This document shows positions 1 through 64,000 of a stretch of DNA of 64,000 bases, piece after piece; position 1 is the first letter of the stretch; each line of letters starts with the position of its first letter. Origin of the DNA: Pirellula sp. (GTDB lineage Bacteria; Planctomycetota; Planctomycetia; Pirellulales; PNKZ01); assembly GCA_013822735.1 (NCBI GenBank), contig PNKZ01000014.1, positions 62,001 through 126,000 on the forward strand. The letters are read 5' to 3'. The translations under genes were made by a program, and so were the position numbers. The notes beneath the pieces were generated by a model. That model saw only the letters and a list, made by a program, of their open reading frames with translations, did no database searches and was not told where the DNA came from.

Positions 1-993
1 CGGGCGGAGCTACGACAAGCGGCGGCCGCGAGGTCATCGACGCGAAACTCGATGCTGCGAAAATCCGCGCAGCGCATATCCGCCCAAAACGAAGCAGTGG
101 AGGTCGCCGGCGTGCGGCTGACGCACCCCGATCGCATCCTTTATCCCGATGCGAAACTCACAAAGCGCGACGTCGCACAATATTACGAGGCCGTGGCCGA
201 TTGGATCTTGCCGTATGTTACCGAGCGTCCGCTCACCATCGTTCGCTGCCCCGAAGGACAGTCGGGCGAGTGTTTCTTCCAAAAGAACTGGAAGAACACG
301 CTTCCTGCGCAGGTGGGCAAAGTGGCGGTGCGCATTGATTCCGGCAAGCAAGACTATGTGATGATCGACGACGTCGCGGGACTCGTGGCGCTCGTCCAAG
401 TGGGGGCCTTGGAGTTTCATCCGTGGGGTTCGAAAAAGCCTCGGCTCGAAACGCCCGATCAGATCGTGTTCGATCTCGATCCCGGGCCGGGCGTCGCGTG
501 GAGCGGCGTTCGCAGCGCGGCCCGTGAACTACGAGTCGTGCTCGAGGAACTCGGCCTGCAATCGTTTGTGCGGACCTCCGGCGGCAAAGGCCTGCACGTC
601 GTCGTGCCGCTCACGGGCCGCAACACTTGGGAGCAAGTGAAGACGTTTGCCCACGATATCGCATTCGGTATGGCACGACACAAGTCCGACACGTATGTGA
701 GCACGATGTCGAAAGACTTGCGTAAACGGAAGATATTTATCGACTATTTGCGCAACCAACGGGGGGCGACTTCCGTGGCGAGCTACTCCACGCGCAATCG
801 CGCCGGTGCCCCGGTCGCAACGCCCGTCGCCTGGGAGGAACTCGGCCGACTGCGCGGCCCCGCCCAGTTCACCGTGGCCAATGTGCCGGCCCGACTGAAG
901 CGTTTGAAATCCGACCCGTGGCAAGAGTTCTTCAAGACGCGCCAATCTCTGTCGAATGAGTCGCTCCGCGCCGCGCGCGGTTGGAACGAGTGA
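1..993 (+). CDS. ligD: LigD-type polymerase (primase-polymerase) domain, 5' partial
   Basis: C-terminal polymerase domain of an ATP-dependent DNA ligase D-like NHEJ protein, which adds (ribo)nucleotides at double-strand breaks. The frame is open to base 1, so this is probably the tail of a ligase-polymerase fusion; an internal ATG at 52 would give a 313-residue stand-alone protein. Seen: the N-terminal signature THPDRILYPD, then IVRCPEG, FFQKNW, the metal-binding FDLDPG, and the SGGKGLHVVVPL segment typical of LigD polymerase domains, ending with the usual WQEFF tail. No Ku gene is visible in the window. The family call is firm. Only the architecture upstream is uncertain. Confidence 0.88.
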   Translation, partial: RAELRQAAAARSSTRNSMLRKSAQRISAQNEAVEVAGVRLTHPDRILYPDAKLTKRDVAQYYEAVADWILPYVTERPLTIVRCPEGQSGECFFQKNWKNTLPAQVGKVAVRIDSGKQDYVMIDDVAGLVALVQVGALEFHPWGSKKPRLETPDQIVFDLDPGPGVAWSGVRSAARELRVVLEELGLQSFVRTSGGKGLHVVVPLTGRNTWEQVKTFAHDIAFGMARHKSDTYVSTMSKDLRKRKIFIDYLRNQRGATSVASYSTRNRAGAPVATPVAWEELGRLRGPAQFTVANVPARLKRLKSDPWQEFFKTRQSLSNESLRAARGWNE

Positions 994-1036
994 GCAGATC
1001 AAAACGACGACCGGCGCTCGTCGGCCCGCGACCAAT

Positions 1037-1228
1037 TCATAGAGTGACCACGAAGGCCTTCGCAACTTGCTGCACCACGAGGAAGGCAATCATCAGAAAC
1101 CAAGCACCGACGAAGCAAAGCTTCCACGCGTCCAGTTCTAGAAGCGTACCGAATTCTTCGGCGTGAGATTCATGTTCTTCGCTCGTGGCGGAATCGTGAG
1201 CCGATCTCGTCTGGTTTGTGTCGCTCAT
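1037..1228 (-). CDS. small single-pass membrane protein
   Basis: Product of 63 residues with an acidic, His/Glu-rich N-terminus and one hydrophobic C-terminal helix (WKLCFVGAWFLMIAFLVVQQV). I chose the ATG at 1228 because GGGAG lies 6 nt upstream; a GTG at 1240 is the alternative. It converges with the LigD gene. I do not recognise the family. Its reality rests on the ribosome site and the clean membrane segment. Confidence 0.5.
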   Translation of the reverse strand: MSDTNQTRSAHDSATSEEHESHAEEFGTLLELDAWKLCFVGAWFLMIAFLVVQQVAKAFVVTL

Positions 1229-1476
1229 TCTTGCTCCCACGTATTTCGCGTTGATTTCACGTACGGTAGTTCGCGCGTCCCCCTCTGCGAAAGATGTGCA
1301 TCGAAAGTTCCGCTTTTACACCCTCACCCCGCAATAGTGAGTGCACTTAGTTCCATCGCGGTATGGCTTAGCTCAAGTCGTATTAAACGAGTTATCCCGG
1401 AGTCATTACGCGACGCGGCTCCGCCGTACAAACTCACGACATGGACGGTCCCACTTGAGTTCACTTGCCAAATGGA

Positions 1477-1692
1477 ATGTCGATGCCGACTGCAACCTTC
1501 GGAGCCGATCAACTCGGCGATTTGCTGGTAATGATTCCGCTGGGCGTCGCGCTCGGCGCAGCGCTGTGCGGCGGCGCCTTGATTCGACGCAGGTTCGACA
1601 CGCAGGCGGCCGTGTGCGCGCTACCGTTGCTGACGATCAGCGGCTACAACGTGGCGCTGGTAGCGCTCCTGGCGCTCGGCTTCCTGCGCTAA
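1477..1692 (+). CDS. possible small two-helix membrane protein
   Basis: Short frame of about 71 residues with two hydrophobic stretches (LLVMIPLGVALGAALCGGAL and ALPLLTISGYNVALVALLAL) separated by RRRFDTQ. The start is unclear: ATG at 1477 or 1483, TTG at 1465, none with a strong ribosome site. No family recognised. It is kept because the paired helices look non-random, but it could be a chance frame. Confidence 0.35.
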   Translation: MSMPTATFGADQLGDLLVMIPLGVALGAALCGGALIRRRFDTQAAVCALPLLTISGYNVALVALLALGFLR

Positions 1693-2134
1693 GCGAAGCG
1701 CCCTGTTTCGCGAGCCGAGTTTCGCCGCACGACATCGCGCCGGGAATTTTCAGAAGCGTGCGCCGACGCCCTAACGGACGTTGACGATTGGTCGACGACT
1801 TTTCGCGCGGGCAAAATACCCATTGGTCGGCACGACTCAACAACCTGTCGATCTCTTCGCGCATCGTTCCCTTGCTCATAGTCTCCGTCGTCAAACGAAA
1901 CCTGAGAGAAATCGCCGCCGGGGGAATTACAATGTCGCAGGCGCGAGGGAACTTCGCGCCCGGCATGAAGATGGCATTCGAAGCGGCCTGACCGGCGACC
2001 GCACCGTTCGCCCGCTCGCCTCGCGATTCATTGAATCCCGAGGCGGGTCGCATCCCACAGCGGAGACGGCGCACGAAGAAGGCCTCGCAATTCTCTTAAA
2101 ATGCGAGGCCTGGCGATGACTTACGTGAGAAAAG
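1693..2134. other. intergenic stretch without a supported gene
   Basis: About 440 bases between the small membrane frame and tRNA-Asn. Frames here on both strands give arginine-rich, family-less peptides. I see no clear hairpin or promoter. Confidence 0.5.
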
Positions 2135-2207
2135 CTCCCCGACTAGGGCTCGAACCTAGGACCTTGCGATTAACAGTCGCGCGCTCTACCAACTGAGCTA
2201 TCGGGGA
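2135..2207 (-). tRNA. tRNA-Asn (GTT)
   Basis: Read on the minus strand this folds as a 73-nt cloverleaf. The 7-bp acceptor is TCCCCGA/TCGGGGA with discriminator G. The D arm is GCTC/GAGC, the anticodon loop CTGTTAA gives GTT, and the T arm is CTAGG-TTCGAGC-CCTAG. The top pair of the anticodon stem (C27/A43) is mismatched, which is tolerated in many tRNA-Asn genes. CCA is not encoded. Confidence 0.96.
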
Positions 2208-2347
2208 AGGTAGTAGACTCCCAAGAATAATAGAAACCCAAGAATGCGGCAAGGCCCGTTATTGGCGCGCCGGCAGCGGATTCTACGGCGTTTCGAAGGG
2301 GAAAGTGATGAGTGGCGGGTGATGAGTGATGAGCGGCCGGGCGAAGT

Positions 2348-2779
2348 CTACGCCCGCTTGCGGCTCTTTTCCATCGTGACCATGTTGCCGTTTTCGTTGT
2401 AGTCGACGCGCGACATGAAGTTGCGCATCAGCATGATTCCCCGGCCGGAGCACTTTTCGAGATTCTCGTCTTCCGTGCAGTCGGGAACTTCTTCGATCTT
2501 GAAGCCGGGGCCTTCGTCGCGGACTTGCACGTAGAGCTTCTCGGGGGAGAGCCGAACGACGAAGTGCACCTGTTTGGCTTCGTCGAACTTATTGCCGTGC
2601 TTCACGGCGTTCACCAGCGCCTCTTCCAAAGCGAGGTGAATGCCGAAGATGTCGTGCGGGTACCAGTTCTCCCCTTCGAGCCGCGCTAATACGCTCTCGA
2701 GCAATCGCTTCGCGTCGGCGGTGCGACTCGGAAACGATTCCTCAAGCTGCCATATCCATTCATCGAGCGACATCGACAT
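2348..2779 (-). CDS. RsbW/SpoIIAB-like serine-kinase anti-sigma factor
   Basis: A 143-residue GHKL-type ATPase. Seen: N-box LALEEALVNAVKHGN, G1 box VRDEGPGF, and G2 box SGRGIMLMRNFM. Such proteins bind and phosphorylate STAS anti-anti-sigma partners and sequester sigma factors or other regulators in the cytoplasm. The start at 2779 (MSMSLDEW) was chosen because upstream residues do not resemble the family; an ATG at 2845 is possible. It lies 102 nt downstream of the STAS gene on the same strand, so the two form a partner-switching pair. No sigma gene is adjacent, so the target is unknown. Confidence 0.85.
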   Translation of the reverse strand: MSMSLDEWIWQLEESFPSRTADAKRLLESVLARLEGENWYPHDIFGIHLALEEALVNAVKHGNKFDEAKQVHFVVRLSPEKLYVQVRDEGPGFKIEEVPDCTEDENLEKCSGRGIMLMRNFMSRVDYNENGNMVTMEKSRKRA

Positions 2780-2881
2780 CGGGCCGGCTCGGGCGGGTGC
2801 GAAAACGGGAAAAGGACGCCAAAAACCTGGGGAACAAACCAACAACGTAAAGACGGCACGGAAGACACAACGGCGGCGACG

Positions 2882-3241
2882 CTAGGCCGAAAAGGCGGCC
2901 AGCGCTTCGGCTTCTTCGTCCCGAATGTCAAACAACTTATTGAGCCGGGTGATCGCGAATACTTCGTAAATCTCCGGCTTGATGTTGGTGAGCATCAGGC
3001 GTCCGGTGTGCTGCTTCACCTTCTTCTCAAGCTTGATCAATTCGCCGAGCGTTTCGCTGGAGAGAAACTCCACGGTCGTAAAGTTCAACAAGAGCTTCTT
3101 TCGGTTCTGTTCTTCGACCAAAGCAAAAAGCTCGCGGCCGAGCTCGTGAATGTTCGTCACGTCGAGAATCTTGCGGTCAACGAACCGTACGACCGTGACG
3201 TCGCCGACTTCCGAAACTTCCAAACGACGATTGCCGCTCAT
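2882..3241 (-). CDS. STAS-domain anti-anti-sigma factor (RsbV/SpoIIAA-like)
   Basis: A 119-residue single STAS domain. The strand/helix pattern VTVVRFVDRKILD, the phosphorylatable loop VEFLSSETLGELI and the later GRLMLTNI segment match anti-sigma antagonist proteins. The cytoplasmic role is to bind the neighbouring kinase unless phosphorylated on a serine in the FLSSE loop. ATG at 3241 is preceded by GGGAAG. The longer open frame up to 3490 is not conserved-looking and was not used. It is the first gene of the pair with the anti-sigma kinase downstream. Confidence 0.88.
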   Translation of the reverse strand: MSGNRRLEVSEVGDVTVVRFVDRKILDVTNIHELGRELFALVEEQNRKKLLLNFTTVEFLSSETLGELIKLEKKVKQHTGRLMLTNIKPEIYEVFAITRLNKLFDIRDEEAEALAAFSA

Positions 3242-3518
3242 GGAGCAACTTCCCTGCAATGTATTTATTGTAGCGCGATATGCGGAAAAAAAAGATTCGA
3301 GCTTGGCAACCGACGGCACCGCCGCAGAGACGACGACTCGCGAATCGCAAGCACACGTGTTGTCGTGCCGTAACTCTATGGTGCGTCCGATGATACACCG
3401 CACCCCGGGGGGCTGCAAGGAGTTTTGACGCGAGTGTGTCCCGCCGCGACTCGATGTCGGCCCCGCGGGCGAAAACCCGTACCGGCTCACGCCCGTGCGA
3501 ACGCACGGCGGCTGCCAT

Positions 3519-4295
3519 TTAGCGAACGCTGCGGCGCGGTGCGGCTGCCGCGGGAGCCGGCGTGAGCGCGGGGCCGAATGTCGGAGCGATTTGCGGGCTG
3601 CCTAAGGCGGGGCCCACAGGCAGCGACTGGGCCGTCGGATCGGACAAGCGCCCCGGCTCGCCGTGGGCAGGGGCCGACTTCACCATGGCCCGCGAAATCA
3701 TCAGGTAGTTCGACGACCGATACTCCGAAAGCGTGCCGCTGACGCTCCACAGGAGCTGCGGCCCGGACTCCTCGACAACTCGGGCCACGCGCTCGAGCGC
3801 CAGATTCTCCAGCACGACGTAGTGCGCGTCGGGCTCTTGCGCGAAAAAGATCACGCGATCGCCGTGCACTTCGAAGCGCCCGCGACGTTCCACGATCCGC
3901 GCCCCTTCGCGCTGGCGGATCCCTTTGGCGCCGTTGTCGAGCACCGCGCCGTTGCGGCCTGCAAAACGCAGTGGTTGCGGCGCGCCGGGCGTGAGGTCGT
4001 CGAGGTCGATCTCGGGCATGGCGTGCGGCACTTCTCGGCCGGCGCTCGGCGACGAGGGGGACGTTCCGACGTCGCCCGGCCGGGGCTCCAGGAGCGAGTT
4101 GCGCTGCGGCGGAACCGTCCAAGGCATCGATGGTCGCGGTGAAGCGCCGCCGGCGGACGGAGCACCGGCGGACGGCGTCGGCGTGGGGACGACGGCCGTA
4201 TCCGGCGCGGCCGCTTTGCCGATGGCCGCGCCGTACAGCAGGGACACAGCCGCACAGGCCGTTCGTAGCAAACGCCAACCTTGGAACCGTGTCAT
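3519..4295 (-). CDS. exported proline/alanine-rich protein of unknown function
   Basis: A 258-residue protein with a signal peptide (RTACAAVSLLYGAAIGKAAA). It has a disordered Pro/Ser/Ala-rich segment (about 30-95), a compact central part (about 95-190, with RFEVHGDRVIFFAQEPDAHYVVLENLALERV) and a Pro/Ala-rich tail. The central part recalls beta-rich assessment domains of planctomycete exported proteins, but I cannot name a family. It is divergent from the next gene, with about 330 bases between them. Confidence 0.7.
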   Translation of the reverse strand: MTRFQGWRLLRTACAAVSLLYGAAIGKAAAPDTAVVPTPTPSAGAPSAGGASPRPSMPWTVPPQRNSLLEPRPGDVGTSPSSPSAGREVPHAMPEIDLDDLTPGAPQPLRFAGRNGAVLDNGAKGIRQREGARIVERRGRFEVHGDRVIFFAQEPDAHYVVLENLALERVARVVEESGPQLLWSVSGTLSEYRSSNYLMISRAMVKSAPAHGEPGRLSDPTAQSLPVGPALGSPQIAPTFGPALTPAPAAAAPRRSVR

Positions 4296-4629
4296 CGTCG
4301 TACTACTCCGCGATTACTGCCGTATCGTCCGCAGGCTACGTGCGCAGCCGGATTACGCCGTGCTCGGCAATGGCAACCGTTGCTCCGCAATGTCATCAAG
4401 TGTCGTCGGCATAGCCGTATGTCGGGCTTGCGGGAGAGTTGCGTTTCGGCAACATGCGAGTTGCCGAAAGTCCCCACGGCGACGTGCGCCCGGCGAACGG
4501 ACTCAGGAGGCAAACGGGCCCATTTCTTGCGTTTTACGGGCGTTGCGCGTAATGGAGCGCGGGCCGACCTCGACGCGGCACAACCCTTGCCTTCGGTACA
4601 GCTTCCGCTTCTTACCGGAGTCGCATCCC
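4296..4629. other. divergent intergenic region
   Basis: Separates the minus-strand exported protein from the plus-strand exported protein and should hold both promoters. No clear -35/-10 pair or operator stands out. An in-frame ATG at 4551 could lengthen the plus-strand gene. Confidence 0.4.
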
Positions 4630-5577
4630 GTGCAAAGTCGGCCGCTCACATTTCGTCGTTCAACCACGCAGCTCGCTTGGCGGCTGATCGTGTCGGCGCT
4701 GATCGGCTGCGGAGCGACCGCCACGACAGAAGTCGCTCGGGCTGCCGACGATTCACTGACGGTGACCGTGCGGAGCGGCCGAACCTTTTACGGCGTGCTC
4801 GACGCGAAGACCGACCCCCAACGACTTTGGATTTCGAGCGGGCGCGACGGCGTGAGGATCGAACGACCGATCGTCTGGTCTTCCATCCGTGGCATTTCGC
4901 GCTCGGGCGTCGCCGTTGCCGGCGAATCGCTCATCGCCGAAGCCGAGAGGTTGCGGGCGTCGCAAAACGCGGCCGAACCAAGCTACGTTACTAAAGTACC
5001 GCCTGCCGCACCTGCCGCTAACCGGGCCGCGGGATTGCAGCTCTGGCACGTCGCCAAAGAGCCTGTGGAGTACGCGATGGCTCCGGACGAAACGGTCCGG
5101 TGGATCGAAATCGACGCCTATCTCGCGAACTGGGACGCCGACGTGGAAGCCGACGGCCTGGTGCTCGACCTCGAAGCCCTCAACGCCTCCGGAGAGACGA
5201 TTCCGGCGGACGGCACGCTCACCATAGAACTTTTCGGCGAACGCTTGCCGCCACTTTCGCGAGGCAACGCGTTTCCCATGCTGGCCAACTGGACACGCCA
5301 GGTGACTGCCGCCGATTTCGGTCGGGGCACGATCCGCCTGCGCCTCGATTTCCAAGGCGTGCATCCCGACTTCAACACCGTCGCCGGGCGATTCGCACTG
5401 GCTCACGTGCGGTTTAGCGTGCCGGGCCAAGGCACCTTCGAGGCCAGCAAAGACGGCCTCACTTTGCAAGGCTTCTCGCCGGTGCGTGAACGGGTGCAAC
5501 AAGCGTTCGGCACGCGATTCCTGCCGACCGAAACCACGGGGCGCGGCCATCGCGAGTCGGCGTTCGACGCACGGTAG
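4630..5577 (+). CDS. exported beta-rich protein of unknown function
   Basis: A 315-residue product starting at GTG 4630, where GGAG lies 9 nt upstream. It has an N-terminal signal (LAWRLIVSALIGCGATATTEVARA), then a short SH3/NPCBM-like beta segment (LTVTVRSGRTFYGVLDAK...LWISSGRDGVRIERPIVWSSI). A larger domain follows, with FAL/VHVRFSVPGQGTF at its end, consistent with a carbohydrate- or protein-binding beta sandwich. Function unknown; probably periplasmic or cell surface. An upstream in-frame ATG at 4551 is the alternative start. Confidence 0.7.
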   Translation: MQSRPLTFRRSTTQLAWRLIVSALIGCGATATTEVARAADDSLTVTVRSGRTFYGVLDAKTDPQRLWISSGRDGVRIERPIVWSSIRGISRSGVAVAGESLIAEAERLRASQNAAEPSYVTKVPPAAPAANRAAGLQLWHVAKEPVEYAMAPDETVRWIEIDAYLANWDADVEADGLVLDLEALNASGETIPADGTLTIELFGERLPPLSRGNAFPMLANWTRQVTAADFGRGTIRLRLDFQGVHPDFNTVAGRFALAHVRFSVPGQGTFEASKDGLTLQGFSPVRERVQQAFGTRFLPTETTGRGHRESAFDAR

Positions 5578-5616
5578 CACGCCCGCCGAGCAGGCGACTG
5601 CTCGCGAGCCTGCCTG

Positions 5617-5931
5617 CTACCCGGAGGGCTTCGGCAACGCGAGGCTGTGCAGAATGAGCACGGAGCCGAGCGAAATCGCGGCCCAACCGATCCATTGCGG
5701 CGGCACTACGGTCTTTCGCGGCAGCGGACCCACGGCGGGCATCATCTGGGCCGCCTGCTTGACGACTTGGTGGGTCGGATCGTCCGACTGTTCCAACAGC
5801 CAGCGGGTCGTATCTTCGTTGAGCACGTACGACTCGACCATTCGCAACTGAATACCAATCAGCAGGACGATGACGCCCGCGATAAAGTAGTGGTAGCGAT
5901 TCAATTCCACGGCGCGATGCTCCCGACGCAT
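5617..5931 (-). CDS. two-helix membrane protein, unknown
   Basis: A 104-residue protein with transmembrane segments at the N-terminus (YFIAGVIVLLIGIQLRMV) and near the C-terminus (WIGWAAISLGSVLILHSLAL), separated by an acidic/Gln-rich periplasmic or cytoplasmic loop. The start at 5931 is inferred from domain length. It converges with the exported protein at 5577. The next gene on the same strand is another small membrane protein, so they may be co-transcribed. Confidence 0.65.
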   Translation of the reverse strand: MRREHRAVELNRYHYFIAGVIVLLIGIQLRMVESYVLNEDTTRWLLEQSDDPTHQVVKQAAQMMPAVGPLPRKTVVPPQWIGWAAISLGSVLILHSLALPKPSG

Positions 5932-6098
5932 TGGAGAGACCGTGGGCGCGGAGCGCGCCGACGAGCCTCGGGCATCATGCCTCATCGGCGTCGGCAGCCC
6001 CGGCGTTTGAGCCGCCGCGTCGGTTTAGCGACGGTAGCGGTTGTAACGGCGGCACTGCGCCCATTCTTCCACCGGTTACAACCGGCCGTCCGCAACGG

Positions 6099-6434
6099 CT
6101 AGCGCTGCGGATTCATCGGGGCGTTGCCAAACTGCTCGGTGAAGCCTTGCACGGCCTGGTGCATTTGGTCGCCGATTTGATCGCCCATTTGTCCGCCGAC
6201 GATCTTTTCCAACTTGTTGGCGCGCGTGATCGCGGCTACGAGCGATTTGTGTTCGGCCCATTGAGCGGGTGTGAAATTCCGCGCATCGACATACGTTTCC
6301 GTAAACACGGGCGATTGCTTGGGCACGAGTTCCACGCCGTCGTTGGTGCGGATGAAGTGGTACGAAAGCGAGGCAAACACGGCCAGGCCGCCGACGATTA
6401 CGCCGGTTAAGAACGGTCCGAATCCCTTCATCAC
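6099..6434 (-). CDS. single-pass membrane protein, unknown
   Basis: A 111-residue protein with one N-terminal helix (FLTGVIVGGLAVFASLSYHF). A soluble helical domain follows, containing Gln/Gly repeats (GGQMGDQIGDQMHQ). It probably lies in the periplasm, anchored by its N-terminus. Start at 6434 or the adjacent ATG 6431. No family recognised. It lies divergent to the large aas-type gene. Confidence 0.68.
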   Translation of the reverse strand: MMKGFGPFLTGVIVGGLAVFASLSYHFIRTNDGVELVPKQSPVFTETYVDARNFTPAQWAEHKSLVAAITRANKLEKIVGGQMGDQIGDQMHQAVQGFTEQFGNAPMNPQR

Positions 6435-6715
6435 GATTCTCCGAAAAAGCTGCGAGCAAGACGGCGAGACGCCGTCGAAAGGGCCGCCGCTGCCACGGTT
6501 CGCGGCAGCAGTGCGGCGGAAGTCTAGCGAAAGCGGAATTGCGCGAAAAGACGAGTCGCGTCAGCCTGGAGAGGGGAATCGGCACATGTGCGTTGACGCT
6601 TCGGGGCAGCCCATTTAGAGTGTTCGCATAACTCCGCCGGAGGGGCGTTTTTACAGCCCGCCCATCTCGCCCACTCCGGCAACCGGCCCCGCCACGATCG
6701 ACCTCCGAGACCGGC

Positions 6716-9700
6716 ATGACGCCACCCACGGCCAGCGCAGCGCTCCCGATTTCCGGCGAGAGTACGCGCGGCTTTATCACGGGAAGCTTCATCGCGCTGC
6801 TGGTGACCCAGTTTCTCGGCGCGCTCAACGACGCCACGATGCGCGTCGTCCTGCCGGAAGCGGTTAAATCGCTGCTGCCGATGAAGATGCAGGCCATGGC
6901 CATCGCGCTGCCGGCGATCTGCTTTCTCGTGGCCTGGATCGTCCTTTCGCCGCTAGCGGGCTTCTTCGCCGACCGGTTTTCGAAACAACGCGTGCTGCTC
7001 GTTTGCAAAGTCTCGGAACTGCTCTGCGTCGGCGGTTTGATGCTGGCGCTGCATAGCCGCAGGCCGGAAGCCATTTGTTTGGTGGCCTTCTGGTTCGCTG
7101 CAACGCTGGCACTTTGCAATCCGTCGAAGCTTGGTTCGATACCCGACATGGTGAAGGTCGAAAGGATCTCGGCCGCGAACGCCGCGATCGGCGTCGCCAC
7201 GATCTTCGCGCTCATTCTCGGGTTCGCCTACTCGGGCCGACTGTATGAATTGACGTTTCCCGCCTCGGAAGCGCCGGTGCACGACGCCCGTTGGCATCTG
7301 ATGGCCGGGACGATGGGAAGCATCGCTCTGGCGGGCATCCTTTCGGCGATGTTCGTCAAGCGGCTGCCCGCGGCCGACGCGTCGGTCGAGTTGTCGTGGA
7401 ACTTCCCGCGCACGATGATCAACGACGTGCGCACATTGCGCAGTAGCCGCGGCATGACGCTCGTCGTCATCACCTACGCCTTCTATTGGTCGCTCGGTAC
7501 GCTCGCGCAGCTGACGATGTTTACCTACGGCGAAACCGTGCTGCACGTCTCGAAGGCGGACACGTCGATTCTGCTCGGCATTCTCGCCTTAGGTGCGGGC
7601 GTGGGAAGCGCCGCCGCGGGGCTGCTTTCCGCCGGTCTGATTGAAGTCGGACTCGTGGCGCCCGCGGGCTTCTTGTTTTCCGTCTCGAGCATCGCGCTCT
7701 ACTGGACCAACGAATCGTTTTACGCCACGGCCGTCGCACTGTTCGGGCTCGGTGCCGGGGGCGGCATGATCAATGTTCCGCTTTATTCGTATATCCAATA
7801 CCGCAGCCCCGTGGAGAAACGGGGCACGATGCTCGCGGCGAACAACTTTGTCGCGTTTTTTGCGATGCTCGCGGCGACCGGCTTGTTCTATCTGACGCTT
7901 TCGCCCGGCATGTTCCTGCGGGAGCCGCTCCTCTCGCCGCGCGGCGTCTTCCTTACCGCAGGCATCGTGTCGTTGCCGGCGGCCGTCTGCGGGTTGGTGT
8001 TTAGCTTCGCGAAAGTGGCCCGGGTATGCTTCGGCACGTTGTTTCGTTGTTTCTACAAGATTCGCGCCTACGGCCGTGAAAACCTTCCCCAAGATTCCGG
8101 CGCGTTGCTCATTTGCAACCATCTCTCGTGGATCGACGGCCTGCTCATCGGCATCACTTGCCCGCGCTCGCCGCGTATGCTCGCTTACGCCGATTACGTG
8201 CAAAGCCCTGCGGTCGGCTGGTTTTCCCGATTTACACGCGTCATTCCCATCGTGCCCGGCACGCGTCAGGCAGTGGAAGCCATCCGCCAAGCGCGCGAGG
8301 CGGTCAAGGCGGGCGAACTTGTCTGCGTGTTCGCGGAAGGGGTCCTCTCGCGCACCGGACAACTATTGCAATTCCAGCCCGGCCTCCTGAAGATTCTCAA
8401 AGATACCGGCGCTCCGGTGATTCCCGTCTACCTCGACAACCTGTGGGACACGATCTTCAGCTACTCGGGCGGAAGATTCTTCTGGAAGCGTCCGCACGGT
8501 TGGCGTGGTGAGCTCGGCGTCCACTACGGAGAGCCGATGCAAAACGTTACCGATGTCGCACCGGTACGTCGCGCGGTGGAAATGCTTGGTCTCGAGGCGG
8601 CCCGGAGTCGTAAGCACAAAACTATGAATCTCACGCGCAAGTTCCTTCGCGAGTGTCGCAAAAGCCGAGGCCGTTCGAAAGTCGCCGACAGCACGGGCGG
8701 CGAAATGAACGGCGGCTCGCTGCTGTTGCGCACGATCATCCTCAAGCGGATTCTTGAGCGCGAAATATTGTCGCCGGACGAACGCCATGTCGGCATCTTG
8801 CTGCCCCCGTCGGTCGGGGCCGTGTTGGCGAACTCCGCGGTGGCGATCTCGAAACGCGTTTCGGTAAACTTGAATTACACCGTGACGTCGGAAGTGATGA
8901 ACTCCTGCATTCGGCAGGCCGGCATTCGGCATGTGCTCACCAGCCGTCGCGTGATGGAGAAGTGCGGCCTTAAGCTCGATGCCGAGCTCGTCTACCTCGA
9001 AGACTTCAAAGACCGCGTCACGACGTCGGACAAGATCGTCGCGGCGCTGCAGGCCCACGTCGTGCCGGTATTTCTGCTCGAGCGCATGTTTGGGCTTTTA
9101 GAACTCCAGCCCGACGACGTCCTCACGATCATCTTCACTTCAGGCAGCACGGGCGAGCCGAAGGGTGTGATGCTGACGTTCGACAACATCGGCTCGAACG
9201 TCACGGCCATCAATCAAGTCGTCTACCTCCGCGAAACCGACGTCATCGCGGGCATCCTCCCCTTCTTTCACTCGTTCGGCTTTACGGTCACGTTGTGGAC
9301 CATTCTGACGCTGCCGCCGAAAGGGGCGTACCATTTTTCGCCGCTCGACGCCCGACAGATCGGCGACCTTTGCGAGAAGCACGGCGTCACCATTTTGCTC
9401 GCTACGCCCACCTTCCTACGCTCGTATCTGAAGCGTTGCACGAAGGAACAGTTCAAGATGTTGGATGTCGCCGTCGTCGGCGCGGAAAGGATGCCGCTAG
9501 ATTTGGCCGAAGCGTTTGAGAAGCAGTTCGGCGTTCGTCCCGCCGAAGGTTATGGCTGCACGGAGCTGTCGCCGCTCGTGTCGGTAAACGTGCCGCTCAG
9601 TCGTGCTCCGAAACAAGAACAGCCGACGTCGAAGGAAGGGACCGTAGGTCGTCCGGTTCCCGGCGTGGCTGCGAAGATTACCGATCTCGATACCGGCGCG

Positions 9701-10210
9701 GAGCTGGGCGCCGAACAGCCCGGCATGCTTTGGATCAAAGGCCCGAACGTCATGCTGGGGTACCTCCATCAACCGGAGAAGACCTCGCAAGTCGTCCGCG
9801 ACGGCTGGTACCAAACCGGTGACGTCGCGATTATCGACAAGGAAGGCTTCATCAAGATCACCGGCCGTGAGAGCCGGTTCTCCAAGATCGCCGGCGAAAT
9901 GGTGCCGCACGTCCGGATTGAGGAAGAACTGCAAAAGATCGTCGGTGCCGGTGACGACGAAATCAAACTCGTGGTCACCGCCGTGCCCGACGCGCGCAAA
10001 GGGGAGCGGATTATCGTCGTCCATACGAAGCTCGACAAAGCGCCCGACGCGATCGTCAAGGAACTTCAAGCCGTCGGCCTGCCGAACCTGTGGATTCCCG
10101 GAACCGATTCGTTTCTCGAAGTTGAATCTGTGCCGGTTCTCGGTACGGGAAAGCTCGATTTGCGAGCGCTCAAAGCCTTGGCCGTCGAAAAGTTCGGCCC
10201 GGCATCCTAA
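6716..10210 (+). CDS. aas: LplT-PlsC-acyl-ACP synthetase fusion (Aas-type lysophospholipid remodelling enzyme)
   Basis: A 1164-residue trifunctional protein. Residues about 10-430 are an MFS transporter of LplT type, which flips lysophospholipid. Residues about 445-640 are a PlsC acyltransferase with NHLSWID (about 467-473) and the EG motif FAEGVLSR (about 538). Residues about 690-1160 are an AMP-binding acyl-ACP/acyl-CoA synthetase with TSGSTGEPKG (about 807), YGCTELSP, TGDVAIIDKEG and the terminal catalytic-lysine region GTGKLDLRAL. Together they import and re-acylate lysophosphatidylethanolamine at the inner membrane. In E. coli LplT and Aas are separate proteins; single-chain fusions are known in other bacteria. 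It appears monocistronic. Confidence 0.93.
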   Translation: MTPPTASAALPISGESTRGFITGSFIALLVTQFLGALNDATMRVVLPEAVKSLLPMKMQAMAIALPAICFLVAWIVLSPLAGFFADRFSKQRVLLVCKVSELLCVGGLMLALHSRRPEAICLVAFWFAATLALCNPSKLGSIPDMVKVERISAANAAIGVATIFALILGFAYSGRLYELTFPASEAPVHDARWHLMAGTMGSIALAGILSAMFVKRLPAADASVELSWNFPRTMINDVRTLRSSRGMTLVVITYAFYWSLGTLAQLTMFTYGETVLHVSKADTSILLGILALGAGVGSAAAGLLSAGLIEVGLVAPAGFLFSVSSIALYWTNESFYATAVALFGLGAGGGMINVPLYSYIQYRSPVEKRGTMLAANNFVAFFAMLAATGLFYLTLSPGMFLREPLLSPRGVFLTAGIVSLPAAVCGLVFSFAKVARVCFGTLFRCFYKIRAYGRENLPQDSGALLICNHLSWIDGLLIGITCPRSPRMLAYADYVQSPAVGWFSRFTRVIPIVPGTRQAVEAIRQAREAVKAGELVCVFAEGVLSRTGQLLQFQPGLLKILKDTGAPVIPVYLDNLWDTIFSYSGGRFFWKRPHGWRGELGVHYGEPMQNVTDVAPVRRAVEMLGLEAARSRKHKTMNLTRKFLRECRKSRGRSKVADSTGGEMNGGSLLLRTIILKRILEREILSPDERHVGILLPPSVGAVLANSAVAISKRVSVNLNYTVTSEVMNSCIRQAGIRHVLTSRRVMEKCGLKLDAELVYLEDFKDRVTTSDKIVAALQAHVVPVFLLERMFGLLELQPDDVLTIIFTSGSTGEPKGVMLTFDNIGSNVTAINQVVYLRETDVIAGILPFFHSFGFTVTLWTILTLPPKGAYHFSPLDARQIGDLCEKHGVTILLATPTFLRSYLKRCTKEQFKMLDVAVVGAERMPLDLAEAFEKQFGVRPAEGYGCTELSPLVSVNVPLSRAPKQEQPTSKEGTVGRPVPGVAAKITDLDTGAELGAEQPGMLWIKGPNVMLGYLHQPEKTSQVVRDGWYQTGDVAIIDKEGFIKITGRESRFSKIAGEMVPHVRIEEELQKIVGAGDDEIKLVVTAVPDARKGERIIVVHTKLDKAPDAIVKELQAVGLPNLWIPGTDSFLEVESVPVLGTGKLDLRALKALAVEKFGPAS

Positions 10211-10325
10211 GGCGAGCGTCGAGTCGCGAGCCCGATTGGGAGCCTGAATCGCCGGAAAATCCGGCGCCATCGGCCATTTTCCGCATGCTAAACTTGGTGG
10301 GAGACATTCCACCCCGAGAAGCATC

Positions 10326-11252
10326 ATGTCGCATTCCTTTCGCATTGCTCTGATTCTCTGCACTTTCGCGCCGGCGGCGACCTACTGCGTCGACGAAGCA
10401 TCGGCGCGACGTTTGTTCGTCAGCAATGTTGCCGGCGACGACACGGCCAACGCTCAGTATCCGGAATCGAGCGACGTCGGCGGCCCGGTGCGATCGATTG
10501 CTCGCGCTCTCGCAGTCGCCAAAGCCGGCGACACGATCGTCATCACCAACACCGGCATCCCCTATCGGGAGTCGCTCAGCCTATCGAGCGGCAATCAAAG
10601 CGGCTTCGTCGCATTGCCGTTCGTCATCGAAGGAAACGGCGCCGTACTCGACGGCTCCGCGCTCGTACCCGACGACGATTGGGAACCTGTGCGCGGCGAC
10701 TTATATCGGTTCCGTCCCGCCGGCGGCGGCAACTTGCGCATGTTCGATCGCCAAGGAAAGCCCGCGCCGGAAAAGCCGGTTGATCGCGTCAACCTGCGCT
10801 TGCCGCAATTGGCCGCCGGCGAGTGGTGCGCTCACGCCGGTTACGCCTACTTTCAATGCGCGGCCGGCAAGCTGCCGCGAGAGTACGCCATGTCGTATGC
10901 CGCACTCCCGGTCGGCATCACGCTCTACCACGTGCACGACGTTCGGATCGTCGACCTTACGATTCAAGGCTTCCAACGCGACGGCGTCAACGTGCACGAC
11001 GGCACGCGCGACGTATCGCTCGCCGGACTCACCTTACGCGGCAACGGACGTTGCGGCCTCGCGGTCGGCGGTAGTTCGCAAGTGATCGTCGAAGGCTGCC
11101 TGATCGGCGACAACGGCCAGGCTCAAACCATCATCGACGGCCCGGCAACCGTCGGCCTGCAGAACTGCAACATCCTCGAAAACCCGGCGCCGGCGCTCGT
11201 GCGTCCACGGCGCGGCGAACGTGTTTACATCGACGGCGAGTTGAAAGAGTAG
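10326..11252 (+). CDS. exported right-handed beta-helix repeat protein
   Basis: A 308-residue protein with a signal peptide (FRIALILCTFAPAATYC). A pectate-lyase-like solenoid follows: ARALAVAKAGDTIVIT, FVIEGNGAVLDGS, VRIVDLTIQGFQRDGVNVHDG, VSLAGLTLRGNGRCGLAVGG and VIVEGCLIGDNGQA are successive rungs. Such folds bind or cleave polysaccharides; no catalytic residues can be assigned. ATG at 10326 follows GAGAAG. It probably acts at the cell surface. Confidence 0.78.
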   Translation: MSHSFRIALILCTFAPAATYCVDEASARRLFVSNVAGDDTANAQYPESSDVGGPVRSIARALAVAKAGDTIVITNTGIPYRESLSLSSGNQSGFVALPFVIEGNGAVLDGSALVPDDDWEPVRGDLYRFRPAGGGNLRMFDRQGKPAPEKPVDRVNLRLPQLAAGEWCAHAGYAYFQCAAGKLPREYAMSYAALPVGITLYHVHDVRIVDLTIQGFQRDGVNVHDGTRDVSLAGLTLRGNGRCGLAVGGSSQVIVEGCLIGDNGQAQTIIDGPATVGLQNCNILENPAPALVRPRRGERVYIDGELKE

Positions 11253-11286
11253 CCCGTCGCTATGAAGCGCGCGCAGCGACTCAACG

Positions 11287-12234
11287 CTACTTGCGACCCG
11301 GTCCGGCCGTGCCTGCTGCGGCGGCCGTCGTGGCCTTCTTCTTCACGGCCAGTACGACGATTTCCTTAGCTCGCACATCGATCCGCTGCGGCCCGTCGCG
11401 TCCTTCCAGTGTGCCGTGGTCGGCGATGTAGCGATTAAGCGACGCCAATTTCTCGGCCGCCGTCGCTTCGCCCGACGTTTCCATCCCCGGCGGAGCGCCC
11501 CAGAGCACGCGTGTCCCGTTGCGCGTCGCCAGTTCGAATTGCGGCGTCGACGGGCCGAAGCCGGCAGTGTCGGCCGGCACGATGCGCGCGAGATTTAAGC
11601 GATGCCAAGATTCTTCCAAGGCCGCGGCGATGAGCACTCCGCCTTGCACAAAAGGATCGGGCCAGCGTACGCCGACTCGGCCGACGTTGACGCTCGTGAT
11701 GCCGGCCAACCGCGGATATTGCGCGGCCTTCTGCGGTTCGTCGAGAAAATCGCGACTCGGCAGGAGAAACGCCGCGGCATCGACCGCATACAGGCCCGAG
11801 CGGTCGGGAAGCTCAACCATGCAAACCGGTCGGCGATACACCAAATCGATCGTCACGCGGGCCGGCACGCTCTTACGCACTTCGCGCACTTCGGCCACCC
11901 ACGGATGAAATGAAAAAGCCTTGGCAAGTCGCTCGGCAAGTTGCTCGTCGAGAATCGACAGCGGCGTGTCGAGGCTCGCATCGCGCAAAGCCTCGGTCTT
12001 CACGTCGGCCTTGATCCATACGGGAGGCGACGTCACGACGATGTTTTCCAGCGACACCTGATAGTGCGGCTCCGCGATCACCTTGTCGCGCACTTGCGAC
12101 CAGGTCCAATACGCGCCGCCGACCAGTACCGCGGCAATCGCGAGAATGGGGCGCATGCGCGGGCCGAACAGCAGCCCGAAAAGCGGCCCTAAGATGGGCA
12201 CGCCGGGTCCGCGAGATTTGGTTTCCTTACGCAT
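11287..12234 (-). CDS. FtsQ/DivIB-like division protein (POTRA-type)
   Basis: A 315-residue bitopic protein. It has a short basic cytoplasmic tail, one helix (IAAVLVGGAYWTWSQV) and an extracytoplasmic domain. The segment FHPWVAEVREVRKSVPARVTIDLVYRRPVCMVEL matches the FtsQ pattern of a POTRA domain leading into an ERxPVA-like strand. The gene follows murB with a 66-nt gap, the order murB-(ddl)-ftsQ of division/wall clusters. Planctomycetes lack ftsZ, so its role there is not clear. The call rests on weak sequence pattern plus strong context. Confidence 0.68.
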   Translation of the reverse strand: MRKETKSRGPGVPILGPLFGLLFGPRMRPILAIAAVLVGGAYWTWSQVRDKVIAEPHYQVSLENIVVTSPPVWIKADVKTEALRDASLDTPLSILDEQLAERLAKAFSFHPWVAEVREVRKSVPARVTIDLVYRRPVCMVELPDRSGLYAVDAAAFLLPSRDFLDEPQKAAQYPRLAGITSVNVGRVGVRWPDPFVQGGVLIAAALEESWHRLNLARIVPADTAGFGPSTPQFELATRNGTRVLWGAPPGMETSGEATAAEKLASLNRYIADHGTLEGRDGPQRIDVRAKEIVVLAVKKKATTAAAAGTAGPGRK

Positions 12235-12300
12235 TCGGGGCCGCCTCCTTGCGTCCGAACTTCAACACACTTCTACCGCCGACAAACCGAGCCGAGCACG

Positions 12301-13179
12301 CTACCAGACTTGGATTTCCGTCTCCAACGCCACACCGAGGCGCTCTTGTACGCGCGTGCGAATATGATCGATGAGACGCAAGATATCCTGCGCCGTCCCC
12401 TTTTCGTCGGCGACGATAAAGTTGGCATGCCGATCGGAAACTTCCGCGCCGCCGACGCGGGCTCCCTTCAAACCGGCCTGTTCGATTAAGTCGCCGGCGC
12501 TCATGCCGCGCGGGTTCTTGAAGATGCAGCCGGTTGCTTGATGCCCCAGCGGCGTCTTGGCCTTCTTCACAATCCACTGCTTCTGCATCCGCTTGGTGAG
12601 TTCTTCGGGGTCCTCCGATTCGAGCTCGAACTCCGCCGAGAGAATCACCAATTCATCGAGACTGCTTTCGCGATATGCAAACACCAGCCCTTCGCGGCTG
12701 CGGATATGAATTTCGCCGGCGTCGTCCATCACCGTGGCTTGTGCCGTCCACTGGCCGATGTCGCCGCTGCGGCTGCCGGAGTTGGCGCGTAGCGCACCAC
12801 CGATGGTGCCGGGAATGCCGACCAACGATTCCAAGCCCGCCAAACCTTCGGCAACCGCCTTCGATACGACATGCCCGAGTTTTTCACCCGCTCCGGCGCG
12901 GAGCTTCTTACCGCTAAGCGCCATTTCGCAAAACGCGGGGGCCGAGAGATGCACGACCACGCCGGACACGCCGGCTTCGCCGACGAGCAGATTGGAACCG
13001 CCGCCGAGCATCCGCACGGCAAGGCCTTCGGACTTAGCGCGCTTGACGACGGCCTGCAGCTGCTCCAGCGAAGCAGGTTCGGCAAAGTACTCCGCGGGAC
13101 CGCCGAGACGGAACCACGTATAGGGGCCGAGCGGAACTTGCCGCCGCACGTACTGCTCAAGACCGGTGTCGAATGCCAT
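12301..13179 (-). CDS. murB: UDP-N-acetylenolpyruvoylglucosamine reductase
   Basis: A 292-residue flavoenzyme that reduces UDP-GlcNAc-enolpyruvate to UDP-MurNAc in peptidoglycan synthesis. Seen: FAD-binding part NTxx-like FRLGGPAEYF, VRMLGGGSNLLV, the central GLESLVGIPGTIGGALRANSG, and the catalytic Ser region GCIFKNPRGMSAGDLIEQAGLKG ending in HANFIVADEKGTAQDI (type I/II MurB core). ATG at 13179 gives the expected length; upstream frame extensions are not MurB-like. It is between a MurE-like gene and the FtsQ-like gene, all on the minus strand. Confidence 0.92.
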   Translation of the reverse strand: MAFDTGLEQYVRRQVPLGPYTWFRLGGPAEYFAEPASLEQLQAVVKRAKSEGLAVRMLGGGSNLLVGEAGVSGVVVHLSAPAFCEMALSGKKLRAGAGEKLGHVVSKAVAEGLAGLESLVGIPGTIGGALRANSGSRSGDIGQWTAQATVMDDAGEIHIRSREGLVFAYRESSLDELVILSAEFELESEDPEELTKRMQKQWIVKKAKTPLGHQATGCIFKNPRGMSAGDLIEQAGLKGARVGGAEVSDRHANFIVADEKGTAQDILRLIDHIRTRVQERLGVALETEIQVW

Positions 13180-13365
13180 AGCTAAACGTGGATTGCCGTC
13201 GCCAAAACAGGGCCGTTGCGATCTAGGGCTCGCACGGCGCAACGTCCTCGGCCGTACGAGCCTATTTCTATACGTTGTCGGACGGAAACGAACAACCCCG
13301 TCGCTGCGAAACCTCGCGTTTTCGCGGGGAAATTGCGACGGCGAATTCCGTTCCTCGCGCCGCAA

Positions 13366-13413
13366 CCGGAAAAACAACCGAGCCCGACGTTCCCTTGCGG
13401 AAACGTCGGGCTC
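13366..13413 (-). terminator. intrinsic terminator between the MurE-like gene and murB
   Basis: A perfect 12-bp stem (13380-13391 with 13402-13413) and 10-nt loop. On the minus strand it is followed by GGTTGTTTTTCC. It lies downstream of the MurE-like stop, so murB is probably transcribed separately or after partial read-through. Confidence 0.7.
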
Positions 13414-13426
13414 TCGGTGATCCCTG

Positions 13427-13458
13427 CCGTCGGGGCGATCTTGCGATCGCCCCGACGG
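13427..13458. repeat. perfect 14-bp hairpin, second of a tandem pair
   Basis: Arms 13427-13440 and 13445-13458 are exactly complementary around the loop TTGC. It sits 14 nt from the terminator hairpin, in the 460-base gap between the MurE-like gene and murB. There is no T-run beside it. The rest of the gap (13180-13365 and 13459-13640) shows no gene. Confidence 0.65.
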
Positions 13459-13640
13459 ACAGTCATGAGGCATCGTTGCGAAGCACCTGCCGCTGCAACC
13501 GACCCAGAGGCCGCAACGTCAGGCGTATGCTCCAAACCCAGGAGGGAGGGCGACGACCGATTCCCGCAAACCAGTCGCCTGACAACGACACCTCATCTAA
13601 TGTATTGTTTCGACTGTGCTCTCGCATTCATCACGCGACG

Positions 13641-15113
13641 CTACGCCGCTCGCTTGCGCGGCGCTTCGGACTGCGGCAAGGAGTAGAGAACTTCGCGCGC
13701 CACCTGACGATCATCCCAATAATCTTGCTCGCGGTCGGCCAAGCGATAGGTGCCGCTTCCCTGCCCCGCGATAAGCACGCAATCTCCCGGGCGCGCTTCC
13801 CGCAACGCGCGGTGTACGGCCTCGGCCCGATCGAGTACGACTTCGCAATGCGACGATTCCGACCAAGCCCTCGCCACGTCGCCGATCTCCTGCACTTCGC
13901 CGACGACGGGAGACGACGTCAACACGGCCACGTCGCACCAACGCTCAACGGCCTTCGCCAAACGCAACCTGCTCGCACGGCTGTGCAACGGCGACGAGCT
14001 AAACACGCAAATCAAACGCCCTGCGGCGGTTTCTCGCAGCGACTCCAAGCAGACCCCGAGCGAATCGGGAGCGAGTCCCTCGTCGACAAACACACCGAAC
14101 GGCTGACCGCATTCGATTCGCTCGAGCCGGCCCGGCAACTCGCGAACCTCTTCCAATCCGCGCACGATCTCGGCCGGCGAAATTCCATAAACCGAGCCGA
14201 CGGCTGCGGCCAGCAAACAATTCAGGACGTTGTGCGTGCCGTGCAACGTCGTTCGTAGCGGCAGCACTTCTCGGCCGAACGAAAGCAGCAGCGTCTGTTC
14301 GGAGCGGGTGCGCTCGACGATGCTCGCGGAAATTTCCGCGGGTTGATCAATGCCGATCGTCACGACCGGACCGTCATGGCGATCGCAAAGGTCGCGGCAT
14401 TCCGCGTCGTCCACATTGACGACGAGCACCCCTTCGGGCAGGAGTTGCTCCAGCAGACGAGCCTTGGCGCCGCCGGAGCTATGTTCGTCGCCGCGCCAGT
14501 TGGTGACGCAAAGGCAATCGAGATCGACGCCCGCTAGCCGACTTTCGCGTAGGCCACGGCCGGAAATCTCAGCGACCGCGTGCGTGCGTTCGTTTTCGAC
14601 CATGCGCGAGAGCCACGCCGCGGCAACGTGCGCCGGAGGGGTCGTCCAGCGGGCATCGGATATTTCACGACCGTCGCAATAGCCGAGCGAAGTGAGCAGG
14701 CCGGGCAAGCGTCCGCCCGCCGACAGCGCCGATGCGATGAGATACGAAGTCGTCGTCTTGCCGAAAGCGCCGGCGACACCGATAGTTTTGAGTTTTTCCG
14801 CCGGCTTACCCGCCAAGCCTTGGCAGAGCCGAGCGTACGCCGCGTGGGTATCCGTAACATAGCAAACCGGCACGGGACAACCCGGCAACGGCTGCGAGGC
14901 GAGCACGGCTTTCGCCCCCATCTGAACTGCTTCGGCAACATACGCATGGCCGTCGACGCGACGACCGCGGAGCGCGGCAAATAGATCTCCATCGCGGCAC
15001 ATGCGCGAATCGAAGCTGACGTGGCCGACGCGAACATCGCCGGCGCCGACGATCTCCCCTTCGGGCAACAAGGCCCGCAGACTGACGCCGCTTTGATGAA
15101 TGCCGCCGCCCAT
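13641..15113 (-). CDS. MurE-like Mur ligase family protein, atypical
   Basis: A 490-residue protein with three Mur-ligase domains. They are an N-terminal UDP-substrate domain (about 15-105), a central ATPase (about 110-320) with P-loop GVAGAFGKTTT, then TTPP, AEISGRGLRES and HNVLNCLLAAAV, and a C-terminal domain (about 330-490). ATG at 15113 has an excellent AAGGAGG 9 nt upstream. The P-loop reads GAFGKTTT rather than GTNGKTTT. The DNPR motif of meso-diaminopimelate-adding MurE is replaced by LTSSPVVGE, so it may be a paralogue with another substrate. It lies upstream of murB. Confidence 0.82.
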   Translation of the reverse strand: MGGGIHQSGVSLRALLPEGEIVGAGDVRVGHVSFDSRMCRDGDLFAALRGRRVDGHAYVAEAVQMGAKAVLASQPLPGCPVPVCYVTDTHAAYARLCQGLAGKPAEKLKTIGVAGAFGKTTTSYLIASALSAGGRLPGLLTSLGYCDGREISDARWTTPPAHVAAAWLSRMVENERTHAVAEISGRGLRESRLAGVDLDCLCVTNWRGDEHSSGGAKARLLEQLLPEGVLVVNVDDAECRDLCDRHDGPVVTIGIDQPAEISASIVERTRSEQTLLLSFGREVLPLRTTLHGTHNVLNCLLAAAVGSVYGISPAEIVRGLEEVRELPGRLERIECGQPFGVFVDEGLAPDSLGVCLESLRETAAGRLICVFSSSPLHSRASRLRLAKAVERWCDVAVLTSSPVVGEVQEIGDVARAWSESSHCEVVLDRAEAVHRALREARPGDCVLIAGQGSGTYRLADREQDYWDDRQVAREVLYSLPQSEAPRKRAA

Positions 15114-15352
15114 GACGCCAGGCCTCCTTGCCCGGTGCAGCGACCGCCCCGTTTCCTTGGGCTTCGATCGTTGCAATACTGCGGACGAACCCTCCTTTCG
15201 GCTCTCGTCTTGAAAGCCGGCAGGTTTGGGGCGAGAGTGTGGCGACTCTTAAGATTCTGGTCAAGACCGACTTGCTCGGACGGACGCAGCTTCCACCCTT
15301 CGACAACGAGCGGTCTTTACATCCCGCCTCCTGGCGCGTTACCACTCCCGGC

Positions 15353-16252
15353 ATGACTGCCGCAACAGTACCGCCGGAAGCCGCAAGAAATGTCGATAGA
15401 CAAGCCGGCATCGACGCGACGCGACCGTCGTTGCTTTGGATCGGCGACGGCCAACATCCGGAGTTCGCCCTCGCGCTGGCCGCACTCCGGCGCCATGCGC
15501 AAGTAACGACGATCGTCGACGTCCGTAACATCGCCTGGGATGAATCGATCGACAATTGTGCCGGCATCGTGATCGCCCAAACATTTGCGGGACAGTTCGA
15601 CCAGCGTTGCGTCGTGGCGCTACGCCGCCGACTTCCGCTTGCACCGGCAGTGGTAATCGTCGGCAGCCTGGCGGAAGGAGAGCGTCGTTCGGGCGAACCG
15701 CTCGCGGCGGCGCTACGCGTACCGTGGGCTCAAGCCGCCGCAGTATTAGATCGCGAACTCTCCCGACTTTGTCGCGGCGCTTGCCCAAGCTGGGGCTTCG
15801 GCGAAACCCTGACCGACGACGAGCGAGCCTCGCTGCGGCCGACCGCCTCACGCAACACTTCAGCAAGTCCCGCAGGCCGGAGCTTGCCGAAAGGGACGAC
15901 GCTAGTAATCTCCGCCGCCGACACTGCCACCGCGGCCTGGCTGACCAAGCTAGCAGGCACTTGGGGGGCCACGGTCTTGCCGGAAAGTTCCTCGGCATCT
16001 CCCAGCGCGATTCTTTGGGCCGCCCCATCGCACAGTATTACCGCACAATGCAGGCAGCAATCCTTGTCGTCGCGGTTTCCCGGCGCACCGATCATGGCCC
16101 TCGCCAACTTTCCGCGCCCTCAGATTCTCAACATGGGGCAGCGTCTTGGAATCGTGGAATGCTGTGCGCTGCCGGCGGACGGCGACGACCTCCTGCATAA
16201 ACTCATCCCGCTCATCGAACTCGCGAAACATTCCGCGAGGCCGACGCAATAA
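15353..16252 (+). CDS. hypothetical protein, receiver-like N-terminal half
   Basis: A 299-residue soluble protein. The N-terminal half alternates short hydrophobic strands and helices (SLLWIGDG, VTTIVDVRNIAW, CAGIVIAQ, APAVVIVGSLAEGERRSGEP), as in a degenerate response-regulator receiver, but the phospho-acceptor Asp is not evident. The C-terminal half has another alternating pattern (TTLVISAADTATAAWLTKLAG). The ATG at 15353 was chosen; the frame opens further upstream as an antisense of the MurE-like gene. It is divergent from that gene. Function unknown. Confidence 0.62.
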   Translation: MTAATVPPEAARNVDRQAGIDATRPSLLWIGDGQHPEFALALAALRRHAQVTTIVDVRNIAWDESIDNCAGIVIAQTFAGQFDQRCVVALRRRLPLAPAVVIVGSLAEGERRSGEPLAAALRVPWAQAAAVLDRELSRLCRGACPSWGFGETLTDDERASLRPTASRNTSASPAGRSLPKGTTLVISAADTATAAWLTKLAGTWGATVLPESSSASPSAILWAAPSHSITAQCRQQSLSSRFPGAPIMALANFPRPQILNMGQRLGIVECCALPADGDDLLHKLIPLIELAKHSARPTQ

Positions 16253-16337
16253 CGGCATTGACGGCACTGACGCCGGCCCCTATCGTCTCGCCTCAATTCC
16301 GCACGACACAAGAACTTCGGCACCCGTGAGATTCTCA

Positions 16338-16964
16338 ATGGACGCCACCGCATCGATTCCGGCGCGCAGCCACAACTTCGGCCGCTTCTTGGCAGATTTT
16401 CGCGTCCCGATGTCGTTCGTGTTGATCATGACGGTCATCGTCATGGAATTCGTGTTCGGTCGGCCCGGTATTCTTCCCGCCGCGACGCTACTCTCGGCTC
16501 CGTATTGGGGTATCGGTTTCGTGCTGCTCGGACTTTTCATTCGCTCCTGGGCTGCCGGCGTTTTGCGTAAGGGGAAGTCTCTGGCAACTCATGGTCCCTA
16601 CTCGCTTGTTCGCCATCCGCTTTATCTCGGCTCCGGGTTGATGATGCTCGGTTTCTGCCATCTCACGTGCGATCCGCTGTTTTACGTACCGATGCTCGGC
16701 GCCATGGTGATTATCTATTGCAACACGATGCGGTGCGAAGAGCGTCGTCTGGCGGAGCACTTTCCTGAAGCGTGGCCGAACTACGCCGCGCGCACGCCGA
16801 TGCTGTTGCCGTGGAAGCCGATGCGATTTGCGTCGGAACATTGGACTCTCGCCCAATGGAAAAAAAACCGCGAGTACCAAGCCGCGGCCACGGTGCTGAT
16901 ATCGCTCGCGTTGCTCGGCGTTTGGCGACTGCTCGAAATGAACGAACTGATCGGCAAGCTGTAG
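16338..16964 (+). CDS. isoprenylcysteine carboxyl methyltransferase (ICMT/PEMT)-like membrane protein
   Basis: A 208-residue integral membrane protein with four or five helices. It carries the family signature THGPYSLVRHPLYLGSGLMMLG followed by EERRLAEHFPEAWPNYAARTPMLLP, where the HPLY and E-E residues bind S-adenosylmethionine. Members methylate isoprenoid, phospholipid or unknown lipophilic substrates. The substrate here cannot be assigned. A short linker separates it from the hypothetical gene upstream, so they could be co-transcribed. Confidence 0.85.
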   Translation: MDATASIPARSHNFGRFLADFRVPMSFVLIMTVIVMEFVFGRPGILPAATLLSAPYWGIGFVLLGLFIRSWAAGVLRKGKSLATHGPYSLVRHPLYLGSGLMMLGFCHLTCDPLFYVPMLGAMVIIYCNTMRCEERRLAEHFPEAWPNYAARTPMLLPWKPMRFASEHWTLAQWKKNREYQAAATVLISLALLGVWRLLEMNELIGKL

Positions 16965-16977
16965 GCGATCGCACGGG

Positions 16978-17700
16978 CTAATCGTCGCAGCCCGATTCCG
17001 ACGCTCGGTCGCCGGCCTGCGTAAGCAAAATCTCGCGCCGATGCTCGGCTTCGTGAATCGGCCAACAGCGCAATCGCACGCCGTTCACAATGCGTTCGCG
17101 CGGAGTTCCCGTCACGCGACAATCTTCCAGGAGCGCTCGCTCCTCGGGCAACAGCCGTGGCCGCCGACCGCGTGCATCGCGGCGCCAATGAATGCTGCCG
17201 TCGTCGACCACGGTCACCACCGCCGCGGGGAGGCAAGCAACGACGCGTCGCGCGATGAGCTCGTGGCTCGCGGTGGAGAAGCGTTCCTTCAGCCGACACA
17301 AGTCCCAACTGCATGCTTGCCCCTCGCGCATGAGCCAGGCCTGCGGCAGCAGCAACCGCTCGGCAAAGAGGTGCGCAGATTGTTCGCGCCGCTCGGGCGT
17401 CGCCTCGTCCGTTTCGATTCCGAGCGCCGCTAAGACCTCGGCAGCAAAGTGTTCTCCTAACTCATGCGCAACGGCCCATTGCCGCCGTTCGGGACGCGGC
17501 TCCGGACGCACATACACGGCGGCCAAAGTCGTTTCGCTGCCGACGGAAAGCTGCACCCGTCGGGCTCGCCCTTGCAGCCGTGCATCTTGTAGCACGATCA
17601 TGCCGAGCCGCTTGGCCATGTGAATCGCATCGACGGGAGGGGCGACGCACCAGACTTTGGCCAGCGTATCGAGAACGAATCGATCGATCAGAGCGGCCAT
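16978..17700 (-). CDS. ImmA/IrrE-type metallopeptidase
   Basis: A 240-residue zinc peptidase-like protein. It has the HExxH motif HELGEH (H79, E80, H83) followed by a helix with ERREQSAHLFAERLLLP, the usual ImmA/IrrE arrangement. No helix-turn-helix repressor partner is adjacent, and the C-terminal part (about 165-240) is Arg-rich and not recognised. Family members cleave repressors or transcription regulators under stress; here the partner is unknown. It is divergent from rimO. Confidence 0.84.
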   Translation of the reverse strand: MAALIDRFVLDTLAKVWCVAPPVDAIHMAKRLGMIVLQDARLQGRARRVQLSVGSETTLAAVYVRPEPRPERRQWAVAHELGEHFAAEVLAALGIETDEATPERREQSAHLFAERLLLPQAWLMREGQACSWDLCRLKERFSTASHELIARRVVACLPAAVVTVVDDGSIHWRRDARGRRPRLLPEERALLEDCRVTGTPRERIVNGVRLRCWPIHEAEHRREILLTQAGDRASESGCDD

Positions 17701-17927
17701 TTTTGCAAGTTCTCAGGTGTGAGTCGGTGATTCGGCGGAGGACGAAATGTACATGCGTACACCACTCCAAGCAACGTATTTTTATGCAGCAGCGTGCGGC
17801 GGCGCAATCTACTGCCGGATAAGAAGTTCCGGCGATCGGTTTCAACGCCGGGTCATTGTCGGCGAGGGCCTTCTGTCGGTACGATGCAAAGTCCCGCCCG
17901 TGTCGCGTATTTCGCCAAGGAACCGCT

Positions 17928-19319
17928 GTGTCGCTACAGATCGAGCCGCTCAAACCACGTTCGTCCGAGGAAAACAAAGGCACCTATGCCTTCGTGAGCT
18001 TAGGCTGCCCCAAAAATCTCGTAGATAGCGAACGGATGCTCGGGTTGCTGCAACTCGACGGCTACCAACTCGTACGCGAGCCGCAGGGCGCCGACTTCGT
18101 CGTCGTCAACACCTGCGGCTTTATCGAACGGGCCCGGGATGAATCGTTCGCCACGATTCAAGAAATGATCGACCTGAAGAACAACGGCGACCTGAAAGGG
18201 ATTATCGTCTCGGGTTGCTTGGCCGAGCGGGAAAAAGAGCAGCTGCTGGAGAAGTGCCCCGAGATCGATCACTTGGTCGGCGTGTTCGGGCGCGAGCAAG
18301 TGACGAAGGTGGCCGATCGCTTAGTGGGCGGTCTGCAAGAGCAACGGACCGTGTTTGAGCCGGCGTCGTCGGTGCCGCTCGTCGACCGTCAACGTCTGCG
18401 CATCACGCCGCGTCACTTCGCGTATTTGAAAATCAGCGAAGGGTGCGACCGGCTTTGTACGTTTTGCGCCATCCCGAAGATGCGCGGCAAGCACGTTTCG
18501 AAGCCGATGGACGAAATCTTGCGCGAAGCGCGCGAGCTCGCGGCCGACGGCGTGCGCGAATTGATCGTCGTGGCGCAAGATACGACCTACTACGGCATGG
18601 ACCTCTTCGGCGAGCCGCGCCTGGCACAATTGCTCGAGCAGCTCGACCAAGTCGAAGGACTCGACTGGATTCGCTTGATGTACTTCTATCCGATGTACGT
18701 CGACGACGCCTTGATCCGCACGATCGCCGCGAGCAAGCGGATTATTCCGTACATCGACATGCCGCTGCAGCACGTGAACGATACGATGCTCCGCCGGATG
18801 CAACGCCGCGTCAATCGCGCGAATACGGAAGAGCTCCTCGACAAGCTGCGCGCCGCGATGCCGAACCTCGTGCTCCGCTCGACCTTCATCACCGGCTTTC
18901 CCGGCGAGACGGAAGAGCATGTCGACGAGATGGTCGCATTCGTACAAAAGCACCGTTTTCAACATGTCGGCGTGTTTACGTATTCTTACGAAGGCGACAC
19001 GCCGAGCGCAAAACTGCCCGACCATATCGACGACGCGGTAAAAGAAGCACGCCGCGAACGGGTAATGGCAGCCCAACAAGAGGTGGCGCTAGCGTACAAT
19101 GAATCGCTGATCGGCCAAACGCTCGACGTGATCCTCGACATGCCCGTCGAAGGGGAACGCGACGCCTGGATCGGCCGCAGCTATGCGGACGCTCCCGACG
19201 TCGACGGCGTGGTGTACGTAACCGGCAAGCGATTGAAGGCCGGACAGATCGTGCCGACCGAGATCGTGGCGTCGCGCGGGTACGACCTGATCGGCGCCGC
19301 GGCCGGCAAGGCCCGCTAG
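17928..19319 (+). CDS. rimO: ribosomal protein S12 methylthiotransferase RimO
   Basis: A 463-residue radical-SAM enzyme that adds a methylthio group to the conserved Asp of ribosomal protein S12. N-terminal MTTase domain cysteines are seen in GCPKN, NTCGF and SGCLAE (second [4Fe-4S] cluster). The radical-SAM CxxxCxxC is CDRLCTFC (about residues 173-180), within GCDRLCTFCAIPKMRGKH, which is diagnostic of RimO over MiaB. The TRAM domain is at the end. GTG at 17928 has AAGGA 7 nt upstream; earlier frame residues are not conserved. First gene of a rimO-pgsA-CPBP run. Confidence 0.95.
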   Translation: MSLQIEPLKPRSSEENKGTYAFVSLGCPKNLVDSERMLGLLQLDGYQLVREPQGADFVVVNTCGFIERARDESFATIQEMIDLKNNGDLKGIIVSGCLAEREKEQLLEKCPEIDHLVGVFGREQVTKVADRLVGGLQEQRTVFEPASSVPLVDRQRLRITPRHFAYLKISEGCDRLCTFCAIPKMRGKHVSKPMDEILREARELAADGVRELIVVAQDTTYYGMDLFGEPRLAQLLEQLDQVEGLDWIRLMYFYPMYVDDALIRTIAASKRIIPYIDMPLQHVNDTMLRRMQRRVNRANTEELLDKLRAAMPNLVLRSTFITGFPGETEEHVDEMVAFVQKHRFQHVGVFTYSYEGDTPSAKLPDHIDDAVKEARRERVMAAQQEVALAYNESLIGQTLDVILDMPVEGERDAWIGRSYADAPDVDGVVYVTGKRLKAGQIVPTEIVASRGYDLIGAAAGKAR

Positions 19320-19369
19320 CCGAAAGCTTCAGTAGTCTGACTGTCGCAAGAGGAACGTCGGATATCCGT

Positions 19370-19945
19370 ATGACGACCGAACTGATCGACACCCCGACGA
19401 AGCCGCGCGTGTGGACGCTGCCCAACCAGCTCACGGCGTCGCGTCTCGGGCTGTCGATCATCCTGTTCTTCTGCATGGGCTTCGAGAGGTTCGCTCCGGC
19501 ATTCGTGCTGTTCGTCGTCGCGGCCTCGACCGATTGGCTCGACGGCTACTTCGCCCGTCGTTGGGGATTGGTCACGCAACTCGGCCGCATCCTCGACCCC
19601 TTTGCCGATAAGTTGATCATCTGCGGGACCTTCATCTTCTTGGCAGCCGTGCCGCAGAGCGGCATCGCGCCGTGGATGGCCGTGGTCGTGATGGGGCGTG
19701 AGATGCTCGTCACCGGGCTGCGCAGCTTCTTGGAGCAAAAGGGGATCGACTTCTCCGCCGAGTTGTCCGGCAAGATCAAGATGGTGCTGCAGTGCGTCGC
19801 CGCCGGGGCGAGCCTGTTCTACTTGGCATGGCGCCCCTCGTGGCTGGAGTTGCCGCTGACGGTCGTCGTGTGGGCCGCCGTCGCAATTACCGTCTACTCC
19901 GGCATCAGCTACATTCGCCGCGCGATGCGACTCTTCCACGAATAG
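19370..19945 (+). CDS. pgsA: CDP-diacylglycerol--glycerol-3-phosphate 3-phosphatidyltransferase
   Basis: A 191-residue inner-membrane enzyme making phosphatidylglycerol phosphate from CDP-diacylglycerol. The CDP-alcohol phosphotransferase motif D-G-x2-A-R-x8-G-x3-D-x3-D is visible as DGYFARRWGLVTQLGRILD then PFAD, with about five hydrophobic helices. The N-terminal LPNQLTASRL is typical of PgsA. It lies 50 nt after rimO and 15 nt before the CPBP protease gene, so it is probably co-transcribed. Confidence 0.93.
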   Translation: MTTELIDTPTKPRVWTLPNQLTASRLGLSIILFFCMGFERFAPAFVLFVVAASTDWLDGYFARRWGLVTQLGRILDPFADKLIICGTFIFLAAVPQSGIAPWMAVVVMGREMLVTGLRSFLEQKGIDFSAELSGKIKMVLQCVAAGASLFYLAWRPSWLELPLTVVVWAAVAITVYSGISYIRRAMRLFHE

Positions 19946-19960
19946 CGACGGCCGATCCGC

Positions 19961-20923
19961 ATGCGCTTACAACCGCTTTTCGCCGCGGCGGAAGCCTCGG
20001 AGCCGGTCGCCTGGAAGAATCTCCTTCCGGTCGTATTTCTGATCGTACTCGCCTTCTACGGCTGGTCGACGGTGCTGCGTCGCCGTCGCGCGGGCCTTGA
20101 GATCGTGCCCGAGACGCCGCGCCGCCTGGTTCCGTGGAACGGCGGGCTCACGCTGCTCTCGGCCTTCCTCTACGTGGGAATCGCGCAGGTCGGCGCGGGG
20201 CTGCTGATCGGCTATTTCTATCAGGCTCCGGAATCGCAACATGCCCTTCCGGCAGTCGACGCGCAGACGCTGACCGATCCCCAATGGACGATCGCCATGT
20301 TCCAGGCGCACGGCATCATGAGCTACGCCTCGGTGTTCGCCGTGCTGGTACTTATGATCGCCGCGGCGCAAGCGCGCCTCGACGACTTCGGGCTCGGGCT
20401 CGCCGATTGGCGCCGTTACCTCAAGCTCGGCATCATCGGGTTCGCCGTGATCGTGCCGCCGGTCGTCGTGATGCAAGGACTGCTCAACGTTGTTTGGAAG
20501 TCGCAACACCCGATCATCGTCGCCTATCAAGCGACCGGCGATTCGCAACTCTTGTTCTGGTGCACCGTCGCCGCCGTGTTCGTCGCACCGTTTGTGGAGG
20601 AGTTTTTCTTCCGCGGAGTGCTCCAAGGCTGGCTGGAGCGAGCGGTCGCCCAACGCGAGGAACTCACCGCCCCTACCGGCGACGAAACCGGACCACCGCC
20701 GCCCGAAGCGAGCCTGCCCGATCCGTCGTCCGTGCCGATCGTCTTCAGTTCGGTGCTCTTCGCGCTGGTGCACATGGGATCGGGGCCGGACGTCTTGCCG
20801 ATTTTTTTCCTCGCGCTCGGGCTCGGCTATCTCTATCGCCAAACGCATAGCATTTGGCCGGGCTTCATCGTCCACACGCTGCTCAATGCGTGGAGTATGC
20901 TCGCGCTGGCGTTCATGCAGTAG
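19961..20923 (+). CDS. CPBP-family intramembrane metalloprotease
   Basis: A 320-residue polytopic protein with CAAX-protease/bacteriocin-processing (CPBP) motifs: FVEEFFFRGVLQGWLE (EExxxR), FALVHMG (second His motif) and GFIVHTLLNAWSML (third motif). Members are glutamic-type intramembrane proteases acting on prenylated proteins, bacteriocins or unknown clients. The client here is unknown. It follows pgsA closely and converges with the GFO/IDH-like gene, with only 5 bases between stops. Confidence 0.88.
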   Translation: MRLQPLFAAAEASEPVAWKNLLPVVFLIVLAFYGWSTVLRRRRAGLEIVPETPRRLVPWNGGLTLLSAFLYVGIAQVGAGLLIGYFYQAPESQHALPAVDAQTLTDPQWTIAMFQAHGIMSYASVFAVLVLMIAAAQARLDDFGLGLADWRRYLKLGIIGFAVIVPPVVVMQGLLNVVWKSQHPIIVAYQATGDSQLLFWCTVAAVFVAPFVEEFFFRGVLQGWLERAVAQREELTAPTGDETGPPPPEASLPDPSSVPIVFSSVLFALVHMGSGPDVLPIFFLALGLGYLYRQTHSIWPGFIVHTLLNAWSMLALAFMQ

Positions 20924-20928
20924 CGGCG

Positions 20929-22065
20929 TCAGCGCTTCGCGGCATCTTTGTCCGCGGGCGGAAACACGAACTTCAAGAATTGCATCAGCAGAAACATCGC
21001 CAGCACGGCGAGCAACGCATACGGCCAGACGTTGGCGACGGCGAATTGAAACTTGCCGAGCATCGTCGCCGCGATCGCCATGCCGATGCTGAGCATCAGC
21101 AGCAGGCAACCGCCGGCAGCCATTACACCGTGAAACGTTCCTTGTTCGCTCGCCTCTTCGTGAAAGAGTTCGACCGTGCGCCCTTTCCGCAAACTGCGCT
21201 CGACCGCCTCGACGAGTTCTAAATCCGCCAAGGCTTCGCGCCACAGCTCGTTCGCCGGATCGCCGACCGCCAACAGGCCCGCTTCCGCGGCCGCCGCCAC
21301 ACCGATAGCTTGCGAGTAGTCATGGTCGTTTGCGACGCCGCCCCGCGCGATCGTCGCGTGCCAATCGCCGGCCCCGTCCACGTGAAGATCCGCCGTCCCG
21401 TCGCCGCCGACCACGCGCCAGTGCGTCACCGGTGCGTCGCGCGTCGGCCCGATCGACCAGCGAATCAGCGAGCCCGAAGTCGCCGTGATCTGAATGCCCG
21501 CTTGCGGGGCAGTCGCCGCTTCGCCGAGCGAGCCCATGGCCGACACCTTTTCGCAAGGCCCGGTCAGGCGACGGATCGCGCCGATATCGCCGATGAACCG
21601 TTCGAGAACTTCGGCCCGCGTCGCGGCGCGCACGCGATGTTCGACGATCACTTCGTCGATCCGCCCGAGCTCGCTGAGGGAGTCGATCGCCGGTTGGTGC
21701 CGCGTCGCTTCCAGCGGCACCAGCGCCACGCCGGTCGCCTGGCGATGCATGTCGAGTTCGAAGTACGCGAGCGTCGCCGTGGTCTGCGGATGCACGAAGA
21801 GCACGGGCATCCCTTCTTGCACTAAGCGTTGCAATTGCTCCAGGCGCCGCGCTTCCGGGCCCGCCGCGCCGACAAGCACGAAATCGGCTCCGCAGGCTAA
21901 GGCCTCTTCCCATTGGTCGACGCGCCGCACCGCCAAATCCGCGGGGAGCGATTCCGGCACGCCGGCCGCTTCTTCGTGAATGAGCGTCAGTTCGCAGCCG
22001 GCCGCCACCAGCGCCGCCGCGTATTGCGCGGTGTTCACATCGGCGTTGAGCAGGCCAAATTTCAT
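20929..22065 (-). CDS. Gfo/Idh/MocA-like protein with C-terminal membrane anchor
   Basis: A 378-residue protein. The N-terminal half resembles a Rossmann fold (LLNADVNTAQYAAALVAAGCELTLIHEEA, ADFVLVG, GMPVLFVHPQTTATLAYFELDM) as in Gfo/Idh/MocA oxidoreductases, though the glycine-rich dinucleotide loop is poor. Two hydrophobic segments end the protein (AAGGCLLLMLSIGMAIAATML and VWPYALLAVLAMFLLMQFL). Planctomycetes carry many variants; whether this one binds NAD(P) is doubtful. It ends convergently with the protease gene and lies 12 nt after copA on the same strand. Confidence 0.68.
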   Translation of the reverse strand: MKFGLLNADVNTAQYAAALVAAGCELTLIHEEAAGVPESLPADLAVRRVDQWEEALACGADFVLVGAAGPEARRLEQLQRLVQEGMPVLFVHPQTTATLAYFELDMHRQATGVALVPLEATRHQPAIDSLSELGRIDEVIVEHRVRAATRAEVLERFIGDIGAIRRLTGPCEKVSAMGSLGEAATAPQAGIQITATSGSLIRWSIGPTRDAPVTHWRVVGGDGTADLHVDGAGDWHATIARGGVANDHDYSQAIGVAAAAEAGLLAVGDPANELWREALADLELVEAVERSLRKGRTVELFHEEASEQGTFHGVMAAGGCLLLMLSIGMAIAATMLGKFQFAVANVWPYALLAVLAMFLLMQFLKFVFPPADKDAAKR

Positions 22066-22077
22066 CGATGCGGCAAG

Positions 22078-24588
22078 TTAGTCGAGGCTGCGAACGCGAA
22101 GCGAAAGGCTATTGAGCACCACCGACACGCTGCTGAGCGCCATCGCCGCCGCGGCCACCGAAGGGGGCAAACGCCACGCCGAGCCCAACCACGGAGCCAG
22201 CACCCCCGCCGCGGCCGGAATCAGCACCACATTATAGACCAAGGCCCAGCCGAGATTCTGCCGAATGACGCGCATGGTCAGGCGAGCTAGTTGAACGGCG
22301 CGGGCCGCGGTTCGCAAGTCCTGATTGTTGAGCACGATGTCGGCCGCTTCGAGCGCCACGTCGGCCCCCTGCCCCACGGCAATGCCGACATCGGCGGCCG
22401 CCAACGCCGGCGCATCGTTGATGCCGTCGCCGATCATCGCCGTTCGTTCCCCTTCGGCTTGCAAGCGTCGGACGATCGCTTGCTTGTCGGCCGGAAGCAC
22501 TTCGGCAACGGTCTCCTCAATGCCGACGGCGCGGGCCGCCGCTTCGGCCGTCGTGCGATGATCGCCCGACACCAGCAACGTGCGCAGCTTCAATGCGTGC
22601 ATATGGGCGACGGCCTCACGCGCTTGCGGGCTCACGGCATCCGCCACGCTTAGGTAACCAAGCAGCTTGCCGTCGCGCGCCACGACGAGCGGCGTCCCCC
22701 CGGCATGACGCGCGGCCGCCAGCGACGCCGCAATCATCGCCAGATCGATGCCGTGTGCGATGAAGAGCTTCTCGTTGCCGACAAGCGTCGTTCCCTCGGA
22801 GTCTTCCGCAACGATCCCCTGCCCCGCCACGGTGGAGAGTTGCTTCGCGGGCTTTACGACGATGTCGCGCTCTTCGGCGGCGGCCGTGATGCAGCGAGCC
22901 AACGGATGCGAACTGAGCAGTTGTGCGGCCGCGGCATACTTCAAAAGCGTCTCTTGTTCCACGCCGGGCAGCGTCGCAATTTCCACCACGCGCGGACGCC
23001 CTTCGGTGAGCGTGCCGGTTTTGTCGAAGACCACGGCTGTGATCGCCGCCGCGGCCTCGATCGCAGAAGCGTCTTTGAAGAGCACGCCGCTTTCCGCACC
23101 CCGGCCCGAAGCGACAATCACCGCCGTCGGCGTCGCTAGGCCGAGCGCACAAGGGCACGCCACCACCAGCACGGCAGTGAACGCAGAGAGCCCGGTGCGC
23201 CAATCGCCGGCCAGCGCCCATCCGGCCAGCGCGACGAGCGCAATGACCAAGACGATCGGCACAAACACGGCCGTCACACGATCGGCGAAGCGCTGAATCT
23301 GCGGCTTGGTTTCTTGCGCACGGCGGACGAGCTCGATCGTATGGGCCAGCGTGGTATGGCCGGCGCGACGCGTAACGCGGGCCGTTAGCGAACCGTCGCC
23401 GTTGATCGTGCCGGCATGGATCTCGTCGCCGGCCACTTTCTCGACCGGGATCGATTCGCCGGTGAGCCACGATTGATCCACGGCGCTCGCACCCGACACA
23501 ACGAGCGCATCGAGCGGCACCCGTGCGCCGGGGCGAACGAGAATCGTCGCGCCGACCTCGACGTCGGCCACATTAACCGTCCGCGTTCGATTGCCGACGG
23601 CCACGAGCGCTTGCGGCGGAGCGAGGTCGAGCAGTTTGCGTACGGCGGCGCTGGTGCGTTGCCGGGCCTTGGCCTCGAGCCATTTCCCCAGCGTGACGAA
23701 GACGAGGATCATCGCGCCGTCCATCAAGTACATCGATTCACGATGGGCGAACCAGTCGACGACGCCCGCCGTGAAAGCCGTTCCGCTGCCGAGGGCGACG
23801 AGCGTATCCATGTCGGCGGTGCCGTGACGAGCGCGACGGAGCGCGCCCTGCAGAAACGGCGTGCCGAGCAGCACCTGCAAGGTCGCAGCGCCTGAGAGCA
23901 GCAAAAAGCGATAGGCCGTGTCCGCGTGGCCGGCGTAGTGTGTGGCGATGATCTGCACGAGCAGCGCCGCGCCGAGGAAGAAGCGTTGTTTCCACAGCCG
24001 GACCTCGAAATCTTGGCGACGGGCGAGATCGTGCGATTGTGCGGTCTCGGCGACCGCGCGGGCCGTGTAGCCCGCCGCATCGACGGCGGCCTCGACGTCG
24101 CCGAGCCGGAAGGATTTAGGATCGTAGCGAACCCAACCTTCCTGCAGCGCGAGGTTGACTCCCGCCGATAAGACGCCCGGCGCCGACTTCAAAGCTTGCT
24201 CGACGCGCCCGACGCAACTCGCACAGTGCATTCCTTCGATGGCGAAGGTTCGTTTGAGAGCCGATGACGAAGCGGAATCGCCGTGCGGCTTCGGCGCCTT
24301 CGCGACGGCGGGCAAGCCGGCAATTTGCAGCAGTTCTCCGCGCGGGGGCTGTTGCGCCGTATTCACACCGTCGCGATCGACCGGCGATTGATAACCGGCC
24401 TGTTCGACCGCGCGACGCAATGCCGCTTCCTCGGCTTGTTGCGAATCGAAAGTGACGTGCGCGACACGACGTTCCAGACTGACGTCGGCCTTGGTCACGC
24501 CGGGCACCTGGCGCAAGGCGGCGGCAACATGCGCAACGCAATTTGCACACGTCATCCCTTCGACCGGAAGATCCACCTCTTGCAGCAT
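22078..24588 (-). CDS. copA: copper-exporting P1B-type ATPase
   Basis: An 836-residue heavy-metal pump that exports Cu(I). It has two heavy-metal-associated domains with GMTCANC (about 10-20) and GMHCASC (about 125-135) and eight membrane helices. It also has the phosphatase motif TGES, the ion-binding CPC in ACPCALGLATPTAVI, the phosphorylation motif DKTGTLTEG, HP in SSHPLARC, and MIGDGINDAPAL. The ATG at 24588 starts directly with the first metal-binding domain. The GFO/IDH-like gene follows 12 nt later. Confidence 0.95.
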   Translation of the reverse strand: MLQEVDLPVEGMTCANCVAHVAAALRQVPGVTKADVSLERRVAHVTFDSQQAEEAALRRAVEQAGYQSPVDRDGVNTAQQPPRGELLQIAGLPAVAKAPKPHGDSASSSALKRTFAIEGMHCASCVGRVEQALKSAPGVLSAGVNLALQEGWVRYDPKSFRLGDVEAAVDAAGYTARAVAETAQSHDLARRQDFEVRLWKQRFFLGAALLVQIIATHYAGHADTAYRFLLLSGAATLQVLLGTPFLQGALRRARHGTADMDTLVALGSGTAFTAGVVDWFAHRESMYLMDGAMILVFVTLGKWLEAKARQRTSAAVRKLLDLAPPQALVAVGNRTRTVNVADVEVGATILVRPGARVPLDALVVSGASAVDQSWLTGESIPVEKVAGDEIHAGTINGDGSLTARVTRRAGHTTLAHTIELVRRAQETKPQIQRFADRVTAVFVPIVLVIALVALAGWALAGDWRTGLSAFTAVLVVACPCALGLATPTAVIVASGRGAESGVLFKDASAIEAAAAITAVVFDKTGTLTEGRPRVVEIATLPGVEQETLLKYAAAAQLLSSHPLARCITAAAEERDIVVKPAKQLSTVAGQGIVAEDSEGTTLVGNEKLFIAHGIDLAMIAASLAAARHAGGTPLVVARDGKLLGYLSVADAVSPQAREAVAHMHALKLRTLLVSGDHRTTAEAAARAVGIEETVAEVLPADKQAIVRRLQAEGERTAMIGDGINDAPALAAADVGIAVGQGADVALEAADIVLNNQDLRTAARAVQLARLTMRVIRQNLGWALVYNVVLIPAAAGVLAPWLGSAWRLPPSVAAAAMALSSVSVVLNSLSLRVRSLD

Positions 24589-24610
24589 GCAGGCATTATA
24601 CCGCGAGGGT
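24589..24610 (-). promoter_or_regulatory. TATAAT box immediately upstream of copA
   Basis: Read on the minus strand, an exact TATAAT lies 6 nt before the copA start codon with no Shine-Dalgarno sequence. If used, it would yield a nearly leaderless message. No good -35 hexamer is seen 17 bp upstream, so this may be chance. Confidence 0.3.
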
Positions 24611-24746
24611 GCCGCATAAATCGTCGATGGCGGCAGTTGCGGATTGGGTGCCTGGGGCAGAACGAAGTGATGCCCCCAGTTCGTTCCCGATTCAATCTGG
24701 GGCTTGGCCCGCGGCTCCAAACCCAGCCACCCTCAAAAAGCGCGAC

Positions 24747-25067
24747 TTAGCTCGCTACGTTGTCCGTCCGCTGCGGTAGCAACGCGCTATTGCGCATCGC
24801 AAAACGATCGGCCCACAAGCGATATTGCGGATCGCCGTCGCGGAACGAAAAGACGGCGTCGGGGAGCGGACGCCCGGTCGAATCAGGTCGGGCCGCGGGC
24901 ACGCGCACCAAGATCGCTCCGTCGGCGATGCGACGTTCGAGGATCCATGAATGCCAATCGTTATCAGGAGATGCAGGAAGCATCACGAGCTCGCCAAGGC
25001 GACAAGGGAGTGCGGAAGGAAGCGGCAGGCGGGAAGTCGGGCAGGTGTCTCTATTTTGACTACTCAT
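24747..25067 (-). CDS. hypothetical protein
   Basis: A 106-residue soluble protein starting at ATG 25067, with a plausible folded part (LGELVMLPASPDNDWHSWIL, VFSFRDGDPQYRLWADRFAM). No family recognised. It lies 88 nt downstream of the alkyltransferase gene on the same strand and upstream of copA. Base composition and length are ordinary; it may be real but orphan. Confidence 0.5.
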   Translation of the reverse strand: MSSQNRDTCPTSRLPLPSALPCRLGELVMLPASPDNDWHSWILERRIADGAILVRVPAARPDSTGRPLPDAVFSFRDGDPQYRLWADRFAMRNSALLPQRTDNVAS

Positions 25068-25155
25068 GGCAAGAACCGCCAGAGCGATTTTGCGCAGGCT
25101 TCGCGCGGCTGAATTCACATGCGCCCGCTGGGCCGATTGCAGGCCGAAAACGAGC

Positions 25156-25743
25156 CTATTCGACGACGTGGCGAACACCTTCCCAGACCCACGCGTGCAA
25201 CTCCATTTGCAACAACTTGCGCTTGGTCGCCTGCCCGCCGGCGGCGGAATAATTGTGTAACTTCCCGCCGCTCGCCACGACACGATGGCACGGCACGATC
25301 AACGGCACGCGGTTCGCGCGCATCACATTGCCGACGGCACGAGCCGCGCCGGGACGTCCGGCTGCTTTCGCCAAATCGCCGTAGCTAAGTGCGGTACCGG
25401 GCGGAATGTGTCGACACTCTTCGACGACGGTCCGCTGAAAGTCGGTGAATCCGTCGTAGCTCACGGTGACGTCGAGAAACGCTTCGCGCGCCCCGCCGGC
25501 GTAGGCCTGCAACCGTTCGACGAGTTCGCCGAACCAAAGTTCGTCGCGCACGGAGCCTTTCGATTCGGCGCCTAAAGCTTTGCGCGCCGCGGTCGCCGAC
25601 TTGTGGCCGAACGTCAAGCGATGCACGGTCGCCGCGCTGCCGAGTAGGCCCATCCAGCCCAACTCGCTGGGAAAGAGCGTGTAGTGCAGCAAAGCAGGCT
25701 GCGGCCGCAAGCTGGCGGGCGGACGTTTGAAGATTCGAACCAT
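25156..25743 (-). CDS. ogt: methylated-DNA--protein-cysteine methyltransferase
   Basis: A 195-residue DNA-repair protein that transfers an alkyl group from O6-alkylguanine to its own cysteine. The active site PCHRVV (Cys152) is seen within NRVPLIVPCHRVVASGGKL, followed by the conserved SAAGGQATKRKLLQME helix. The DNA-binding helix is SYGDLAKAAGRPGAARAVGNVM. The N-terminal domain is present, so this is the Ogt/Ada-C type. ATG at 25743. No regulator is adjacent. Confidence 0.93.
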   Translation of the reverse strand: MVRIFKRPPASLRPQPALLHYTLFPSELGWMGLLGSAATVHRLTFGHKSATAARKALGAESKGSVRDELWFGELVERLQAYAGGAREAFLDVTVSYDGFTDFQRTVVEECRHIPPGTALSYGDLAKAAGRPGAARAVGNVMRANRVPLIVPCHRVVASGGKLHNYSAAGGQATKRKLLQMELHAWVWEGVRHVVE

Positions 25744-25968
25744 GAATTTCCGCCTGATTTTCCGGAGCCGTCGAACGTGCTTTACCGCCGCTCTCGGGCC
25801 GCTTTACAGTGCTGACAACGGCATTCTATACTTGAGTTCGCGCCAAGCTCAACGATTTCGACGCCTGACGTTTCCGCGTCGGAATCGCCTGCTTGTCGTC
25901 CGCGTTGCCGTCGGAAGCGGATCGCCGCTCGGCAGCGTCGATCCGCCCCGTTAGCCTGAAGGATAGTG

Positions 25969-26718
25969 ATGATGGAAGCCTACGGTTCCATGTGCGACGA
26001 CTTCTACGTCAACATGAACCTCAGTACCGAGATGGAGCTCCCGCAAAGCCGCGAGACGGTACTGCATTACTTTGAGCGGATCCAAAAGAAGTATCCGACG
26101 ATGCGGAACTTCTACAATCGAGGGGAGAAGCAAGACTTCGTCCTCGAAGAAGATAAAGACAAGGGAAGCTATCGCTGGGCGACCATCGAGCACCGTCGCG
26201 TTTGCTCCGGCTACGTGAATACGACGAGCGTGGAAACGGCGCTGGAGCAGCATCGACTGGCGTTGGAATTGGCTCCGTACATGCTGTCGGTGAGCCCGCT
26301 CGATTGTGAAGCGCTCGACGTGCTGTTCGGCTTCGATTTCACCTATCGCGGCAACCACAATCAACTCGTCGCCGACGCCTTGGGCGTGAGCCCGGCCGTG
26401 GAAAAGTTCCTGGAGTTGCCCGGCTCGAGCGTCATCAATTACGAGCCGTCGATCACGCTGGCGGTCGATGAAGATTGCCGGACGCAATGCCGGCTGAGCA
26501 TCGAAAACCGCACGACTGCGTACCAGGCCCGCACCGGCGAGTTTCCGGAAGAGCAATTGAGCGTCTACGTGACGGCTCGCCAGTACGGCAGCTTGGGGCC
26601 GGATCGCACGTACGTCGAAACCATGGATCGCCTGGCGCAGCTCTGCCGCGACGTGGTGGACTCTTACGTCATCGACAACGTCCTCCGCCCGCTGCAACGC
26701 GCCATTGCGATGAAGTAG
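25969..26718 (+). CDS. conserved hypothetical protein (planctomycete-type)
   Basis: A 249-residue soluble protein, Glu/Tyr-rich at the start (CDDFYVNMNLSTEMELPQSRETVLHYFERIQK). It has two clear halves: an N-terminal alpha/beta region, and a C-terminal part with ITLAVDEDCRTQCRLSIENRTTAY. AAGGA lies 5 nt before ATG 25969 (8 nt before ATG 25972). I cannot name a function. A similar layout recurs in planctomycete genomes as far as I recall. It lies upstream of the aminotransferase gene. Confidence 0.75.
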   Translation: MMEAYGSMCDDFYVNMNLSTEMELPQSRETVLHYFERIQKKYPTMRNFYNRGEKQDFVLEEDKDKGSYRWATIEHRRVCSGYVNTTSVETALEQHRLALELAPYMLSVSPLDCEALDVLFGFDFTYRGNHNQLVADALGVSPAVEKFLELPGSSVINYEPSITLAVDEDCRTQCRLSIENRTTAYQARTGEFPEEQLSVYVTARQYGSLGPDRTYVETMDRLAQLCRDVVDSYVIDNVLRPLQRAIAMK

Positions 26719-26826
26719 GCGCGCCCGTCGCCCTCAGATACGAGATAGCCCCGAAGCGCAAGCGAGGGGACGTTTGCTTTCGCCCCGCATCCGCCCCCCA
26801 ATCTCCAACCGCATCGGCGTCGCACC

Positions 26827-28089
26827 ATGGCCGTTTCGTTTAGTCAGTTCGCGGGCGGCGTCCGCGATGAAACCGCGTTTGCCGTGTTGGCCATCGCCAA
26901 GCGTTTGAAAGCGGCCGGCAAGCGCGTGATCGAATTGGAGATCGGCGACAGCCCTTTTCCATCGACCCCCGCGGCCAAACAAGCCGGGCACGACGCGATC
27001 GCGGCCGATCAATCGCACTATGCCCCGTCGCTCGGCATTCCGCAGATGCGCGCGGCCGGAGCCGAGTACGTACGCAAAGAACACGGCATCGACGCCCAGA
27101 CGGAGAACGTCGTCGTCGGACCGGGCGCGAAAGTGTTTGAGCTGATCTTCTGCGAAGCGTTCGTGGATCCCGGCGACGACGTGCTAATCTTCTCGCCGTA
27201 CTTTCCGACGTACATCCCGAACATCCAGCGCCGCGGCGGCCGCATTTGGACGAGCGACCTGAAACAGTCGAACGAGTTTCGCCCGGAGCCTGCCGAAGTC
27301 GAACGGTTTCTGAAGACCGCGCCGCGCCCTAAGGCGATCTTTCTCAATAGCCCGCACAATCCGACAGGCGGAGTCGCCGCCGAGAGCGACCTGAAGGCGA
27401 TCGCCGACCTGATCCGCGGGCGCGATGTCGCGGTGCTCAGCGACGAGCCGTACGACCAGATGGTGTGGCAAGGGCGGCACCATTCGATTCTGGCGCAGCC
27501 CGGCATGATGGAGCAGTGCGTGGCGGCGTACACGTTCAGCAAGTCGTACAGCATGAGCGGCTGGCGCATCGGGTTTGCCGTGAGCGCGCAGCCGATCGTC
27601 GAACAATTCGGCCGGCTGCTCAACACTTCGCTGTCGTGCGTTTCGCCCATCGTGCAACTCGCGGCGGCGGCGGCGCTCACGCATGATCACGCGGCACGCA
27701 CCGAACAGATGGGAGCGTTTCGCGGCAAGGTGCAGACGCTCATTGCCGGGCTCAACACGATTCCCGGCTTCCGCTGCTTGGAGCCGAAGAGCACGTTTTA
27801 CGCGTTCCCGAACGTCGCCGAGGTCTGCAACCGGTTGGAAATCACCTCGCACGGCTTGGCGCTCTACCTGCTCGAAGGAGCCGATGACGCGATGGGCGTG
27901 GCGTGCCTCGGCGGGGAATGCTTCGGACCGGCCGGCGGCGGGTTCTTGCGATTCAGCTGCGCCGAGCCGGACGACCAATTACGCGCGGCCGTGGAGTTTG
28001 TGCGGAAGGCGATTACGCAAAAGGAGCGCGTCGCTAAGTATCTTGCGGCGCATCCGCAGCATAAACTTGCCAGCGCCTACAGCTTGTAG
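26827..28089 (+). CDS. PLP-dependent class I/II aminotransferase
   Basis: A 420-residue aminotransferase of the aspartate aminotransferase superfamily. Seen: [10 protein letters not shown] near the N-terminus, [43 protein letters not shown], and the PLP-lysine region [15 protein letters not shown] (Lys239). [13 protein letters not shown] carries the carboxylate-binding Arg. The substrate cannot be read from sequence. It may be co-transcribed with glpK, which begins 65 nt later. Confidence 0.9.
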
Positions 28090-28154
28090 CGACGGCGTTG
28101 CGAGTGCGCAGCGCCGTGATCGATCACGCCCTTCCCTCTTCGCAGCGATTGAAT

Positions 28155-29645
28155 ATGACCGCCGCCGCTCGCTACATTTTGGCTCTGGATCAAGGAACGA
28201 CGTCGAGTCGGGCGATCGTCTTCGACAGGGCCGGGCTTGTCGTCGCCCAGGCGCAACAAGAGTTTCCGCAGATCCTCCCCGCGCCGGGTTTCGTCGAACA
28301 CGATCCGGAAGCGATTTGGAACTCGCAACTGCAAACGGCCCGCGACGCTCTGAAGAAGGCTCAAGTGGAACCGTCGCAAATCGCGGCGATCGGCGTCACC
28401 AACCAGCGCGAGACGACGATCCTCTGGGAGCGCGCGACCGGCAGACCTGTCGCCAACGCGATTGTGTGGCAGAGTCGTGTGAGCGCGCCGATCTGCGAAC
28501 GGCTAAAGGCCGACGGGCTCGAACCGCTCTTTCGCGAGCGCACAGGCTTGGTTGTCGACGCCTACTTCTCCGGCACGAAGATTAAGCACTTGCTCGATAC
28601 CGTTTCCGGATTGCGCGAGCGGGCCGAGCGCGGAGAGATTCTCTTCGGCACGGTCGACACGTATCTCACGTGGCGACTTACGGGCGGCAAGCGGCATGTG
28701 ACCGACACGAGCAATGCGAGCCGGACGCTGCTTTTCAATATTCACACGCTCGCGTGGGACGACGAACTGCTGCGTGTGCTCGGCATTCCGCGGGCGATGC
28801 TGCCGCAAGTTTGTTCGTCGAGCGAAGTGTACGGCGAAACGGAAGCATCGCTCTTTGGTGCGGCGATTCCGGTGGCGGGCATCGCCGGCGACCAGCAAGC
28901 GGCGACCTTCGGGCAGGCCTGCTTCGATATCGGCGACGCAAAAAACACCTACGGCACCGGCTGCTTCCTGCTGTACAACGTCGGCGGGAAGCCGGTTGCG
29001 TCGAAGTACAACCTGTTGACGACCGTCGGTTGGACGCTCGCCGGCAAGACGACGTATTGCCTCGAAGGTTCGGTGTTCATTGCCGGCGCGGTCGTCCAAT
29101 GGCTGCGCGACGGGCTCGGCGTCATCCGTCGCTCGAGCGATGTGGAAGCGCTCGCCGCCACGGTGCCCGACAACGGGGGCGTGTACTTCGTGCCGGCCTT
29201 CACCGGCCTCGGGGCGCCGTATTGGGACCCGCACGCGCGGGGCGCGATGTTCGGGCTGACGCGCGGCACCACGGCCGGTCACCTCGCGCGAGCCGCTTTG
29301 GAGGCGATGGCGTTCCAGACGCTCGACCTCGTGACCGCGATGCAGCAAGACGCCGGCGCGCCGCTCAAGCAGCTGAAAGTCGACGGCGGCGCGTCGGTGA
29401 ACGATTGCCTGATGCAGTTCCAAGCCGATCTGCTGAACGTGCCGCTGGTTCGCCCCGCCACAACGGAGACGACCGCGCTGGGGGCCGCGTATCTGGCAGG
29501 CTTGGCCGTCGGCTATTGGGACGGACCGGAAGACGTTCGCAACCAATGGCAGGCACAGAAACGCTTCACGCCGGCGATCGATGACGCGACGCGTACGAAC
29601 CTGCGCGCCGGCTGGGCCGATGCCGTGCGCCGCACGCGGTCTTAA
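28155..29645 (+). CDS. glpK: glycerol kinase
   Basis: A 496-residue FGGY-family kinase that phosphorylates glycerol to sn-glycerol 3-phosphate. Seen: [17 protein letters not shown] (phosphate 1 loop), [62 protein letters not shown] and [23 protein letters not shown] at 28155 gives the usual length; upstream residues are not family-like. No glpF or glpD is adjacent. Confidence 0.96.
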
Positions 29646-29679
29646 AGCGCCCCAAACTTAAGGGGACGACGTAAAACGA

Positions 29680-29734
29680 CAAACTCCAAACCTACGTCGG
29701 CCCCCAGAGAGAGCCGACGAACGTTTGGAGTTTG
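29680..29734. terminator. bidirectional terminator hairpin between glpK and the basic small protein gene
   Basis: An outer 12-bp perfect stem (29680-29691 with 29723-29734) encloses an inner GTCGGC/GCCGAC stem. It lies between convergent stops. On the minus strand it is followed by GTCGTTTTACG, a short T-run; on the plus strand there is none. Confidence 0.6.
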
Positions 29735-29765
29735 CAACCGCGAACAGCTGTGATCGTACCGCGGA

Positions 29766-29969
29766 CTAGCGCTTCTTCGGCGCGTCGGCGTCGATGCCCA
29801 GGTTGGCGATGATGATTTCAGCGCCCGGGGTCATGTTGCGAATCTTGTCGGCGATGACGAGCTTTTCCGAAGCCGTGGCCTTCTTCAGCTTGCGCTTGAA
29901 GATGACGAGCTTTTTCTTGCGATGGCGGCGGCGCTTGATTTCCTGCTTACGATCCGAAATTCCACCCAC
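29766..29969 (-). CDS. small basic conserved protein (DUF6800-like)
   Basis: A 67-residue very basic protein (GGISDRKQEIKRRRHRKKKLVIFKR...), predicted to be a helical, nucleic-acid- or ribosome-binding peptide with a folded tail (MTPGAEIIIANLGID). I recall a planctomycete domain of unknown function with this RRRHRKKKL pattern; the DUF number is from memory. It converges with glpK. Confidence 0.72.
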   Translation of the reverse strand: MGGISDRKQEIKRRRHRKKKLVIFKRKLKKATASEKLVIADKIRNMTPGAEIIIANLGIDADAPKKR

Positions 29970-30152
29970 GACGAACTCCCGGCTGATGGTGTACAGGTTG
30001 CGTATTCGAAATACCGGCCGCGCTCAGGGCACTGGAGCTTGGACGCTGCCGGAACCAATTGCTTTCGGAATGGGCTCTTTCCCCAAATTCGAAGCCATTT
30101 TTGTACCACGAAGGCGGTATTCGGTCAACGGAAGAGCGTTTTGCCGCGGCTG

Positions 30153-31775
30153 CTACGGCCCGACGGGGCGAATCTTGCGATACCACTCCGTCCAGCGTTT
30201 GGCTTCCGCGCCGCGGGTCGCCGCGTCGGTCGAGAGCGGCTTGCCGTAGTTTTCCGTTTCGCGAGCCAAGAAACGGAGCCCGTCGACCGCCGCTTGGTGC
30301 ACCGTCGGATTCTCGTCGTGAATGGCTTCGATCAGGATCGGCACGCCGGTCAGGTCGTGCGAACGGCCCAGCGCCCGCAGCGCCGCCGCCTTCGATTCGG
30401 GCGAGTCTCCCTTGGCGAGTTCGAGCAAGCGCTTGGTCAACTCGTTGGGAGCCGGCTTATCTTTCGCAGGTTGCAGGTTTTCCAAGCCGGAGAGCGATTG
30501 CACGAAGTTGGGATCGTCGAGTTGCTTTAAGAGCGCTTGAATCTGATCTTCCGGACGCGCCGCAACGGACGCCGCGCTCGGCGTTCGACTTGCGCCGGCC
30601 AAAGGAATGCCTCGGCCGCCGTAGAGCGTGCCGGGCCCGAGCGCCTCGACCTTCGCAAGGGCGACGCGCGTCGACCGAATGAGAAACAGCACGCTGAAAG
30701 CCGTGCCGGCCACTTCGCCTTCCCCTCCTTGCCACGAACCGTCGATCCTTTGATTCTGGAGCAGGAAGCGTACTCCGTCGTCGTACCATTTCGTGGAACC
30801 GGGACTATGCAGAGCGGCCGCTCGAAACGATTGAAACCGCTCGATCGTGTAGAGGTGATAGTGTGGAAATTCCGCACTGAACGACTCATCCGTGCCGCTC
30901 AGCGACTGCGCCCCCAAGGAGAGCGCCGCTTGCACGGACTGGGCGTCTTCGCGGGCCGCCGTCGGAACGTTCGACTCGTCGACGGGCTTCAACAGCGGCG
31001 AAACGTCCGACTTCTTTTTCTCGCGAAAGTCGTACACCAAGAAATGATTCCCGGCTAAATACAAGCTCGCCATGGCCGCTTCCGTCATGCTGCGGCGAAT
31101 CTCCCGCTGCGCGATGCGCTCGGGCTTCGTGGGAACCTCCCCTTGATAGGGCCAAGCGCCGCCGACGTCCTGCACTTCGGTGAGCCACTTGAGTGCGCGC
31201 CGCCACACGTCGTCGGGCACGGTAAATCCATGTTGCTCGGCGGTCCATAGTCCGTAGACGCCGTATTGCGTCATCGACGTATCGCCCGTCGGCATATTCA
31301 AATAACCCCAGCCCCCGTGCGCCTTTTGTCGCTTCTGCAGCAATCGAACAATGGCACCGATCTCCGAGGTATGGGCCTGCGGATCGAGTTCGAGAAGAAA
31401 CACCAACGAAAGGCCGAGACTATAGATGATCGAAGGTTCGGTAGTTTCAGGATCCTTCAGCGCGAAGCGGATCGCTTCGACGGCGCGCTTCACATGCGGA
31501 TGCTCGGGCTTCCCCTGATACACCATCACGCGTCCGACCAGCGCTTGCGCGCCGAGACGATCGTCGGGTACCGGCAACTTGTCTAAGTACGCGACTGCGG
31601 CCGCCACGGCTTTCCTCACCTCGGGACTTTCCGGCGTGAGCGACTGCGCAGCGACCGGTTGCACGTCGGCCCACCGCAACACACAGGCGCACGCTATCGC
31701 CGCGATACGAACGAAGCCGGCACGGCGGCAAATCCCGACATGATTCGGCGGCGGGCAGTCCGAGGTAAAGTGCAT
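30153..31775 (-). CDS. exported prenyltransferase/squalene-cyclase-fold and HEAT-repeat protein
   Basis: A 540-residue exported protein with a signal-like N-terminus (FVRIAAIACACVLRWADVQPVAAQ). It has an alpha-alpha barrel of terpene-cyclase repeats (about 70-400), seen in QKAHGGWGYLNMPTGDTSMTQYGVYGLW, DVGGAWPYQG and QNQRIDGSWQGG, and then a C-terminal HEAT-like segment (SPESKAAALRALGRSHDLTGVPILIEAIHD). No catalytic DxDD motif is obvious, so it is more likely a binding or scaffold protein than a cyclase. ATG at 31775 was chosen; the frame extends to 31925. Confidence 0.8.
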   Translation of the reverse strand: MHFTSDCPPPNHVGICRRAGFVRIAAIACACVLRWADVQPVAAQSLTPESPEVRKAVAAAVAYLDKLPVPDDRLGAQALVGRVMVYQGKPEHPHVKRAVEAIRFALKDPETTEPSIIYSLGLSLVFLLELDPQAHTSEIGAIVRLLQKRQKAHGGWGYLNMPTGDTSMTQYGVYGLWTAEQHGFTVPDDVWRRALKWLTEVQDVGGAWPYQGEVPTKPERIAQREIRRSMTEAAMASLYLAGNHFLVYDFREKKKSDVSPLLKPVDESNVPTAAREDAQSVQAALSLGAQSLSGTDESFSAEFPHYHLYTIERFQSFRAAALHSPGSTKWYDDGVRFLLQNQRIDGSWQGGEGEVAGTAFSVLFLIRSTRVALAKVEALGPGTLYGGRGIPLAGASRTPSAASVAARPEDQIQALLKQLDDPNFVQSLSGLENLQPAKDKPAPNELTKRLLELAKGDSPESKAAALRALGRSHDLTGVPILIEAIHDENPTVHQAAVDGLRFLARETENYGKPLSTDAATRGAEAKRWTEWYRKIRPVGP

Positions 31776-32034
31776 AGCGAGACAACCGGAATCCGTCGCG
31801 GCAGTGTTGATCGGTCGCGTCGATTGTAATCTCGCCGGCACCGTTCGGCACGCGGCCCGACGGATCGAAGCCGCACGCGGAGGGCCGCACGCCGGAAACT
31901 TCTCGCGAAGCATGGCAATTGACAAGGTTTCGGCGGGAAATTAGGATTTCGGTTTCGATTGTTGTGAGCGGGAGCCTGCTAGTGGGCCGCGTGCTTCTTA
32001 GCGGGCATAATCCGTTCGACAAGCAGTCGAGATC

Positions 32035-32107
32035 GGTCAGATAGCTCAGTTGGTAGAGCAATGGACTGAAAATCCATGTGTCCCCGGTTCGAGCCCGGGT
32101 CTGACCA
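32035..32107 (+). tRNA. tRNA-Phe (GAA), likely attachment side of the phage region
   Basis: A 73-nt cloverleaf. The acceptor is GGTCAGA/TCTGACC with discriminator A. The D arm is GCTC/GAGC, the anticodon loop CTGAAAA gives GAA, and the T arm is CCCGG-TTCGAGC-CCGGG. The genome changes character directly downstream, from host metabolic genes to phage regulators. tRNA 3' ends are common integration sites, so this is the probable left boundary. The matching right-hand repeat would be outside the window. Confidence 0.95.
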
Positions 32108-32198
32108 CTTGCAGAGTTCGTGAGTTCCAAACTCGGTCCTACCGGACCCTGCAAGGAAATGGCCCGCGCCACGTGCGCGGGTTGTTTTCGGTGTTCGT

Positions 32199-32217
32199 GA
32201 CTATCTCAGCCTGTTCA
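32199..32217 (+). promoter_or_regulatory. degenerate copy of the phage 19-bp motif, ahead of the first regulator gene
   Basis: GACTATCTCAGCCTGTTCA matches the copy at 52138-52156 at 14 of 19 positions. It sits 13 nt before the first Cro/CI-type gene and right after tRNA-Phe, in line with that gene. Confidence 0.5.
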
Positions 32218-32230
32218 TAAGGAGCCGGAC

Positions 32231-32533
32231 ATGACCACGAAACGGAAAACGGAAAAGAAAATGGGAGTCAAAAAACCGAGCGAGCAGTACGACCGTCACA
32301 TGGCTGCCTTCCGCAGCAACGTACGGGGATTGCTCGAATCGCGCGGCTGGACGACTCGGCAGTTTGCGGCCGAAATTCCGTGCAGCCAGGCATACGTAAA
32401 CATTGTTCTCAACGGTGACGAGCCGATCGCGCTACAGCTCATGTGCAACATCGCGGACGCGTTCGGTGTTCCGGTAATCGCGATGCTAACGCCGGGAGCC
32501 TTCAAAGCGCGTGCGCCGCGAAAGGCGTCGTGA
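32231..32533 (+). CDS. XRE-family (Cro/CI-type) regulator
   Basis: A 100-residue protein with a helix-turn-helix of the Cro/CI type (VRGLLESRGWTTRQFAAEIPCSQAYVNIVLNGDEPIA in order, helices about 29-65) and a basic N-terminus. AAGGAG lies 6 nt before ATG 32231. As the first gene after the tRNA, it is a candidate lysogeny or copy regulator of the element. A second HTH regulator follows at 32958. Confidence 0.85.
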   Translation: MTTKRKTEKKMGVKKPSEQYDRHMAAFRSNVRGLLESRGWTTRQFAAEIPCSQAYVNIVLNGDEPIALQLMCNIADAFGVPVIAMLTPGAFKARAPRKAS

Positions 32534-32536
32534 ACC

Positions 32537-32887
32537 ATGGAAACAGAATTTCCCGTCGGGCTGTTCTTCGGCGTACTCGCGTTTGCCACGGTCGTTGTGC
32601 TTTTGTTCGTCATACCGCGAATCTTTGAAGGCACAGTCTCTATCAATTGGAACGAGATGCGAGCCGCGGCGGCCTCTTGGAAATGTGTCGTCATCTTTTG
32701 CACCGTCACATGCTGCGTCGCTGCCGTTCAGTGCTCGTTAATTCTTAGGCCGGCTGAGTACCTTCCGATTGCCGCCCACACCGATCGTGGGTGGGCGATT
32801 TACCGTGTCGCGACGCATCCGGTCGACAACGCCTCGCGATACGAAAAGGTAACGGACTCGACGCAAGCGCACGCGGTTGGGTCATAA
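32537..32887 (+). CDS. two-helix membrane protein, unknown
   Basis: A 116-residue protein with helices GLFFGVLAFATVVVLLFVI (about 8-27) and CVVIFCTVTCCVAAVQCSLIL (about 50-70), then a soluble tail. It starts 3 nt after the regulator stop, so it is probably co-translated. Phage genomes often place superinfection-exclusion or immunity membrane proteins next to the repressor, but nothing in the sequence proves that. Confidence 0.6.
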   Translation: METEFPVGLFFGVLAFATVVVLLFVIPRIFEGTVSINWNEMRAAAASWKCVVIFCTVTCCVAAVQCSLILRPAEYLPIAAHTDRGWAIYRVATHPVDNASRYEKVTDSTQAHAVGS

Positions 32888-32957
32888 CCGCACATTTCGT
32901 TCGCATCGTAGTCAGTTGAATATTGAAGTCAATCCACTAAACCGTACAATCGGAGCC

Positions 32958-33212
32958 ATGAACGTGCTAACCGATGAACAGATAAAATCGAATATCCAGC
33001 AAAACATTGATCGTTTGCTAAAAATTCGGCACTGGACCCAGAAGGAACTGGCGAGCCGTGCCCAAGTCCGAGAAAGCGTCTTATCAGACGTAAAACTCGG
33101 CAAATCAGTGCCTGGTCTTTCGATCGCACTTCGCATTGCGGAAGCGCTAGACATCACTGTTGATCGCCTCGCGAGCGACCCACCGAAAGAAAATTCGAAA
33201 CGGTCTGCTTGA
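32958..33212 (+). CDS. XRE-family helix-turn-helix regulator
   Basis: An 84-residue single-domain regulator. The HTH is clear: IDRLLKIRHWTQKELASRAQVRES, then VLSDVKLGKSVPGLSIALRIAEALDITVDRLA. CGGAG precedes ATG 32958. It may pair with the regulator at 32231 as a CI/Cro-like switch. Confidence 0.87.
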   Translation: MNVLTDEQIKSNIQQNIDRLLKIRHWTQKELASRAQVRESVLSDVKLGKSVPGLSIALRIAEALDITVDRLASDPPKENSKRSA

Positions 33213-33329
33213 CACGAATACGGTTATCCGTAGAATCGTCGCCGTTGAGGTAATCAACGGCGTCATCCGACGCCAGGAATTGGGCGAAGGATGCTCGTCG
33301 CATGGACTGCTCGCTAAATTACGAACCCG

Positions 33330-33381
33330 CCGTCTCGGCTGAATTGGGGCCCGCCTCCCCGTTCGGCCGAGACGGTTTTTT
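33330..33381 (+). terminator. intrinsic terminator after the second regulator
   Basis: The 10-bp stem CCGTCTCGGC/GCCGAGACGG (33330-33339 with 33366-33375) is followed directly by six T residues. It closes the regulator transcription unit on the plus strand. Confidence 0.82.
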
Positions 33382-33404
33382 CATGCGCTAACGGAGTAAT
33401 CGCC

Positions 33405-33716
33405 ATGCTCGAATTCGTCCCCGGCCGCCGCTATTTATTCCAAACCGCCACCGGCCAGCACGTCGGCACGTTCGATGGAAGTTCCAAAAAGGGCCTCGTT
33501 TTTACCGACGTAACGAAAATCCTCGGTCTTCAAAAGATCGCGAGTCTTGTTGTCGATCCGAGCAAGGTTCTTGATGCCGAGCCGTGGTTGCAGTCGATCG
33601 AGCTCGTTGACGCCATGGATTCCATCAACGTCGCAGAGCACAAGAAGCTCGCGAATAAAATCAAAGCCCGCAAGGCCGTCGTCATCGAACGAGCGACGCC
33701 CGGGAAAGATTGGTAA
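33405..33716 (+). CDS. hypothetical phage protein
   Basis: A 103-residue soluble protein beginning MLEFVPGRRYLFQTATGQHVGTFDG, an SH3-like beta start, then helical and Lys-rich (EHKKLANKIKARKAVVIERA). No family recognised. It is flanked by two strong terminators, so it is an isolated transcription unit. Confidence 0.62.
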   Translation: MLEFVPGRRYLFQTATGQHVGTFDGSSKKGLVFTDVTKILGLQKIASLVVDPSKVLDAEPWLQSIELVDAMDSINVAEHKKLANKIKARKAVVIERATPGKDW

Positions 33717-33779
33717 GCGAAGTGAGGACCGGCGCCGCATGGTGCGACGTCGGATGGAGCGGCCAAGTAGGGCCGCATG

Positions 33780-33831
33780 CGGTTGGGCGCTCTCGCCCGT
33801 GAGAGCGCCCAACCGTCGCAGGAGTTTTTTT
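33780..33831 (+). terminator. perfect 15-bp hairpin with T-run upstream of csrA
   Basis: Arms 33780-33794 and 33801-33815 are fully complementary around GCCCGT; a run of T residues follows 9 nt later. It ends the preceding unit. Because it sits 33 nt before csrA and the leader then carries two GGA triplets (in CAGGAG and AAGGGAG), it could also take part in CsrA self-control. Confidence 0.75.
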
Positions 33832-33847
33832 CTCAAGGGAGTTCGTC

Positions 33848-34072
33848 ATGCTGGTTTTGTCACGGAAGAAGAACGAGTCGATCATCATCAATGACGACAT
33901 CGAGATCGCCATCGTGGAGATCCGCGGCGATAAGGTTCGGCTCGGCGTCGAAGCCCCGAAGGAAGTGCCGGTGCATCGCAAGGAAGTTTGGCTCGCAATC
34001 GAACGCGAAGCCGCGGCGGCTGACCATCTAGGCGCTGTCGACAAGCCCAAAGAGCCGGGCATTCACGAGTAG
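33848..34072 (+). CDS. csrA: CsrA/RsmA-type translational regulator, phage-encoded
   Basis: A 74-residue RNA-binding dimer-forming protein that binds GGA loops in mRNA leaders. The whole core is present: [20 protein letters not shown], then [19 protein letters not shown] including Arg44. The tail is longer than in host CsrA (usually 61-70 residues). It is encoded partly by a copy of the phage 19-bp motif (34022-34040), giving [15 protein letters not shown] precedes ATG. It lies between a terminator and the recombination genes. Confidence 0.93.
34022..34040 (+). promoter_or_regulatory. phage 19-bp motif, copy inside csrA
   Basis: GACCATCTAGGCGCTGTCG lies in the coding end of csrA, oriented with transcription and 57 nt before a second copy at 34097. 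Confidence 0.6.
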
Positions 34073-34096
34073 TCGCGGCTTTTTTTCCGTGCCGTT

Positions 34097-34115
34097 GACC
34101 ATCTAGGGCTTTTCA
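34097..34115 (+). promoter_or_regulatory. phage 19-bp motif ahead of the recombination gene unit
   Basis: GACCATCTAGGGCTTTTCA ends 17 nt before the GTG start at 34133 and points toward it. Confidence 0.72.
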
Positions 34116-34132
34116 CTCCGAGGGTTCCGACC

Positions 34133-35044
34133 GTGAGTTCAGACAACAATCCCGAAAACCTACCGGCCCGCAGCGACGATCAACGGCCGTCGCACGAGCT
34201 CGTCGAACGTCGCAGCACCCTCGCCGACCTGCGCGACAACGCCCTCAGCGTTCCCGTCGAGCAGATGGTCGCTGCGCTCGACGAATACGTGGATCGCCGC
34301 GCCGCGTTTTACGAGTGGCTACTTCGTCAGCTTGAGCAAGGCGTGCACTTCGGCGTGCCGCCGGGGATCAACGTCAGCACGAACGTCGACCCCAAACGCT
34401 GGCGCACCAAGCCGTCGCTCTACAAGGCCGGCGCCGACTTCATTTGCGACCTGATGGGCCTGCGAGACGAGTACGAAGCCGATCTTGCCACGTGGGAAAT
34501 GATGGGCAAGCCGACGGATACGCTCTACCGCCGCTGCCGGCTCTACTCTCGAAGCAACGACAAGCTGATCGGCGAGGGAACCGGCGCGCGTAAGAACTTC
34601 GACAAGAAGATGGACGCCAACGGCTCGATCAAAATGGCGGACAAGAACGCCAAGGTAGCCGCAACGATCAACAGCTACGGGCTCTCTGATCTCTTCACGC
34701 AAGACATCGACGACAACCAGCCGCCCGAGCATCCCGAGCCAAAGCAACGAGGCAGCGCCCCTCAGCCGAAGACGCGCGGCCAACGTCAGAACCAAGAGCC
34801 GCCGCCCGTCGAGCCGCCGAACGACGAAGGCGAGATCGATCCGAACGACGTCGTCATTGAGCCGATCGAGCTTGATCGCCTCATCAAGGAATGGAAGACG
34901 CAGCAACCGGGCAGCCCCGGCAAAGAAGAGTTCGCCGCGTGGGCGCTTGTCGTCGTTCCCGGCGATTGGAACCCGAGCCGTCTTCTCGGTTGGACGCGCG
35001 GCCGTGCGGACAAGTGTTGGGCCAAGCTCGGAGTGCCGACGTAA
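34133..35044 (+). CDS. conserved phage protein, probable recombination accessory
   Basis: A 303-residue protein starting GTG 34133. The central part resembles a phage family found next to YqaJ/RecB-like exonucleases: LEQGVHFGVPPG, then RTKPSLYKAGADFICDLMGL, then GTGARKNFDKK, then SIKMADKNAKVAATINSYGLSDLFTQDIDD. The tail (about 200-250) is Pro/Gln-rich linker, then a short helical domain ending in LGWTRGRADKCWAKLG. The role is inferred from the family's usual neighbours, not proven. The stop overlaps the next ATG (TAATG). Confidence 0.7.
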   Translation: MSSDNNPENLPARSDDQRPSHELVERRSTLADLRDNALSVPVEQMVAALDEYVDRRAAFYEWLLRQLEQGVHFGVPPGINVSTNVDPKRWRTKPSLYKAGADFICDLMGLRDEYEADLATWEMMGKPTDTLYRRCRLYSRSNDKLIGEGTGARKNFDKKMDANGSIKMADKNAKVAATINSYGLSDLFTQDIDDNQPPEHPEPKQRGSAPQPKTRGQRQNQEPPPVEPPNDEGEIDPNDVVIEPIELDRLIKEWKTQQPGSPGKEEFAAWALVVVPGDWNPSRLLGWTRGRADKCWAKLGVPT

Positions 35045-35469
35045 TGAGCCCTCAAGATCGCTACACCGCCGAGGGTCTGGACACGCTCGCCGCGTTCATC
35101 GACGTCGACGATGAGCCGGAAGCCGCGTTGCCGGAGCTCGACCGCAGCGAGCTCGAAGGCTTTTCCCTTTGCCCGGCGGCGGCGGTGATTCGCGAACAGA
35201 AGCTCGTCGTCGACGGCAGCAACGCGACGAACAGCGGCAACGAAGTGCACGCGGTTCTCTCGGCGGCGATTACGGAGTGGATCGATACGCAGGGTTGGAT
35301 GGGCGGCGAGCAAGGGTCGAAGCAAGTCGGCTATGCCCGTGCAACTCCGAGCGTGGCATCAACCACGGGCTCGTGCCGACGAACATTTGTACGTGCGACG
35401 AGTGCGATCCGCAGCAGACTGGCTCGGTGCGCGAAATGGATTACGACACAGCGCCGGTGCTCGATGTGA
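35044..35469 (+). pseudogene. N-terminal fragment of a RecB/Cas4-like PD-(D/E)XK exonuclease
   Basis: The frame opens with a plausible nuclease start: LEGFSLCPAAAVIREQKLV (the usual S-x-C-P motif), then GNEVHAVLSAAITEWI. From about 35340 the residues become low-quality (ATPSVASTTGSCRRTF...), and the catalytic D and ExK motifs never appear. At the same point the +2-shifted frame becomes the good one (see next entry). This looks like a deletion or frameshift that removed the nuclease core. Alternatively the reading frame is intact and the family call is wrong. Confidence 0.45.
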
Positions 35470-36254
35470 TGCGCGACGCGTTGCAACGGGTGTACGATGC
35501 CTGTGCCGATGAAACGCTTGTGAACGGGCCGGGTAATGGCAAGGGAAAGCGCTACGCGATCGGCGTCGCCGCGGCCGTGGCACTGGCGCTCGGCCGAGCT
35601 AAGGAAGCTCCCGCCCAAATGGCAAAGACGAATAAGGTCAAATTTCCGTCGCAGACAATGGGCGACGGAACTCAGGCAGGCACGCTTAGCGTATTCGCGA
35701 GAGCTTGGAACGGATGCTTGCAAACAATCCGCGAATTGAATCCCGACCTGAAATTTGAAGAGGCTTGCTTAGATGAATCACGCAAATTTCATTTGGACTT
35801 GGGATTGGCAGACCGTATGCAAGCCCGTGCCGACACCGCCGAAGCCGAAGCGGTGAAGGTGCGGGAGCGATTATCGTCGCTTCAAGAGCACTGCCGGCAA
35901 CTGGTCAACGTGCTCATGTGGCTGAACCAAAGGGGCGGGCTCGGGCTCGACGTTCACGAGCGAATTACCGCCGTGCTCACGAGGGAGCATACCGTGCCGA
36001 CGGCACCGGAGCCGGCAAGCGATACGGACCGCCAACAACTCGCCATCGCCAAACTGCTTCTCGGTCAAGTGGACAACCGCATGTTTCTCGTGGGCCGGTT
36101 CGAGATTCGTAGGCGTGACGGCGGGTGGATTCTCGTTCTCCCTGGAACCGGAACGCTGGTCGACGGCCCCGGTAAGTTCAAAGAGTTTGCCGATCCGGTG
36201 CAAGCGTCGCTGCGGGCTAAGGAACTGGCCGACGTGAAAGGCGGTGCCGCTTGA
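35427..36254 (+). CDS. hypothetical phage protein with coiled coil; start uncertain
   Basis: About 275 residues from GTG 35427 (or ATG 35436). It has a helical N-terminus, a coiled-coil-like stretch (ADTAEAEAVKVRERLSSLQEHC) and a C-terminal RDGGWILVLPGTGTLVDG segment. The same frame is already sensible upstream, with a Cys cluster (CPCN...ICTCDECDP, from about 35351) that has no start codon. The gene may therefore be missing its real N-terminus at the junction with the exonuclease fragment. The stop overlaps the next start (TTGA). Confidence 0.5.
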   Translation: MREMDYDTAPVLDVMRDALQRVYDACADETLVNGPGNGKGKRYAIGVAAAVALALGRAKEAPAQMAKTNKVKFPSQTMGDGTQAGTLSVFARAWNGCLQTIRELNPDLKFEEACLDESRKFHLDLGLADRMQARADTAEAEAVKVRERLSSLQEHCRQLVNVLMWLNQRGGLGLDVHERITAVLTREHTVPTAPEPASDTDRQQLAIAKLLLGQVDNRMFLVGRFEIRRRDGGWILVLPGTGTLVDGPGKFKEFADPVQASLRAKELADVKGGAA

Positions 36255-36610
36255 GCACGCTACAGACTCTCTTCGACACCGTGTTTGATGCGTCGGCATT
36301 TCAGGCATGCTCATCGGACAAGGAACGCCGCGCGTTTCGTCGCCGTGCCGAATCACTCATCGCCGGTTACATGAGCAGCGCGAGCGTAAATACCAGGGCC
36401 GTGCGACTCGTGTCGATGATCGACGACCTCCGCGCCGACGAAGGCGACTCCGTCGAGATTCTCTGCGACAACCCGGAAGGCCCGCCGAATAATGCCGTGC
36501 GCGTCTCGGCCGGCTGGACGAACTACGAGTTTGAACGCTTTGAGGGTGCCACGCTCGAAGCCGCGCTCACGGCCGCGTGCTTTGCCAAGGCGGAAAGGAG
36601 TGGCAAGTGA
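36251..36610 (+). CDS. hypothetical phage protein
   Basis: A 119-residue protein from TTG 36251, overlapping the previous stop by 4 nt. It has a helical N-terminal half and a C-terminal half reading NAVRVSAGWTNYEFERFEGATLEAALTAACF, like a small Phe/Tyr-rich beta-alpha fold. Its TGA overlaps the next GTG (GTGA), so translation is coupled. Confidence 0.6.
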   Translation: MSTLQTLFDTVFDASAFQACSSDKERRAFRRRAESLIAGYMSSASVNTRAVRLVSMIDDLRADEGDSVEILCDNPEGPPNNAVRVSAGWTNYEFERFEGATLEAALTAACFAKAERSGK

Positions 36611-36840
36611 GTCGTCTCATCAGCATCCAATTCCGCGGCGAAGAGCAGGACGTCGAGGTTGTTCGCGACAGCGGCTACGAACCCGACACCGGCGCTCACG
36701 AAATCGAGTGGCACTTCTACGGGCTAACGGCCGAGCAGCACGACGCGCTCAAGATGACCGCCGAAGAGGAAACCAACGTCTGCGATCAGTTGGCCGAGAT
36801 ACTTTCCGACACGTCCCGATTCGATGACGACGTAATTTAG
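36607..36840 (+). CDS. hypothetical phage protein
   Basis: A 77-residue protein from GTG 36607: a beta-rich start (ISIQFRGEEQDVEVVRDSGYEPDTG) then IEWHFYGLTAEQHDALKMT and an acidic tail. No family recognised. It is coupled to the gene before it by a GTGA overlap. Confidence 0.6.
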   Translation: MSRLISIQFRGEEQDVEVVRDSGYEPDTGAHEIEWHFYGLTAEQHDALKMTAEEETNVCDQLAEILSDTSRFDDDVI

Positions 36841-36868
36841 CCGACGTTCTCTTGGAGATTGCGAACCG

Positions 36869-37066
36869 ATGAGTGTCGTCGCCGTTTGCCCATCGTGCGG
36901 TCAGCAATTCGTTGTCCCCGAGAAGACCTTGCGCGAACAGTACGACCGCCTTTGGGCAGGCGTTACACCGCATGGTCGCGTTTATGTTCCCTATCACCAA
37001 TGGCCGGACGGGCACGAGTGCATGAGCAATGGTGCGGTCATCCCCAACTGGAAAGCGAAGAAATGA
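36869..37066 (+). CDS. small zinc-ribbon-like phage protein
   Basis: A 65-residue protein with one CPSCG knuckle at the N-terminus and a later single Cys (GHECMSNG), so the zinc site is incomplete as read. Its TGA overlaps the ATG of the following 13-codon remnant (ATGA). Confidence 0.6.
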   Translation: MSVVAVCPSCGQQFVVPEKTLREQYDRLWAGVTPHGRVYVPYHQWPDGHECMSNGAVIPNWKAKK

Positions 37067-37104
37067 GCATCGTACTCGGCATCGATTTAGGCGGACTCCG
37101 ATGA
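37063..37104 (+). pseudogene. 13-codon remnant of a RuvC-like gene start
   Basis: ATG 37063 encodes MSIVLGIDLGGLR then stop. The true RuvC-like gene at 37937 starts MTIVLGCDLGAHLGYALG. The two DNA stretches are alike but clearly diverged. The remnant stop overlaps the endonuclease start (ATGA), and the endonuclease stop overlaps the RuvC start (ATGA). The simplest reading is insertion of the endonuclease gene at the resolvase 5' end, leaving or bringing a duplicate start. Confidence 0.6.
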
Positions 37105-37940
37105 TTTTAGGCGACGGGCAAGGCGACGATCGTATGCTGATCCAGGGCGGCTCCGGCCGACCGGTGATCGGCACGACGTTTCGTAGGCCCGTCGTTCGCT
37201 GCCGTTGCGACGCACTCGGCTGCAAGAATGAAGTGCTTGAGTACGAGCACATCGCCATTAGAACGAAGCGGCATTTTTGCTCACGCGATTGTTACCACTC
37301 GTCAAAGGATGCCGAGAGCAATCCGAAATGGCGCGGCGGAAAGAAGCGTGCTCGTTGCCCATGTTGCAACCGAACATTTCGCTTCTACGGAAACACGCCG
37401 CAAACTTATTGCTCGCAGCAATGCGTATCTGACGCCCGTGTAGCGAGAAACAATCAAATATGGACCGTTGACTACGCTCGCCAACTGCTGAGCGACTTTC
37501 GGCGAAGTGGTTTGCAGTTCTACCGATTTGCCGCATCGCTCGGATGGACTGAGGACGGGCTACGCAAGCGGATTCAATCGGTTGCCCGTGATGAATTCGC
37601 CGAGGCCGTAGAAGAGACGCGGCTTAGTTGGCACGAAATCTATCGGCGCGGCCGTAGCTTCGAGTACGAGGTTCGACGCCTACTTATCAACCGCGAATAC
37701 GTCTGCATGATGTCACCGCGGAGCGAGGGGCCAGCCGACCTTTTGGCCGTGAAGAACGGCGACATTCTTCTGATTCAGTGCAAGTGCTACGGCACGTTGA
37801 AGAAGAAAGAGCGCGTTCAACTCATTGAGTTGGCTCGCCAAGCAAAGGGGCGCGCGATCGTTGCGAGCAAGGAAACCGGATCGCCTACGTTTTGGGAGTT
37901 CCGGCCCGACAAGTTTTACAGACAGGAAGTGACGTTATGA
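37101..37940 (+). CDS. zinc-finger PD-(D/E)XK endonuclease, probable homing-type
   Basis: A 279-residue protein. Residues 34-110 hold Cys clusters (CRC, CKNE, FCSRDC, CPCC, TYCSQQC), probably zinc-binding DNA-recognition modules. Residues about 120-165 are a helical linker. Residues about 184-260 are a Holliday-resolvase-like nuclease core: GRSFEYEVRRLL, then GPADLLAVKNGDILLIQCKC, giving Asp213 and Q226-x-K228. A Gln in place of the usual Glu of ExK occurs in some phage homing enzymes. The gene abuts a RuvC-like gene start with ATGA overlaps at both ends. Confidence 0.75.
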   Translation: MILGDGQGDDRMLIQGGSGRPVIGTTFRRPVVRCRCDALGCKNEVLEYEHIAIRTKRHFCSRDCYHSSKDAESNPKWRGGKKRARCPCCNRTFRFYGNTPQTYCSQQCVSDARVARNNQIWTVDYARQLLSDFRRSGLQFYRFAASLGWTEDGLRKRIQSVARDEFAEAVEETRLSWHEIYRRGRSFEYEVRRLLINREYVCMMSPRSEGPADLLAVKNGDILLIQCKCYGTLKKKERVQLIELARQAKGRAIVASKETGSPTFWEFRPDKFYRQEVTL

Positions 37941-38488
37941 CTATTGTGCTTGGCTGCGATTTGGGAGCCCATTTGGGCTACGCCCTGGGAGACAGCACCA
38001 AGGGCAACAACGGCGAGATCATCGAGTGCGACGTACTCGAGCTTGAGGATAGGGCAAAACGCCTACGTTGCTCACGCGCGACGGCGCTGCACGTATGGGC
38101 CCGCGACTTCCTCAAAGAGAAGGGCGTCGAAGTCTTCTGCCGGGAAGCGTCGATCGAGGCGCTGCGTCAGCAGTTGAACCAACGCGGCTACAAGTCCGAG
38201 AAGGATCTTGGCCGCTCGTTGGAGCAGCATTCCGGCTACGCTACCGTGCTGGAAGTGCAGGCGGAAATCCGCAAGTTGACGATTCTCAAGCCGATCGACC
38301 CTCGCGCGCTGAAGAAGTTCGCCACGAATAACGGCAACGCCAAGAAGGATCAGATGACGCGGGCCGCCCAACTTCTCTACAAGTTGACGACGGATAATGA
38401 GAACGCCTGTGACGCCGCGCATGTCTGCGCGTGGGCCATGAAGCAAGTGCGGAACGAAGCGTTGAAGTATCGGGGCGTCGACTGGTAG
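37937..38488 (+). CDS. RuvC-like Holliday junction resolvase (phage type)
   Basis: A 183-residue RNase-H-fold nuclease. Acidic residues are in place: Asp8 in MTIVLGCDLG, Glu70 in VEVFCREASIEAL, and the C-terminal pair in DNENACDAAHVCAWA (about 153-159). It would resolve branched DNA during phage recombination and packaging. The start is used as the insertion point of the endonuclease gene upstream. Confidence 0.82.
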   Translation: MTIVLGCDLGAHLGYALGDSTKGNNGEIIECDVLELEDRAKRLRCSRATALHVWARDFLKEKGVEVFCREASIEALRQQLNQRGYKSEKDLGRSLEQHSGYATVLEVQAEIRKLTILKPIDPRALKKFATNNGNAKKDQMTRAAQLLYKLTTDNENACDAAHVCAWAMKQVRNEALKYRGVDW

Positions 38489-38541
38489 GCCCGTTCGGGC
38501 GGGTTCGGTTTGACAATGGACGCTCTTTTCGGTCAGACTGT

Positions 38542-38560
38542 GACCATCTAGAGCTATTCA
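38542..38560 (+). promoter_or_regulatory. phage 19-bp motif ahead of the cargo operon
   Basis: GACCATCTAGAGCTATTCA points into the ten-gene unit that starts at 38595. A TTGACA hexamer 33 nt upstream (38509-38514) has no -10 partner at 17 bp. Confidence 0.72.
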
Positions 38561-38594
38561 CGCTCAATCCCAACCAGTCAAGAGGGAGCCCGCC

Positions 38595-38936
38595 ATGTCG
38601 AACATTGCTCAGCCCGCCGGCGTTCTTACCAACCTGCAACTCGTCCGTTGGCTCTTGGCCCAGGGCGAGAAGGTTCCCGTCATCATCGGCTATTACGATG
38701 CGTTCCAGGCCGCGCCTACCGTACGCGCGAAGTGGTACGACGGCGTTCGCCCGACGGGCGATCTGCTCGTCGACGTGATCGACACGTTGCCGGACGTCTC
38801 GGCGAATGAAGTCGTGATCCTGGCCGACGTGCAGGCTCAAGCCGTCGCACTCGGTATCGATTGGGAGAAGCTCGTCGGCGTCGCCGAGAAGCTGCTGCCC
38901 ATCGTGCTCGACGTCGTGTTCCGCCTCCGGGGCTAA
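38595..38936 (+). CDS. hypothetical protein, first gene of the cargo operon
   Basis: A 113-residue soluble, mixed alpha/beta protein (LQLVRWLLAQGEKVPVIIGYYDAFQAAPTVRAKWYDG, ending in IVLDVVFRLRG). GAGGGAG lies upstream of ATG 38595. No family recognised. Stops 5 nt before the 25-residue membrane peptide gene. Confidence 0.6.
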   Translation: MSNIAQPAGVLTNLQLVRWLLAQGEKVPVIIGYYDAFQAAPTVRAKWYDGVRPTGDLLVDVIDTLPDVSANEVVILADVQAQAVALGIDWEKLVGVAEKLLPIVLDVVFRLRG

Positions 38937-38941
38937 CGCCC

Positions 38942-39019
38942 ATGCACGCGTTGGAAATGATCGGCTGGTTAGCCGTCCCCGTGTTTTTTTGGTGCCTTCT
39001 CACCGGAAGGTTTGAGTGA
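38942..39019 (+). CDS. 25-residue single-helix membrane peptide
   Basis: ATG 38942 encodes a peptide beginning MHALEMIGWLAVPVFFWC and ending TGRFE, one transmembrane helix. Its TGA shares the A of the next gene's ATG (TGATG at 39017-39021), so translation is tightly coupled to the subtilase. Confidence 0.5.
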   Translation: MHALEMIGWLAVPVFFWCLLTGRFE

Positions 39020-40068
39020 TGCAACCGTCGGAACCCATCTTCAACCTGCCGCCGTACGAAGCCCAACCGGTCGCAGCGTCTTCGCTTAGCGAGACGCTCG
39101 ACTGGTCGATTGCCTTTCTCGGCATCCCCGAGCTCTGGAAGCAAAGCGAAGGGGAAGGGGTCGTCGTCGCCGTGCTCGACACCGGATGCGACCTTGATCA
39201 TCCGGACTTGCAGGGCGCCGTGCTCGAGTCGGCCGACTTCTCCCGCTCCCTGTTCGGTGCGCTCGATCGGCAGGGACACGGCACGTGGTGCGCCGGCATG
39301 ATCGGCGCGCGGGCCAACGACGTCGGCGTGCGGGGCATCGCCCCCAAGTGCAAGCTGCTCATCGGCAAGGTGCTCGGCGACGACGGCAGCGGCTCGGAAG
39401 ACGCCATCCTCAAGGGCATCCGATGGGCCGAAGCTCGGGGAGCGCACATCATCAGCATGTCGCTCGGCGGTCCGCGCATGAGCGAGACGTTGCACGCCGC
39501 CATCAAGGCGTTCGTGTCCAAGCCGCATCGATTCGTCATCTGCGCCGCCGGCAACGACGGCCGCGACAACGCCGTGAACTTTCCCGCCAAGTGGGAAGAG
39601 ACGGTCGCCGTCGCAGCCGTCGACGAACGTGGAAAGCTCACGTCGTTCTCGAGCCGCGGTCCGGAAGTCGACATCGCTGCGCCGGGAGCGAACATGCTTT
39701 CGACCGTGCCGATGCTGGCCGGCGGATACGCAAAGCTCAGCGGCACCAGTATGGCGACCCCCGTCGTCGCCGGTATCGCCGCGGCCTGCCTCTCCAAGCA
39801 TTTGAAGGAGGGGGGGCTTACCGGCTTGGAGACGTACCAAGACCTGCTCGCCCACCTACGCAAGACGGCGCGGGACGCCGGTCCGCAGGGGCCGGATACG
39901 GGCTACGGCTACGGCATCATCGATCCGGGGAAGCTGCTGACGGCGATCGCGCCGGCCACGCCGCCCGTGACGCCGACGCCGGAAGGGCCCGACGTGCAGG
40001 TGACGGCGCGGGATGCCAAGGGGCAGATGTGGTTTTCAACGAAAATCGATTGGAAACGGGCGAGCTAG
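39019..40068 (+). CDS. subtilisin-like serine peptidase (S8)
   Basis: A 349-residue subtilase with a complete catalytic set: Asp54 in AVLDTGCDLDHPDL, His87 in GHGTWCAGM, the oxyanion Asn179 in CAAGNDG, and Ser244 in LSGTSMATPVVAG. No signal peptide or pro-domain is evident, though it is coupled to a membrane peptide gene. Phage subtilases can serve in maturation, lysis or attack on host proteins; which applies is not readable here. It lies in one operon with a cysteine peptidase and a di-haem peroxidase. Confidence 0.93.
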   Translation: MQPSEPIFNLPPYEAQPVAASSLSETLDWSIAFLGIPELWKQSEGEGVVVAVLDTGCDLDHPDLQGAVLESADFSRSLFGALDRQGHGTWCAGMIGARANDVGVRGIAPKCKLLIGKVLGDDGSGSEDAILKGIRWAEARGAHIISMSLGGPRMSETLHAAIKAFVSKPHRFVICAAGNDGRDNAVNFPAKWEETVAVAAVDERGKLTSFSSRGPEVDIAAPGANMLSTVPMLAGGYAKLSGTSMATPVVAGIAAACLSKHLKEGGLTGLETYQDLLAHLRKTARDAGPQGPDTGYGYGIIDPGKLLTAIAPATPPVTPTPEGPDVQVTARDAKGQMWFSTKIDWKRAS

Positions 40069-40069
40069 C

Positions 40070-40516
40070 GTGACTCGTAATTGGAATGCAATCCCGAAGC
40101 AGACGTTCCTTGTCGAAGACGGCAAGATCGGCGACTGTTGGCGCTGTTGCATAGCGGCGGTGCTGGGCCTGCCCGCAGAAATGGTTCCGCACTTCCTAAT
40201 GAAAGACGACGGCACGCACAACCATGAATGCGATGCCGACACACAGCTCTGGCTTTGTGAGCGAGGCTATCGAATCACCTACGCCAATTCTTTTGGTGGC
40301 GCACGCGAAGCATTGTGGTTTCCGCGGTGGTCGTCGTCGCCGATTGATCCGCCTGTACCATTGATTGGCGTAGGGCCTACACAGCGATCAAAGGGACTTG
40401 GCAAGCATCATGCGGTCGTAATGATCGACGGAAAAATCGTATACGACCCGCATCCTAGCGAGGCCGGGCTCACCGCGATCATCGAACAGTATTTGATTTT
40501 CAAACCGGTCGAATAG
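40070..40516 (+). CDS. papain-like cysteine peptidase (C39-like), phage
   Basis: A 148-residue protein from GTG 40070, one base after the subtilase stop. Seen: catalytic Cys23 in IGDCWRCCIAAVLGLP, His114 in GKHHAVVMIDGK, and the following Asp126 in VYDPHP. This is the order of papain-fold peptidases, and phages carry a short family of this type. A transglutaminase-like activity is the alternative. No signal peptide. Confidence 0.78.
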   Translation: MTRNWNAIPKQTFLVEDGKIGDCWRCCIAAVLGLPAEMVPHFLMKDDGTHNHECDADTQLWLCERGYRITYANSFGGAREALWFPRWSSSPIDPPVPLIGVGPTQRSKGLGKHHAVVMIDGKIVYDPHPSEAGLTAIIEQYLIFKPVE

Positions 40517-40527
40517 AAAGCAAGTCA

Positions 40528-40749
40528 ATGAACTGGTTCGTCATACTCGTCGCGATCGGATTCGGTATTGCACGACTTACGATGCCCGTCGTTTCCGAAG
40601 TGCATCGCGAAGACTTGTTCAAGGATTTTGCCCACCTATTCGTCGGCGCGATGTTTGGTGCAGGAATCGCTGGTCGTCGTAGTTGCCTGTGGATCGGCAT
40701 CGCCCTAACCGTGCTGGAAGTGGTCGCGTTCATCATGCACAAGGCGTAA
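40528..40749 (+). CDS. small membrane protein, holin-like size
   Basis: A 73-residue protein with two or three helices (WFVILVAIGFGIARLTM, FVGAMFGAGIAG, LWIGIALTVLEVVAFIM). The size and topology allow a holin, but there is no diagnostic sequence. It is part of the cargo operon. Confidence 0.6.
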   Translation: MNWFVILVAIGFGIARLTMPVVSEVHREDLFKDFAHLFVGAMFGAGIAGRRSCLWIGIALTVLEVVAFIMHKA

Positions 40750-40754
40750 TTCTC

Positions 40755-40910
40755 ATGTGGGTTTCTTTCGTCTGCGGAATTTTCGGTATTGGATGTTTTT
40801 GTGCTTCTGTGAGCGGCATCGGCATCGACTCAGATCGGCCGAACCGCAGGCTGCTCTTAGCATCCATTGTTCTAGTTGCATTCGCTGCGGTGATTGCGGA
40901 CGCGACTTAA
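40755..40910 (+). CDS. 51-residue membrane protein
   Basis: Two helices (WVSFVCGIFGIGCFCASVSGIG and LLLASIVLVAFAAVIA) around a short DSDRPNRR loop. ATG 40755 is 5 nt after the previous stop. Its role is unknown. Confidence 0.5.
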   Translation: MWVSFVCGIFGIGCFCASVSGIGIDSDRPNRRLLLASIVLVAFAAVIADAT

Positions 40911-40921
40911 CGAGCCATTCC

Positions 40922-41068
40922 ATGATTCAATCGCTGACGCACTTCTGGCGATGGTTCATCGTCGACGCGACGCCGGTAATTCTCGCATGGCTCACGATTC
41001 CACTTGCCTTGTTGCTGGTCGTAATCATTGCGTTCTTGGTGTGGGTCACGCACGTTGATTGGAGATAG
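40922..41068 (+). CDS. 48-residue single-helix membrane protein
   Basis: One long helix (VILAWLTIPLALLLVVIIAF) with short polar ends. It lies 4 nt before the peroxidase gene and may assist its export or haem delivery, but that is a guess from position only. Confidence 0.5.
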   Translation: MIQSLTHFWRWFIVDATPVILAWLTIPLALLLVVIIAFLVWVTHVDWR

Positions 41069-41072
41069 TTCC

Positions 41073-42059
41073 GTGTACGCTCTAATCCTTGCGGCCTTAA
41101 TTGCCGCCGCCCCCCCGCAACAATCCGGCCCGCAAGGCATTCCGCCGACGGGCACTGAAATCGAGCTTGGTCGCAAGCTGTTCTTTGAACCGCTCTTGTC
41201 GGTCGACGGAACCGTGTCGTGCGCGTCGTGTCACAATCCGTCGAAGGGCTGGGCGGACGGCTTGCCGCTGGCCGTAGGCATCAACGGGCAAGTCGGGACG
41301 CGTCACTCGCCGACGATCATCAACGCGAGCTATTCGCCGCTCATGTTTTGGGACGGCCGCACCGTGGCCCCCATCACGCAGGCGCTGTTGCCGCTTTCGA
41401 ACCCGATCGAAATGGGGCGGCAGTCGGAAGACGACGTCGTGCGTAAGCTGCGGCTCCTGCCGGAATACGTGTCGGACTTCGCCCGGGTGTACGGCGTCGA
41501 CACGACGAGCTTGAGCCCGGTAACGGGCGTGCGTCTCGCCCGCGCGATTGCGGCGTTCGAAACGACGATCGTCAGTTTCAACGCCCCGATCGATCGCCGA
41601 CTTGACGGCGACGTAACGGCGCTGACGCCGGATGCGGAGATCGGCTTTCAGCTCTTTCGCCAGGCCAATTGCATGAGCTGCCACACGCCGCCGCTCTTTA
41701 CCGACAACTTGATGCACAACAACGGCATGGAATACGCCGGCAAGCTCCAAGTGTCGGACCTCGGCCGCGCCGGAATTCTGCCGCAGAATCAACGCACGGC
41801 GCAGAATATTCGCGCCTTCAAGACTCCGCACCTGCGGGAGATCCATCGCACGGCGCCGTACAACCACGCCGGCAACTTTGCAGACCTTGATCGTGTCATC
41901 CTTCACTACGCGACGGGCGGTGCGCGGTATGACGACACGTTCGATCGGTTTATTGATCCGCGAGTCCGAGCAATTCGTACGCTCGGGTGGACCGCCGAAC
42001 AGCGCGGTTACTTGCGGACGTTCATCCTCGAATCGTTTAAGGGAAGCCCGTCCCCATGA
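41073..42059 (+). CDS. di-haem cytochrome c peroxidase (CCP/MauG family)
   Basis: A 328-residue exported protein from GTG 41073, with GGAG 8 nt upstream. It has a short signal (ALILAALIAAA) and two haem-c sites, CASCH at 50-54 and CMSCH at 200-204. The family segments RHSPTIINASYSPLMFWDGR and PYNHAGNFADLDRVILHY are also present. It would reduce peroxide or modify proteins in the periplasm and needs host cytochrome c maturation. I know of no well-described phage example, so its place among phage genes is unusual. The stop overlaps the next start (ATGA). Confidence 0.92.
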   Translation: MYALILAALIAAAPPQQSGPQGIPPTGTEIELGRKLFFEPLLSVDGTVSCASCHNPSKGWADGLPLAVGINGQVGTRHSPTIINASYSPLMFWDGRTVAPITQALLPLSNPIEMGRQSEDDVVRKLRLLPEYVSDFARVYGVDTTSLSPVTGVRLARAIAAFETTIVSFNAPIDRRLDGDVTALTPDAEIGFQLFRQANCMSCHTPPLFTDNLMHNNGMEYAGKLQVSDLGRAGILPQNQRTAQNIRAFKTPHLREIHRTAPYNHAGNFADLDRVILHYATGGARYDDTFDRFIDPRVRAIRTLGWTAEQRGYLRTFILESFKGSPSP

Positions 42060-42862
42060 TTCGCCGCACTATCTCCGTCATCGGCTCGTTGGTTTGTCTA
42101 GCCGGGCTCTCGCTCGGCGTGATTCATTTGTGGCATTCCGGTTGGCTCGATCGCCTGATGCCGACGCCGCGCGTCGCCGCACCGGTCAGCATCGACTTGT
42201 TCGGCCCGAAGGAATGTCTCGCCGGCGGCGAACACTTCTTTCATGTCGAAGTCGACGGCCCGGCGGGCGACGTGCAATGGGAGTTGATACCCGACGTGCC
42301 CGGCGCGCTGACGCCGTCGTTCGACAAGCGGAAAGCCCGCTTCCAATCCGTCGAGCCGGGGCTCTATATCGTGACGACTCGAGTCGCCGGAGACGGCCGC
42401 CAAGTCGCGTCGAGCTACATCGAGTTCGACAATCTGCTCGTGCAAGAGGAAGCGGACGAGCCGCCGGCCGAACCGCAGCCGATTTTCGACCTTGAATCGA
42501 TCAAGGCGATGATGGCGCCGCAGGCCCCCCCCGTGCCGACGATCGCCGAACTGGTACGGCATTCGCTTGAGCAAGTGAATAGTGCGAATCAGGTCGAGGA
42601 AGCGCACCGCATCGCGGGCATTATCAAATCGATCATCAATCGGGTGACGACCGGCCTCATTGCTCCCGACGTCGACGTGACATTGGAGTTGGAATCGCAG
42701 CTCGAACTTGCTCTTGGCGAACACGCTCGCCCGTGGGGCCTCTTCATTGCGGATCTTCGGGCCATCATCGGCAACTTGCGCGATCAGGGTCACATCACTA
42801 CAGCCGCTTCCACCGTGCCGACGCTCACGGAGATCGCGGCCGCACTTTCCAGCGTCCACTAG
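42056..42862 (+). CDS. membrane-anchored Ig/PKD-like exported protein
   Basis: A 268-residue protein with an N-terminal signal anchor (ISVIGSLVCLAGLSLGVIHLW). It has an Ig-like beta domain (about 43-130: ECLAGGEHFFHVEVDGPAGDVQWELIP...GLYIVTTRVAGDG) and a helical C-terminal half (about 160-268). Translationally coupled to the peroxidase gene, so it may be its periplasmic partner. No family name can be given. Confidence 0.65.
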   Translation: MIRRTISVIGSLVCLAGLSLGVIHLWHSGWLDRLMPTPRVAAPVSIDLFGPKECLAGGEHFFHVEVDGPAGDVQWELIPDVPGALTPSFDKRKARFQSVEPGLYIVTTRVAGDGRQVASSYIEFDNLLVQEEADEPPAEPQPIFDLESIKAMMAPQAPPVPTIAELVRHSLEQVNSANQVEEAHRIAGIIKSIINRVTTGLIAPDVDVTLELESQLELALGEHARPWGLFIADLRAIIGNLRDQGHITTAASTVPTLTEIAAALSSVH

Positions 42863-42895
42863 ATGGTTTCGTTTCTCTGTTTTTTGGAGGTTCCC

Positions 42896-43429
42896 ATGCG
42901 AGGTTTCGTGTCGTTTGTTTTGGCGTCCGTCGTGGCGCTGTCGGCCTGCCTGTTGAGTACGGACACGGCGAGTGCTCAGGGTTGCAATGTGAATAGCAAT
43001 GCGAACGCCGCCGCTTCGGCCAACAGTGCCGCCGCTTTGCAGAATCAGGCGATCTTGCAACAGCTTTCGTTGCTGCAAAATCAGCAGCGAGCGGTGACGA
43101 GCGCCGCCGTGGCCGCACCGCCGCGGATCGTCTCGGTGCCGATCGTTCAGGCTCCGTCTGTTGCGAGCGCCAGCGCCGCGGCTACCGCAGGAAGTTTTGC
43201 CGTCCCGGCTCCGGCCGTCGACTCTGTTGCGCTCGCCCAGGCTTTGGCGACGATTCAATCGTTGAGCGTATCTCCCTTAGCGACGGTGCAAGCCGTCGGC
43301 GGAAGTTGCAGCGTCAGCCGCAGCCGAAGTCTGGCGGTGAGTCGCAACAGCGTGGCGCCACTGGCTCGAATCGCCTCACTGGCGCCGTCGCGTAGCGTGG
43401 CTCGCAGCCGTAGCGTCACGCGAAACTGA
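42896..43429 (+). CDS. exported Ala/Ser/Gln-rich low-complexity protein
   Basis: A 177-residue protein from ATG 42896 with GGAGG upstream. It has a signal peptide (GFVSFVLASVVALSACLLSTDTASAQ), then an Asn/Ala/Gln-rich segment (NSNANAAASANSAAALQNQ) and Ala/Val-rich repeats. A striking Ser-Arg tail follows (SVSRSRSLAVSRNS, SRSVARSRSVTRN). It is likely a surface or fibre-like protein; function unknown. Last gene of the operon, 45 nt before a terminator. Confidence 0.65.
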   Translation: MRGFVSFVLASVVALSACLLSTDTASAQGCNVNSNANAAASANSAAALQNQAILQQLSLLQNQQRAVTSAAVAAPPRIVSVPIVQAPSVASASAAATAGSFAVPAPAVDSVALAQALATIQSLSVSPLATVQAVGGSCSVSRSRSLAVSRNSVAPLARIASLAPSRSVARSRSVTRN

Positions 43430-43474
43430 TCGACCCGTTCGAGCGCCCGAAGCGGTTGGTTTCTATTCACTTTC

Positions 43475-43511
43475 AGCCGTAGCGACTTGCCCGAGTCGCT
43501 ACGGCTCTTTC
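43475..43511 (+). terminator. terminator closing the cargo operon
   Basis: A perfect 13-bp stem (43475-43487 with 43494-43506), loop TGCCCG, then CTTTCC. It ends transcription 45 nt after the Ala/Ser-rich gene. Confidence 0.7.
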
Positions 43512-43530
43512 CTTATGCGTGGAGTCGGGC

Positions 43531-43845
43531 ATGACCGAGCAAGAAATGCTGTCCAAGATCGCCGAAGACGTCGGCCATTTGCGAGCGACGAACGAGTTCT
43601 TTTGCGATCGATTGGAGCGGCACGAGACGGCCCTGTTCGGAAACAATAACGAACCGGGGCTGGCGACACGATTGAGCGTCGTCGAGGGGGACACGAAGTC
43701 CCTCAAGGATGCCGACCAGAAACTTGCCGCCGCACACGATGCGGCTCGTACCGCTTGGTACACCACGGCAACCTCGATCGCCGTCTGCGTCGTGACAGGA
43801 ATCTTCGGTTTGCTGACCGTGATATTTTCAAACAAGCCCCATTAG
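43531..43845 (+). CDS. coiled-coil plus C-terminal membrane helix protein (XhlA-like)
   Basis: A 104-residue protein from ATG 43531 with GGAG upstream. It has an amphipathic helical N-terminal half (MLSKIAEDVGHLRATNEFFCDRLERHETAL) and a C-terminal helix (TATSIAVCVVTGIFGLLTVIF). The layout matches phage hemolysin XhlA/holin-associated proteins, but size and topology are the only evidence. Confidence 0.6.
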   Translation: MTEQEMLSKIAEDVGHLRATNEFFCDRLERHETALFGNNNEPGLATRLSVVEGDTKSLKDADQKLAAAHDAARTAWYTTATSIAVCVVTGIFGLLTVIFSNKPH

Positions 43846-43860
43846 CCCCAGGCCCGACCG

Positions 43861-44346
43861 ATGACCGAACAAGCCCCCGTCCGTGAAGACATTCCGTTTC
43901 CCAATGGTATCGCGGCCGTGCCGCTCGCTCCGGCGTTTCAACCGCAGGCTGCGCTCGTACCGCCGCCGATCGAGGCGATTGACCCGCGGCTACTGGCTGG
44001 CGCCGTGCCGGTGACTGATCACGGCGAACCGTCCCCCGGTGCGAACGGTCCGGCGAGCCCGGCCGCTGCGGCGTTTCAATCGTTGCTGCAGGAGAACGCT
44101 GCGACGTACGAATGGACCGCCGAGAAGCTCTTCGAGCTGATCCGCAACGCGCGGGACTTGCCGTACGATCGGCTGATGACTGGTGCGGAAATGGTGGTCG
44201 AGCTGGCGTCGCTGCTCGTCGCCGATGCCGCCAAGTCCGGCAAGCCGATCGACTTTGCGACGGCGCTCCGCTCGATTCACCGGATCTCCGGTATGCTCTC
44301 GCAGCGCCCCAATGAGTTCGCCGCTCTGACGACGATGTTCGGCTAG
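43861..44346 (+). CDS. hypothetical phage protein
   Basis: A 161-residue protein with a Pro/Ala-rich disordered N-terminal half and a helical C-terminal domain (about 75-160: TYEWTAEKLFELIRNARDLPYDRLMTGAEMV...). It overlaps the tail-to-tail serine recombinase stop by 4 nt. No family recognised. Confidence 0.6.
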   Translation: MTEQAPVREDIPFPNGIAAVPLAPAFQPQAALVPPPIEAIDPRLLAGAVPVTDHGEPSPGANGPASPAAAAFQSLLQENAATYEWTAEKLFELIRNARDLPYDRLMTGAEMVVELASLLVADAAKSGKPIDFATALRSIHRISGMLSQRPNEFAALTTMFG

Positions 44347-45275
44347 GCCGCGCCGTTTTGCCTGCGTCGCCGTCGGGTGCGCTTCACCATGGAGGCACCC
44401 GGCGGTAGCGTGGCCCATCCTGCCGTAAGCGCCTGCTCATAGGCGACGGCACACCGCTCGGGAGTCCAATAGAGCGGCGGCGTTGAGTTTCGCGTGCGAG
44501 GCCGGCGCCCTTCGGCGAGTGCGACTTCCGCTTCGATTGCCGTGCTGACGTTCTGCCAGGTAGCGACGGCCGGCGCGGGCAGGGAATGTCTGGCGGCAAT
44601 GATGCCCCGAATGACGCGTCGCTCGTCTTCGTCCGGTACCCACGTATTGTGCTGCGGCGACGTGCAACGGAAGCCGTATTGCTTGTTCTGATTGAGCGGT
44701 TGACCGGCCTGCCGCAACCCTTCCTTGATGTCGAGCGCCCGTTCGCTCTTGAGCGAGCTATCCAGCTCGGCCGCCGCCGCGAAGATGTGCATCGCGAAGC
44801 GGCCCATCGCCGTCGACGTGTCGATGTTCGACCCGTGGATGATCATCGAGATGCCGCGAGCTCGCCATTGCTCGTCCATCGCACAGGCGTCCCCCGTGTT
44901 TCGGAAGCAACGGTCGATGCGATAGAACCACACGAAGTCGCCCGGCTTGAGGACCATGTTCAAGCGGATCGCCGCCGGCCGTTGCAGAAACTTGAGCTTC
45001 CAAGCGGACTTGCTCAGGTCCATGAACACGCCGTCGTCGCGCTCTTTGTCGAGGCGCATCCGCATGCCCTGGTTGTCGCGGCGCACGAAGCCCCGCTCGT
45101 CGAGGTCGGGCCCGCCTTGCCAACCGACGCGGCCGATTTCGATGTCGGCCAGTTTGCCGGCGCCCTTCTCGTAATCGAACCACCGCTTGAACTGCTCGTG
45201 CTGCACTTCGGGGCTGATGCCGCTGGCGGCACTATCGCGATGACTCACGCGAAGATACGGGTAGATGTACGGCAT
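44343..45275 (-). CDS. serine recombinase (resolvase/integrase family)
   Basis: A 310-residue recombinase. The N-terminal resolvase domain (1-about 165) has PYLRVSHRDSAASGISPEVQ with catalytic Ser11, DRCFRNTGDACAMDEQ (equivalent of DRLxRN) and GRFAMHIFAAAAELDSSLKSER. A recombinase-type domain follows (about 175-300). No long large-serine-integrase tail is present. It may be the phage integrase or an invertase; no tyrosine integrase is seen in the window. Minus strand, facing the cargo side. Confidence 0.88.
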   Translation of the reverse strand: MPYIYPYLRVSHRDSAASGISPEVQHEQFKRWFDYEKGAGKLADIEIGRVGWQGGPDLDERGFVRRDNQGMRMRLDKERDDGVFMDLSKSAWKLKFLQRPAAIRLNMVLKPGDFVWFYRIDRCFRNTGDACAMDEQWRARGISMIIHGSNIDTSTAMGRFAMHIFAAAAELDSSLKSERALDIKEGLRQAGQPLNQNKQYGFRCTSPQHNTWVPDEDERRVIRGIIAARHSLPAPAVATWQNVSTAIEAEVALAEGRRPRTRNSTPPLYWTPERCAVAYEQALTAGWATLPPGASMVKRTRRRRRQNGAA

Positions 45276-45396
45276 GTCGTGTTCCTAAGAACAACCCCGG
45301 CGGCGGTATCGCAAGACGCTGACCCGGAGTCCCTGGGGACAGGTCGCATCAAGCGGCTCGGTTACCACGCCTACACCGCCGCCGGGATGATCGAGT

Positions 45397-45804
45397 TTAC
45401 TGGAAGAGTGACGAGGCGGCGAGCTTGGTTGCTCGTCGCTTGAATTCGGCCCAACGCATGTGCGTGTCGACGATCGTACGGCCAACGTGTTTGACGTACA
45501 GGCTTTCCGGTCGACCGTCGTAGGTAAAGTCTTCGCTGTAGCAGCCGCCCCACGGGTTCAGATGTTCGAGCGATCGGCAGGGGAACGTGAACATAAAATG
45601 CTCCACGACCCGATCGCGCAACTCATTCGTGAACGGCCCGACGTGCATCGGCCCGGGGCCGTCATCGTCGAACAGGTCGGTTTGCCCGGGTAGGCAATCC
45701 ATCCCGTCGAATAGGTTCCGTTGGCGGCCCGCATTGTTCTCGAAACATTGTTTCGCAGGCCGTGTATCGTTCGTCAGTACGAACGGGGGTTCGTCGTCGA
45801 TCAT
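45397..45804 (-). CDS. hypothetical phage protein
   Basis: A 135-residue protein from ATG 45804, with GGAGGAAG just upstream. It has an acidic start (MIDDEPPFVLTND) and a compact aromatic C-terminal half (FTFPCRSLEHLNPWGGCYSEDF). It overlaps the end of the next upstream frame by over 140 nt. Function unknown. Confidence 0.58.
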   Translation of the reverse strand: MIDDEPPFVLTNDTRPAKQCFENNAGRQRNLFDGMDCLPGQTDLFDDDGPGPMHVGPFTNELRDRVVEHFMFTFPCRSLEHLNPWGGCYSEDFTYDGRPESLYVKHVGRTIVDTHMRWAEFKRRATKLAASSLFQ

Positions 45805-46195
45805 TCGCACTTCCTCCAAAGGGCCCGACGTCGAGGCACAGCTCGGCATCGGCGGCGTTGAATTGCTTATTGAGTCGCACCGGTCGCGACTTGGCGTCGG
45901 CCGCGGTGACGAGCTCGGCGATCCGGTCCCACTCGGCGGCGACGGCGCAGAGCTCTAGCGTCTGGCGGCCGTCGCCGACTCCTTCGATCTTGTCTCCCCA
46001 GCGCTGCCCCGCGTTCATGTAGAACGACGGAATCGCGTTGCAGTTTTCGCGGACGTAGAACGTGACACCGTCGAGCGTGCGGCACTTGGTCACCTGGCCG
46101 ACGAGCTTCTGATGCCAATACACGCCGCCGCCCCACGCCCACCAACCGACGGCGAGCACGTTGAACGGTTCGAGTAGTTGCAACTGACGCGTCAC
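45662..46195 (-). CDS. hypothetical phage protein with long 3' overlap
   Basis: A 177-residue protein from GTG 46195, coupled to the preceding stop by GTGA. The first 130 residues look folded (LEPFNVLAVGWWAWGGGVYW, VTFYVRENCNAIPSFYMN). The last 45 residues are Arg/Thr-rich and overlap the following gene, so the true stop may have been lost by mutation near 45800. Confidence 0.5.
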   Translation of the reverse strand: MTRQLQLLEPFNVLAVGWWAWGGGVYWHQKLVGQVTKCRTLDGVTFYVRENCNAIPSFYMNAGQRWGDKIEGVGDGRQTLELCAVAAEWDRIAELVTAADAKSRPVRLNKQFNAADAELCLDVGPFGGSANDRRRTPVRTDERYTACETMFREQCGPPTEPIRRDGLPTRANRPVRR

Positions 46196-46356
46196 TTCGT
46201 TTCTCCGTTCCATTCGCGTTCCCACTCGTCGATCGGTTCAGGCTGCGGACGGGGACCACCGGTCAGCATGTAGAGCGTGAGCAGTATCGTCATCACGATG
46301 ATGAGCACCCACTCGAGCAGACACCCTCGTGCTGTAGGACGAATGACGCCACCCAT
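46192..46356 (-). CDS. 54-residue single-helix membrane protein
   Basis: One helix (LLEWVLIIVMTILLTLYML) and a Pro/Glu-rich cytoplasmic tail (GPRPQPEPIDEWEREWNGE). The ATG at 46356 is a best guess; an upstream GTG or ATG in frame is possible. Confidence 0.45.
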   Translation of the reverse strand: MGGVIRPTARGCLLEWVLIIVMTILLTLYMLTGGPRPQPEPIDEWEREWNGETK

Positions 46357-46395
46357 GCCCCGTGCTGCGACACGGGGCGAACGTGGGGCCACTCG

Positions 46396-47415
46396 TTAGC
46401 GTTGACGTTGCATGATCACGATGCAGCACTGCACGCCGGTCGTGCGGAAGGCCTCGGCCCCCTGGAACGCGCCGGCCGGCACCGGCAGTTGGTCGTAGCC
46501 GTGCTCGTTGATGAACGCTCGGAACGTCTGCGCCTTGCGGTCGGTGCGGAAGAACGGGCCCGTGCTCATAATGGCGACGAGATAGCCGCCCGGCTTGAGC
46601 ATGTTGTAAGCCCGTTGCACGTGCTCGCCGTCTTGGCCGTTCTCAAAGGGCGGGTTCAATAGCGCTCGGTCGAAGGCGCCGACACGTGGTCCCTTGTAGT
46701 CGGCGTCGAGAAACCAATCGTCTTCCGTGAAGTCGCTGCCGATCACGGTGTGCCCCTTGAGCCGGAGAATCTCGCGGAGCGACGGGCGGATCTCGATGCA
46801 GAACACGTTGGCGTTGGGCTCGGCGTTCTTCACGGCGTCCGCCAGGTCGCCCAAGCCGGCCGACGGTTCGAGCACGGAGTGGCCCGGCATGATGTTGGCG
46901 AGCTGCACAACCTGAGCGGCCAACGTCCGCGGCGTCGGGAAGAAGCCCGGCATGTCGGCGAAGCGAATCTCGTCCATCGCGATCTGCAATTGGCGTTGCT
47001 GCTCGAGAGCGACCTTCGCGGCGGCGTCTTCCGGTGTGGCAAGCGAGGCGACGAACTCTTGCAGCGCCACGCCGAGCGGCGTCGTGTTGCTATAGCGGGC
47101 CGTCGTGATGATGCGATCGCCGACGTGCTCGCCGGCCAACCGCATCAAGTTGAGCACTTCCGCCTTGGTCTTGACCGCGATGAGCGACTGCGGCAACGTC
47201 CCTTCGTCGTGGCCGTGAGCCAGAGCGTAGAGCCCCTTCTGAGCGGAGGCGAGTTGATCGGCGTCGTACAGCCGCGAGTAGTATTCCCGCAGCCGTTTGT
47301 GGGTCGCGTTCTGAGTCATGGGGCCTCGTTTCTGTTCGATCTCGGCCGTGAGACTGTCGGCGAGAGTGCGGAACTTGGTACCGGTCGGCGTACGGGCAGC
47401 AGTGGCGATCGACAT
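46396..47415 (-). CDS. phage DNA adenine methyltransferase, solitary
   Basis: A 339-residue class I SAM methyltransferase. The SAM site is VLEPSAGLGDLADAV (about 205-220) and the catalytic motif is NPPFENGQD (about 265), as in N6-adenine MTases. A helical N-terminal extension (about 1-165, Gln/Ala-rich) is of unknown function. No restriction enzyme is adjacent, so it is an orphan enzyme, probably for host-defence evasion or replication control. It has a 19-bp motif copy and a TTACCAC element upstream. Confidence 0.82.
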   Translation of the reverse strand: MSIATAARTPTGTKFRTLADSLTAEIEQKRGPMTQNATHKRLREYYSRLYDADQLASAQKGLYALAHGHDEGTLPQSLIAVKTKAEVLNLMRLAGEHVGDRIITTARYSNTTPLGVALQEFVASLATPEDAAAKVALEQQRQLQIAMDEIRFADMPGFFPTPRTLAAQVVQLANIMPGHSVLEPSAGLGDLADAVKNAEPNANVFCIEIRPSLREILRLKGHTVIGSDFTEDDWFLDADYKGPRVGAFDRALLNPPFENGQDGEHVQRAYNMLKPGGYLVAIMSTGPFFRTDRKAQTFRAFINEHGYDQLPVPAGAFQGAEAFRTTGVQCCIVIMQRQR

Positions 47416-47432
47416 ACGGCGGACTCCTTGAA

Positions 47433-47440
47433 GGTGGTAA
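47433..47440 (-). promoter_or_regulatory. TTACCAC leader element (methyltransferase)
   Basis: TTACCACC on the minus strand, 18 nt ahead of ATG 47415; one of six such copies before minus-strand phage genes. Confidence 0.5.
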
Positions 47441-47477
47441 CTTCCAGCAACAACCGCGCTGGCATGCCGACCATCCG

Positions 47478-47496
47478 TGACAGCGCCCAGATGGTC
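47478..47496 (-). promoter_or_regulatory. phage 19-bp motif ahead of the methyltransferase
   Basis: GACCATCTGGGCGCTGTCA on the minus strand. A plus-strand GACCATC at 47469 makes an inverted pair around it. Confidence 0.68.
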
Positions 47497-47511
47497 GGCG
47501 AGCGAGAGCGG

Positions 47512-48342
47512 TTACTTGATGCAGAACGGGTGCTTGTCGCGGTCGACCTCGCGGCGATCCTCTTCCTCGTCTGAGAATTCGTTGGCGTCGTTGTCGATCA
47601 CTTCCACGTCGATATCGGGCGTCGTCGAGTAGACGTCGGACACCAAACCGCCGTGCACGAGAATCTGAATGCTCGACTTCACCGACTTCGGAACGTAGCC
47701 ATGGCCGCCGCAGGCTTCGCAGAGCTGCTCGGCGGCCGAGCACAACGGGCACGGCTCGCAAGCCTCGGCCTTAGCCAGACGTGCCGCAGCTCGGGCGGCT
47801 TCCAACGTCGTGCGTTCGTCTTCATCGGCCGGGTCGCCTTGCTCGGCGATCGCCAACAGGTCGAGCATGGCCTTGAGTAGTTGGACGTTGACGGGTTCGA
47901 CAGCCGTCTTGAGCGACTTGAGAATCTTGCCGGTTTCGGCACCGAGCGACGTTGCGAGCTGATACGCCGCGATCGCCTCTTGTACGGCGCCCTCGATGTT
48001 GCAGAGCTGCTCGACCGTGTCGGCGGCGCTCGTCGGGTTGTCGCCCTCTTCGCGGTCGCCGTTCTCGTCGTGAGCGTAGGTCGCTTCGATCACGGCCATG
48101 ACGCACGACAACCCGTGCTGGATCGGATCATGCCGACTAGGCGTGCTCGGCACGCCGATCGGCTCGCCCGGCTCAAGTTGGGTGCAATCATGCGCACCCT
48201 CGAACTCGTCTTCCGCGTCGTGCTCGATCGAGTCGTGCGCTTCCTGCATGCCGATGCGGATCATCTTGCCCATCAGCGACACGACGGACTTGGCCGTAAT
48301 CGCGTCGGGATGGTCAACGTGAAATAGAATAATCGTCTTCAT
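47512..48342 (-). CDS. acidic phage protein with Cys-rich zinc-knuckle
   Basis: A 276-residue protein beginning MKTIILFHVDHPDAITAKSV. It has a very acidic middle, a helical segment (about 125-190) and one paired Cys motif (CEPCPLCSAAEQLCEACGG, about 213-231) like a DnaJ-type zinc knuckle, with a strongly acidic C-terminus. The role is unknown. ATG 48342 has AGGAG upstream and the TTACCAC element beyond it. Confidence 0.65.
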   Translation of the reverse strand: MKTIILFHVDHPDAITAKSVVSLMGKMIRIGMQEAHDSIEHDAEDEFEGAHDCTQLEPGEPIGVPSTPSRHDPIQHGLSCVMAVIEATYAHDENGDREEGDNPTSAADTVEQLCNIEGAVQEAIAAYQLATSLGAETGKILKSLKTAVEPVNVQLLKAMLDLLAIAEQGDPADEDERTTLEAARAAARLAKAEACEPCPLCSAAEQLCEACGGHGYVPKSVKSSIQILVHGGLVSDVYSTTPDIDVEVIDNDANEFSDEEEDRREVDRDKHPFCIK

Positions 48343-48358
48343 GGGAACTCCTGTTTCT

Positions 48359-48365
48359 GTGGTAA
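48359..48365 (-). promoter_or_regulatory. TTACCAC leader element (acidic zinc-knuckle gene)
   Basis: TTACCAC on the minus strand, 17 nt ahead of ATG 48342. Confidence 0.48.
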
Positions 48366-48386
48366 TAGAAACGCTACAGATACGGA

Positions 48387-48620
48387 CTAGAGCCAATGGC
48401 GTTCTAGCCAGAGGGTTTCAGCTTCGAGTGCTGCGCCCCGTGTCGGGAACGGACCGAGCACGGGACCACCGACGGGGGAGAGATCCGCCGACCACGTGCA
48501 ATCGGCGTTCGGCTCCACGTGAGACGCCCGTTCGATCTTCGCCGCGCCGAGCGCCGTCGGATCGATCGCGTCGGTGTGGATCATTCGCATGGTGCCGTCA
48601 GTGTCGACTACGAGTTGCAT
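48387..48620 (-). CDS. small conserved planctomycete-type protein
   Basis: A 77-residue beta-rich protein (MQLVVDTDGTMRMIHTDAIDPTALGAAKIERASHVEPNAD in order, then DLSPVGGPVLGPF and EAETLWLERHWL). The pattern recurs as a short protein in planctomycetes and their phages, to my memory. Function unknown. AAGGAG precedes the ATG. Confidence 0.68.
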   Translation of the reverse strand: MQLVVDTDGTMRMIHTDAIDPTALGAAKIERASHVEPNADCTWSADLSPVGGPVLGPFPTRGAALEAETLWLERHWL

Positions 48621-48694
48621 CGAAAGCTCCTTGTTCAAGCGGTTGGAATGTCCGCCGTGCGAGGCCTGCACGGCGGACGATCGAAACGCCGGAA

Positions 48695-49660
48695 CTACGC
48701 CGCTTCGGAGTTAGGCCGCACGACACGACGACGGGGACGATTGATCATCATCCCTTGCAGTTGCTCGGCGATTTGGCCCACGTTCTGAGCGATGTGGTTA
48801 CGCAACGCTTCTTGAGCGACGGTGACGCTACCGCCGTCGGGACGAATGGACGCCGGCGAAACGCCGTTGACCAGCGATTGAGCCTGAGCGACCAGCGATT
48901 CGAGCTGATCGTTCGACTTGATCGACAGATGCGAGAACTTGCCGAAGAAGTCCGACAGGTTCGTGATGGTCGAATCCTTGAACGTCTTGAGCTCGCCCTT
49001 GTCGGTCGTGCCGGTGAGACGTTCGGCCAGGTGCGACACGAGCTGCTCGAACTCGCCGACGAACGCCTGTTCGGCCAACGTCACCGCCTCGTCGAACCGA
49101 GCCACGATGCGTTGCCGCTCCTGTTCGTACAACGCCGGATTGAGCACCCGCAGATAGTCCGGCGGCGTGACGTTCGGGAACTCCCACGCCGCGTCGAACA
49201 ACCCGACGACGGTCGCCGGATAGTCCGACGAGTTGTAGAGCGTACCGAGCTTAATCTGCGCCTTGACCTTCAATTCGAGGTAGGCGGATTGCAGCGTGTC
49301 GACGGCCGCGAGCAACGACGCCCGTCCGGCTTCCATACGCTCGGCGAACAACAGCACGTCGGATTCGCGGATCAGACGCAAGCCCGGCTCGGGATACGGC
49401 AACGTCAGCTCGTGCCAATCGCGGGCCATGCGGCTCTTGATCTTGGTAACGTCGCTGTACGCCTTGTGCTTGGTGTCGATGATCTTCTTACCGGCGGACA
49501 GAAAGCCCGCGTCGGCGCCGAACGCGTCGGCCGCTTGCGTCTTCTGATCGTCGGACAACGCCCGACGCACGCCCCACGACGTGAACTGAACCCGCGTTGC
49601 TCGGAAGTCCGCGATGAGCGTCTCCGAAGCGGCAGGCGTAGACGAACCTTGCATGTTCAT
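48695..49660 (-). CDS. conserved helical phage protein
   Basis: A 321-residue protein, almost entirely helical with no membrane segment (MARDWHELTLPYPEPGLRLIRESDVLLFAERMEAGRA... in order; C-terminal MMINRPRRRVVRP basic end). It could be a DNA- or nucleoid-associated phage protein given the basic tail, but no family is recognised. AAGGAG upstream of ATG and a TTACCAC element 30 nt ahead. Confidence 0.6.
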   Translation of the reverse strand: MNMQGSSTPAASETLIADFRATRVQFTSWGVRRALSDDQKTQAADAFGADAGFLSAGKKIIDTKHKAYSDVTKIKSRMARDWHELTLPYPEPGLRLIRESDVLLFAERMEAGRASLLAAVDTLQSAYLELKVKAQIKLGTLYNSSDYPATVVGLFDAAWEFPNVTPPDYLRVLNPALYEQERQRIVARFDEAVTLAEQAFVGEFEQLVSHLAERLTGTTDKGELKTFKDSTITNLSDFFGKFSHLSIKSNDQLESLVAQAQSLVNGVSPASIRPDGGSVTVAQEALRNHIAQNVGQIAEQLQGMMINRPRRRVVRPNSEAA

Positions 49661-49689
49661 ACGGGAACTCCTTAGGGGTGACGGCCTTC

Positions 49690-49697
49690 GGTGGTAA
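49690..49697 (-). promoter_or_regulatory. TTACCAC leader element (helical protein gene)
   Basis: TTACCACC on the minus strand, about 30 nt ahead of ATG 49660. Confidence 0.48.
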
Positions 49698-49716
49698 GCG
49701 AAAGCGAAAGCAAACG

Positions 49717-49735
49717 GCCGGCTACACTAGCCGGC
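49717..49735 (-). terminator. hairpin after the ASCH-like gene
   Basis: A perfect 8-bp stem GCCGGCTA/TAGCCGGC with a CAC loop, about 20 nt past the stop at 49756. It is followed on the minus strand by a moderately T-rich stretch. Confidence 0.5.
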
Positions 49736-49755
49736 GGCAAAATCGACGCCGCTCA

Positions 49756-50208
49756 TTAGCCCTTGAATAGCGGCGTATTGGCGGCATTGAGCAACGCTTC
49801 CAGGCGCTCTACGGCGGAATCCTCGATGTGGATGATCTCGAAGCGCACGACCCACACTTCGCCCGCGCTCCAGCGCCACATATCGAACGCGTGCCGCGAC
49901 GCGTTGTCCTTCGCCCAAAGCTCTTTCTTCGCGGCCTTCGGGATGCAATGCGGGTGCTGATTAAGCCAGGCAAACCCCTCGCCGACGTAGTCTTCATCCG
50001 GACATTCGTTGAGGCGCTCGAGGTACGCGTCGCGCGTCACGCGGGCCCGGCCGATCAGCACGCCGCCGGCGTAGGGCATTGTGTCGTACGCGTCGAACTC
50101 GACGCCCTTCACGTAGGCCTTGGCCGTGCGGGCGTTCCAGTTGCGGCGCGTCACGTCCTTTGCGCGAGCGACGAACGCGGGCCAGACGTACCCTTCCGAT
50201 TGATACAT
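49756..50208 (-). CDS. ASCH-like phage protein
   Basis: A 150-residue protein; early VTRRNWNARTAKAYVKG recalls the ASCH fold (RNA-binding, PUA-related), where a K/R-rich TRR motif starts the domain. The call is based on that motif and the length only. AGGAG precedes ATG. Confidence 0.5.
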   Translation of the reverse strand: MYQSEGYVWPAFVARAKDVTRRNWNARTAKAYVKGVEFDAYDTMPYAGGVLIGRARVTRDAYLERLNECPDEDYVGEGFAWLNQHPHCIPKAAKKELWAKDNASRHAFDMWRWSAGEVWVVRFEIIHIEDSAVERLEALLNAANTPLFKG

Positions 50209-50217
50209 AGGCGGCTC

Positions 50218-50484
50218 CTATTCGTTGACGAACTCTTTGGCACAACGACGGCAGATCGGGTCAGCCTCGCGACTGGATATGGCGATCCAATCGCGAGGGT
50301 CTTTCGGATCGAGCGGCACTTTCGGCGGAGGAAGTTCCGCGTAGGCGTCAACGGCTTGCAGGTAGGGAACCATTACACCGTCGGGGTCCATCGCGAATGC
50401 GAGCGCCGGCGTGAGCGGAACAAAGCACAACGTGCAAAAGAACGGCTTGCCGCCACCCCCGCCAAAATCATCAGGCCCTCGCAT
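50218..50484 (-). CDS. small zinc-ribbon phage protein
   Basis: An 88-residue protein with CTLC near the N-terminus and CRRC near the C-terminus (READPICRRCAKEF), a plausible zinc pair. GAGGGA precedes ATG 50484. No further assignment. Confidence 0.6.
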   Translation of the reverse strand: MRGPDDFGGGGGKPFFCTLCFVPLTPALAFAMDPDGVMVPYLQAVDAYAELPPPKVPLDPKDPRDWIAISSREADPICRRCAKEFVNE

Positions 50485-50572
50485 GGCGATCCCTCGCATT
50501 GGTCTACGTGATCAGACGATGCCCATCCCCGCCCCGTGAGCGTTGACCCACGGGGCGGAAGGGGAACCGTCG

Positions 50573-52105
50573 CTATTCGGCGGCCTTGCGAATCACACGC
50601 CACCGCGGTGCTTGGCTCGGCGGTGCGGTACCGTTGTCGACGAAGATGCCCGGCTTGGACGCGTCGAGCACGCGGCCGTTGGCCCAATAGCGGAGAGCGT
50701 TGATCGTCTCCTGACTGGTGACCGCCACGGGGACCACGTTCTTAGCCGCTTCAATGAGCGGGACGCCGAGCAACGAAGCGAGACGGCAGCACGACTTGAT
50801 CTCGGCACCGGTCCAATTGATGTCGTTCACGTCGTCGCCCGTGGCGTCGTTTTCCAGCCCGAACGCTTTGACGTACATCTCCCAAATGATCTCGCGTTGT
50901 TCGGGCGACGGCAGGTCGATGAAGAAGATGCCGTCGAACCGCTCGGCACGGGTGAAGGCGCCGGCCGACACTTGCGAGAGCCGCGTCATGTCGTTGCAGG
51001 TACCGACGAAGAACACGTCGCTGGTGTGGTCGTTCAGCCAGGTGAGCAGCGTGCCGAGCATGCGGGACGAGACGCCGCTATCGCCGTTGGCACCGCCCAT
51101 CGAGCCGGATAAGCCCTTCTCGATCTCGTCGCAGAACAGGATGCAAGGGGCCATCGCGTCGACCGCTTCGAGCGCTCGGCGGGTGTTCTCTTCGGTCTGC
51201 CCCACCAAACCGCCCATCAGCGAACCGAAGTCGAGCGTGACCGTCGGGCGCTTCGTCTCGTTGCCGAGCGCCTTGGCGAACGCCGACTTGCCGCCGCCGG
51301 CGACGCCGGTCAACAGCACGCCCCGCGGCCGAGCCTTCGAGCTGCTCGACTTCAGCGCTTTGGAGCAGAACGCCTTGAGCGCTTCCAGGCCGCCGAGGTC
51401 CGCGAACGATTCGGTACCGCGATGCAGCTCGAGCGTGCCGGTCTTCTTGAGCATGTTGGCCTTGAGCTCCCACAGCACGCTCACGTCGAGCTTGCCGTGC
51501 CGAGCCAGGGACAACGAGAACGCCCCTTCCGCCTCGTAACGGGTGAGGCCCGCAGCGGCATCGAGCAGGCGGCTCAACTCGTCGTCGTCGGCCGGAATGT
51601 CGTTCTCGTCGGCCACGCCTTCGAGCACCTTGAGCAACGCCTCGCGATTGGGCAGCTCGTGCTGGATGACGACGAACGCCTTTTCGAGCTCCGGGGGCAA
51701 CGCCACGACCGGAGCGAGAATCACGACGAACTTACGATCGGCCTTCCCCTTGGTGATTGCCCGGTGCATCGTCTGCACCACGGCCGGATCGCCGAGCAAG
51801 CGGTGGAAGTTCGGCAACAGCAACAGCACGGCACCCTCGTCGCTCGGTGCACGCTTCTTGCTGAGGTTCTTGAGCACGCCGATCGGGTCGGGATTGTTGT
51901 CGCCCGTGTCGTGGCCGAGAATCGCCGAGCCATGGTCAAGGTCGAACGTGTAGGCGGCCCAATGGGCTACGTCGAGGTCGCTGCGGATCTCCCGCAAGGC
52001 CTCGTCGGGCTCTTGCGTCTGAATGTAGATGCCGGAGAAGCCGGCGTTGACGTACTCACGCAGTTGGCGCTGCAGAGCGGATTTCGTGTTGGTAGCGACG
52101 GCCAT
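50573..52105 (-). CDS. AAA+ ATPase, Ycf46-like
   Basis: A 510-residue AAA+ protein. The N-terminal domain (1-about 230) resembles Ycf46 (SGIYIQTQEPDEALREI..., LLLLPNFHRLLGD). The ATPase core has Walker A GVAGGGKSA (267-275), Walker B CILFCDEIE (321-329), sensor-1 FFVGTCND, and arginine-finger TRAERFDGIFFIDLP. In phages and cyanobacteria such genes sit with DUF1257 (Ycf35) and DUF2997 proteins, as here. The substrate is unknown. It has a 19-bp motif and a TTACCAC element upstream. Confidence 0.86.
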   Translation of the reverse strand: MAVATNTKSALQRQLREYVNAGFSGIYIQTQEPDEALREIRSDLDVAHWAAYTFDLDHGSAILGHDTGDNNPDPIGVLKNLSKKRAPSDEGAVLLLLPNFHRLLGDPAVVQTMHRAITKGKADRKFVVILAPVVALPPELEKAFVVIQHELPNREALLKVLEGVADENDIPADDDELSRLLDAAAGLTRYEAEGAFSLSLARHGKLDVSVLWELKANMLKKTGTLELHRGTESFADLGGLEALKAFCSKALKSSSSKARPRGVLLTGVAGGGKSAFAKALGNETKRPTVTLDFGSLMGGLVGQTEENTRRALEAVDAMAPCILFCDEIEKGLSGSMGGANGDSGVSSRMLGTLLTWLNDHTSDVFFVGTCNDMTRLSQVSAGAFTRAERFDGIFFIDLPSPEQREIIWEMYVKAFGLENDATGDDVNDINWTGAEIKSCCRLASLLGVPLIEAAKNVVPVAVTSQETINALRYWANGRVLDASKPGIFVDNGTAPPSQAPRWRVIRKAAE

Positions 52106-52127
52106 AAGCGAGGAACTCCGAAAACGT

Positions 52128-52134
52128 GTGGTAA
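52128..52134 (-). promoter_or_regulatory. TTACCAC leader element (AAA+ gene)
   Basis: TTACCAC on the minus strand, 23 nt ahead of ATG 52105 and just downstream of a 19-bp motif copy. Confidence 0.5.
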
Positions 52135-52137
52135 TGA

Positions 52138-52156
52138 CGAACAGGGCTAGATGGTC
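52138..52156 (-). promoter_or_regulatory. phage 19-bp motif ahead of the AAA+ ATPase
   Basis: GACCATCTAGCCCTGTTCG on the minus strand, about 33 nt before the AAA+ start. Confidence 0.7.
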
Positions 52157-52176
52157 AAACGTAGCGGACAAGCGGA

Positions 52177-52362
52177 CTACTGACGAGCGGACAACCCGGC
52201 GGCCGGCTGAGCGTAATACTCGCCGCTCTTGACGTCGGCCGTGACGGTGCCGAGCGCCAATTCCAGCTCCTTCGTGGCATCCGTGCAGGACTTGCCGACG
52301 AAACCGGTGGTCTTGATGGACGTCTCGCCGGTCGGGCTGACGGTGACTTCGATCTTCTTCAT
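52177..52362 (-). CDS. DUF2997 family protein
   Basis: A 61-residue protein (MKKIEVTVSPTGETSIKTTG..., then GKSCTDATKELELALG). It has the DUF2997 pattern: a beta hairpin followed by FxGxSC and a helix. It is a frequent partner of DUF1257 and Ycf46-like AAA+ genes. It lies between the DUF1257-like gene and the AAA+ gene on the same strand. Its role is unknown. Confidence 0.75.
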   Translation of the reverse strand: MKKIEVTVSPTGETSIKTTGFVGKSCTDATKELELALGTVTADVKSGEYYAQPAAGLSARQ

Positions 52363-52428
52363 GGTGTGCTCTTGGGATAACTTGACAAATGTGATGCGAA
52401 ACGACGGATAACCGAACATGCGACGAGG

Positions 52429-52788
52429 CTACACGGCTGTCGCGGTGAGCAGAATCGAGCCGTCGGGGCGCAGGGTTTCGATCGGCGACCAACCCCTGCG
52501 GCGCATCGTGCTCTTGGCCAACTCTACGCTGTAGCCCTGCAGCAGGTTGTCGAGTTCCTTCTGTTGGCCCCACTTGCCGTTGTAGTTGTCGTACGCGGCC
52601 TTCCCCTCTTCGAGGTTGAAGACGACGGGATAGTTCCAATCCTTGAGCTGCACGGCATAGCCGCGGACATTCTCCGCGAACAACGCGTGCTCGCCCGGTA
52701 CCGGTGCTCCGAGCACGAGACGGCGGCAAGCGGCGATCAGCGCCGGCAAGTCGCGGACCTGAACTTGGATAGTTACGGTATGGCTCAT
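52429..52788 (-). CDS. DUF1257/Ycf35-like protein
   Basis: A 119-residue protein beginning MSHTVTIQVQVRDLPALIAACRRL, the hallmark N-terminus of DUF1257 (Ycf35), with later NYPVVFNLEEGKAAYDNYNGKWG. It forms a triad with DUF2997 and the AAA+ ATPase downstream. Its ATG overlaps the HNH endonuclease stop by 4 nt. Confidence 0.78.
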   Translation of the reverse strand: MSHTVTIQVQVRDLPALIAACRRLVLGAPVPGEHALFAENVRGYAVQLKDWNYPVVFNLEEGKAAYDNYNGKWGQQKELDNLLQGYSVELAKSTMRRRGWSPIETLRPDGSILLTATAV

Positions 52789-53243
52789 TTCTTCCCCTTT
52801 TTAGAGCGGTAATACTTCCGACACTTGATTCGGTTGCACTCTCGGCAGATACGCTGATTAGGAGCGTTCTTGCCGCGATAGACGTTCGCTTCATTCAACT
52901 CGTGACCGCGATGACAATGGGTTTTGGCGAGGTTCGCCGCAGCCCGCGTGTTTCCTCGCAAGGTGTTTACTCGCGACGTAACGGCCTCCATGTGCTCGGG
53001 GTTTACGCATGCCCTATTCCGACAAAGATGATCAATCTCCAGGCCCTCGGGAATTGGACCGACGAGCAGTTGGTAAGCGAGGCGGTGGGCCAGTTGGTCG
53101 ACTTGCTTGCCGTCGCGGCGAAATGTGATGTGGCCGTATCCGCCAGCGACTTTGCCCGCCGTCCAGATCCAGCAACCGCCTTCGATCTTCTCGACCTTGG
53201 ACCAAAACCGTTTCTCGTCGGCGGCTGTAGGTACCACGTCCAT
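52785..53243 (-). CDS. HNH endonuclease, free-standing homing type
   Basis: A 152-residue HNH protein with HRLAYQLLVGPIPEGLEIDHLCRNRACVNPEHMEAVTSR in order; the catalytic His is in EIDHLC and the second in NPEHM. It ends in a basic zinc-ribbon tail (CHRGHELN, CRECNRIKC). The leader is a 19-bp motif copy 4 nt upstream, whose TAGGAG serves as ribosome site. It overlaps the DUF1257 gene, as mobile HNH genes often do. Confidence 0.88.
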   Translation of the reverse strand: MDVVPTAADEKRFWSKVEKIEGGCWIWTAGKVAGGYGHITFRRDGKQVDQLAHRLAYQLLVGPIPEGLEIDHLCRNRACVNPEHMEAVTSRVNTLRGNTRAAANLAKTHCHRGHELNEANVYRGKNAPNQRICRECNRIKCRKYYRSKKGKK

Positions 53244-53247
53244 GACA

Positions 53248-53266
53248 CGAACACTCCTAGATGGTC
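53248..53266 (-). promoter_or_regulatory. phage 19-bp motif ahead of the HNH-DUF1257-DUF2997 unit
   Basis: GACCATCTAGGAGTGTTCG on the minus strand. The GGAG inside it is the only ribosome site of the HNH gene, so a promoter role here would need an almost leaderless message. Confidence 0.65.
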
Positions 53267-53279
53267 AGCGGCACGCGGC

Positions 53280-53543
53280 TTACACTTCCGCGTCGATCAA
53301 ACGAAACACGGCCTTACAACGGAATTCGCAGCACTCACAGGCGCAGGCCATCGTAATGGTGCGGCCTTCCTGCGCCCAATCGTCGGACACCACGCCCCCG
53401 CCGCACATGGGGCACTTCTCACCGCCGAGCCGCACGAAGTCAGCAGCCAGGCCGCAGGATAGCTCGACCAACGCGGCGCCCTCGCCGAACTGCAAAGCAG
53501 GCCGACGCGGCGACGGATTCGATGCGGGAATGCGGTTGTTCAT
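53280..53543 (-). CDS. zinc-ribbon phage protein
   Basis: An 87-residue protein with CPMCGGG and CACECCEFRC, a four-cysteine ribbon, after a Pro-rich N-terminus. Coupled to the next upstream gene by an ATGA overlap at 53540-53543. Function unknown. Confidence 0.65.
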   Translation of the reverse strand: MNNRIPASNPSPRRPALQFGEGAALVELSCGLAADFVRLGGEKCPMCGGGVVSDDWAQEGRTITMACACECCEFRCKAVFRLIDAEV

Positions 53544-53761
53544 GCCGAGCCGCCTTTCGCCGATCGCTCGTCGCGCTCGGTCTGTCGCCGTTCCTTGTCG
53601 AGATCCTGCATCGACCCGTAAAGCTCTTCAAGCTGATCGACGAGGCCTTGATAGGTCCAGTCAAGCGAACTTTCGTCCTCTTGGTTCAAAATCCAGCGGT
53701 CGATTTTCTTGATGAGGCTCTTCGCCTTCTCGCCCGTCGGTGTGGTCCAGCGGTTACGCAT
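53540..53761 (-). CDS. small helical phage protein
   Basis: A 73-residue charged helical protein (AKSLIKKIDRWILNQEDESSLDW, QLEELYGSMQDLDKERRQTERD). Overlaps its neighbours at both ends by a few bases, so it lies inside one minus-strand operon. No function assigned. Confidence 0.6.
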   Translation of the reverse strand: MRNRWTTPTGEKAKSLIKKIDRWILNQEDESSLDWTYQGLVDQLEELYGSMQDLDKERRQTERDERSAKGGSA

Positions 53762-53990
53762 GTGGGAATCCGTTCTGGCCGATCGCCTCTCGCATTTTGT
53801 CGCGTACGGTTCCCGGGTGTTCCCACGCCGAGATCAGCAGCGCCACGATCGCGTCTTTGTTCGAGTCGTCGAGCGACAAGCCGTCGTTATCGAGCCACGC
53901 GAGCACCTGGCGCATTGCACTCTTGCCACGCTCCGAAGCTGAGAGACGCTTGATCGACTCGGTGACGATGTGACGTTGCTCCTTATCCAC
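53754..53990 (-). CDS. small helical phage protein
   Basis: A 78-residue protein from GTG 53990, with GGAG 7 nt upstream; helical throughout (SIKRLSASERGKSAMRQVLAWLDND). A longer frame to 54080 exists but its extra residues are not convincing. First gene of this minus-strand run as far as can be seen. Confidence 0.55.
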   Translation of the reverse strand: MDKEQRHIVTESIKRLSASERGKSAMRQVLAWLDNDGLSLDDSNKDAIVALLISAWEHPGTVRDKMREAIGQNGFPHA

Positions 53991-54667
53991 GTGAAATCTC
54001 CAAAGCGAAAGCCCCGGGCCGAAACGCCGGCCCGCTACCATACCGCCGGCGAAATTGAAGCCCGCCCCCTCCTGCTGCATTAGGCTCCAAATGGTGCTAA
54101 TGACACCAATTGGCTCATCTACTCGAGAAGCTCGCTTTCGCGAAGTGCCGTAAATCGCGAGCCCGCGGAGTTATCCACAACGCACTCGCCCGCGCGTAGG
54201 AGGCGTCTGGCGGCACTTACTAAGCGCGCATGCGCGAGCCTCTGGCGGCACGGGTGAGGTACGCCCGCGTGCACGCCCGCAACGCGTAGGAACATAGTCG
54301 AATTCGCCCCCTTGCCGCTTGGCGGTCGGCATGCCGGACCCCTCGCCGCAACGCCGCGCCGCAGCTCGCCGCTTGCGTTGTGCGTTGCGCGGCGATGCCG
54401 GCACGACCGTCGGACCGTCGAGAGATCGCCGCGCAACGTACGGGCCCGCCGGCGAGCGCAAACAATGCGGGCCGGCAATCAAACGGGGGCGAATCGCCGC
54501 GCCGCAGAGATCGGGCCGATGACGGGCCCATTGCTGGCGATGGTCGGCGCGGCGTGGAGATCGCCGCAGAGGGGAGCACGGGCCGCAGATAGGCGCCGGC
54601 AAACGAGCACGGGCCGCGCAGCTCGAATAGCTGCGCGGCCCGTTGTGCGTCGAATTGTGGGGCGTTG
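53991..54667. other. non-coding region rich in GCCGCA/CGCAAC words
   Basis: About 680 bases without a credible gene. It carries repeated short words (CGCCGCA, CGCAACG), a perfect 15-bp hairpin (54609-54643) and many CG-rich inverted segments. Frames here give arginine-rich peptides only. It shares GCCGCAGCTCGCCG with the region around 56143. Confidence 0.5.
54609..54643. terminator. perfect 15-bp hairpin after the small gene at 54668
   Basis: Arms 54609-54623 and 54629-54643 pair fully around CGAAT. It lies 25 nt past the stop of the minus-strand gene at 54668. No T-run on either side, so termination is likely but not proven. Confidence 0.6.
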
Positions 54668-54916
54668 CTAGTCGACGCGTACCATCGTCGGCAATTGCAT
54701 CGCAACGCAAGCGCGATGCCATGCGGTGAACTCGGCCGGCGTGGTATCCGGTCCGGCACGGTCGACGAATCGGCAGTAGTCGAGCACGTTGCGCACGTGC
54801 TGACGGTCGACCGGGCGCGGCGATGCGGCGTTGCGATAGTTGCGACCATGCGAAACCAGCTCGCCGCGATACGCGCGGCTACCGCTCAAAGCGGCGACCA
54901 AATGAGGCAAACCCAT
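54668..54916 (-). CDS. small phage protein, unknown
   Basis: An 82-residue protein (MGLPHLVAALSGSRAYRGELVSHGRNYRNAASPRPVDRQ in order, then FVDRAGPDTTPAEFTAWHRA). AGGAG precedes ATG 54916, with a TTACCAC element 37 nt ahead. It may be co-transcribed with the 55063 gene upstream. Confidence 0.58.
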   Translation of the reverse strand: MGLPHLVAALSGSRAYRGELVSHGRNYRNAASPRPVDRQHVRNVLDYCRFVDRAGPDTTPAEFTAWHRACVAMQLPTMVRVD

Positions 54917-54952
54917 TGCAGAGACTCCTAGAGGGAAAGCGGCGCGCGGCGT

Positions 54953-54960
54953 GGTGGTAA
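54953..54960 (-). promoter_or_regulatory. TTACCAC leader element (54668 gene)
   Basis: TTACCACC on the minus strand, 37 nt ahead of ATG 54916. Confidence 0.48.
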
Positions 54961-55062
54961 ACACGACCGGACCGCAGAACGAAAACCACGGCAAACAAGA
55001 GCGCCCCCGGGTGAATCACAACCCGGGGGCGTTGCTAGTGCGCCGTGCACAAGCTAACAGGT

Positions 55063-55734
55063 TTACGCGTCGACCGGCTTGATGGTCCGCAGCGCTTCAA
55101 GAGCTGCGCGCAGCTTGGCAACGGTCGCCGGCTTGTCACACCCTTCCCAACTCATCGCCGCTTGGCCGGCCCGCTTGTGGGCCCGATCAACGAAGCGCAC
55201 CACGCCGGCCGCTTTGAGTTGCTCATCCGTCTTCCCGGCGTCCTTCCCGGCTTTCCAGGCGGGGTTGATGTCCTTCTCTTTCTCGGTCGCCGGAATCACG
55301 CGTTCCGCATTGTCCAAGAGCGCGGCGAGATAGAGCGGCAAACCGTCGATCAGCGTCGACACCTGCGCCGGGAAGAGCGAAAGCGGCGCGCCCCCCTTCC
55401 CCTCTGCGGATTGATTGATTTTCAACCCGTTGAGTACCACCCGTCCCGATTCGGAAAACGTCACCCGCAACCCGCCGGCTGCGGCGCGATTCGCTCCGCT
55501 CTTGGCTGCGAATTCCTGTTGCTTGCCGATGATCGCGGCGACGTCACCCGCCGGGACCATCTGCAAAAGAGCGGTAATTTCCGTTGCTTGCGTCATGTCG
55601 ATGACGGTCGACATTGCCCAAGAGCGAACGGCGTCCGCATCCGTCCGACCGGAGAGGAAAGCGGCGAGCGCTTCAGCCGCCTTGTGTTCCGGACCGAGAA
55701 CGACAACGCTGGCAGCTTGATTCAATTTCGTCAT
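55063..55734 (-). CDS. hypothetical phage protein
   Basis: A 223-residue soluble protein: a helical N-terminal part (AEALAAFLSGRTDADAVRSWAM), a central beta section (GLRVTFSESGRVVLNGLKINQ) and a basic helical C-terminus (RFVDRAHKRAGQAAMSWEG). No family recognised. AGGAG precedes ATG 55734; TTACCAC and a 19-bp motif copy lie upstream. Confidence 0.6.
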   Translation of the reverse strand: MTKLNQAASVVVLGPEHKAAEALAAFLSGRTDADAVRSWAMSTVIDMTQATEITALLQMVPAGDVAAIIGKQQEFAAKSGANRAAAGGLRVTFSESGRVVLNGLKINQSAEGKGGAPLSLFPAQVSTLIDGLPLYLAALLDNAERVIPATEKEKDINPAWKAGKDAGKTDEQLKAAGVVRFVDRAHKRAGQAAMSWEGCDKPATVAKLRAALEALRTIKPVDA

Positions 55735-55764
55735 GTGCAGAGACTCCTGATATGTCCGGCGAGT

Positions 55765-55772
55765 GGTGGTAA
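55765..55772 (-). promoter_or_regulatory. TTACCAC leader element (55063 gene)
   Basis: TTACCACC on the minus strand, 31 nt ahead of ATG 55734. Confidence 0.48.
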
Positions 55773-55808
55773 TCACTGGCCGGACGGGTTGCGGCGAGCG
55801 ATGCGGTT

Positions 55809-55827
55809 TGAATAGCCGCAGATGGTC
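55809..55827 (-). promoter_or_regulatory. phage 19-bp motif ahead of the 55063 gene
   Basis: GACCATCTGCGGCTATTCA on the minus strand, about 75 nt before the gene start. Confidence 0.68.
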
Positions 55828-56912
55828 GCTCGCCGTCGCCGCGATCTTACCGGAAAGGCAATCCCCGGGGCGAATCGGCGAGCGTGAAACCACGCCGCAA
55901 ACCGGCCCGCAGACAACGCCGCAAACCGTGCTCGTTGTCGCGGCTTGAATCAATTTCAAAGAATTCCAGAAATTCCACGCCGGAACCAAACTGGACACTA
56001 CCCAAAAACGGGAAAGATTCGGCCCGACCATCGCCGCAGCCGGACATTCGCAACGCTGATCGCTCGCCGTGGTCAAGCCGGACCGATTCGCCGCAGCCCG
56101 CAAACCGCAGCCCGCAACGCCGCATCCCGTGCCGATGGTCGCCGCAGCTCGCCGGACCACGCAAACCGCCAAGCAACGCAACGGACAACGCACAACGCCG
56201 CAACGTATGGGAGCAACGCACAACGCCAACGGATACAAACGACGCAGCTTGCCAAGCAACGCCCCCCATGTGCTACACGTGCTGCAATATGTGGGGGAGA
56301 TAGACGCGATTCACGTCGACTAGGGGGTTTAGGCTGATTCTTATGCCCGACGGTCGGCGACGTTATCGCAAACCGTTTGGTTTCAACGGCTTGCGGCGAC
56401 CGGTCGACCCCGGGGGGCTGGACCCCCGCGCGTGAGCACGAATGTCTATTGGTTGCCTGCCGAGTATTTTTCACGTTTTTGCCCGTGGTAAGATAGGCAG
56501 GAGCGTTGGCAACGCGTTTCGCCTCACGTTAGCCGGGCGTGGGTGACCGCTGTCGGGGTCGGTTTTGGTGGCCGAGCCGGTGGGGCTGGTCGGGGTAGAC
56601 CGCCCCCTTTGGAAACTACCGATCCTTGCGGATTTTCGGTGCGGCGTGATAGCCGTAAGAACTCGTCGCGTCGCGGTTTACGACGCATCGTGGCACAACC
56701 AAGGGTGGCTCGGAAGTTGTGCCGACGGTTTCCTTTGACGTCCGGGGCTCGTCGCTGTGCCTTTCGGCCTTGGCGGTAGGTGCCTCGAATACCTTGCGTC
56801 CCAAGCGGTTACGCCGATTGTCGTGTTTGCGGCGGAACGGACGGTGCCGGATGGCTATCTGCGGGTCGAACGGTCGGGCTTGGGCTTCGGACGGGGGCAA
56901 GGTCGGGCAAAG
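55828..56912. other. about 1.1-kb non-coding region with CGCAAC/GCCGCA repeats
   Basis: No credible gene on either strand. From about 55890 to 56270 the plus strand is built of short, repeated words such as CGCAACGC, CGCCGCAA and TCGCCGCAG, several at 8-30 base intervals. From about 56300 on it is ordinary GC-rich sequence with one AT-rich patch (GTATTTTTCACGTTTTTGCC, about 56463-56482). Candidate replication or packaging locus, or RNA gene. See findings. Confidence 0.5.
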
Positions 56913-56948
56913 AAAAACCCGCCGTGCGTTGGGGTTACGCACGGCGGG
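56913..56948 (-). terminator. intrinsic terminator of the GroES-like gene
   Basis: A perfect 12-bp stem (56918-56929 with 56937-56948) and 7-nt loop, directly followed on the minus strand by TTTTTCTTT. It lies 6 nt past the stop codon. Confidence 0.85.
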
Positions 56949-56954
56949 CTCGTG

Positions 56955-57395
56955 TCAGTTTCGGCTCGCCTCGACGGCGAATGTGGTCGGGGTTTCCGGG
57001 CCGGTGGTTTCGTCGACCGTCTTCGCCGCGGCGGGCGGGTTGGCTTCCGGCTCTTGCTGTTGGCCGCCGACGATGCAGCCCATGACTTCGCAAGATCTTC
57101 CGAGGACGTAGGTTACGGTGCCGACTTTGATCTCCATCAGGTTCGCCAAGGGGGCGAAAACGACGACGTCGCCAACCTTGTGATCCATGGCGATCATCTG
57201 GCCAAACGGGCTCGTATTGCCCGGTCCGGCGAGGATGACGGGGCCCGACACGGTCGGCGCTCGCGATCCGTTCGGCAGGAAGATGCCCCCTTGAGTGCGG
57301 CCCGGCGCCTCGATCGGCTTGACCAGCAAGTAGTCATGCGAGGGGACAAAGCCTTCGCCTTCGTTGGTCAGTTCGAGCAAGATGTTTCGGGCCAT
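56955..57395 (-). CDS. GroES-like co-chaperonin, phage-encoded
   Basis: A 146-residue Cpn10-like protein. After a short N-terminal lead it has HDYLLVKPIEAPGRTQGGIFLPNG, which covers the GroES start and the mobile-loop region (GGIFLP). Then come VILAGPGN, MDHKVGDVVVFAP and VTYVLGRSCEVMGCI (roof and C-terminal strands). The Pro/Glu/Thr tail (about 112-146) is extra. It would act as lid for the host GroEL, as phage Gp31 does for capsid folding. ATG at 57395 was chosen; an in-frame upstream start is possible. Confidence 0.82.
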   Translation of the reverse strand: MARNILLELTNEGEGFVPSHDYLLVKPIEAPGRTQGGIFLPNGSRAPTVSGPVILAGPGNTSPFGQMIAMDHKVGDVVVFAPLANLMEIKVGTVTYVLGRSCEVMGCIVGGQQQEPEANPPAAAKTVDETTGPETPTTFAVEASRN

Positions 57396-57437
57396 CGCGT
57401 TCTCCGGAGTCAAGGGCTAGGGGGTCTAGGTAGGCGC

Positions 57438-57503
57438 AAAAAAGAAGCCGCCTCGCGTCAAGGTTCGGTGCTACCCGGAACAACCTGACCACGCGGGCGG
57501 CTT
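57438..57503 (-). terminator. compound hairpin with T-run, minus strand
   Basis: Three stacked stems (57445-57452/57496-57503, 57454-57458/57091-95 equivalents at 57491-57495, and 57461-57465/57482-57486) are followed on the minus strand by TTTTTT. It would stop transcription entering from the right, yet no minus-strand gene lies between here and 58574. Confidence 0.6.
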
Positions 57504-57580
57504 GCGAGAATGTCGGCTCGCGCCGGTCGTCGCTGTATTGAGTTTGCAGGTGGTACCGGGTAGCGGGCGAATACTACGCC

Positions 57581-57599
57581 GACCATCTAGGACTTGTCA
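57581..57599 (+). promoter_or_regulatory. phage 19-bp motif ahead of the initiator-like tRNA
   Basis: GACCATCTAGGACTTGTCA. Its end, TTGTCA, is followed after 17 bases by TTATAG, so at this copy a sigma-70-like pair can be drawn. The other copies lack the -10. Confidence 0.7.
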
Positions 57600-57627
57600 A
57601 CGCGCGCCGGGTTTGGTTATAGTTCCC

Positions 57628-57703
57628 GACGCGGGGTGGAGCAGCCTGGCAGCTCGCGCGGCTCATAACCACGAGGTCGGAGGTTCAAATCCTCTCCCCG
57701 CAA
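57628..57703 (+). tRNA. initiator-like tRNA-Met (CAT), phage-borne
   Basis: A 76-nt cloverleaf with the hallmarks of tRNA-fMet: an unpaired C1-A72 end (CGCGGGG against CCCCGCA, discriminator A), A11, and the loop CTCATAA giving CAT. The overall sequence closely resembles the E. coli initiator. One of the three G-C pairs in the anticodon stem, which favour initiation, is broken (C29 against A41). CCA is not encoded. It heads the plus-strand unit with the genes at 57780-58569. Confidence 0.9.
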
Positions 57704-57779
57704 CTTTTCAGGTGCAAGCCTTTGTGACCGCCCCGGTTGGTTTTCGCGAGCCAACCGGGGCACGCTTTTGCGGTGAACC

Positions 57780-57989
57780 ATGATCGGTGCGAACCGCGGT
57801 CCCTCCTTCAAGCTCGGCTCCGAACCATCGTTCGTTGAGCCGATTCTTCCGAGCGACGATCTCAGCACGTTGCCCGGCTACGGCGAGCATTGGATCGCCG
57901 AGCAGCGCACGATGCCGATCGCCGAAGCGGAGAAAGAGTTCGGCCTCGAACCCGGAACACTTCGAAAGTTGGGAGCGTCGCAGCAATGA
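57780..57989 (+). CDS. small hypothetical phage protein
   Basis: A 69-residue soluble protein (PSFVEPILPSDDLSTLPGYGEHWIAEQ, then EAEKEFGLEPGTLRKLGAS). ATG 57780 follows the tRNA by 77 nt. Its stop overlaps the next ATG (ATGA). Function unknown. Confidence 0.58.
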   Translation: MIGANRGPSFKLGSEPSFVEPILPSDDLSTLPGYGEHWIAEQRTMPIAEAEKEFGLEPGTLRKLGASQQ

Positions 57990-58234
57990 AACTCAATTTC
58001 ATTTCCGCCGAAGAAGCCGAGCGCCGCTACAACCTCAAGCCCGGCACGTTGCACAATCCGGACATCGCGAAATGCACGGCGTCGGGTAAGTTGATCGCCT
58101 TTTTAATGCTGCTCGCCGCGGCCTGGCTGTATCTCATCGTCGTGTTCACGATCGCGCGACTGCGGCATCCCGAGCTGACTGAGACGCAGTTGTTCTTGCG
58201 CACCATCGACATCGTCCTTTGGAGACTGCCGTGA
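57986..58234 (+). CDS. single-helix membrane protein with N-terminal helical domain
   Basis: An 82-residue protein; NFISAEEAERRYNLKPGTLHNPDIAKC precedes a strong helix (LIAFLMLLAAAWLYLIVVF). Coupled by ATGA upstream and GTGA downstream. The N-terminal part echoes the GTLRKLG segment of the protein before it, suggesting a duplicated module. Confidence 0.55.
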   Translation: MKLNFISAEEAERRYNLKPGTLHNPDIAKCTASGKLIAFLMLLAAAWLYLIVVFTIARLRHPELTETQLFLRTIDIVLWRLP

Positions 58235-58569
58235 GCCATCACACGCGCCGTCAATTTCTCGGCTTCGTTGCATCGCTACTCACGCTGATCGATGCCGCGC
58301 GTCGATTCTTCAAGTCGCCGGAAGCTGCCGACGATCAACCTATTTGGACCGATAAGCACGTTCGCGAGATCGACGGGCCTCCCGTTCGGCTGTATCCGGG
58401 TATCAATCCCGATGACCTGTTGCGAGACATACTCGAGCGCGACGGCCTGGATCTTTGCGAACCGATCTTTCCCGGGTTCGGAGATAAACGGCTAATGCCG
58501 ACCGAGCAAGACGTTCGTACGCTGGCCGCTCGTCTCGGAGTGACGCTCAAAGATAGGACTTTGTCATAA
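58231..58569 (+). CDS. exported protein with twin-arginine-like signal
   Basis: A 112-residue protein from GTG 58231. The N-terminus TRRQFLGFVASLLTLIDAA fits a twin-arginine signal (R-R-x-F-L). The mature part is acidic and contains IDGPPVRLYPGINPDDLLRDIL and LAARLGVTL. Function unknown. A Tat-type signal in a phage gene is uncommon. Coupled to the gene before it by GTGA and converging with the sigma gene. Confidence 0.58.
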   Translation: MSHHTRRQFLGFVASLLTLIDAARRFFKSPEAADDQPIWTDKHVREIDGPPVRLYPGINPDDLLRDILERDGLDLCEPIFPGFGDKRLMPTEQDVRTLAARLGVTLKDRTLS

Positions 58570-58573
58570 AGTC

Positions 58574-59287
58574 CTAACGGGCGCTGTTGAGGTAGTGCCT
58601 CTGTAGCAGCTTCCGCAGTTGCTCTCTCGCCTTAAGTTCAAGCTGACGGACTCGTTCGCGCGTAACGCCCAACGCGAAACCGATCTGCTCGAGCGTGCGG
58701 TTTTCGAGTCGCAAGCTGATGATCACCCACAGACGGCCGCGGAGCTGGTTGACCGCGGCGTTGAACTCTTCGAGCGTCGGGCCGTCTTCCGACTTACCGT
58801 CGAACTCGCGAAACGCGATCTCTTGGCCGATGGTCGGGAAGTCGTCGCCGGATCCGTCGGCCGAACTCCAATCGGTGGACAGCGCGCGGTGACGTGCGGC
58901 GGCGACGGCCTTCTTGACTCCTTCGCCCGCCTTGCCGCTCGTCACTCGGCAATGAGCGCAGGCCGGAACGCGCACCACGCCGCATTGCTCGCCGGCCCAA
59001 CGCGATACCTTGTGCTTGACGGCGACCACGGCGTAGGTGCTCAATCTTCCGCCGTTGAAGTCGTATTGTTTGATCGAATAGAGCCACGCTTCTACGGCAA
59101 CGCTCAGGCATTCCTCGACGGTAAAACCGTAGCGACGCGTGCGCCTCGTTGCTTGAATGATCAGCCCCATGTTCCGCTCGACGAGCGCGTTGCTCGCGGC
59201 GATGCGATCGGCCTCCGTCTCGGCGAAGTGCGCGCGGTTCAAGAGTTCGAGCTCTTCGGCTGCGGTGAGGAACGGCGCCTTGCTCAT
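58574..59287 (-). CDS. phage-encoded sigma-70 family RNA polymerase sigma factor
   Basis: A 237-residue sigma factor. Region 2 is visible in ALVERNMGLIIQATRRTRRYGFTVEECL... (about 35-100). A spacer of about 60 residues (about 110-175) follows. Region 4 is TLEQIGFALGVTRERVRQLELKAREQL, a full helix-turn-helix. Phages use such factors to redirect host polymerase to their own promoters. The start overlaps the upstream gene's stop (ATGA). Confidence 0.85.
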   Translation of the reverse strand: MSKAPFLTAAEELELLNRAHFAETEADRIAASNALVERNMGLIIQATRRTRRYGFTVEECLSVAVEAWLYSIKQYDFNGGRLSTYAVVAVKHKVSRWAGEQCGVVRVPACAHCRVTSGKAGEGVKKAVAAARHRALSTDWSSADGSGDDFPTIGQEIAFREFDGKSEDGPTLEEFNAAVNQLRGRLWVIISLRLENRTLEQIGFALGVTRERVRQLELKAREQLRKLLQRHYLNSAR

Positions 59288-59556
59288 CGCGCGGCGGCCT
59301 CGACCAGCGTCAACGGTTGCCGGACTTCGTCGACAAAGTCGGCGAGGAACGTGCGCGCGTAATACTCCGGTAGATCATCCGGCCACTTCTCGACGGCGAC
59401 GATCTTGTAAACGCACGTCGTGAGCACGACGTAATCTTCCGCGATGATCGTGCCGGCGATGCGCAACTCCGACGTGAGATCGAGAGGCGACCGCCCGACT
59501 TGTTCGCCGTCGAACGGACCGCCGCGGAGTCGGACCATGTGATGCGCGGTGTTCAT
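59284..59556 (-). CDS. hypothetical phage protein
   Basis: A 90-residue protein (MNTAHHMVRLRGGPFDGEQV...). The GGPFDGEQV start is common in short phage proteins of unknown role. Beta-rich middle (IIAEDYVVLTTCVYKIVAVEKW). ATGA overlaps at both ends tie it to the sigma gene and the 59553 gene. Confidence 0.62.
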   Translation of the reverse strand: MNTAHHMVRLRGGPFDGEQVGRSPLDLTSELRIAGTIIAEDYVVLTTCVYKIVAVEKWPDDLPEYYARTFLADFVDEVRQPLTLVEAAAR

Positions 59557-60227
59557 CCCTGCTCACCTGGCCGAACGATGCGACGGCGTTTGCCGTTGGC
59601 CGGCGTCGGCGCTTCCGTCGGCTCCTGCTCAGGCCGTTGCGGCGGCAACGTGTTGATCGTCTCGCCGGTCGCAGCACGCATGAGTCGCAGCGTGATGTTC
59701 ATGGACGTTCGCGCGTCGACGCCCGCTCGCACGATGACAAGATCGCTCAGTGCTCTGAGCCCGCCCGTCGCAAGCATTTCCACGTCGGAGAATCGGCACC
59801 GCTCCTTGTCGTCGAGATAGACGACGTTCACGCCGCCGACGAACCGGGCGACGCGGATCTCCGGCATGCTCGCGATCTCTTCGTCGACATACGCGTAGTC
59901 GCCCGGTTGCGGATCCGGGTTCTCCTTCATCGCTTCAAAGAACGACGCGGCGAACGGTTTCGGGCGGCCGACGAGTTTGATCGCCCAACCGGTGAAGCCC
60001 GACACGTTGTTGAGAAACTTGACGTCTTCGACGACGGCGCGCTGGTTTGCCTCGACGCCGGGCCCGTGGGTCTGCCGCACGAGCTGCCCCTTGCGGAAAG
60101 GCGGCGCCGTGAATCGCGGCCGCTCCTTGGGCGTAGCGCCAAGCAGAGCGTCGATCGTAATCGCCTCTTCGTTGGGCTGGCGATCGAACATGCTGCGACC
60201 GAAGAGGGGCGGAAGATTGTCGGCCAT
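59553..60227 (-). CDS. hypothetical phage protein
   Basis: A 224-residue protein: Pro/Arg-rich N-terminus, a central part (GDYAYVDEEIASMPEIRVARFVGGVNVVYL) and a basic tail (NGKRRRIVRPG). The tail resembles the RRRVVRPNSE end of the 48695 protein. Function unknown. Confidence 0.58.
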   Translation of the reverse strand: MADNLPPLFGRSMFDRQPNEEAITIDALLGATPKERPRFTAPPFRKGQLVRQTHGPGVEANQRAVVEDVKFLNNVSGFTGWAIKLVGRPKPFAASFFEAMKENPDPQPGDYAYVDEEIASMPEIRVARFVGGVNVVYLDDKERCRFSDVEMLATGGLRALSDLVIVRAGVDARTSMNITLRLMRAATGETINTLPPQRPEQEPTEAPTPANGKRRRIVRPGEQG

Positions 60228-60234
60228 GGGTTCC

Positions 60235-60516
60235 TCACTTGCGGCGTTTCGGGCGCCGACGGCTACGGGTGGGCGGGCTCGGATCTTTGTTGAGCGCGAC
60301 GAGAAAGCGCGAATAGGCCTCGCGCGACGTGTAGAGCATGCGGCCTTGGAAGATCGCCTCGAGCTGAATTCGCTTGCCGTTCACGACCGATCGGCAACCG
60401 TGCTTGACCCACTTGAACAGAGTCTTGGGATGCACGTCACAGCCGAACAGGCTAGGGCTCTTGAGGGGTAGCAATCCCTCCTGAGCGAGTCGGGCTGATG
60501 TCTCCGCACTGGCCAT
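60235..60516 (-). CDS. DUF1580-like DNA-binding protein
   Basis: A 93-residue protein with a helix-turn-helix of the type seen in planctomycete DUF1580/excisionase-like proteins (VHPKTLFKWVKHGCRSVVNG, then FQGRMLYTSREAYSRFLVALN) and a basic Arg/Lys tail. A role as excisionase or regulator of the element is possible. First gene of the minus-strand unit that includes the sigma factor, divergent from the scaffold gene. Confidence 0.7.
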   Translation of the reverse strand: MASAETSARLAQEGLLPLKSPSLFGCDVHPKTLFKWVKHGCRSVVNGKRIQLEAIFQGRMLYTSREAYSRFLVALNKDPSPPTRSRRRPKRRK

Positions 60517-60552
60517 GGGCCGATCTCCCGACAAGCAAGATGGTTCGGGCGT

Positions 60553-60571
60553 GACCATCTAGGGCTTGTCA
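60553..60571 (+). promoter_or_regulatory. phage 19-bp motif ahead of the head genes
   Basis: GACCATCTAGGGCTTGTCA, the consensus copy, flanked so that GTGAC and GTCAC form inverted 5-bp ends. It lies in the divergent gap and points to the scaffold-capsid genes. Confidence 0.75.
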
Positions 60572-60707
60572 CGCCCAATCGTCCACATTCGCGGACGTCC
60601 GTCAACGCAAGTTGCCCAAAGCGTTGCGGCCTCGACGGCAAAAACACTATCGCATCGTAAGTCGCTTGCCCGGCGACGCTTCTGAAACACCAGCCCGAGG
60701 TGCCTTT

Positions 60708-62426
60708 ATGTTCCCGTCCGATCACAACGTGCCGACGTCCGCGATGCTTGGTTCCCCTGCCAGTCCCTTGCACGGCGGCACGCCCATGTCGCCGATCACG
60801 CCGGCCTCGAGCGGACCGCCGACGCTCAATCTCACGTTGCCGTCGGCACCCGCGCAGCAACAGTCGTTCGCTCCCGCGCAACAACAGCCGCAAGCTCCGA
60901 ACTATGCCGCGCAGCCCGGCGGGTTCAGCGGCTTCGCGCCGACGACGAGCGGCACGCCGATGCCGCCGGCTCAACCGCAGCAGCCGCAACCGCAGGCGCC
61001 GATGCCGCCCCTGGGCGGACCTTCCGCGGCGAACTTCAATCCGTACATGCAGCAACCGGCCGCGCCGCAAGTGCCGCAGTACGTCCAACAGCAGCCGCAA
61101 TCGCCGGTGCAGTATCCGCAACAGCCCCCGGTGCAATATCCGGCACAACTTCCCGCGCAGCCCCAAGTGCCGCAGTACGGTGCGCCGTACCTGCCGCAAC
61201 AACCCGCGCCGGCTACGGTCGTGCGCGACAGCATGGCCCGGCAAGGTTACGCCGTCGGCCATTACTCCAACGACAACGATCTCTTAGCCGATCTCGCCCA
61301 ACTCGCGCAGAGCGGTCAGAACGCGCAGCAGCAGCTCGCGTTGATGCAGGCTCAGGCCTCGCAGCAACCGGCGCCGCAACAACAGCAGCAGCAACCGGCG
61401 GGCGGCGCTCCGACGCAACCCGGCGCTCCGCAAGTCGAACAAGCTCCCGAGTGGGATCCGGCTTGGAATTCGCTCGTGCGGCAAGATCCGACGACCGGCG
61501 CTTACGTCCCGGCGAATATGTACGTCAGCCCGTTGGCCGCTCAGAAGGCGAACGAGTATCAGGCGTTCCGCCGTCGCCGCGCTGATCAGCTCGTCACCGA
61601 TCCGATGGGCGTCATCGGTCCGCAGATTGAGCAACGGCTCACGAAGATGCGCGACGACGTCAAGAAGGAAGTTCGCGCCGAGATCGTCACCGAGCAACGC
61701 CAGGCTCAGGCCGACGCGTTAATCACCGATTTCCTCAACAAGAACAAAGCGGCGTTCACGCAGATGGGGCCCGACGGCCGCACGCCGGCGATCGGCATCG
61801 ACGGCAAGGAAGTGCTCTCGCCGATGGGCCAGGCGTTTGCCTTCTACGCGAACAACTACAAGCAACAGTTCGTCGGCATCTACGGCCGCGAACCGGACCG
61901 GCTCGACATTTTGCGGCACACCGCCGAGAAGCTGCAAGCCGATCAAGCCGCCGGCCGCTTCGGTCCGCAGCAGCAACAGGTTCCCCCCGGTTATCCGCAG
62001 CAACCGCAGTTACCGGCGCCGCAACAGCAGGCATTCGTGCCGCAAGCGCCGCACTTGCAAATGTTCGGCTCGCCGCAACAGCCGTTCGGCGTCGCGCCGC
62101 AGCTTCCGTACGGCGCCGCACCGATGCAACCGGCGATGCCGCCGCTCGGCGGCGCGTCGATGGCCGGTTCCTTCATGCAGCCGCAGTACGCGCCGCAATT
62201 TCCTCAACCCGGATACGCGCCGCAACCAGGCTACGCGGATCCGCAGCAAACCATGGTCGCCCGCGCAATGGCGAACCAGGCGATGTACGCGCCGCAGCCC
62301 AACGGCACGATCGTCAACAACATGATGAACCCGCAGGTTCCTCAACAGCCGAGCACCGATCTCAAGTCCTTGTTTCAGCAGGCAGCCCAAGCCCGGGGTA
62401 TGTCGATCGACGGTTTTTCACAGTAG
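60708..62426 (+). CDS. Pro/Gln-rich scaffold-like phage protein
   Basis: A 572-residue protein with a low-complexity Pro/Gln/Ala N-terminal half (about 1-245). A charged helical core follows (about 250-420: MRDDVKKEVRAEIVTEQRQAQ...FYANNYKQQFVG), then a second Pro/Gln-rich half. Placed directly before the capsid gene, it fits a scaffolding or capsid-assembly role. A structural fibre is the alternative. ATG 60708 was chosen; the frame opens at 60612. Confidence 0.65.
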   Translation: MFPSDHNVPTSAMLGSPASPLHGGTPMSPITPASSGPPTLNLTLPSAPAQQQSFAPAQQQPQAPNYAAQPGGFSGFAPTTSGTPMPPAQPQQPQPQAPMPPLGGPSAANFNPYMQQPAAPQVPQYVQQQPQSPVQYPQQPPVQYPAQLPAQPQVPQYGAPYLPQQPAPATVVRDSMARQGYAVGHYSNDNDLLADLAQLAQSGQNAQQQLALMQAQASQQPAPQQQQQQPAGGAPTQPGAPQVEQAPEWDPAWNSLVRQDPTTGAYVPANMYVSPLAAQKANEYQAFRRRRADQLVTDPMGVIGPQIEQRLTKMRDDVKKEVRAEIVTEQRQAQADALITDFLNKNKAAFTQMGPDGRTPAIGIDGKEVLSPMGQAFAFYANNYKQQFVGIYGREPDRLDILRHTAEKLQADQAAGRFGPQQQQVPPGYPQQPQLPAPQQQAFVPQAPHLQMFGSPQQPFGVAPQLPYGAAPMQPAMPPLGGASMAGSFMQPQYAPQFPQPGYAPQPGYADPQQTMVARAMANQAMYAPQPNGTIVNNMMNPQVPQQPSTDLKSLFQQAAQARGMSIDGFSQ

Positions 62427-62445
62427 ACCCCATTAGGAGTTGGCC

Positions 62446-63594
62446 ATGCTCTCGACGCTAATTAACGCCCTCGACACCGAATGGGTCGGCGTTATCCATC
62501 AACAAACGCCGGTCTTCATGGCCGGCGCCGCGGACGAATGCGTTCGCGGAAAGATGCGCATGCAGATGTTGCGCAAGAACGGTCGCATCATCACGGGCGC
62601 CGGCGGCCCGATGTGCATTTGGCAGGTGCAATACAAGCAACCGCCGGTGGAAGCGTACGGCGACGGCGGTCAACTCAACTTCCAACGTCACGACGTTTGG
62701 AAGCAAGTGGGCCTCAATTGGCGCGGTTACAAGTCGACCGACTTGATGACCGAAAAAGAGTACCTGATGTGCCAGGGCTCTTCGGGCCGGATTCTCAACC
62801 GGTATTCCGAAGTCATCCCGATGCACATGAAGGCGATCACCGACTACTTCGGTAGCGAGCTCATCCTCGACGGTGAAGCGTCCGGCCGTACGGATCATAT
62901 CCACGGCCTGGAAACCTTCATGGGCGCGGGCGCAACGGTCGCCAACGACTTGATCGCCAAGCCGAGCGACAGCTACGCCGGTCAAAGCACCGCGCTGGGC
63001 GCCGAAGGCGGATCGTGGTCGACGTCGTTGGGCGTCGGCAACTATCCGAACGCGTCGGTGGCGAGTGACTGGCCGAACGTCGGCGACAGCAGCACGTGCA
63101 CCTACGAGTACGACTTCTTCTCGCCGAAGCTCGGCAACTGGTCGTCGACCCGTTGGGGTACCGGCGCGACGACGTGGGAAGCCAACTGCGAACGCGTGCT
63201 GCGGCAAATGATCGTGTGGATGACGATGACCGGCGGTGCCGGCGGCCGTCCCTCGATCGGCACGTTGTCCGGCGATATGTGGACGGGCTTCGTCAATCAC
63301 CAGTCGTCGAAGCAACGCTCGATGATTCCGCACAAGGAGGCCCAAGATCTCGGCTTCCCCGAAGCGCTGAACTTCGACGGCGTCGCGATCGGCATGGACT
63401 ACGACGTACCGGCGAACACCGGTTACCTCGAGAACCTCAAGAACGTCGAGCTCATGTCGCTCGATAAGGTGCTGTTCGGCTACCGCGGCCCGCACTTCGA
63501 CCCGCGCACCGCGAGCTGGTTGTTCTCGACCGGCTTCTGGGGTCAAGCACGCTACCGCCCGAAACACTTCGGCAAGGTGTTCAACTACGCCTAG
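62446..63594 (+). CDS. predicted major capsid protein (HK97-like)
   Basis: A 382-residue protein with no membrane segment and moderate similarity in layout to HK97-fold capsids: a helical N-terminal stretch, a long spine region, then beta-rich core with GDGGQLNFQRHDVWKQVGLNW and FDGVAIGMDYDV. AGGAG precedes ATG 62446. Position after a scaffold-like gene and before a decoration-like gene supports the call. No motif proves it. Confidence 0.62.
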   Translation: MLSTLINALDTEWVGVIHQQTPVFMAGAADECVRGKMRMQMLRKNGRIITGAGGPMCIWQVQYKQPPVEAYGDGGQLNFQRHDVWKQVGLNWRGYKSTDLMTEKEYLMCQGSSGRILNRYSEVIPMHMKAITDYFGSELILDGEASGRTDHIHGLETFMGAGATVANDLIAKPSDSYAGQSTALGAEGGSWSTSLGVGNYPNASVASDWPNVGDSSTCTYEYDFFSPKLGNWSSTRWGTGATTWEANCERVLRQMIVWMTMTGGAGGRPSIGTLSGDMWTGFVNHQSSKQRSMIPHKEAQDLGFPEALNFDGVAIGMDYDVPANTGYLENLKNVELMSLDKVLFGYRGPHFDPRTASWLFSTGFWGQARYRPKHFGKVFNYA

Positions 63595-63596
63595 GT

Positions 63597-63615
63597 GACC
63601 ATCTAGGGATTGTCG
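63597..63615 (+). promoter_or_regulatory. phage 19-bp motif ahead of the decoration-like gene
   Basis: GACCATCTAGGGATTGTCG, three bases after the capsid stop and about 58 nt before the next ATG. Confidence 0.7.
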
Positions 63616-63672
63616 GTCGGATCGCGTTCGCTTTTCCAATTCACCAGTCACAGTTCTTGAAGGGTTTCCGTC

Positions 63673-64000
63673 ATGCCGGACAACAACGTAAATACTCAGA
63701 TTTCCCAAGGCGTGACGACCTTGGGAACGCGCATTGCGCCGAGCGTACTCGGCCAAAAGGTTCCGTACCAACATCGCCTCACGCCGTCGAGCCCTTTGCT
63801 CAGCGGCCAGGTGGGCGAAGCCGTCGTCGTGATCAACGACAGCGGCGGCACGCTGAACGCCGGCCAACACATTCGTTGGAAAGACGGCTACTACGGCACG
63901 CGCATCGGCGCCGCCGCAGGCGCCGGCGAACCGAGCGACGGTGTGATCGACCACATGATTCCGTCGACCGGCGTGCTCGATGACTACGCGTGTCTCGTCG
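63673..64000 (+). CDS. decoration/head-stabilising-like protein, 3' partial
   Basis: Open frame from ATG 63673 to the window edge, at least 109 residues. Seen: GTRIAPSVLGQKVPYQHRL, then GQVGEAVVVINDSGGTLNAG and RIGAAAGAGEPSDGVID, a beta-rich pattern like small capsid decoration proteins. Location directly after the capsid gene supports this. The C-terminal end is outside the window. Confidence 0.6.
   Translation, partial: MPDNNVNTQISQGVTTLGTRIAPSVLGQKVPYQHRLTPSSPLLSGQVGEAVVVINDSGGTLNAGQHIRWKDGYYGTRIGAAAGAGEPSDGVIDHMIPSTGVLDDYACLV

Follow-up and report, generated by a model that had tools for sequence, protein, structure and literature searches.

A ten-gene unit with an ISP-like subtilase and a di-haem peroxidase in a planctomycete prophage: a possible protease-based lysis module

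What does the prophage of a planctomycete do with a compact unit of ten genes that brings together a subtilase, a di-haem peroxidase, and a series of tiny membrane proteins? An initial annotation had regarded the unit as a cargo operon of exported proteins acting on the envelope. Here, we propose, with a probability of about 0.42, that it is a protease-based module for lysis or envelope breach, in which a latent protease takes the place of the endolysin.

Prophage setting and boundaries of the unit

The prophage is complete (~51.7 kb) and is delimited by exact 45-bp repeats of tRNA-Phe, the second of which lies at contig positions 145757–145801, outside the window (the whole stretch of 64,000 nucleotides that was analyzed). 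The integrase adjoins this right copy, and head, terminase, and portal genes are also present, which bears out the phage context originally assigned to the unit. As also described there, the ORFs in 38595–43429, called with our own codon model, form one contiguous series on the plus strand with gaps of −4 to +33 bp, and the unit extends from an operator-like site to a strong terminator (Table 1). The hairpin reported at 43475 was recovered, and at the same place in the closest relative, the phage contig G001, an inverted repeat with a T-rich stretch after it can be made out by eye. The motif reported at 38542 is likewise real and belongs to a 20-bp pattern with 10 copies in the window (nine exact and one with a mismatch), all within the prophage, where 0.03 would be expected, a value to be taken with caution because the pattern was fitted to sites already seen. 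The site occupies the same position in a colinear phage contig and also stands ahead of the prophage structural genes; because it is common to both gene sets, it suggests that the unit genes are silent in lysogeny. The TTGACA box upstream was not listed by the promoter scan.

Table 1 Features of the unit and its surroundings (positions in the window)
Feature	Position	Strand	Remarks
attL, 3' end of tRNA-Phe	32066..32110	+	45-bp exact repeat marking prophage ends
TTGACA box	38510..38515	+	candidate promoter element; conserved ahead of the corresponding gene in G001
Operator-like 20-bp site, TGACCATCTAGAGCTATTCA	38541..38560	+	10 such sites in the window, all in its prophage part
g1, 113 aa	38595..38936	+	predicted all-helical; family directly upstream of phage subtilases
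25-aa membrane peptide	38942..39019	+	single span
Subtilase (S8)	39019..40068	+	N-terminal LPPY; closest in PDB, intracellular subtilisins
phrog_5845 protein	40070..40516	+	GTG start; papain/C39-like by eye; accessory
73-aa membrane protein	40528..40749	+	accessory low-GC block
51-aa membrane protein	40755..40910	+	accessory low-GC block
48-aa membrane protein	40922..41068	+	accessory low-GC block
Di-haem c-type peroxidase	41073..42059	+	GTG start; two CxxCH; signal-like N-terminus by eye
Ig-like protein	42056..42862	+	N-terminal membrane anchor; ATGA overlap with peroxidase gene
Ala/Ser-rich protein	42896..43429	+	hydrophobic N-terminus; basic Arg tail; computed pI 11.9
Intrinsic terminator	43475..43506	+	14-pair stem; −25.4 kcal/mol, z −7
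104-aa protein	43531..43845	+	hydrophilic N-terminal part, C-terminal membrane span
161-aa protein	43861..44346	+	same strand as unit; membership uncertain
Serine recombinase	44343..45275	−	Resolvase domain; flanks module

In the window phage and in G001, the unit comes after a RuvC-like gene, outside the structural operon. The flanking serine recombinase has a 47% match in the same place of G001, and a resolvase-like ORF was noticed by eye near the cassette of locus L028. The 104-aa membrane-span protein likely belongs to the unit; a sequence match sought in G001 was not found, and ORFs of similar size with a membrane span occur close to the module in G001, L014, L027, L028, L058, and L063. 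The membrane-span proteins of these loci are alike in architecture only. From gene order only, we infer that G001 is circularly permuted; exact ends of 15 to 200 bases were tried and gave no terminal repeats.

The subtilase, g1, and the accessory block

The subtilase (Peptidase_S8, PF00082; E 7.7e-57) has the S8 catalytic triad, Asp54, His87, and Ser244, which is invariant across five aligned phage copies. Inspection and hydropathy revealed no export signal, and the enzyme looks cytosolic. Its LPPY segment aligns on the inhibitory LIPY/F segment of intracellular subtilisins (ISPs). The pro-peptide motif of ISPs is given in one report as [LVI]-[IFLV]-P-[YFH] (PMC6220982), a pattern that the window subtilase, with LPPY at the aligned position, does not match. 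Because LPPY is a variant of the LIPY/F motif, the subtilase is called ISP-like only.

The recurrence of g1 was analyzed in 87 phage and other subtilase loci; because the underlying search kept the best 80 of 435 relatives, the counts describe a top-ranked sample rather than a census. In 34 of these loci, the gene directly ahead of the subtilase (position −1) belongs to the g1 family; when the subtilases are grouped at 70% identity, this applies to 12 of 51 groups, and at 90% to 27 of 75. The g1-bearing contigs often have flanking genes in common and are therefore partly relatives of one another. In the same top-ranked sample, LPPY is found in 31 of the 34 subtilases having g1 at −1, a LIPY-like motif is absent from 22 of 87 subtilases (13 more could not be scored), and haem-c-type proteins are linked to the subtilase in 7 of 87 loci. 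From its predicted structure, g1 appears to be a new helical family: fold searches gave no structural match at E ≤ 0.001. The hydrophobic helix of the window copy is only borderline, and in L014 and L004 the ORFs called g1-like owe this name solely to their position. The adjacent 25-aa peptide has a counterpart in G001 (46% identical).

The next gene had been annotated as a papain-like peptidase. This assignment is one made by eye; the product matched neither a PDB sequence at E ≤ 1 nor a Pfam family, and what was found is a match to phrog_5845 (E 3.3e-24), a family of 39 phage records with 26–35% identity among the 20 matches listed. No PDB sequence matches were obtained for the papain-like proteins of L014 and L028 either. 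Inspection and hydropathy showed no export signal in the window protein, and its gene forms, with those of three small membrane proteins, a low-GC block without a match in G001. Elsewhere, the commonest partners following g1–subtilase in the top-ranked sample are a papain-like family, whose matches lie at +2 to +4 in 33 of 37 cases and upstream at −3 or −5 in 4, and a protein of ~135 aa. Neither family has a match in the window, so that g1 and the subtilase are all that the window has in common with the wider cassette.

The peroxidase and its partners

The peroxidase matches CCP_MauG (PF03150) with E 1.8e-48 and 165.4 bits against a cut-off of 25.6. In the printed alignment, Trp93, Gln103, and Glu113 match 2c1u, and Ile occupies the position of the 2c1u loop His, which we take to be of the H71 type. 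Ile is also found at the C-terminal Met position of 9qdt, beside a conserved His–Tyr. The classical CcP ligands (loop His and axial Met) were not found in the printed alignments, and no subtype is claimed; the identity of the ligand Met in the classical CcP alignment and the roles of the kept Trp, Gln, and Glu positions are assumed here. In a tree that took in 67 of 70 cellular loci (a score cut-off of 100 bits removed the other three) and for which the program warns of long branches, the four phage peroxidases constitute one deep clade (100/99, stem 1.35) beside planctomycete enzymes. This topology places the peroxidase in a phage lineage of long standing and argues against recent capture from a host.

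The peroxidase–Ig pair occurs in four distinct phages. The model of the Ig-like protein predicts an Ig-like sandwich and a helical C-terminal part (pLDDT 72). Homology of this C-terminal part with the ~135-aa cassette protein was rejected (hhalign probability 0.15%, E 0.39). A role of the Ig-like protein as a subtilase inhibitor was also discarded: 3isy, an intracellular proteinase inhibitor, appeared at rank 13 (E 3.2e-3) among generic Ig-like folds, the model is weak at this pLDDT, the protein is membrane-anchored, and it is present in L014, where 17 kb searched gave no subtilase match. In the three Ala/Ser–Arg proteins, the last 45 residues contain 8 Arg/Lys and no Asp/Glu.

The case named beforehand as contrary to a phage set, an occurrence of this operon among ordinary chromosomal genes, was sought and not found. 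The Ig-like protein was without a match in 391 other genomes of the phylum sample, the scan of the genome collection for it revealed no ordinary chromosomal operon, and none of 66 related-peroxidase loci in named genomes had an Ig-like, Ala/Ser–Arg, subtilase, or g1 gene within the up to 6 kb covered on each side.

Proposed function and comparison with known systems

No transpeptidase, transglycosylase, or FtsW/RodA domain was detected in the host genome; PF00905, PF01098, and PF00912 are all without match, each being found in 10 of 14 controls. The host does have three Mur_ligase_M matches. Pfam assigned 14 families among 50 prophage proteins and no wall hydrolase, and none was found in a separate scan of ten proteins that included the subtilase and the peroxidase; taken together, the scans covered all but a few short ORFs. 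Head and integrase proteins were scanned with PHROGs only, and the PHROGs listing, which gives 25 of 39 families, contains none of lysis. The small membrane proteins scanned, a set without the 25-, 51-, and 48-aa ORFs, matched no holin family.

We propose the following course of events. The unit genes would be off in the lysogen, and after induction the subtilase would accumulate in the cytosol as a latent zymogen. The g1 helix, the 25-aa peptide, and the 104-aa membrane-span protein would then breach or depolarize the inner membrane, so that the subtilase would reach the periplasm and cut envelope proteins, replacing a muralytic endolysin. The Arg-tailed protein would loosen the outer membrane in a disruptin-like manner. 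In the periplasm, the peroxidase and its Ig-anchored partner might, as a conjecture, oxidize envelope proteins or remove H2O2 as respiration fails. By means of the unit, such phages may open hosts that seemingly do without the usual wall-building enzymes. The envelope-directed role in the initial annotation, with a lysis aid among its options, agrees with this proposal, but its picture of an all-exported set is not supported, because the subtilase looks cytosolic.

The proposal draws on the g1–subtilase recurrence, the LPPY segment, the shared operator-like site, the basic tails, the lack of a recognized wall hydrolase among the scanned prophage proteins and of the three Pfam families in the host, and lysis-compatible places in five loci. 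In L063, the order is portal (Portal_Mu, PF06074, 31.6 bits), subtilase, membrane-span protein, peroxidase, and Ig; its terminase- and portal-like ORFs had no PDB sequence match, and the terminase was named by eye. In L014, the module lies between a Mu-F-like head gene and an ORF resembling, by eye, a prohead protease, and in L004 it precedes the terminase and portal. A lysozyme directly follows the subtilase in L109 (PDB endolysin match, E 3.5e-23), and in L132 an amidase (E 8.9e-18) stands two genes ahead of the subtilase. Against the proposal stand the location outside the structural operon and the early-type genes adjoining the unit, as with the L028-type cassettes placed among small early-type ORFs; the limited overlap of the window with the wider cassette; the neighborhoods of the related subtilases in Goe3, MTATph1, and SP-15, in which no lysis gene is annotated; muralytic-family matches in only 2 of 140 neighbor representatives; the subtilases without a LIPY-like motif; the missing structural match and borderline helix of g1; and the "membrane" ORF of L004, which has no predicted span. 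The host Mur_ligase_M matches also count against it, as do the peptidoglycan described in several planctomycetes (PMC4432640) and the one account of planctomycete phage exit in the literature searched, which reports chronic, non-lytic release (PMC10945688). We regard as doubtful a stricter version for phages of bacteria without the usual peptidoglycan polymerases, in which lysis needs no muralytic enzyme and combines a latent cytosolic subtilisin given passage by the g1 family, a phage-evolved, secreted di-haem peroxidase that is tethered by its Ig partner and weakens the protein envelope chemically, and an Arg-tailed opener of the outer membrane.

The same evidence bears on other functions. 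An ISP-like subtilase might act inside the cell on host or phage proteins, for take-over or maturation, with the peroxidase and exported proteins as passengers. The nearest solved relatives are indeed intracellular, and within 4 kb of the related proteases of Bacillus and Moorella phages (Goe3, MTATph1, and SP-15) most genes are hypothetical and none carries a lysis annotation, but the g1 and haem-c-type linkages in the top-ranked sample are hard to square with passengers, and in the L004 phage a different gene matches a head maturation protease; we consider this function rather improbable. The last observation also led us to reject the subtilase as the only prohead protease. Superinfection exclusion or surface remodeling, in which the peroxidase, Ig-anchored, and Arg-tailed proteins bar other phages and the protease trims surface or incoming proteins, would suit the early-type placement in the window phage and G001, the membrane-anchored or signal-like products, and the turnover of the accessory block, as in arms-race genes. 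It is unlikely given that the operator-like site shared with structural genes argues against lysogenic expression, the module adjoins head or packaging genes in L063, L014, and L004, and no export signal is visible in the subtilase. Known bacteria use di-haem peroxidases to reduce H2O2, and the kept Trp, Gln, and Glu would allow an antioxidant benefit to the lysogen, together with neighboring surface genes. Auxiliary genes were reported in a planctomycete phage (PMC10945688). Such lysogenic conversion is nevertheless very improbable, as the deep phage clade does not look like recent capture, the host has four further matches of its own (three strong), and the operator-like site suggests silence in lysogeny. 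The word cargo is also questionable in view of the old peroxidase lineage, the recurrent g1–subtilase pair, and an operator-like site as on the structural genes.

The unit is a concrete candidate for a lytic route out of planctomycetes, on whose phage release the literature searched says little. It brings together a new helical family, g1, which lies directly ahead of an ISP-like protease in 34 of the loci analyzed, and a lineage of haem-c peroxidases that phages have retained. Should the unit prove to serve lysis, it would replace endolysins by a protease, give access to what keeps such envelopes intact, and possibly provide a genetic tool.

In line with the initial annotation, no described phage system of this composition was found in the literature searched. 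Similar to holin–endolysin–spanin/disruptin lysis cassettes, the Mu lysis genes with gp25 releasin included, the unit has an enzyme without a visible export signal adjoining small membrane proteins and a basic protein with a hydrophobic N-terminus; related modules in some phages adjoin head or packaging genes. Mu gp25 is described as a membrane-tethered accessory protein near an endolysin (PMC9239132) and serves as a precedent for the proposal. The unit differs from lysis cassettes in having a protease for the muralytic enzyme, a haem peroxidase, and a location separate from the structural operon. The window gene at 40070–40516 matches the phrog_5845 phage proteins but sits in the accessory block of the operon. 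Compared with bacterial di-haem cytochrome c peroxidases and the MauG family, the peroxidase shares the two CxxCH motifs and the Trp, Gln, and Glu positions, whereas it has Ile at the loop His and Met positions, a phage clade of its own, and an Ig-anchored partner. The subtilase shares the S8 domain and the triad with ISPs (7y6m, 7xr8, and 2wv7), and no signal peptide was seen in it, whereas the phage copies have LPPY or LPPF in place of the canonical motif, and the window-type enzyme is phage-borne and linked to g1.

The unit in its prophage

The initial annotation described a plus-strand unit of ten genes here, and the gene calls bear this out: ten ORFs run from g1 (encoding a 113-aa protein predicted to be helical; 38595) to the Ala/Ser-Arg gene (43429) with intergenic gaps of -4 to +33 bp, and a 14-pair hairpin closes the unit 3' of the last gene. 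Its phage context is real, because an exact repeat of the last 43 bases of tRNA-Phe plus 2 more lies ~51.7 kb away beside an integrase gene, head, terminase, portal and tail matches lie between the copies, and most of the prophage is colinear with G001, a 68-kb IMG/VR contig (IMGVR_UViG_3300005680_000114). The source genome measures 6.88 Mb in 38 contigs (window, C14:62001-126000). A CsrA-family protein is also present among the scanned prophage proteins.

Identities to G001, in the same order, are 36% (RuvC-like), 53% (g1), 46% (25-aa peptide), 72% (subtilase), 87% (peroxidase), 61% (Ig), and 55% (Ala/Ser-Arg protein). The papain-like gene and the three membrane protein genes after it have no match in G001, nor do the 104- and 161-aa ORFs past the terminator. 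The GC content of this four-gene block is 0.51-0.55 versus 0.62-0.67 in the g1, subtilase, peroxidase, Ig, and Ala/Ser-Arg genes; that of the 25-aa ORF is 0.53. The unit thus consists of a core of six genes and an accessory block of four, which we read as a later insertion. The last 45 residues of the Ala/Ser-Arg protein contain 8 Arg/Lys and 0 Asp/Glu in the window, G001, and the phage locus L014.

5' of g1, the prophage and G001 both keep a TTGACA box as well as a 20-bp site; the candidate promoter there is absent from the promoter-scan list. The 20-bp pattern YGACCATCTRGNNNYNKTCR, which was fitted to sites already seen, occurs 10 times in the window versus 0.03 expected (nine exact copies and one with one mismatch), always between 34021 and 63596, the prophage part. 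One copy (38541) stands ahead of the module, another (60552) ahead of the structural genes, and further copies ahead of leftward genes, and the strand of each, judged by coordinates, is the direction of the following gene. Three copies (34021, 52138, and 55809) fall within ORFs of our own gene calls. Similar sites were observed at several matching places in G001. The site looks like a putative prophage-wide operator, reminiscent of mycobacteriophage stoperators, and because it is common to the module and the structural genes, we infer that the unit may be repressed together with the lytic genes.

Features of the prophage and of related loci (L005 is a locus in G001; L004 is the second prophage of the same host genome, contig C18; other L-numbers are phage-contig loci)
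Feature	Position	Match
tRNA-Phe gene	32035-32108	
Repeat copy	C14:145757-145801	
Integrase gene	beside repeat copy	phrog_1, E 6.6e-15
Major head protein	between repeat copies	phrog_9953, 3e-08
Terminase large subunit	between repeat copies	phrog_2, 2e-11
Portal (weaker match)	between repeat copies	phrog_1216, 2e-04
Tail protein (weaker match)	between repeat copies	phrog_584, 1.6e-04
Four-gene block	40070-41068 (+)	
GroES-like co-chaperonin (Cpn10)	56955-57413 (-)	G001, 35%
Sigma-70-like factor	58574-59287 (-)	phrog_351, Sigma70_r4; G001, 48%
ORF whose N-terminus is hydrophobic, lying between the peroxidase and Ig genes	L005:10047-10547	
ORF between Ig and Ala/Ser-Arg genes	L005:11367-11738	RyR-domain-like by eye
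Terminase-like (by eye), portal, subtilase, 84-aa membrane-span protein, peroxidase, Ig	L063	portal: Portal_Mu, 31.6 bits (cut-off 23.9)
Mu-F-like head gene, then a g1-like ORF (by position) and a papain-like ORF (by eye), peroxidase	L014, first four	
Ig, Ala/Ser-Arg, membrane-span protein, prohead protease-like ORF (by eye)	L014, continued	
Coil ORF (no span predicted), ORF g1-like in position only, subtilase, haem-type protein	L004, first four	
Terminase, portal	L004, continued	1.2e-70; 2.5e-31
Lysozyme directly after subtilase	L109	3.5e-23
Amidase two genes upstream of subtilase	L132	8.9e-18

The subtilase, its neighbors and the haem proteins

The window subtilase belongs to family S8. The first PDB matches to a profile of three phage subtilases were the intracellular subtilisins 7y6m and 7xr8, on whose LIPY and LIPF the phage LPPY segment is placed in the printed alignments. 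A LIPY/F-type pro-peptide motif inhibits the active site of intracellular subtilisins, as described in an excerpt of PMC6220982. LPP[YF] is conserved in five aligned phage subtilases; the 87 loci examined divide into LPPY/LPPF (37), another LIPY-like motif (15), no motif (22), and unscorable (13). Because the window enzyme misses the strict motif, it is called ISP-like only.

These loci comprise 81 on viral contigs, the window, L004, and four in planctomycete genomes; the viral scan used five phage subtilases as queries, and the best 80 of 435 relatives were kept. The g1 family lies at -1 of the subtilase in 34 loci (33 viral and the window), making g1-subtilase a recurrent pair. A papain-like family (by eye) occurs in 37/87 and a conserved ~135-aa protein in 33/87 (hydrophobic N-terminus in 22/33), with all three families present in 28. 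Grouping the subtilases at 70% identity gives 12/51 for each family, and at 90% gives 27/75 (g1), 29/75 (papain-like), and 27/75 (~135-aa). Common ground between the window and this wider cassette is g1 plus the subtilase; the cassette's papain-like and ~135-aa families have no match in the window, and the papain-like member of L028 has none in PDB or PHROGs. Small membrane proteins are located at -1 in 46/86 loci, where g1 itself can count, and at +1 in 30/87. The g1 model is all-helical and confident (pLDDT 86), with no structural match at E<=0.001 in the PDB and viral libraries. The four planctomycete subtilases (47-50% identity) have neighborhoods that look chromosomal by eye, and no g1 match was found there.

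The peroxidase has both CxxCH sites. Compared with 2c1u, W93, Q103, and E113 are kept, whereas the loop His is replaced by Ile. Four of 50,697 phage records match it, at 33.5%: two lie in long Salmonella records that carry a di-haem peroxidase annotation; the other two are short and unannotated, and we take them for host DNA. The peroxidase and Ig genes occur together in the window, G001, L063, and L013/L014 (counted once, since they do not differ in the 16,966 bases compared). Four bases are shared by the two genes in the window and L014 (ATGA) and in L063 (GTGA). In a 71-row, midpoint-rooted tree, to be read with caution because of long branches, the four phage peroxidases form one clade (100/99, stem 1.35) adjoining 18 planctomycete rows (97/88), one of them the host's own (joint group 96/84); the phage branch appears unusual. 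Another type of CxxCH protein, 484-632 residues long, is encoded at +1 or +3 relative to the subtilase gene in L004, L058, L099, and L064; the single-CxxCH proteins of the latter three (505-632 aa) are homologous to that of L004 (484 aa), which has no Pfam or PHROGs match. The subtilase is thus paired with a haem-c-type protein in 7/87 loci.

Proposed function

We tentatively favor a protease-based module for lysis or envelope breach, with a probability of about 0.42. A latent cytosolic subtilase would stand in for an endolysin, g1 and the small membrane proteins would provide its exit route, and the basic Ala/Ser-Arg protein may open the outer membrane by analogy with disruptins (excerpt of PMC12819732). 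The task of the peroxidase is the weakest link. None of 50 prophage proteins matched a wall hydrolase in Pfam (14 families), nor did those scanned singly, the head and integrase proteins being scanned by PHROGs only and a few short ORFs lying outside the scans; the 25 of 39 prophage PHROGs families listed include no lysis family. The host genome (99.06% complete) has no match to PF00905, PF01098, or PF00912, each found in 10/14 control genomes, and has three Mur_ligase_M matches. No transpeptidase, transglycosylase, or SEDS domain was detectable in this host.

The lysis reading loses weight because L028-type phages, like G001 and the window, have the module next to early-type genes and a recombinase. 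Superinfection exclusion, a role already offered by the initial annotation, and intracellular proteolysis, in which the subtilase would act inside the cell, are both serious rivals. No lysis gene is annotated within 4 kb of the related proteases of Bacillus and Moorella phages, and a planctomycete phage with non-lytic release is on record (excerpt of PMC10945688).

The earlier picture of an exported cargo set holds in part. The unit and its phage context are real, but the single clade of phage peroxidases speaks against recent cargo, and the ISP-like subtilase, which looks cytosolic, against export of all products. The function of the g1-subtilase pair with the phage peroxidase branch is directly testable. 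Mu gp25, a membrane-tethered protein according to an excerpt of PMC9239132, may serve as a loose precedent for the exit that g1 and the small membrane proteins would give the subtilase.
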